A stretch of 11,283 nucleotides of DNA, taken from contig CADBQF010000282.1 of assembly GCA_902796705.1 (NCBI GenBank), forward strand, positions 1-11,283, read 5' to 3'. The position numbers were made by a program, and so were the translations under genes. This document shows positions 1-11,283 of this stretch, piece by piece (position 1 is the first letter of the stretch; each line of letters starts with the position of its first letter). Below the pieces are notes generated by a model that was not told the DNA's origin, ran no database searches, and saw nothing but the letters and a program-made list of their open reading frames with translations. The DNA is from Ruminococcus flavefaciens (lineage in GTDB: Bacteria > Bacillota > Clostridia > Oscillospirales > Ruminococcaceae).

Positions 1-1
1 A

Positions 2-3000
2 AATGCAGCCGGAACTGTCAATGCTGTCCAGGTAAAGGCATCAGGCAGCAAGACAAATGAAGATCCTTCAGCTTCTACACAGACTACGACTTCGAGTGAT
101 ACTACTACAACTACTACGACGACTACTACGACTGCACCTGTATCCAAAGTTGCTCAAGTACAGTTTCAGGTGAATTATGATAAAAAAACAGCAGGAACTA
201 AAGATGCTGATTTCAATAGCAAAGAATATAAAAATAATTGTCTGCACTTTTACTACAACACCTTATCAGAGGAAGAAATCGATGAGGTGCGTGAGATATT
301 GCTTGATAATTTATACATTTACAGGGAGAACGCATCTGATATAACATCAGATAATTTCGATCCTTACGAGATCCAAAAAGATCCTGTGACAGGCAAGACT
401 GAATGGAAATATAAAGGCGAGATTCCCGGATTGTATCATTTCTATGTAAAAGATACGTTATCTGGAAAAACTATCTATGGAAATGAAAGATATGAAATCT
501 CCCTCGACAATGGAATAAAAGTGGAGTTTTCGGTCAATACCGACAATTATCAGATACAGGATAAATCGGGTAAAGGCGTTGACCAGAAAGCTTTTAATGA
601 AGCTACCGACATCAGATACGAAAGCGGATCTATGGTGTCTTCAATAATCAGCTATGCACGAGGCAATGCCTACGTAAAAGACAATGTAGTGATAACACTC
701 AGAGCCGAGACAAATTCATGGGATAACGTTGATGAAGTTACATTTTTCCTGCTCAACGGAGAAAACAAGGGTGAACTGAAAGATGCCGGAAAAGTGATCG
801 CTTCAAAGACCGTGAATAGTGAAGGCGGATACGACAATAAGAAAAAGTATTCGGCAGAATTTACTCTCAGTGCAGAGCAGTATGAGACTATCAAGTATGA
901 TCTCTATAAAACTGCTGCTGCAGATCATGCTACGCCTAACGGCTCAGAACCTGTAATTGGGCGGTTTAATGGTTCTGGGATTCCTGTTATTATCGACAAA
1001 AAGGGACCTACAGTAAATGTAAAATCTGATCAAAAAAGTGCTACAGTGGAGTTGTCTGAAAAAATCAATAATGAAGGCAAGGAATACGACGGTATAGGTA
1101 TCGATGAAAAATCCTTAAAGATATCAATAAAGCTCGTTGATGCTGATAATGAGAGCAAAAGTGTTCAAACTGAAAAACTCAGCATTAATGATCTGGGCGA
1201 TCTTTCACGAACCCCTACTGGTGAGAAGAAAAATGGCGTATATACAACATACAACTTTATTGTAAGTCATGAAAAGTGGCTGAACCAGCCGGTAAGCGAA
1301 ACCGACACAAGAAGTCTGCTCAATTCTCTTCAGCAAGAACTCGGAAACACTAAGAATTACAAAATGTATCTCTGCATCGAAGGACAAGACAAATACGGTA
1401 ATCCGTGCTGTTATGATGAGAACAGAACAGATGTTAAAGTCGGTCCTGACGGCGATATCGAGTTTCCGATAATAAACCCGGATACCGGCGGCGTTGTTTT
1501 TGATAATACCAAGCCTTCACTGGATACGGGATCGGCAAAGCTTTATTATGAAGTGTATACTCCTGAAGTAAAAGATGATGAAGGCAATGTAACGACCGCT
1601 GCAAAACATGACTGGAAATATACGAATACTGTCTACTCATTTGATGACAACTATGACTATATCGACAAGGATAATGCTTTGTATTTCGATACCAGTCCAT
1701 ATACTTTTGACAGCAAGTCAGAAACACAGGTAAAGATCTATTTTACTGCCAATGCAAAAAGAGCTTATATCTGTCCTGCTGATAATGTGACTGAGGGAGC
1801 TGGCACCTTCTTAGACTATGATGATCTGGGAGATGAAAAAAAGAAATTCTGTATCAAGCTGAAAAAAGATCAGAACCTTGCAAATGTAAAGATACTTCTT
1901 TGTACTGATAATCCAAGTGAGAGCAGAACAAAGGTATTCACTATAGGTGAACTGTTCAAAGGCCAGTATAAAAACCCTAAAAATATTGATTTAGGCATAA
2001 CACAGCCGGCTGATCCGTTAGACATCAACGGATTCTATACAGATTCGACAGCTCCTGAGGTAGAGGCTTCTGTCACCGATGAACAGGAGTTCAACATTGA
2101 AAAACTCAAAAACAATGATGCCTATATTGACTTCAGGATAACTGAGGAAGGAACAGGCGTCGATGAGGATACGGTCGAGCTAAGCATAACAGACGCTGAT
2201 TCAACGGAAGAAGATCCGAAAACGCTCTACGATCAGAAAGTTCTTTATTACGACTTCATGGAGGTAAACGGATATAACTGCATAAGGGTATATTTAGGTT
2301 CTCTCAAAACTGAAGATAATGCACTGATCAAGAACGGTCATTACAATATCAAATTCAAGATCAGTGATAAAGCCGGATTAGCGAGCAAAGAAGCATCAGC
2401 ATCTTTCAAGATCGATTATATCGCTCCTACAATTAAAACTTCGGTCATTGATCCTGTGGAGAACAGGGAACACAATGTGAATACCGGCGAGGACACCGAT
2501 AAAAAGGTCTGGTATCGCTGGGAGGAACTTTTCGGAGGAATAGATGATGAGATGACAAAAGTTTCTCTTACATCAAATGAGGATCTTTTAAGCGTTTCAT
2601 CTGTGATCGAAGGTTTCAATGAAAACGGTGATCGGGTAGGCAACGCCGAAGCGTATGAAACCAAGATCGGAGATTCCGGCAGAACAGCACTTATCGACCT
2701 TTCGGCAGGAGCAATAAACAAGAATGAAGCTCAGAGGTATGAGTATACAGTAACGGCCTGCGATAATTCAAAAAACCCGTCAGAGGCTAAGTATACATTC
2801 TATGCTGACAGATATGCCCCTGTTATCAACAGCATTGAAGCTTCGGCCGGTGATGCACTGAGCGGCCCGATCTTAACAAGAGTCACAAAATTCGGCGTAT
2901 TCTCAAAAGATACGGTCAAACTGGTAATCAACGCTACCGATGAAAACGACAGCGGAGTCGCAGACGTAGAGGTAGAATATACCGGTGCAGACGGAAAAAC

Positions 3001-6000
3001 TGTTAAACAGTCATTGGAAAAGGAGAACAATGATCCTTCTTCTGATAATTATGTATTAACGCTTAAACAGGGTGAGTTCAGCAAGAGCGATCTCATTTTC
3101 AGAGTCTACGACAACAGCGGACGTGTAACAGAGTACAAAGCTGAAAAGAGTGCTGACGGCACGGGATATGTTTTTCAGCAGGCCCAGTATACGTGGCTCA
3201 ATAAAGACGGTAATGTCGAACGCACATCTGTTGATACACCTTCTGTATTTAACAGCGATCAGATCCAGACAGTAAATATCAAACAGTCTACGGCTGTTGA
3301 TGAACAGAACTATCTTACCATAATCGAGCAGGAGAAACCAACCGGAAGTATCGTATTCAGCGGCTTCCCTGAAAAAGAACCGTCATGGGAGTCCAAGGGC
3401 AACGGAACTACATGGTATAAGAAATACCCGGAGATGACCATTGAATTCGGGGATCATGCAGGTACAAATACCGATACAGGAGTGTCACTGGATTCTGGTC
3501 TCGATAATTTCAAGGTATATCTTAGTATTAACGGAGGCAAAGAGGAAGATATTACACAAACTGTAATAGATAGATCTTCGATCTTTGAGTACAGATCTGA
3601 TTTTGACAACAGATTAGATACAAATGAACGGATCGGCTCCATTGACAACAAAAAGCACGTCATAAAAGTTGACATGGAAAAAGTCATGGATGGAAAAGAT
3701 CAGGTTGACGGCAAGTATAGTGTAAGGATAGAACTGTCCGACAATGCCGGAAATGTTAATAATGAGATAAATTCATTCTTCGAGATCGACCAGACTTCTC
3801 CTCAGATCAGTGAGATCAGCCTTCAGGAGGTCGTAAATAATCTAAAAGATAAAAATGGTATCCAGAGAACTCCTTATGGCTTCCTGTTCATAAATCCTAC
3901 AATTGCAGTTGTCAAAGTGAACGACGTATGGGGTACAAATGCCGGCGGAACCAGCGGACTTAATAAGATCGGTTATTGTCTGGTCGAATTCAACGAATCA
4001 AATATGCCGGTAAACGCTGATGCCTGGGATAGTCAGAAAAACCAGATAAATGAAGAATTTATAAGAAATAACTATCAAACGGCAGAAATAAACGGCGATA
4101 CAGCCATGGTTGCTATCCCCGGCGGATTCAGGGGACAGATATGTGCTTTCCCGATCGATAATGTTCTTAATGAGGGAATGCTGAAAACTCCCGACTCTAT
4201 TGCTATCGACACCCCTGAAAAGCACAGAGAGGACAACGGCGGAGTCCATATCGACGTATCGTATCCTTCGACGAATCTGAAGGAGGGAAGCAACGATCTC
4301 TTCCCGACGGCAGTAAGCTACAGGGTAAGAATGATCGATAACATCTCCGGTATCAGGTCGGTCAAGTGCGATGTCAAGAGCGAAAAAGGTCTCTATTCCG
4401 GATATCAGGATTCGTTTGAGATAAGCTATGAAGTTCCCCCGACAGTCGGCAGTCAGATCGGCAACGGCTGGACAGTAGCAAAAATGGATAACAACCTTGT
4501 TACCGAGATATACAAGGACTACAATTTCAGCCAGGACGACAACGGCATCGAGATATCGTATGAGATGCGTGACTGGGCAGGAAACGAGCCTGACAAGAGG
4601 GGCTTCAAGTTCACAGTTGACCAGACAGCACCTATAATAAACGTATCGTTCCAGCCTTCCGGTTCACAGTATTACAAGACCGAGAGGACTGCAACAGTCA
4701 CCGTAACAGAGCGTAACTTCAACGCTCAGCTCATAGGCACAGTCATTGCAAATACTCTTCCGGGCGGAAACGTTCCTGCAATAGGCGGCTGGAAGGATAT
4801 CTCCAAGACAGAGCATCAGGCTACGATCACCTTCAAGGAAGGCGACTATACATTCGACATCAACGGAAAGGATATGGCAGGTCACAGTGCAATAGTGAAC
4901 GGCCTTGCTGCAACTGACAAGTCGTTCAGCATCGATATGACCGATCCTGTCATCACCGACAACAATATCTTCAAGGGACTCTCGAACGGAAACGACAACA
5001 GCTTCCAGGAGCCGCAGACTATCAGCTTCACTGTCAAGGAGCATAACTTCGATCCTGACAGCGTAGTCGTAAAGGTATACGGCGGCGAGCCGGGAACTGA
5101 CCATACAACTGGAACTCTCACTGATGTTACTTCAAAGGTCATCTCAGGCGGTCTTAAATGGACTGATTCGGGTGATTCTCATACAGCAACTATCACAGTC
5201 AGCGATGACGGAGTTTACCGCATCGAGATATCAGGCAAGGATAAGTCCGGCAGAGATATCAAGAAGCAGGAATCACCTGTATTCGAGATAGATAAGGTCG
5301 CTCCCGTGCTTGACAAGTCAAGTCCCGATAATAAGTCAACTATCATCTACGACAAGACTTCAAAGGCAGAAAAGCCCGACAACATCGTGTTCAGTGATGA
5401 TAATATCGACAGAGTAGAGTACACAGTCACAGCCTATACTCTCAAAAAGGATAAAGACGGCGTTCTCAATGTAGAACCCGAAACAAAGAAGTATTCCGTC
5501 AACGTTGCCGATGCTAAGAAGGCAAAGAACTACAGCGACGGAAAAATAGGTATCTCGATCAGCGATGACGAATTCAAGACCGACGGTATCTATGAGATAA
5601 AGTCAAAGGCTTATGACGTTGCAGGCAATGTCAGCGATGAAGCCGTACATACTTTCGTCGTACAGAAGAAGAGCGACTTCCTTGTATATATCCCCGGAAG
5701 CAACGAGGAAACAGGCGAAGGTCTCTACAAGTTCGACCGTAAGGGAATACAGGCAGAAAAGTTCGATGAGATCGAGATGATCGCTTTCATTCCGCAGGAT
5801 AAAGAATTCGGCCTGCTTATAGGCGGTACAGAAGTCTCAGATGATTACATCTCAGAAGTAGATGAAAAAGATGCTCCTGTTATCAACGGTATAAAGAGAC
5901 TCCATATCAAGCTTGATCCGAGCTATTTCAGCACTGTTTACAACGACGATTCTCTCGACGTTGACCTTGCTCTCAATGCAGTCGCAAAGAAGGGCAGCAG

Positions 6001-6439
6001 CTCACAGGAGATCACGATCGGTCATATCTACATCGATAACGTTAAACCGACAGGAAGCTTCGACAGCGAACTCCTCGACATGGGCTTCTTCGGCGGATAT
6101 TACGGCAGGAAGTCAATGAAGATCAAGATAAACGGCGTATCGCCTGATATCGATATCGAACAGTGTACTATCGAACTCAACGGCAAGGCTATCTCACCCA
6201 AGAAGCTCCAGTACAATGAAGACGAAAATGCTATCTATTTCACCCTCCCGGAGGGATTCAACGAAATAAGAGCTACTCTCGTTGATAAGGCAGGAAACTC
6301 CAACCCGCTCCCGATCGTAAAGAACGTCTACGTCGGAAACTTCGTAAAGAGATTCTGGTACCTCTTCCTCGGAGGCGGTCTCATCGTGGCTGGTATCCCC
6401 ACATTCCTTATCCTCAAAAAACGCAGAGAAAATAACTGA
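2..6439 (+). CDS. Giant Ig-like multidomain cell-surface protein, 5' partial
   Basis: The reading frame is open from base 2, so the gene begins upstream of the window; the GTG at 170 is only an internal valine codon. The visible part is 2145 residues. It starts with a short segment, then a Thr/Ser-rich linker (about 79-139), then a long series of beta-rich modules. Module boundaries carry a motif of the form F-x-I-D-x-x-x-P, seen with variations at about 992, 1499, 2036, 2405, 2798, 3779, 4610, 4925, 5282 and 6026, as in bacterial Ig-like proteins of Clostridia. The C-terminus has one hydrophobic segment (6353-6415) followed by KKRRENN, so the protein is predicted to be extracellular and held by a C-terminal membrane helix. 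I see no LPXTG sortase signal and no dockerin. Adhesion or cell-surface scaffolding is likely, but the ligand is unknown. The last third uses different codons from the first two thirds. Confidence is high for the gene and moderate for its role. Confidence 0.9.
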   Translation, partial: NAAGTVNAVQVKASGSKTNEDPSASTQTTTSSDTTTTTTTTTTTAPVSKVAQVQFQVNYDKKTAGTKDADFNSKEYKNNCLHFYYNTLSEEEIDEVREILLDNLYIYRENASDITSDNFDPYEIQKDPVTGKTEWKYKGEIPGLYHFYVKDTLSGKTIYGNERYEISLDNGIKVEFSVNTDNYQIQDKSGKGVDQKAFNEATDIRYESGSMVSSIISYARGNAYVKDNVVITLRAETNSWDNVDEVTFFLLNGENKGELKDAGKVIASKTVNSEGGYDNKKKYSAEFTLSAEQYETIKYDLYKTAAADHATPNGSEPVIGRFNGSGIPVIIDKKGPTVNVKSDQKSATVELSEKINNEGKEYDGIGIDEKSLKISIKLVDADNESKSVQTEKLSINDLGDLSRTPTGEKKNGVYTTYNFIVSHEKWLNQPVSETDTRSLLNSLQQELGNTKNYKMYLCIEGQDKYGNPCCYDENRTDVKVGPDGDIEFPIINPDTGGVVFDNTKPSLDTGSAKLYYEVYTPEVKDDEGNVTTAAKHDWKYTNTVYSFDDNYDYIDKDNALYFDTSPYTFDSKSETQVKIYFTANAKRAYICPADNVTEGAGTFLDYDDLGDEKKKFCIKLKKDQNLANVKILLCTDNPSESRTKVFTIGELFKGQYKNPKNIDLGITQPADPLDINGFYTDSTAPEVEASVTDEQEFNIEKLKNNDAYIDFRITEEGTGVDEDTVELSITDADSTEEDPKTLYDQKVLYYDFMEVNGYNCIRVYLGSLKTEDNALIKNGHYNIKFKISDKAGLASKEASASFKIDYIAPTIKTSVIDPVENREHNVNTGEDTDKKVWYRWEELFGGIDDEMTKVSLTSNEDLLSVSSVIEGFNENGDRVGNAEAYETKIGDSGRTALIDLSAGAINKNEAQRYEYTVTACDNSKNPSEAKYTFYADRYAPVINSIEASAGDALSGPILTRVTKFGVFSKDTVKLVINATDENDSGVADVEVEYTGADGKTVKQSLEKENNDPSSDNYVLTLKQGEFSKSDLIFRVYDNSGRVTEYKAEKSADGTGYVFQQAQYTWLNKDGNVERTSVDTPSVFNSDQIQTVNIKQSTAVDEQNYLTIIEQEKPTGSIVFSGFPEKEPSWESKGNGTTWYKKYPEMTIEFGDHAGTNTDTGVSLDSGLDNFKVYLSINGGKEEDITQTVIDRSSIFEYRSDFDNRLDTNERIGSIDNKKHVIKVDMEKVMDGKDQVDGKYSVRIELSDNAGNVNNEINSFFEIDQTSPQISEISLQEVVNNLKDKNGIQRTPYGFLFINPTIAVVKVNDVWGTNAGGTSGLNKIGYCLVEFNESNMPVNADAWDSQKNQINEEFIRNNYQTAEINGDTAMVAIPGGFRGQICAFPIDNVLNEGMLKTPDSIAIDTPEKHREDNGGVHIDVSYPSTNLKEGSNDLFPTAVSYRVRMIDNISGIRSVKCDVKSEKGLYSGYQDSFEISYEVPPTVGSQIGNGWTVAKMDNNLVTEIYKDYNFSQDDNGIEISYEMRDWAGNEPDKRGFKFTVDQTAPIINVSFQPSGSQYYKTERTATVTVTERNFNAQLIGTVIANTLPGGNVPAIGGWKDISKTEHQATITFKEGDYTFDINGKDMAGHSAIVNGLAATDKSFSIDMTDPVITDNNIFKGLSNGNDNSFQEPQTISFTVKEHNFDPDSVVVKVYGGEPGTDHTTGTLTDVTSKVISGGLKWTDSGDSHTATITVSDDGVYRIEISGKDKSGRDIKKQESPVFEIDKVAPVLDKSSPDNKSTIIYDKTSKAEKPDNIVFSDDNIDRVEYTVTAYTLKKDKDGVLNVEPETKKYSVNVADAKKAKNYSDGKIGISISDDEFKTDGIYEIKSKAYDVAGNVSDEAVHTFVVQKKSDFLVYIPGSNEETGEGLYKFDRKGIQAEKFDEIEMIAFIPQDKEFGLLIGGTEVSDDYISEVDEKDAPVINGIKRLHIKLDPSYFSTVYNDDSLDVDLALNAVAKKGSSSQEITIGHIYIDNVKPTGSFDSELLDMGFFGGYYGRKSMKIKINGVSPDIDIEQCTIELNGKAISPKKLQYNEDENAIYFTLPEGFNEIRATLVDKAGNSNPLPIVKNVYVGNFVKRFWYLFLGGGLIVAGIPTFLILKKRRENN
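79..139 (+). repeat. Thr-rich linker coded by an ACN triplet run
   Basis: Eleven consecutive threonine codons (101-133, ACT/ACA/ACG mixed) are preceded by a Ser/Thr-rich stretch. This is a typical flexible linker between modules of a secreted protein and a possible site of O-glycosylation (inference). The imperfect triplet repeat could change length by slippage without shifting the frame. Confidence 0.75.
4619..5305 (+). repeat. Tandem pair of homologous Ig-like modules in the surface protein
   Basis: Two adjacent modules share the same order of motifs. The first has TVTERNF, then HQATITF, then DINGKDMAGHS. The second has TVKEHNF, then HTATITV, then EISGKDKSGRD. Each begins after an ID/VD-x-x-x-P boundary (about 4619 and 4934), and the second ends at the next boundary, about 5291-5305. 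This is an internal protein-level duplication that has diverged at the DNA level. Confidence 0.7.
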
Positions 6440-6468
6440 TAGTTTTGCTTTTGGTATCACAAATATTT

Positions 6469-6498
6469 TCCCCCGACTAATGTCGGGGGATTTTTCTT
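6469..6498 (+). terminator. Rho-independent terminator after the surface protein gene
   Basis: A 9-bp perfect stem (TCCCCCGAC at 6469-6477 pairing with GTCGGGGGA at 6482-6490) closes a TAAT loop and is followed at once by TTTTTCTT. It lies 30 nt after the TGA at 6437-6439 and insulates the surface gene from the methyltransferase promoter just downstream. Confidence 0.92.
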
Positions 6499-6505
6499 AA
6501 AAGGC

Positions 6506-6534
6506 TTGCATATTTTCTTGAAATGCGCTATTAT
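6506..6534 (+). promoter_or_regulatory. Probable methyltransferase promoter with an embedded GCGC site
   Basis: A -35-like TTGCAT (6506-6511, weak beyond TTG) and a -10-like TATTAT (6529-6534, five of six consensus bases) are separated by 17 bp. Transcription would start near 6541, leaving room for the AGGAGG at 6553-6558 before the ATG at 6568. GCGC occupies 6525-6528, directly against the -10 box. An alternative -35, TTGAAA at 6518-6523, would need a poor -10 near 6543 and would place the start inside the ribosome-binding site, so I prefer the first reading. In both readings the GCGC lies in the spacer. Confidence 0.6.
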
Positions 6535-6567
6535 ATATGTAGTACAAATTTTAGGAGGCAGCATCGA

Positions 6568-7548
6568 ATGATAGATGTTGAGAAAAAAAGCCTCAGCGGA
6601 ATGAGGTTCATTGACCTGTTTGCCGGATTGGGAGGATTCAGGATAGCACTGGAGTCTCTCGGGGCAGAGTGTGTTTATTCGAGCGAATGGGACAAGCAGG
6701 CTCAGCTCGTCTATGAGGCAAATTTTGGTGAAGTCCCGGACGGCGATATCACCCTGGTCGATGAAAAGACGATACCGGATCACGATATACTCTGTGCCGG
6801 ATTTCCGTGTCAGGCATTTTCGATAAGCGGAAAACAGCGAGGTTTCAATGACAGCCGTGGCACTCTCTTTTTTGACGTGGCACGCATAGTCAGGGAGAAA
6901 AAGCCGAAAGTCGTATTCATGGAAAACGTAAAGAATTTCGCTTCACATAATGAGGGAAGAACTCTCGCTGTCGTGAAAGGTACTATGGAAGAACTCGGAT
7001 ACGATTTCAACTATAAAGTCCTGAATGCGGTCGATTACGGTGTCCCTCAGAAACGAGAGAGGATATACATGGTATGCTTCCGGCAAGACCTGTCTGTCAG
7101 CGGATTCAGATATCCCGAGCCTTTTGCACTTACCCGGCACGTTGAAGATGTTCTGCTTGACGATGAGGATATGGTGAGCAGTCTCTACGTGAACAGGCCG
7201 GATACCTATTTTAATGACAAAAAAGACGATACCTACAGCGATACATCTATCAGGCTCGGTATCGTCAATAAAGGCGGTCAGGGTGAACGCATCTACAGTA
7301 CGAAAGGCATAGCGATAACTCTGTCGGCATACGGCGGAGGAGTATTCGCCAAGACAGGAGGATATCTCATAAACGGAAAGACCCGAAAACTTCATCCCCG
7401 TGAGTGTGCGAGGATAATGGGATATCCGGATTCATACAAGATCAGCAAAAGCATGAGCCAGGCATACAAACAATTCGGAAATTCCGTAGTTATCGATGTT
7501 TTGCAGCTCATTGCAGAGGAAATAGGAAGATCATTGGGAGGTAACTGA
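6568..7548 (+). CDS. HhaI-like DNA (cytosine-5) methyltransferase, predicted GCGC specificity
   Basis: This 326-residue enzyme transfers a methyl group from S-adenosylmethionine to carbon 5 of cytosine. The start is the ATG at 6568, nine bases after AGGAGG (6553-6558); the in-frame ATG at 6523 lies inside the promoter. Visible motifs are I (FIDLFAGLGG, residues 14-23), IV with catalytic Cys81 (FPCQAFS), VI with Glu119 (MENV), VIII (QKRERIY, Arg163 and Arg165), IX (RKLHPRECARIMGYP, 273-287) and X (QFGNSVV, 302-308). From memory, M.HhaI (327 residues) carries Cys81, Glu119, Arg163 and Arg165 at the same numbers. The target-recognition segment KGGQGERIYST...TLSAYGGG is nearly identical to that of M.HhaI, with the base-contacting Gln, Arg, Thr and Tyr present here as Gln238, Arg241, Thr251 and Tyr255. 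GCGC specificity is therefore a strong prediction. The gene is first in an operon with the 97-residue gene and protects the host from the convergent endonuclease. Confidence 0.95.
   Translation: MIDVEKKSLSGMRFIDLFAGLGGFRIALESLGAECVYSSEWDKQAQLVYEANFGEVPDGDITLVDEKTIPDHDILCAGFPCQAFSISGKQRGFNDSRGTLFFDVARIVREKKPKVVFMENVKNFASHNEGRTLAVVKGTMEELGYDFNYKVLNAVDYGVPQKRERIYMVCFRQDLSVSGFRYPEPFALTRHVEDVLLDDEDMVSSLYVNRPDTYFNDKKDDTYSDTSIRLGIVNKGGQGERIYSTKGIAITLSAYGGGVFAKTGGYLINGKTRKLHPRECARIMGYPDSYKISKSMSQAYKQFGNSVVIDVLQLIAEEIGRSLGGN
7536..7541 (+). promoter_or_regulatory. Ribosome-binding site of the 97-residue gene inside the methyltransferase end
   Basis: GGGAGG lies within the last codons of the methyltransferase gene, eight bases before the ATG at 7550. 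The methyltransferase stop (7546-7548) is one base from that ATG, so translation of the two genes is probably coupled. Confidence 0.75.
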
Positions 7549-7549
7549 T

Positions 7550-7843
7550 ATGAAAGAAGCAGAGTTCAGAGAATGGCTGAAAGAGAGCGGAAAAAAGAGC
7601 AAGATAATCAGCGATACGCTTTCAAGGCTCAGAAGAGTCGAAAGAGAGATCGGTGACTGTGATATCGATGCTCATTATGAAAAGGACAAGTGCGAATATC
7701 TCATGTCGCTCTTCCTTAAAATGGGAAAAAACGACGAGATGAAGAAATATCCGGACGTTTCCCTGCCTATCGGTAAATACTATATGGGAACATATCGTCT
7801 TGCCCTGAAACAGTACGTAGCATTCAGGGATTCGGAAGAGTGA
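7550..7843 (+). CDS. Small helical protein of unknown function, cotranslated with the methyltransferase
   Basis: This is a 97-residue, highly charged protein that I cannot assign to a characterised family. The N-terminal half (F-x-x-W-L-x-x-x-G, then SDTLSRLRRVE around residues 23-33) looks like the helical, core-binding or SAM-like modules that I associate with the N-terminus of some restriction enzymes and integrases. The C-terminal half ends with GTYRLALKQYVAFRD, again a helix pair of that type. There is no helix-turn-helix C-protein signature, no zinc motif and no membrane segment. It sits one base after the methyltransferase stop with its own GGGAGG, so it is almost certainly expressed with it. 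It might help recognise DNA, modulate the convergent endonuclease or regulate the locus; all three are inference. It is basic enough to bind DNA. The call as a real gene is firm, the role is not. Confidence 0.8.
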   Translation: MKEAEFREWLKESGKKSKIISDTLSRLRRVEREIGDCDIDAHYEKDKCEYLMSLFLKMGKNDEMKKYPDVSLPIGKYYMGTYRLALKQYVAFRDSEE

Positions 7844-7855
7844 TACCGAACGGAT

Positions 7856-7909
7856 AAAAAACAGCGGCGGAGCTTTCCCTGTTTGTGCAGGGTGCAGCTT
7901 CGCCGTTTT
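7856..7909. terminator. Bidirectional terminator between convergent genes
   Basis: A stem of ten pairs including one G-U (CGGCGGAGCT at 7865-7874 with AGCTTCGCCG at 7896-7905) encloses an inner CCCTG/CAGGG stem (7877-7881 with 7888-7892). It is followed by TTTT on the + strand (7906-7909) and, read on the - strand, by six Ts (AAAAAA at 7856-7861). It serves both the methyltransferase operon and the endonuclease gene. The tail is stronger in the - direction. Confidence 0.85.
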
Positions 7910-7912
7910 GTG

Positions 7913-8710
7913 TTATTTCAGTTCTCTGACAAATTCGCTGAGATCGTTGGGATCCTGCGGTGCTTTGGCTTTGATAGAAAAAACAACGGTAGGATTCTTG
8001 AGATTTGAAAGCTTTCTTATTTCATAGTCTATGCCATTTATGTGAGAAAAACTGATCCTGAGATCTTTGTATTGGAATATGTTCCCGGACGGAGGTGCAG
8101 GCATGGCGGCAATGAGTCTCTTCCCTTCAATTCTGAAGCTTGCAGAAGGATAGAGCGTTGTGATATGATTTTTGAGTTCCTCTCTGAGACATATAGGAAG
8201 AGAACCTGAGCCGCTTCCTTTTTTGCGGTAGTTGGCTTCTATATTGAAGTAGTTCATGAATCTCCTCAATGGAAAGATAACGAAACTCTCGCCGTACTTC
8301 GTTATGAAAAATCTGACGTTTTTCTGGGCATAGTGACCGGTTATCCACTGCGAGCAGACATTGCTGTCAATGCCGATGTTCATATCCGCAGTACCGACTT
8401 TGCTGAATCTGTCGAAATCACGCTTCATGACTTCTGCGATAGCGTCTGTGAAGACGTTCCGGACGCTTTTGTTGTCATTGGAGAAATTGAATGTGCGGTT
8501 CGCTTCGTCCGGAAAAAGCACGAACTGTCCGGATTGAGCACCGGTGTCTTTCGCTTCTATGAAAAAAGCGGTCTGACCGTTTATAACAGCGGCGATGTCA
8601 GAGACAGTTGAGTCCATTCCGCCCATTCTCCGGAAGCTGACTTTATCGCTGCCGTAAGTATTATTCAGGTAATTGCAGGCATCTATTTCAAATGCTTCGC
8701 CTGGTATCAT
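7913..8710 (-). CDS. HhaI-like type II restriction endonuclease (PD-(D/E)XK fold), predicted to cut GCGC
   Basis: This 265-residue protein carries a PD-(D/E)XK active site. An N-terminal helix (GEAFEIDACNYLNNTYG, residues 4-20) is followed by DSTVSDI with Asp38, then FFIEAKDT with Glu52 and Lys54. GQFVLFP (61-67) follows. The YLN-x-TYG, DST-x-SDI, IEAK and GQFVL blocks match my recollection of R.HhaI, and the C-terminal KLSN...VVFSIKAK block also resembles it. R.HhaI cleaves GCGC, matching the methyltransferase next door. The ATG at 8710 has AGGAGG (8718-8723 on this strand) seven bases upstream. The gene faces the methyltransferase operon tail to tail and begins 15 nt after the DUF2225-type gene, with no obvious promoter in the gap. 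It therefore appears to be transcribed from the metabolic operon or from a promoter hidden in the upstream gene. The nuclease class is secure; HhaI membership is from memory and unaligned. Confidence 0.88.
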   Translation of the reverse strand: MIPGEAFEIDACNYLNNTYGSDKVSFRRMGGMDSTVSDIAAVINGQTAFFIEAKDTGAQSGQFVLFPDEANRTFNFSNDNKSVRNVFTDAIAEVMKRDFDRFSKVGTADMNIGIDSNVCSQWITGHYAQKNVRFFITKYGESFVIFPLRRFMNYFNIEANYRKKGSGSGSLPICLREELKNHITTLYPSASFRIEGKRLIAAMPAPPSGNIFQYKDLRISFSHINGIDYEIRKLSNLKNPTVVFSIKAKAPQDPNDLSEFVRELK

Positions 8711-8717
8711 ATTACTA

Positions 8718-8723
8718 CCTCCT
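8718..8723 (-). promoter_or_regulatory. Ribosome-binding site of the endonuclease
   Basis: AGGAGG on the - strand lies seven bases before the endonuclease ATG and two bases after the stop codon of the preceding gene (8726-8728). This is a strong site that could also permit translational coupling. Confidence 0.8.
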
Positions 8724-8725
8724 TT

Positions 8726-9364
8726 TTATTCCTTGATATTTTTGGCATCATCGATAGTATAACAAGCAGTATCTCCTTCGGCGGCACGGTCGAGCTGGAA
8801 ACGCATAATACCGGCGAGCATGGCATTGCCGAAGCGGTGTTCACGGAGCTTTTCGGGAATTTCCCTGAAAAGGCCTGCACGCCTGTATACATCGAGGAGG
8901 ATAAGGACGAATTCCTCCGGATAGGCAGTCAGCTTTTCGGCAGCGGAGAGAGCTTTTCTGCGGCAGATGACGGAATTTACGTCGTCGTTGAGGTCATCGA
9001 ACACCCACGCAGCCGACAGGAACGAATGGAAAGCCTTTTCGTTTGCATTGAGGGCAAGCTCGATGAGACCACGCCTGTAGAAATCGGCGGCGAGTTTTTC
9101 GGAGAAGTTATTGCCGTCGCAGGTGCGGTAGGCATCGGAAGCGACGATATCCCTGTAGAGCTTCGAGCGTTTGTCGCCGTCGCTGCCGACGAAACCGCAC
9201 TGCGGGCAGACGGTTATCCACATATCCATAGTGCTTCGCATCATTTCGGGCGGACGCATATCGAGGTCGGGAACGCCGAACTGGTTCGTGCTGAGCAGAA
9301 CTTTATGATCGAATTTATGGCCGCAGCAGCGGCATTTTGTCTTTGCGGAGATGATCTGTGACAT
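8726..9364 (-). CDS. DUF2225-like zinc-binding protein with a helical repeat tail
   Basis: This 212-residue cytoplasmic protein has two Cys pairs near its N-terminus, CRCCG (Cys11 and Cys14) and CPQCGF (Cys53 and Cys56). They are separated by a DLDMRP segment that matches the pattern I know from DUF2225 proteins (Cys-x-x-Cys, D-x-D-x-R-P, then CP-x-CG-F/Y). These four Cys residues probably bind one zinc ion. The rest is alpha-helical and reads like TPR-type repeats (for example AADFYRRGLIELALNANEKAFHSFLSAAW). The molecular function of the family is not established. The ATG at 9364 is one base from the paaK stop (9366-9368), with GAGG (9374-9377) nine bases upstream, so the two are coupled. 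Its place between an aryl-acid metabolism operon and a restriction gene gives no clear functional clue. Confidence 0.85.
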   Translation of the reverse strand: MSQIISAKTKCRCCGHKFDHKVLLSTNQFGVPDLDMRPPEMMRSTMDMWITVCPQCGFVGSDGDKRSKLYRDIVASDAYRTCDGNNFSEKLAADFYRRGLIELALNANEKAFHSFLSAAWVFDDLNDDVNSVICRRKALSAAEKLTAYPEEFVLILLDVYRRAGLFREIPEKLREHRFGNAMLAGIMRFQLDRAAEGDTACYTIDDAKNIKE

Positions 9365-9365
9365 A

Positions 9366-10607
9366 TCAGTTTTCCTCGAAACGCTCGTCGATCACACGGG
9401 CGGTCTTTTTCATGCTTCTTGGGAGAACGCCGACTTCTACTACCTTTACGATAGGAGTGAAGCCTATCCTGCTCTTGACTTTTTCAGCGACTTTTTTGGC
9501 AATCTCGTTGAAATCGTAATCGCCTGTAGTTTCGACGTAGATACGCATAGTATCCTTTCCGTCGAGGTGGGAGATGCGTATCTGGTACTCGCTGGATATC
9601 TCGTGGAATGAGCCGAGTATCTCCTCTATCTGGCTTGGGAAAACATTTACGCCCTTTATCTTCATCATGTCGTCAGTTCTGCCCATGATGACATCTATTC
9701 TTGGGAAGCCGCAGCCGCACGGACATTCGCCGGGGATTATCCTTGAAAGGTCGTGCGTTCTGTAGCGGATAAGGGGAGCACCCTCCTTGACGAGAGTTGT
9801 TATGACGATCTCGCCCATTTCGCCGTCGGGAACGGTCTTTCCGGTAGCGGGATCGATAATTTCAAGGTAGATGAAATCGTCCCAGTAGTGCATACCTGTG
9901 TCGTATTTGCAGCTTATGCCGATGCCGGGGCCGTAAATTTCGGTAAGGCCGTAGATATCGTAAAGCTCGATGCCAAGACCGGAGGCGATGCGGTCACGCA
10001 TTTTCTTGCTCCAGCGTTCAGAGCCGATAACGCCTTTTTTGAGGTGTATCTTATCCTGGATTCCTCTCTTTTCGATCTCCTCTGTGAGCAGGAGAGCGTA
10101 TGAGGAAGTCGAGCAGAGTACGCTGCTCTTCATAGCCTGCATCATTTCGAGCTGCTTGTCGGTATTTCCGGGGCCCATAGGGATAGTCATGGCACCGAGT
10201 TTTTCCGCACCGTTCTGGAAGCCTATTCCGGCAGTCCACAGGCCGTAGCCGGGAGTAATATGTATCCTGTCCATATTGGTGATGCCGGCAGTCTCGTAGC
10301 AGCGTTTGAACATTTCAGCCCAGTCGTCAACGTCCTTGGCTGTATAGGGGATAATAACGGGCGTGCCGGTCGTTCCGGAGGAGGAGTGGATACGGACTAT
10401 CTTGTCTTCGGGAGCTGTCATGAGTCCGAGCGGATAAGCGTCACGGAGGTCTTTTTTCTCCGAGAACGGGAGGTTTTCAAATTCCTCTGCGGAGGAAACG
10501 CTCGTTATGCCTGCTTCGGAGAGTTTTTTTCCGTAGAAGCTGCCTGCATCGACGAGAGCTTTTATCCTGTCATTTACCTGAGCGAGCTGTTTATCATTAA
10601 TTTTCAT
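9366..10607 (-). CDS. paaK: Phenylacetate-CoA ligase (AMP-forming)
   Basis: This 413-residue adenylate-forming enzyme activates phenylacetate or a related aryl acid (such as indoleacetate) with ATP and CoA to give the aryl-acetyl-CoA. Visible motifs are the phosphate-binding loop SSSGTTGTP (residues 75-83), the adenylate motif YGLTE (219-223), YRTHDLSR with the ribose-binding Asp286, the hinge block GRTDDMMKIKGVNVFP (309-324) and a C-terminal catalytic-type lysine in PRSMKKTARV (Lys401). A Cys cluster, CPCGC (295-299), precedes the hinge as in many PaaK proteins. The ATG at 10607 is chosen because AAAGG (10619-10623) lies eleven bases upstream; a TTG at 10616 is too close to it. The gene follows iorB by 27 nt. 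The exact substrate among aryl acids cannot be told from sequence. Confidence 0.95.
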   Translation of the reverse strand: MKINDKQLAQVNDRIKALVDAGSFYGKKLSEAGITSVSSAEEFENLPFSEKKDLRDAYPLGLMTAPEDKIVRIHSSSGTTGTPVIIPYTAKDVDDWAEMFKRCYETAGITNMDRIHITPGYGLWTAGIGFQNGAEKLGAMTIPMGPGNTDKQLEMMQAMKSSVLCSTSSYALLLTEEIEKRGIQDKIHLKKGVIGSERWSKKMRDRIASGLGIELYDIYGLTEIYGPGIGISCKYDTGMHYWDDFIYLEIIDPATGKTVPDGEMGEIVITTLVKEGAPLIRYRTHDLSRIIPGECPCGCGFPRIDVIMGRTDDMMKIKGVNVFPSQIEEILGSFHEISSEYQIRISHLDGKDTMRIYVETTGDYDFNEIAKKVAEKVKSRIGFTPIVKVVEVGVLPRSMKKTARVIDERFEEN

Positions 10608-10634
10608 ATCAAACAAAACCTTTCTATAGAGAAC

Positions 10635-11210
10635 TTATCTTTCAAGATATCGCAGAGCCTTTGAATTGAGTTCGTGGAACTGCGGCTTTACAGTTCGCTT
10701 CATAGTGTCTTCGATCTCGCTGACGGTAAACGGGAGAATGTCATTTTTCATAGCAGCACCGAGCATTATCATGTTGAGCACCTTGGGAGAGCCTATCTCA
10801 CGGCAGGCTTCATCGCCGTCCACGAGGAGGAGCTTTTCGGTGTTTGCTTTCAGGTAGTCTATCATTTCATTTCCGGAATATGACGAACCTTTCAGCGTAG
10901 CGGTAACGGGCATTATCGGGTGAGTATTGACAACGACCTGACCGCCCTTTTTAAGATAGGGGAGCATACGGACGGCTTCTGCCGGTTCAAAGCCGATTAT
11001 GATATCGGCAGTCCCCTCCGGGAACATGGGGGAGTAGATATCGTCACCGAGCCGGAGGAAGCTGAAAACGCTTCCGCCTTTCTGAGCCATGCCGATAGTT
11101 TCGGCACTCATCACGGGGATATCTCTTTCCATAGCGGCGGCGGCAATGAGTTTTGAAGTGAGGACGATACCCTGACCGCCCACGCCGCAGATAAGTATAT
11201 TATTCTGCAT
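10635..11210 (-). CDS. iorB: Indolepyruvate:ferredoxin oxidoreductase, beta subunit
   Basis: This 191-residue protein belongs to the gamma-domain family of 2-oxoacid:ferredoxin oxidoreductases. It starts with NILICGVGGQGIVLTSKL (residues 4-21), the family hallmark, and continues with ETIGMAQKGGSV and a later LNMIMLGA segment. With IorA it forms the oxygen-sensitive complex that interconverts aryl pyruvates and aryl-acetyl-CoA plus CO2, using ferredoxin and thiamine diphosphate. The ATG at 11210 has AGGAGG (11219-11224) eight bases upstream; the GTG at 11219 overlaps that site and is rejected. The start overlaps the end of iorA by 11 nt, so the two subunits are translationally coupled. The length is normal for the family. 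Confidence 0.95.
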   Translation of the reverse strand: MQNNILICGVGGQGIVLTSKLIAAAAMERDIPVMSAETIGMAQKGGSVFSFLRLGDDIYSPMFPEGTADIIIGFEPAEAVRMLPYLKKGGQVVVNTHPIMPVTATLKGSSYSGNEMIDYLKANTEKLLLVDGDEACREIGSPKVLNMIMLGAAMKNDILPFTVSEIEDTMKRTVKPQFHELNSKALRYLER

Positions 11211-11283
11211 GGTCAGCACCTCCTATAGCATTTACAGGACAAACCTGCGAGCAGAGTCCGCAGCCTGTGCAGAGCGAATTCTC
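11200..11283 (-). CDS. iorA: Indolepyruvate:ferredoxin oxidoreductase, alpha subunit, C-terminal end only
   Basis: Only the last 27 codons and the TAA (11200-11202) lie in the window. They contain CTGCGLCSQVCPVNAI, a 4Fe-4S ferredoxin motif (C-x2-C-x2-C-x3-C-P) located close to the C-terminus, as expected for IorA. The frame overlaps iorB by 11 nt. The identity rests on this motif plus the adjacent iorB. Confidence 0.88.
   Translation of the reverse strand, partial: ENSLCTGCGLCSQVCPVNAIGGADHAE

Follow-up and report, generated by a model that had tools for sequence, protein, structure and literature searches.

Promoters of DNA methyltransferase (M) genes that hold the target of their own product and are weakened by its methylation are established, according to the available parts of several reports (PMC6237814, PMC12707154 and PMC3874152; for AhdI, PMC5333194). 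In the available part of one of them (PMC12707154), methylation by the gene's own product controls the M promoter of LlaDII, the effect is confined to the M gene in both LlaDII and AhdI, and methylation blocks RNA polymerase at the M promoter of CfrBI. In the literature that we covered, with most subscription papers outside its scope, we found no account of M-before-R timing, where R is the restriction endonuclease gene, or of such control in HhaI-type systems. Here we describe a 23-bp promoter element that carries the predicted target of an HhaI-type system twice beside the −10 box of its M gene, and that would provide a concrete, testable answer to M-before-R timing.

The DNA analysed here (hereafter, the window) comprises 11,283 bases and is one whole contig of a draft genome (G000) of 2.27 Mb in 441 contigs. 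The M gene (6568–7548, plus strand) encodes a 326-residue homologue of the HhaI C5-cytosine methyltransferase M.HhaI, a textbook DNA methyltransferase; it matches PF00145 and aligns with M.HhaI over residues 1–324 of 326 (542 bits). This alignment begins at residue 1, and an extra N-terminal DNA-binding domain is absent. One base past the M stop codon begins a small gene, S (7550–7843, plus strand), which encodes a 97-residue small helical protein of no known family. The R gene (7913–8710, minus strand) is convergent with M and S and encodes a 265-residue homologue of the HhaI endonuclease, which aligns with R.HhaI (6uke) over residues 6–249 (E 2.3e-33), including the SD and EAK residues of what we take to be the D...E-A-K active-site motif. 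By homology, both M and R are members of the HhaI-type Type II restriction-modification systems, and they are predicted to act on GCGC. R starts 15 bp past the end of a frame on the same strand (8726–9364), whose weak match to DUF2225 falls below the cut-off; R thus lies closely behind an unrelated frame, and in the window it may be transcribed as part of a chromosomal unit. On the other side of the system, a frame of at least 2,145 residues (2–6439), open at the contig start and ending by eye in a membrane anchor, looks like a gene for a large repeat-rich surface protein. A terminator-like hairpin (6469–6490, plus strand) closes the transcription unit of this upstream gene and separates it from the M promoter.

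The M promoter consists of a −35-like hexamer, TTGCAT (6506–6511), and a −10 hexamer, TATTAT (6529–6534), separated by a 17-bp spacer and followed by the ribosome-binding site AGGAGG (6553–6558), all on the plus strand. The relatives described below have TTG at the matching place of the −35 in most cases, and TATAAT as the −10 box in eight. A consensus scan with a threshold of 9 of 12 did not list the window promoter, which scores 8 of 12 by eye; we accepted it because relatives show a −10 box at the matching place, most of them with a TTG-type −35. The only GCGC in the window (6525–6528, strand not assigned) lies directly 5′ of the −10 box, 40 bp upstream of M, and has a matching site in relatives. 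The preliminary description had given this sole copy, its flanking hexamers and its distance from M; all of these hold, the first both by count and against 200 shuffles. With the −10 hexamer set as −12 to −7, GCGC occupies −16 to −13, the part read by sigma in extended −10 promoters.

Dinucleotide shuffling of the window predicted a mean of 33.15 GCGC sites (s.d. 5.36), and all 200 shuffles contained at least one. We rejected local scarcity as a finding, since the rest of the genome sample is poor in GCGC too: 20 other contigs of the same genome (96,243 bp) contain 7 sites, one of which falls inside a tRNA-Ala gene, compared with 352 expected, giving 8 sites in 107,526 bp overall, or about one per 13 kb. 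At this rate, a stretch of the window's size has a probability of 0.57 of containing at least one GCGC; given exactly one, the probability that it lands in this 17-bp spacer is 0.0012. Because GCGC is scarce genome-wide, the position of the site, not its scarcity, is the real finding. Genome-wide scarcity agrees with a GCGC specificity, but CGCG and CTAG are scarce too. In the same 20 contigs, CGCG (3 versus 346 expected) and CTAG (0 versus 281) are as rare as GCGC. In samples of 20 to 108 kb from each of nine genomes, the observed/expected ratio of GCGC was 0.02 in G000, 0.01 and 0.38 in two other genomes with a complete system (G046 and G362, respectively), 0.09 in one with a solitary M (G053), and 0.66, 0.82, 0.15, 0.42 and 0.35 in five congeners that gave no match to M at E 1e-90. 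The ratio of CTAG was at most 0.08 in all nine genomes and that of CGCG at most 0.10 in six. GCGC ratios vary both with and without an HhaI system, so that scarcity tracks the system only roughly and HhaI is not necessarily its sole cause.

To compare promoters, we collected M genes by whole-genome searches (1,998 genomes in total, a figure that includes repeats and the R search) and from viral contigs, for which loci were taken from the best 80 of 316 matches. The close set consists of 15 distinct HhaI-type loci, the window included, with M at least 73% identical to that of the window (the viral part again being limited to the best 80 of 316). L003, L007 and L008 were counted as one locus, that of the same-genus relative G046, and so were L006 and L017, which share the same sequence across 200 bp upstream and 900 bp within the gene. 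A second viral scan with other peptides returned the same eight close loci on top, an R scan of genome contigs returned a single locus, on the G046 contig, and an S scan of viral contigs returned four loci, all among those already found. Matches to M in 369 phage records and 4,015 plasmid records were all below 60% identity, the plasmids gave no match to R, and a DNA search of Escherichia coli genomes gave zero matches. A further genome search, made once the element was defined, yielded four new M loci, L209, L210, L211 and the distant L212.

Eight of the 15 distinct loci (L004, L010, L011, L013, L014, L016, L209 and L210) contain in their M promoter a 23-bp palindrome, ATTATAGCGC-NNN-GCGCTATAAT, with two GCGC sites 7 bp apart and the −10 box contained in its right arm. 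The left arm is imperfect in two of them, starting with TTTATA in L004 and ATTTAA in L010. With the −10 box's first base taken as the reference point, all eight agree at −12 to −8 and at −4 to +5, and the 3-bp centre and most of the flanks are variable. Alignment with nine relatives, anchored on the −10 box, places the element at 6512–6534 (plus strand) in the window, where the right half, GCGCTATTAT, is retained and the left half is lost, leaving one site only. The window and eight other loci have a predicted cognate site inside the M core promoter, which brings to 9 of 15 those with GCGC directly against the −10 box, and the element is conserved across loci of several bacterial families as well as viral contigs. 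The M promoter very probably carries a selected promoter element, and the GCGC at 6525 appears to be the half that survives here of a palindromic element conserved in the M–S promoter.

GCGC is absent at the matching place in the remaining six loci: G046, which retains M, S and R, reads TCGC at the site (TTCGCTATACT), and L005, L006/L017, L012, L015 and L211 lack the element. In L015, GCGC occurs at −232 and at −75, within phage sequence and outside any such element, and the TTGACA/TATAAT promoter seen by eye in L211 lies well upstream and holds no GCGC. In the 160–260 bp examined upstream of seven more distant M genes (L009, L018, L019, L020, L090, L212 and L213), GCGC is absent. The preliminary description had proposed a switch operated by the promoter site and suggested looking for the site upstream of related HhaI-like M genes, where it indeed recurs, in support of a regulatory role; it had, however, seen only half of the element and missed both the palindrome and the linked S gene. 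It had also held that loss of the site in close relatives would speak against the switch, and such loss occurs in part, in the six loci above, whereas eight loci besides the window keep the site.

We asked how specific the element is to M promoters. An 18-base form gave four matches in the viral collection (2.9 million contigs), all four directly upstream of M; a 16-base form gave seven stretches, four upstream of M and three inside long open frames. The 14-base half pattern alone was discarded as matching at background level (5 of its 71 viral stretches lay upstream of M). As a control, a palindrome with CGCG in place of GCGC matched two contigs that share one sequence, and the DNA fetched for them contains no relative of M, S or R. 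Because the control and the shorter forms also match, the raw counts say little; what matters is that every 18-base match lies at an M promoter. The other viral M-scan loci (from the best 80 of 316) were compared by pattern only; in this check 9 of 93 loci matched, all of them M loci described here or overlapping fetches. The best element is unique within each of the seven loci tested, the next-best place having at least six mismatches, and no matching element was seen upstream of R in nine loci. Among the loci found after the element had been defined, L209 and L210 match exactly, and L211 and the distant L212 are without it; two of the three close ones thus have the element, and the third, L211, lacks S as well. 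A promoter on the opposite strand of the palindrome was considered and set aside, as no good −35 was apparent by eye.

The element is linked to the small gene. S directly follows M in nine loci (the window, L004, G046, L010, L013, L014, L016, L209 and L210), and GCGC abuts the −10 box in eight of these (seven two-site loci and the one-site window), compared with none of the five S-negative close loci (L005, L006/L017, L012, L015 and L211; Fisher p 0.003); L011 was excluded because its contig ends within M. Widening the S-negative set by L009, L212 and L213 gives none of eight (Fisher p 0.0004). Linkage of the element to R was weaker (Fisher p 0.28 versus 0.003) and was rejected as an account of its distribution. 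L209 has M, S and the element, but only a fragment of R in the fetched 3,969 bp, and L211 has M and R but neither S nor the element, so that a working pair does not need the element; these two loci carry most of the weight for the S linkage. Shared ancestry inflates the locus counts. On an M tree that is poorly resolved (2 of 14 inner branches well supported), the element requires at least five gains or losses, and its clustering is no better than that of shuffled labels (174 of 500 as low). The M genes of L012 and L015 are 97–98% identical to that of L013 and lie on viral contigs with other flanks; as these flanks were replaced at phage capture, the two loci are weak negatives and weak independent evidence. 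An apparent start of S remains by eye after M in L015. On these contigs the M genes themselves (L012:4001-5014 and L015:4001-5017) have neither S nor R relatives beside them and lack the promoter element; they are perhaps kept as solitary methylases for anti-restriction.

The 3′ ends of S and R overlap by 20 bp in L013, L014, L016 and L210 (four of the seven loci measured) and are separated by 24 bp in L010, 40 bp in L004 and 69 bp in the window. Immediately upstream of R, and on its strand, L010 has a second C5-methyltransferase gene (L010:4360-5331; PF00145), and L004, L014 and L210 have one next to R as well, by eye or by partial match. Genes for Vsr mismatch endonucleases, which are expected where C5 methylation causes T-G mismatches, occur near two HhaI-type systems (L016:3235-3642 and L013:163-573). 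Three viral contigs encode R.HhaI homologues (L097:4001-4786, L098:3980-4738 and L099:3923-4681), the first two matching 6uke at E 2.8e-46 and 3.6e-14, with no M relative in the surrounding 7–9 kb and no GCGC in those stretches; L099 also carries gp32-like and RecA-like genes. Unaccompanied by its methylase, such a phage nuclease may have the role of cutting the DNA of the host or of rivals.

A predicted target of M in the promoter of its own gene, within an element kept in many related systems that also have S, suggests that the gene senses its own methylation. We put at roughly 60% the probability that the promoter runs a methylation-sensing negative feedback as in LlaDII, AhdI and CfrBI, in which S may act as a co-regulator. 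In this model, the palindromic operator ATTATAGCGC-NNN-GCGCTATAAT would be built into the promoter of the M–S operon of HhaI-type systems. On entry into a naive cell, the unmethylated promoter would be strong, and M, together with S, would be made first. M would then methylate the GCGC next to the −10 box, along with the second one in loci that have it, whereupon initiation would fall and M would settle at a low level; that methylation lowers initiation here is presumed from CfrBI, LlaDII and AhdI. S, perhaps as a dimer, may bind the element and assist or read the switch, as the symmetry of the element and its co-occurrence with S would allow. As R is convergent, a drop in M–S transcription might, more speculatively, also relieve R of transcription running against it. 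Because the conserved left arm is not part of the −35 or the −10 hexamer, plain sensing of methylation by RNA polymerase fails to explain it. Other observations also count against the mechanism: G046, with M, S and R present, reads TCGC, L211 has M and R without the element, and the window is without the left half.

S has no Pfam or NCBIfam match above the cut-off, none of the 14 matches listed against viral structures reaches E 0.001, and its best PDB sequence matches, to proteasome subunits (E 0.0026 and above), were set aside by judgement. A candidate fold match of S, to the tyrosine-recombinase core-binding domain, a helical N-terminal DNA-binding fold of integrases, is at a level graded weak by the tool. 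That the element co-occurs with this unnamed gene hints at what may be a new type of controller. We tentatively entertain that S belongs to an undescribed class, perhaps derived from an integrase core-binding domain and distinct from the helix-turn-helix C proteins, which would bind as a dimer to a palindrome of its system's own methylation targets, read the methylation of the M promoter, and set the level of M and, through convergent transcription, that of R.

A rather unlikely alternative gives S the whole task: as a dimeric repressor on TTATAGCGC half-sites, it would shut the M–S promoter, GCGC would mainly be part of its binding sequence, and methylation would gate its binding or do nothing. 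DNA binding by S is putative, and its fold match is of a weak grade; S is present in G046 with no palindrome and in the window with half of one; and, unless methylation matters, it would be a coincidence for an operator to hold the target of its own system twice. The same two loci could instead indicate that the window site is a decaying relic without present function, as its left half is gone and G046 does without GCGC while keeping M, S and R. We regard this as improbable, since a useless site would be expected to vanish from a genome in which GCGC occurs about once per 13 kb, yet the right half is intact. Finally, M itself could act as a repressor by binding its two promoter sites and blocking RNA polymerase apart from methylation, as M.SsoII-type enzymes repress their own genes according to the available part of PMC3874152, and the sites are indeed predicted M targets that abut the −10 box, but this is very improbable, as M, unlike the SsoII type, is without the extra N-terminal DNA-binding domain, and the conserved left arm and the link to S would be left unexplained. 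The natural variants with two sites (eight loci), one site (the window) and no site (G046) would allow a direct comparison of one-site and two-site behaviour.

Among described systems, HhaI of Haemophilus haemolyticus is the source of both enzymes to which the window's M and R are clear homologues. In LlaDII of Lactococcus lactis, two LlaDII sites are said to lie in the M promoter region (reportedly the work of Christensen and Josephsen, 2004), and its specificity and gene order reportedly differ from those of the window's system; we know of no S gene in LlaDII. What LlaDII would share with the window is an M promoter under methylation of its own site, which is predicted on the window's side. 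The preliminary description had drawn its parallel with CfrBI, and the two do have a cognate site in the M promoter in common. However, the R and M promoters of CfrBI diverge and overlap, with a direct switch to R, an arrangement found neither in the window nor in the relatives having S and R, in all of which R is convergent. AhdI is convergent like the window, according to the available part of PMC5333194, but its C protein is co-transcribed with R, whereas the small gene of the window follows M and matches no known family. LlaDII and AhdI are thus better parallels than CfrBI for the proposed control, because only the M gene is affected there and here R is convergent, with its start codon about 2.2 kb from the GCGC site.
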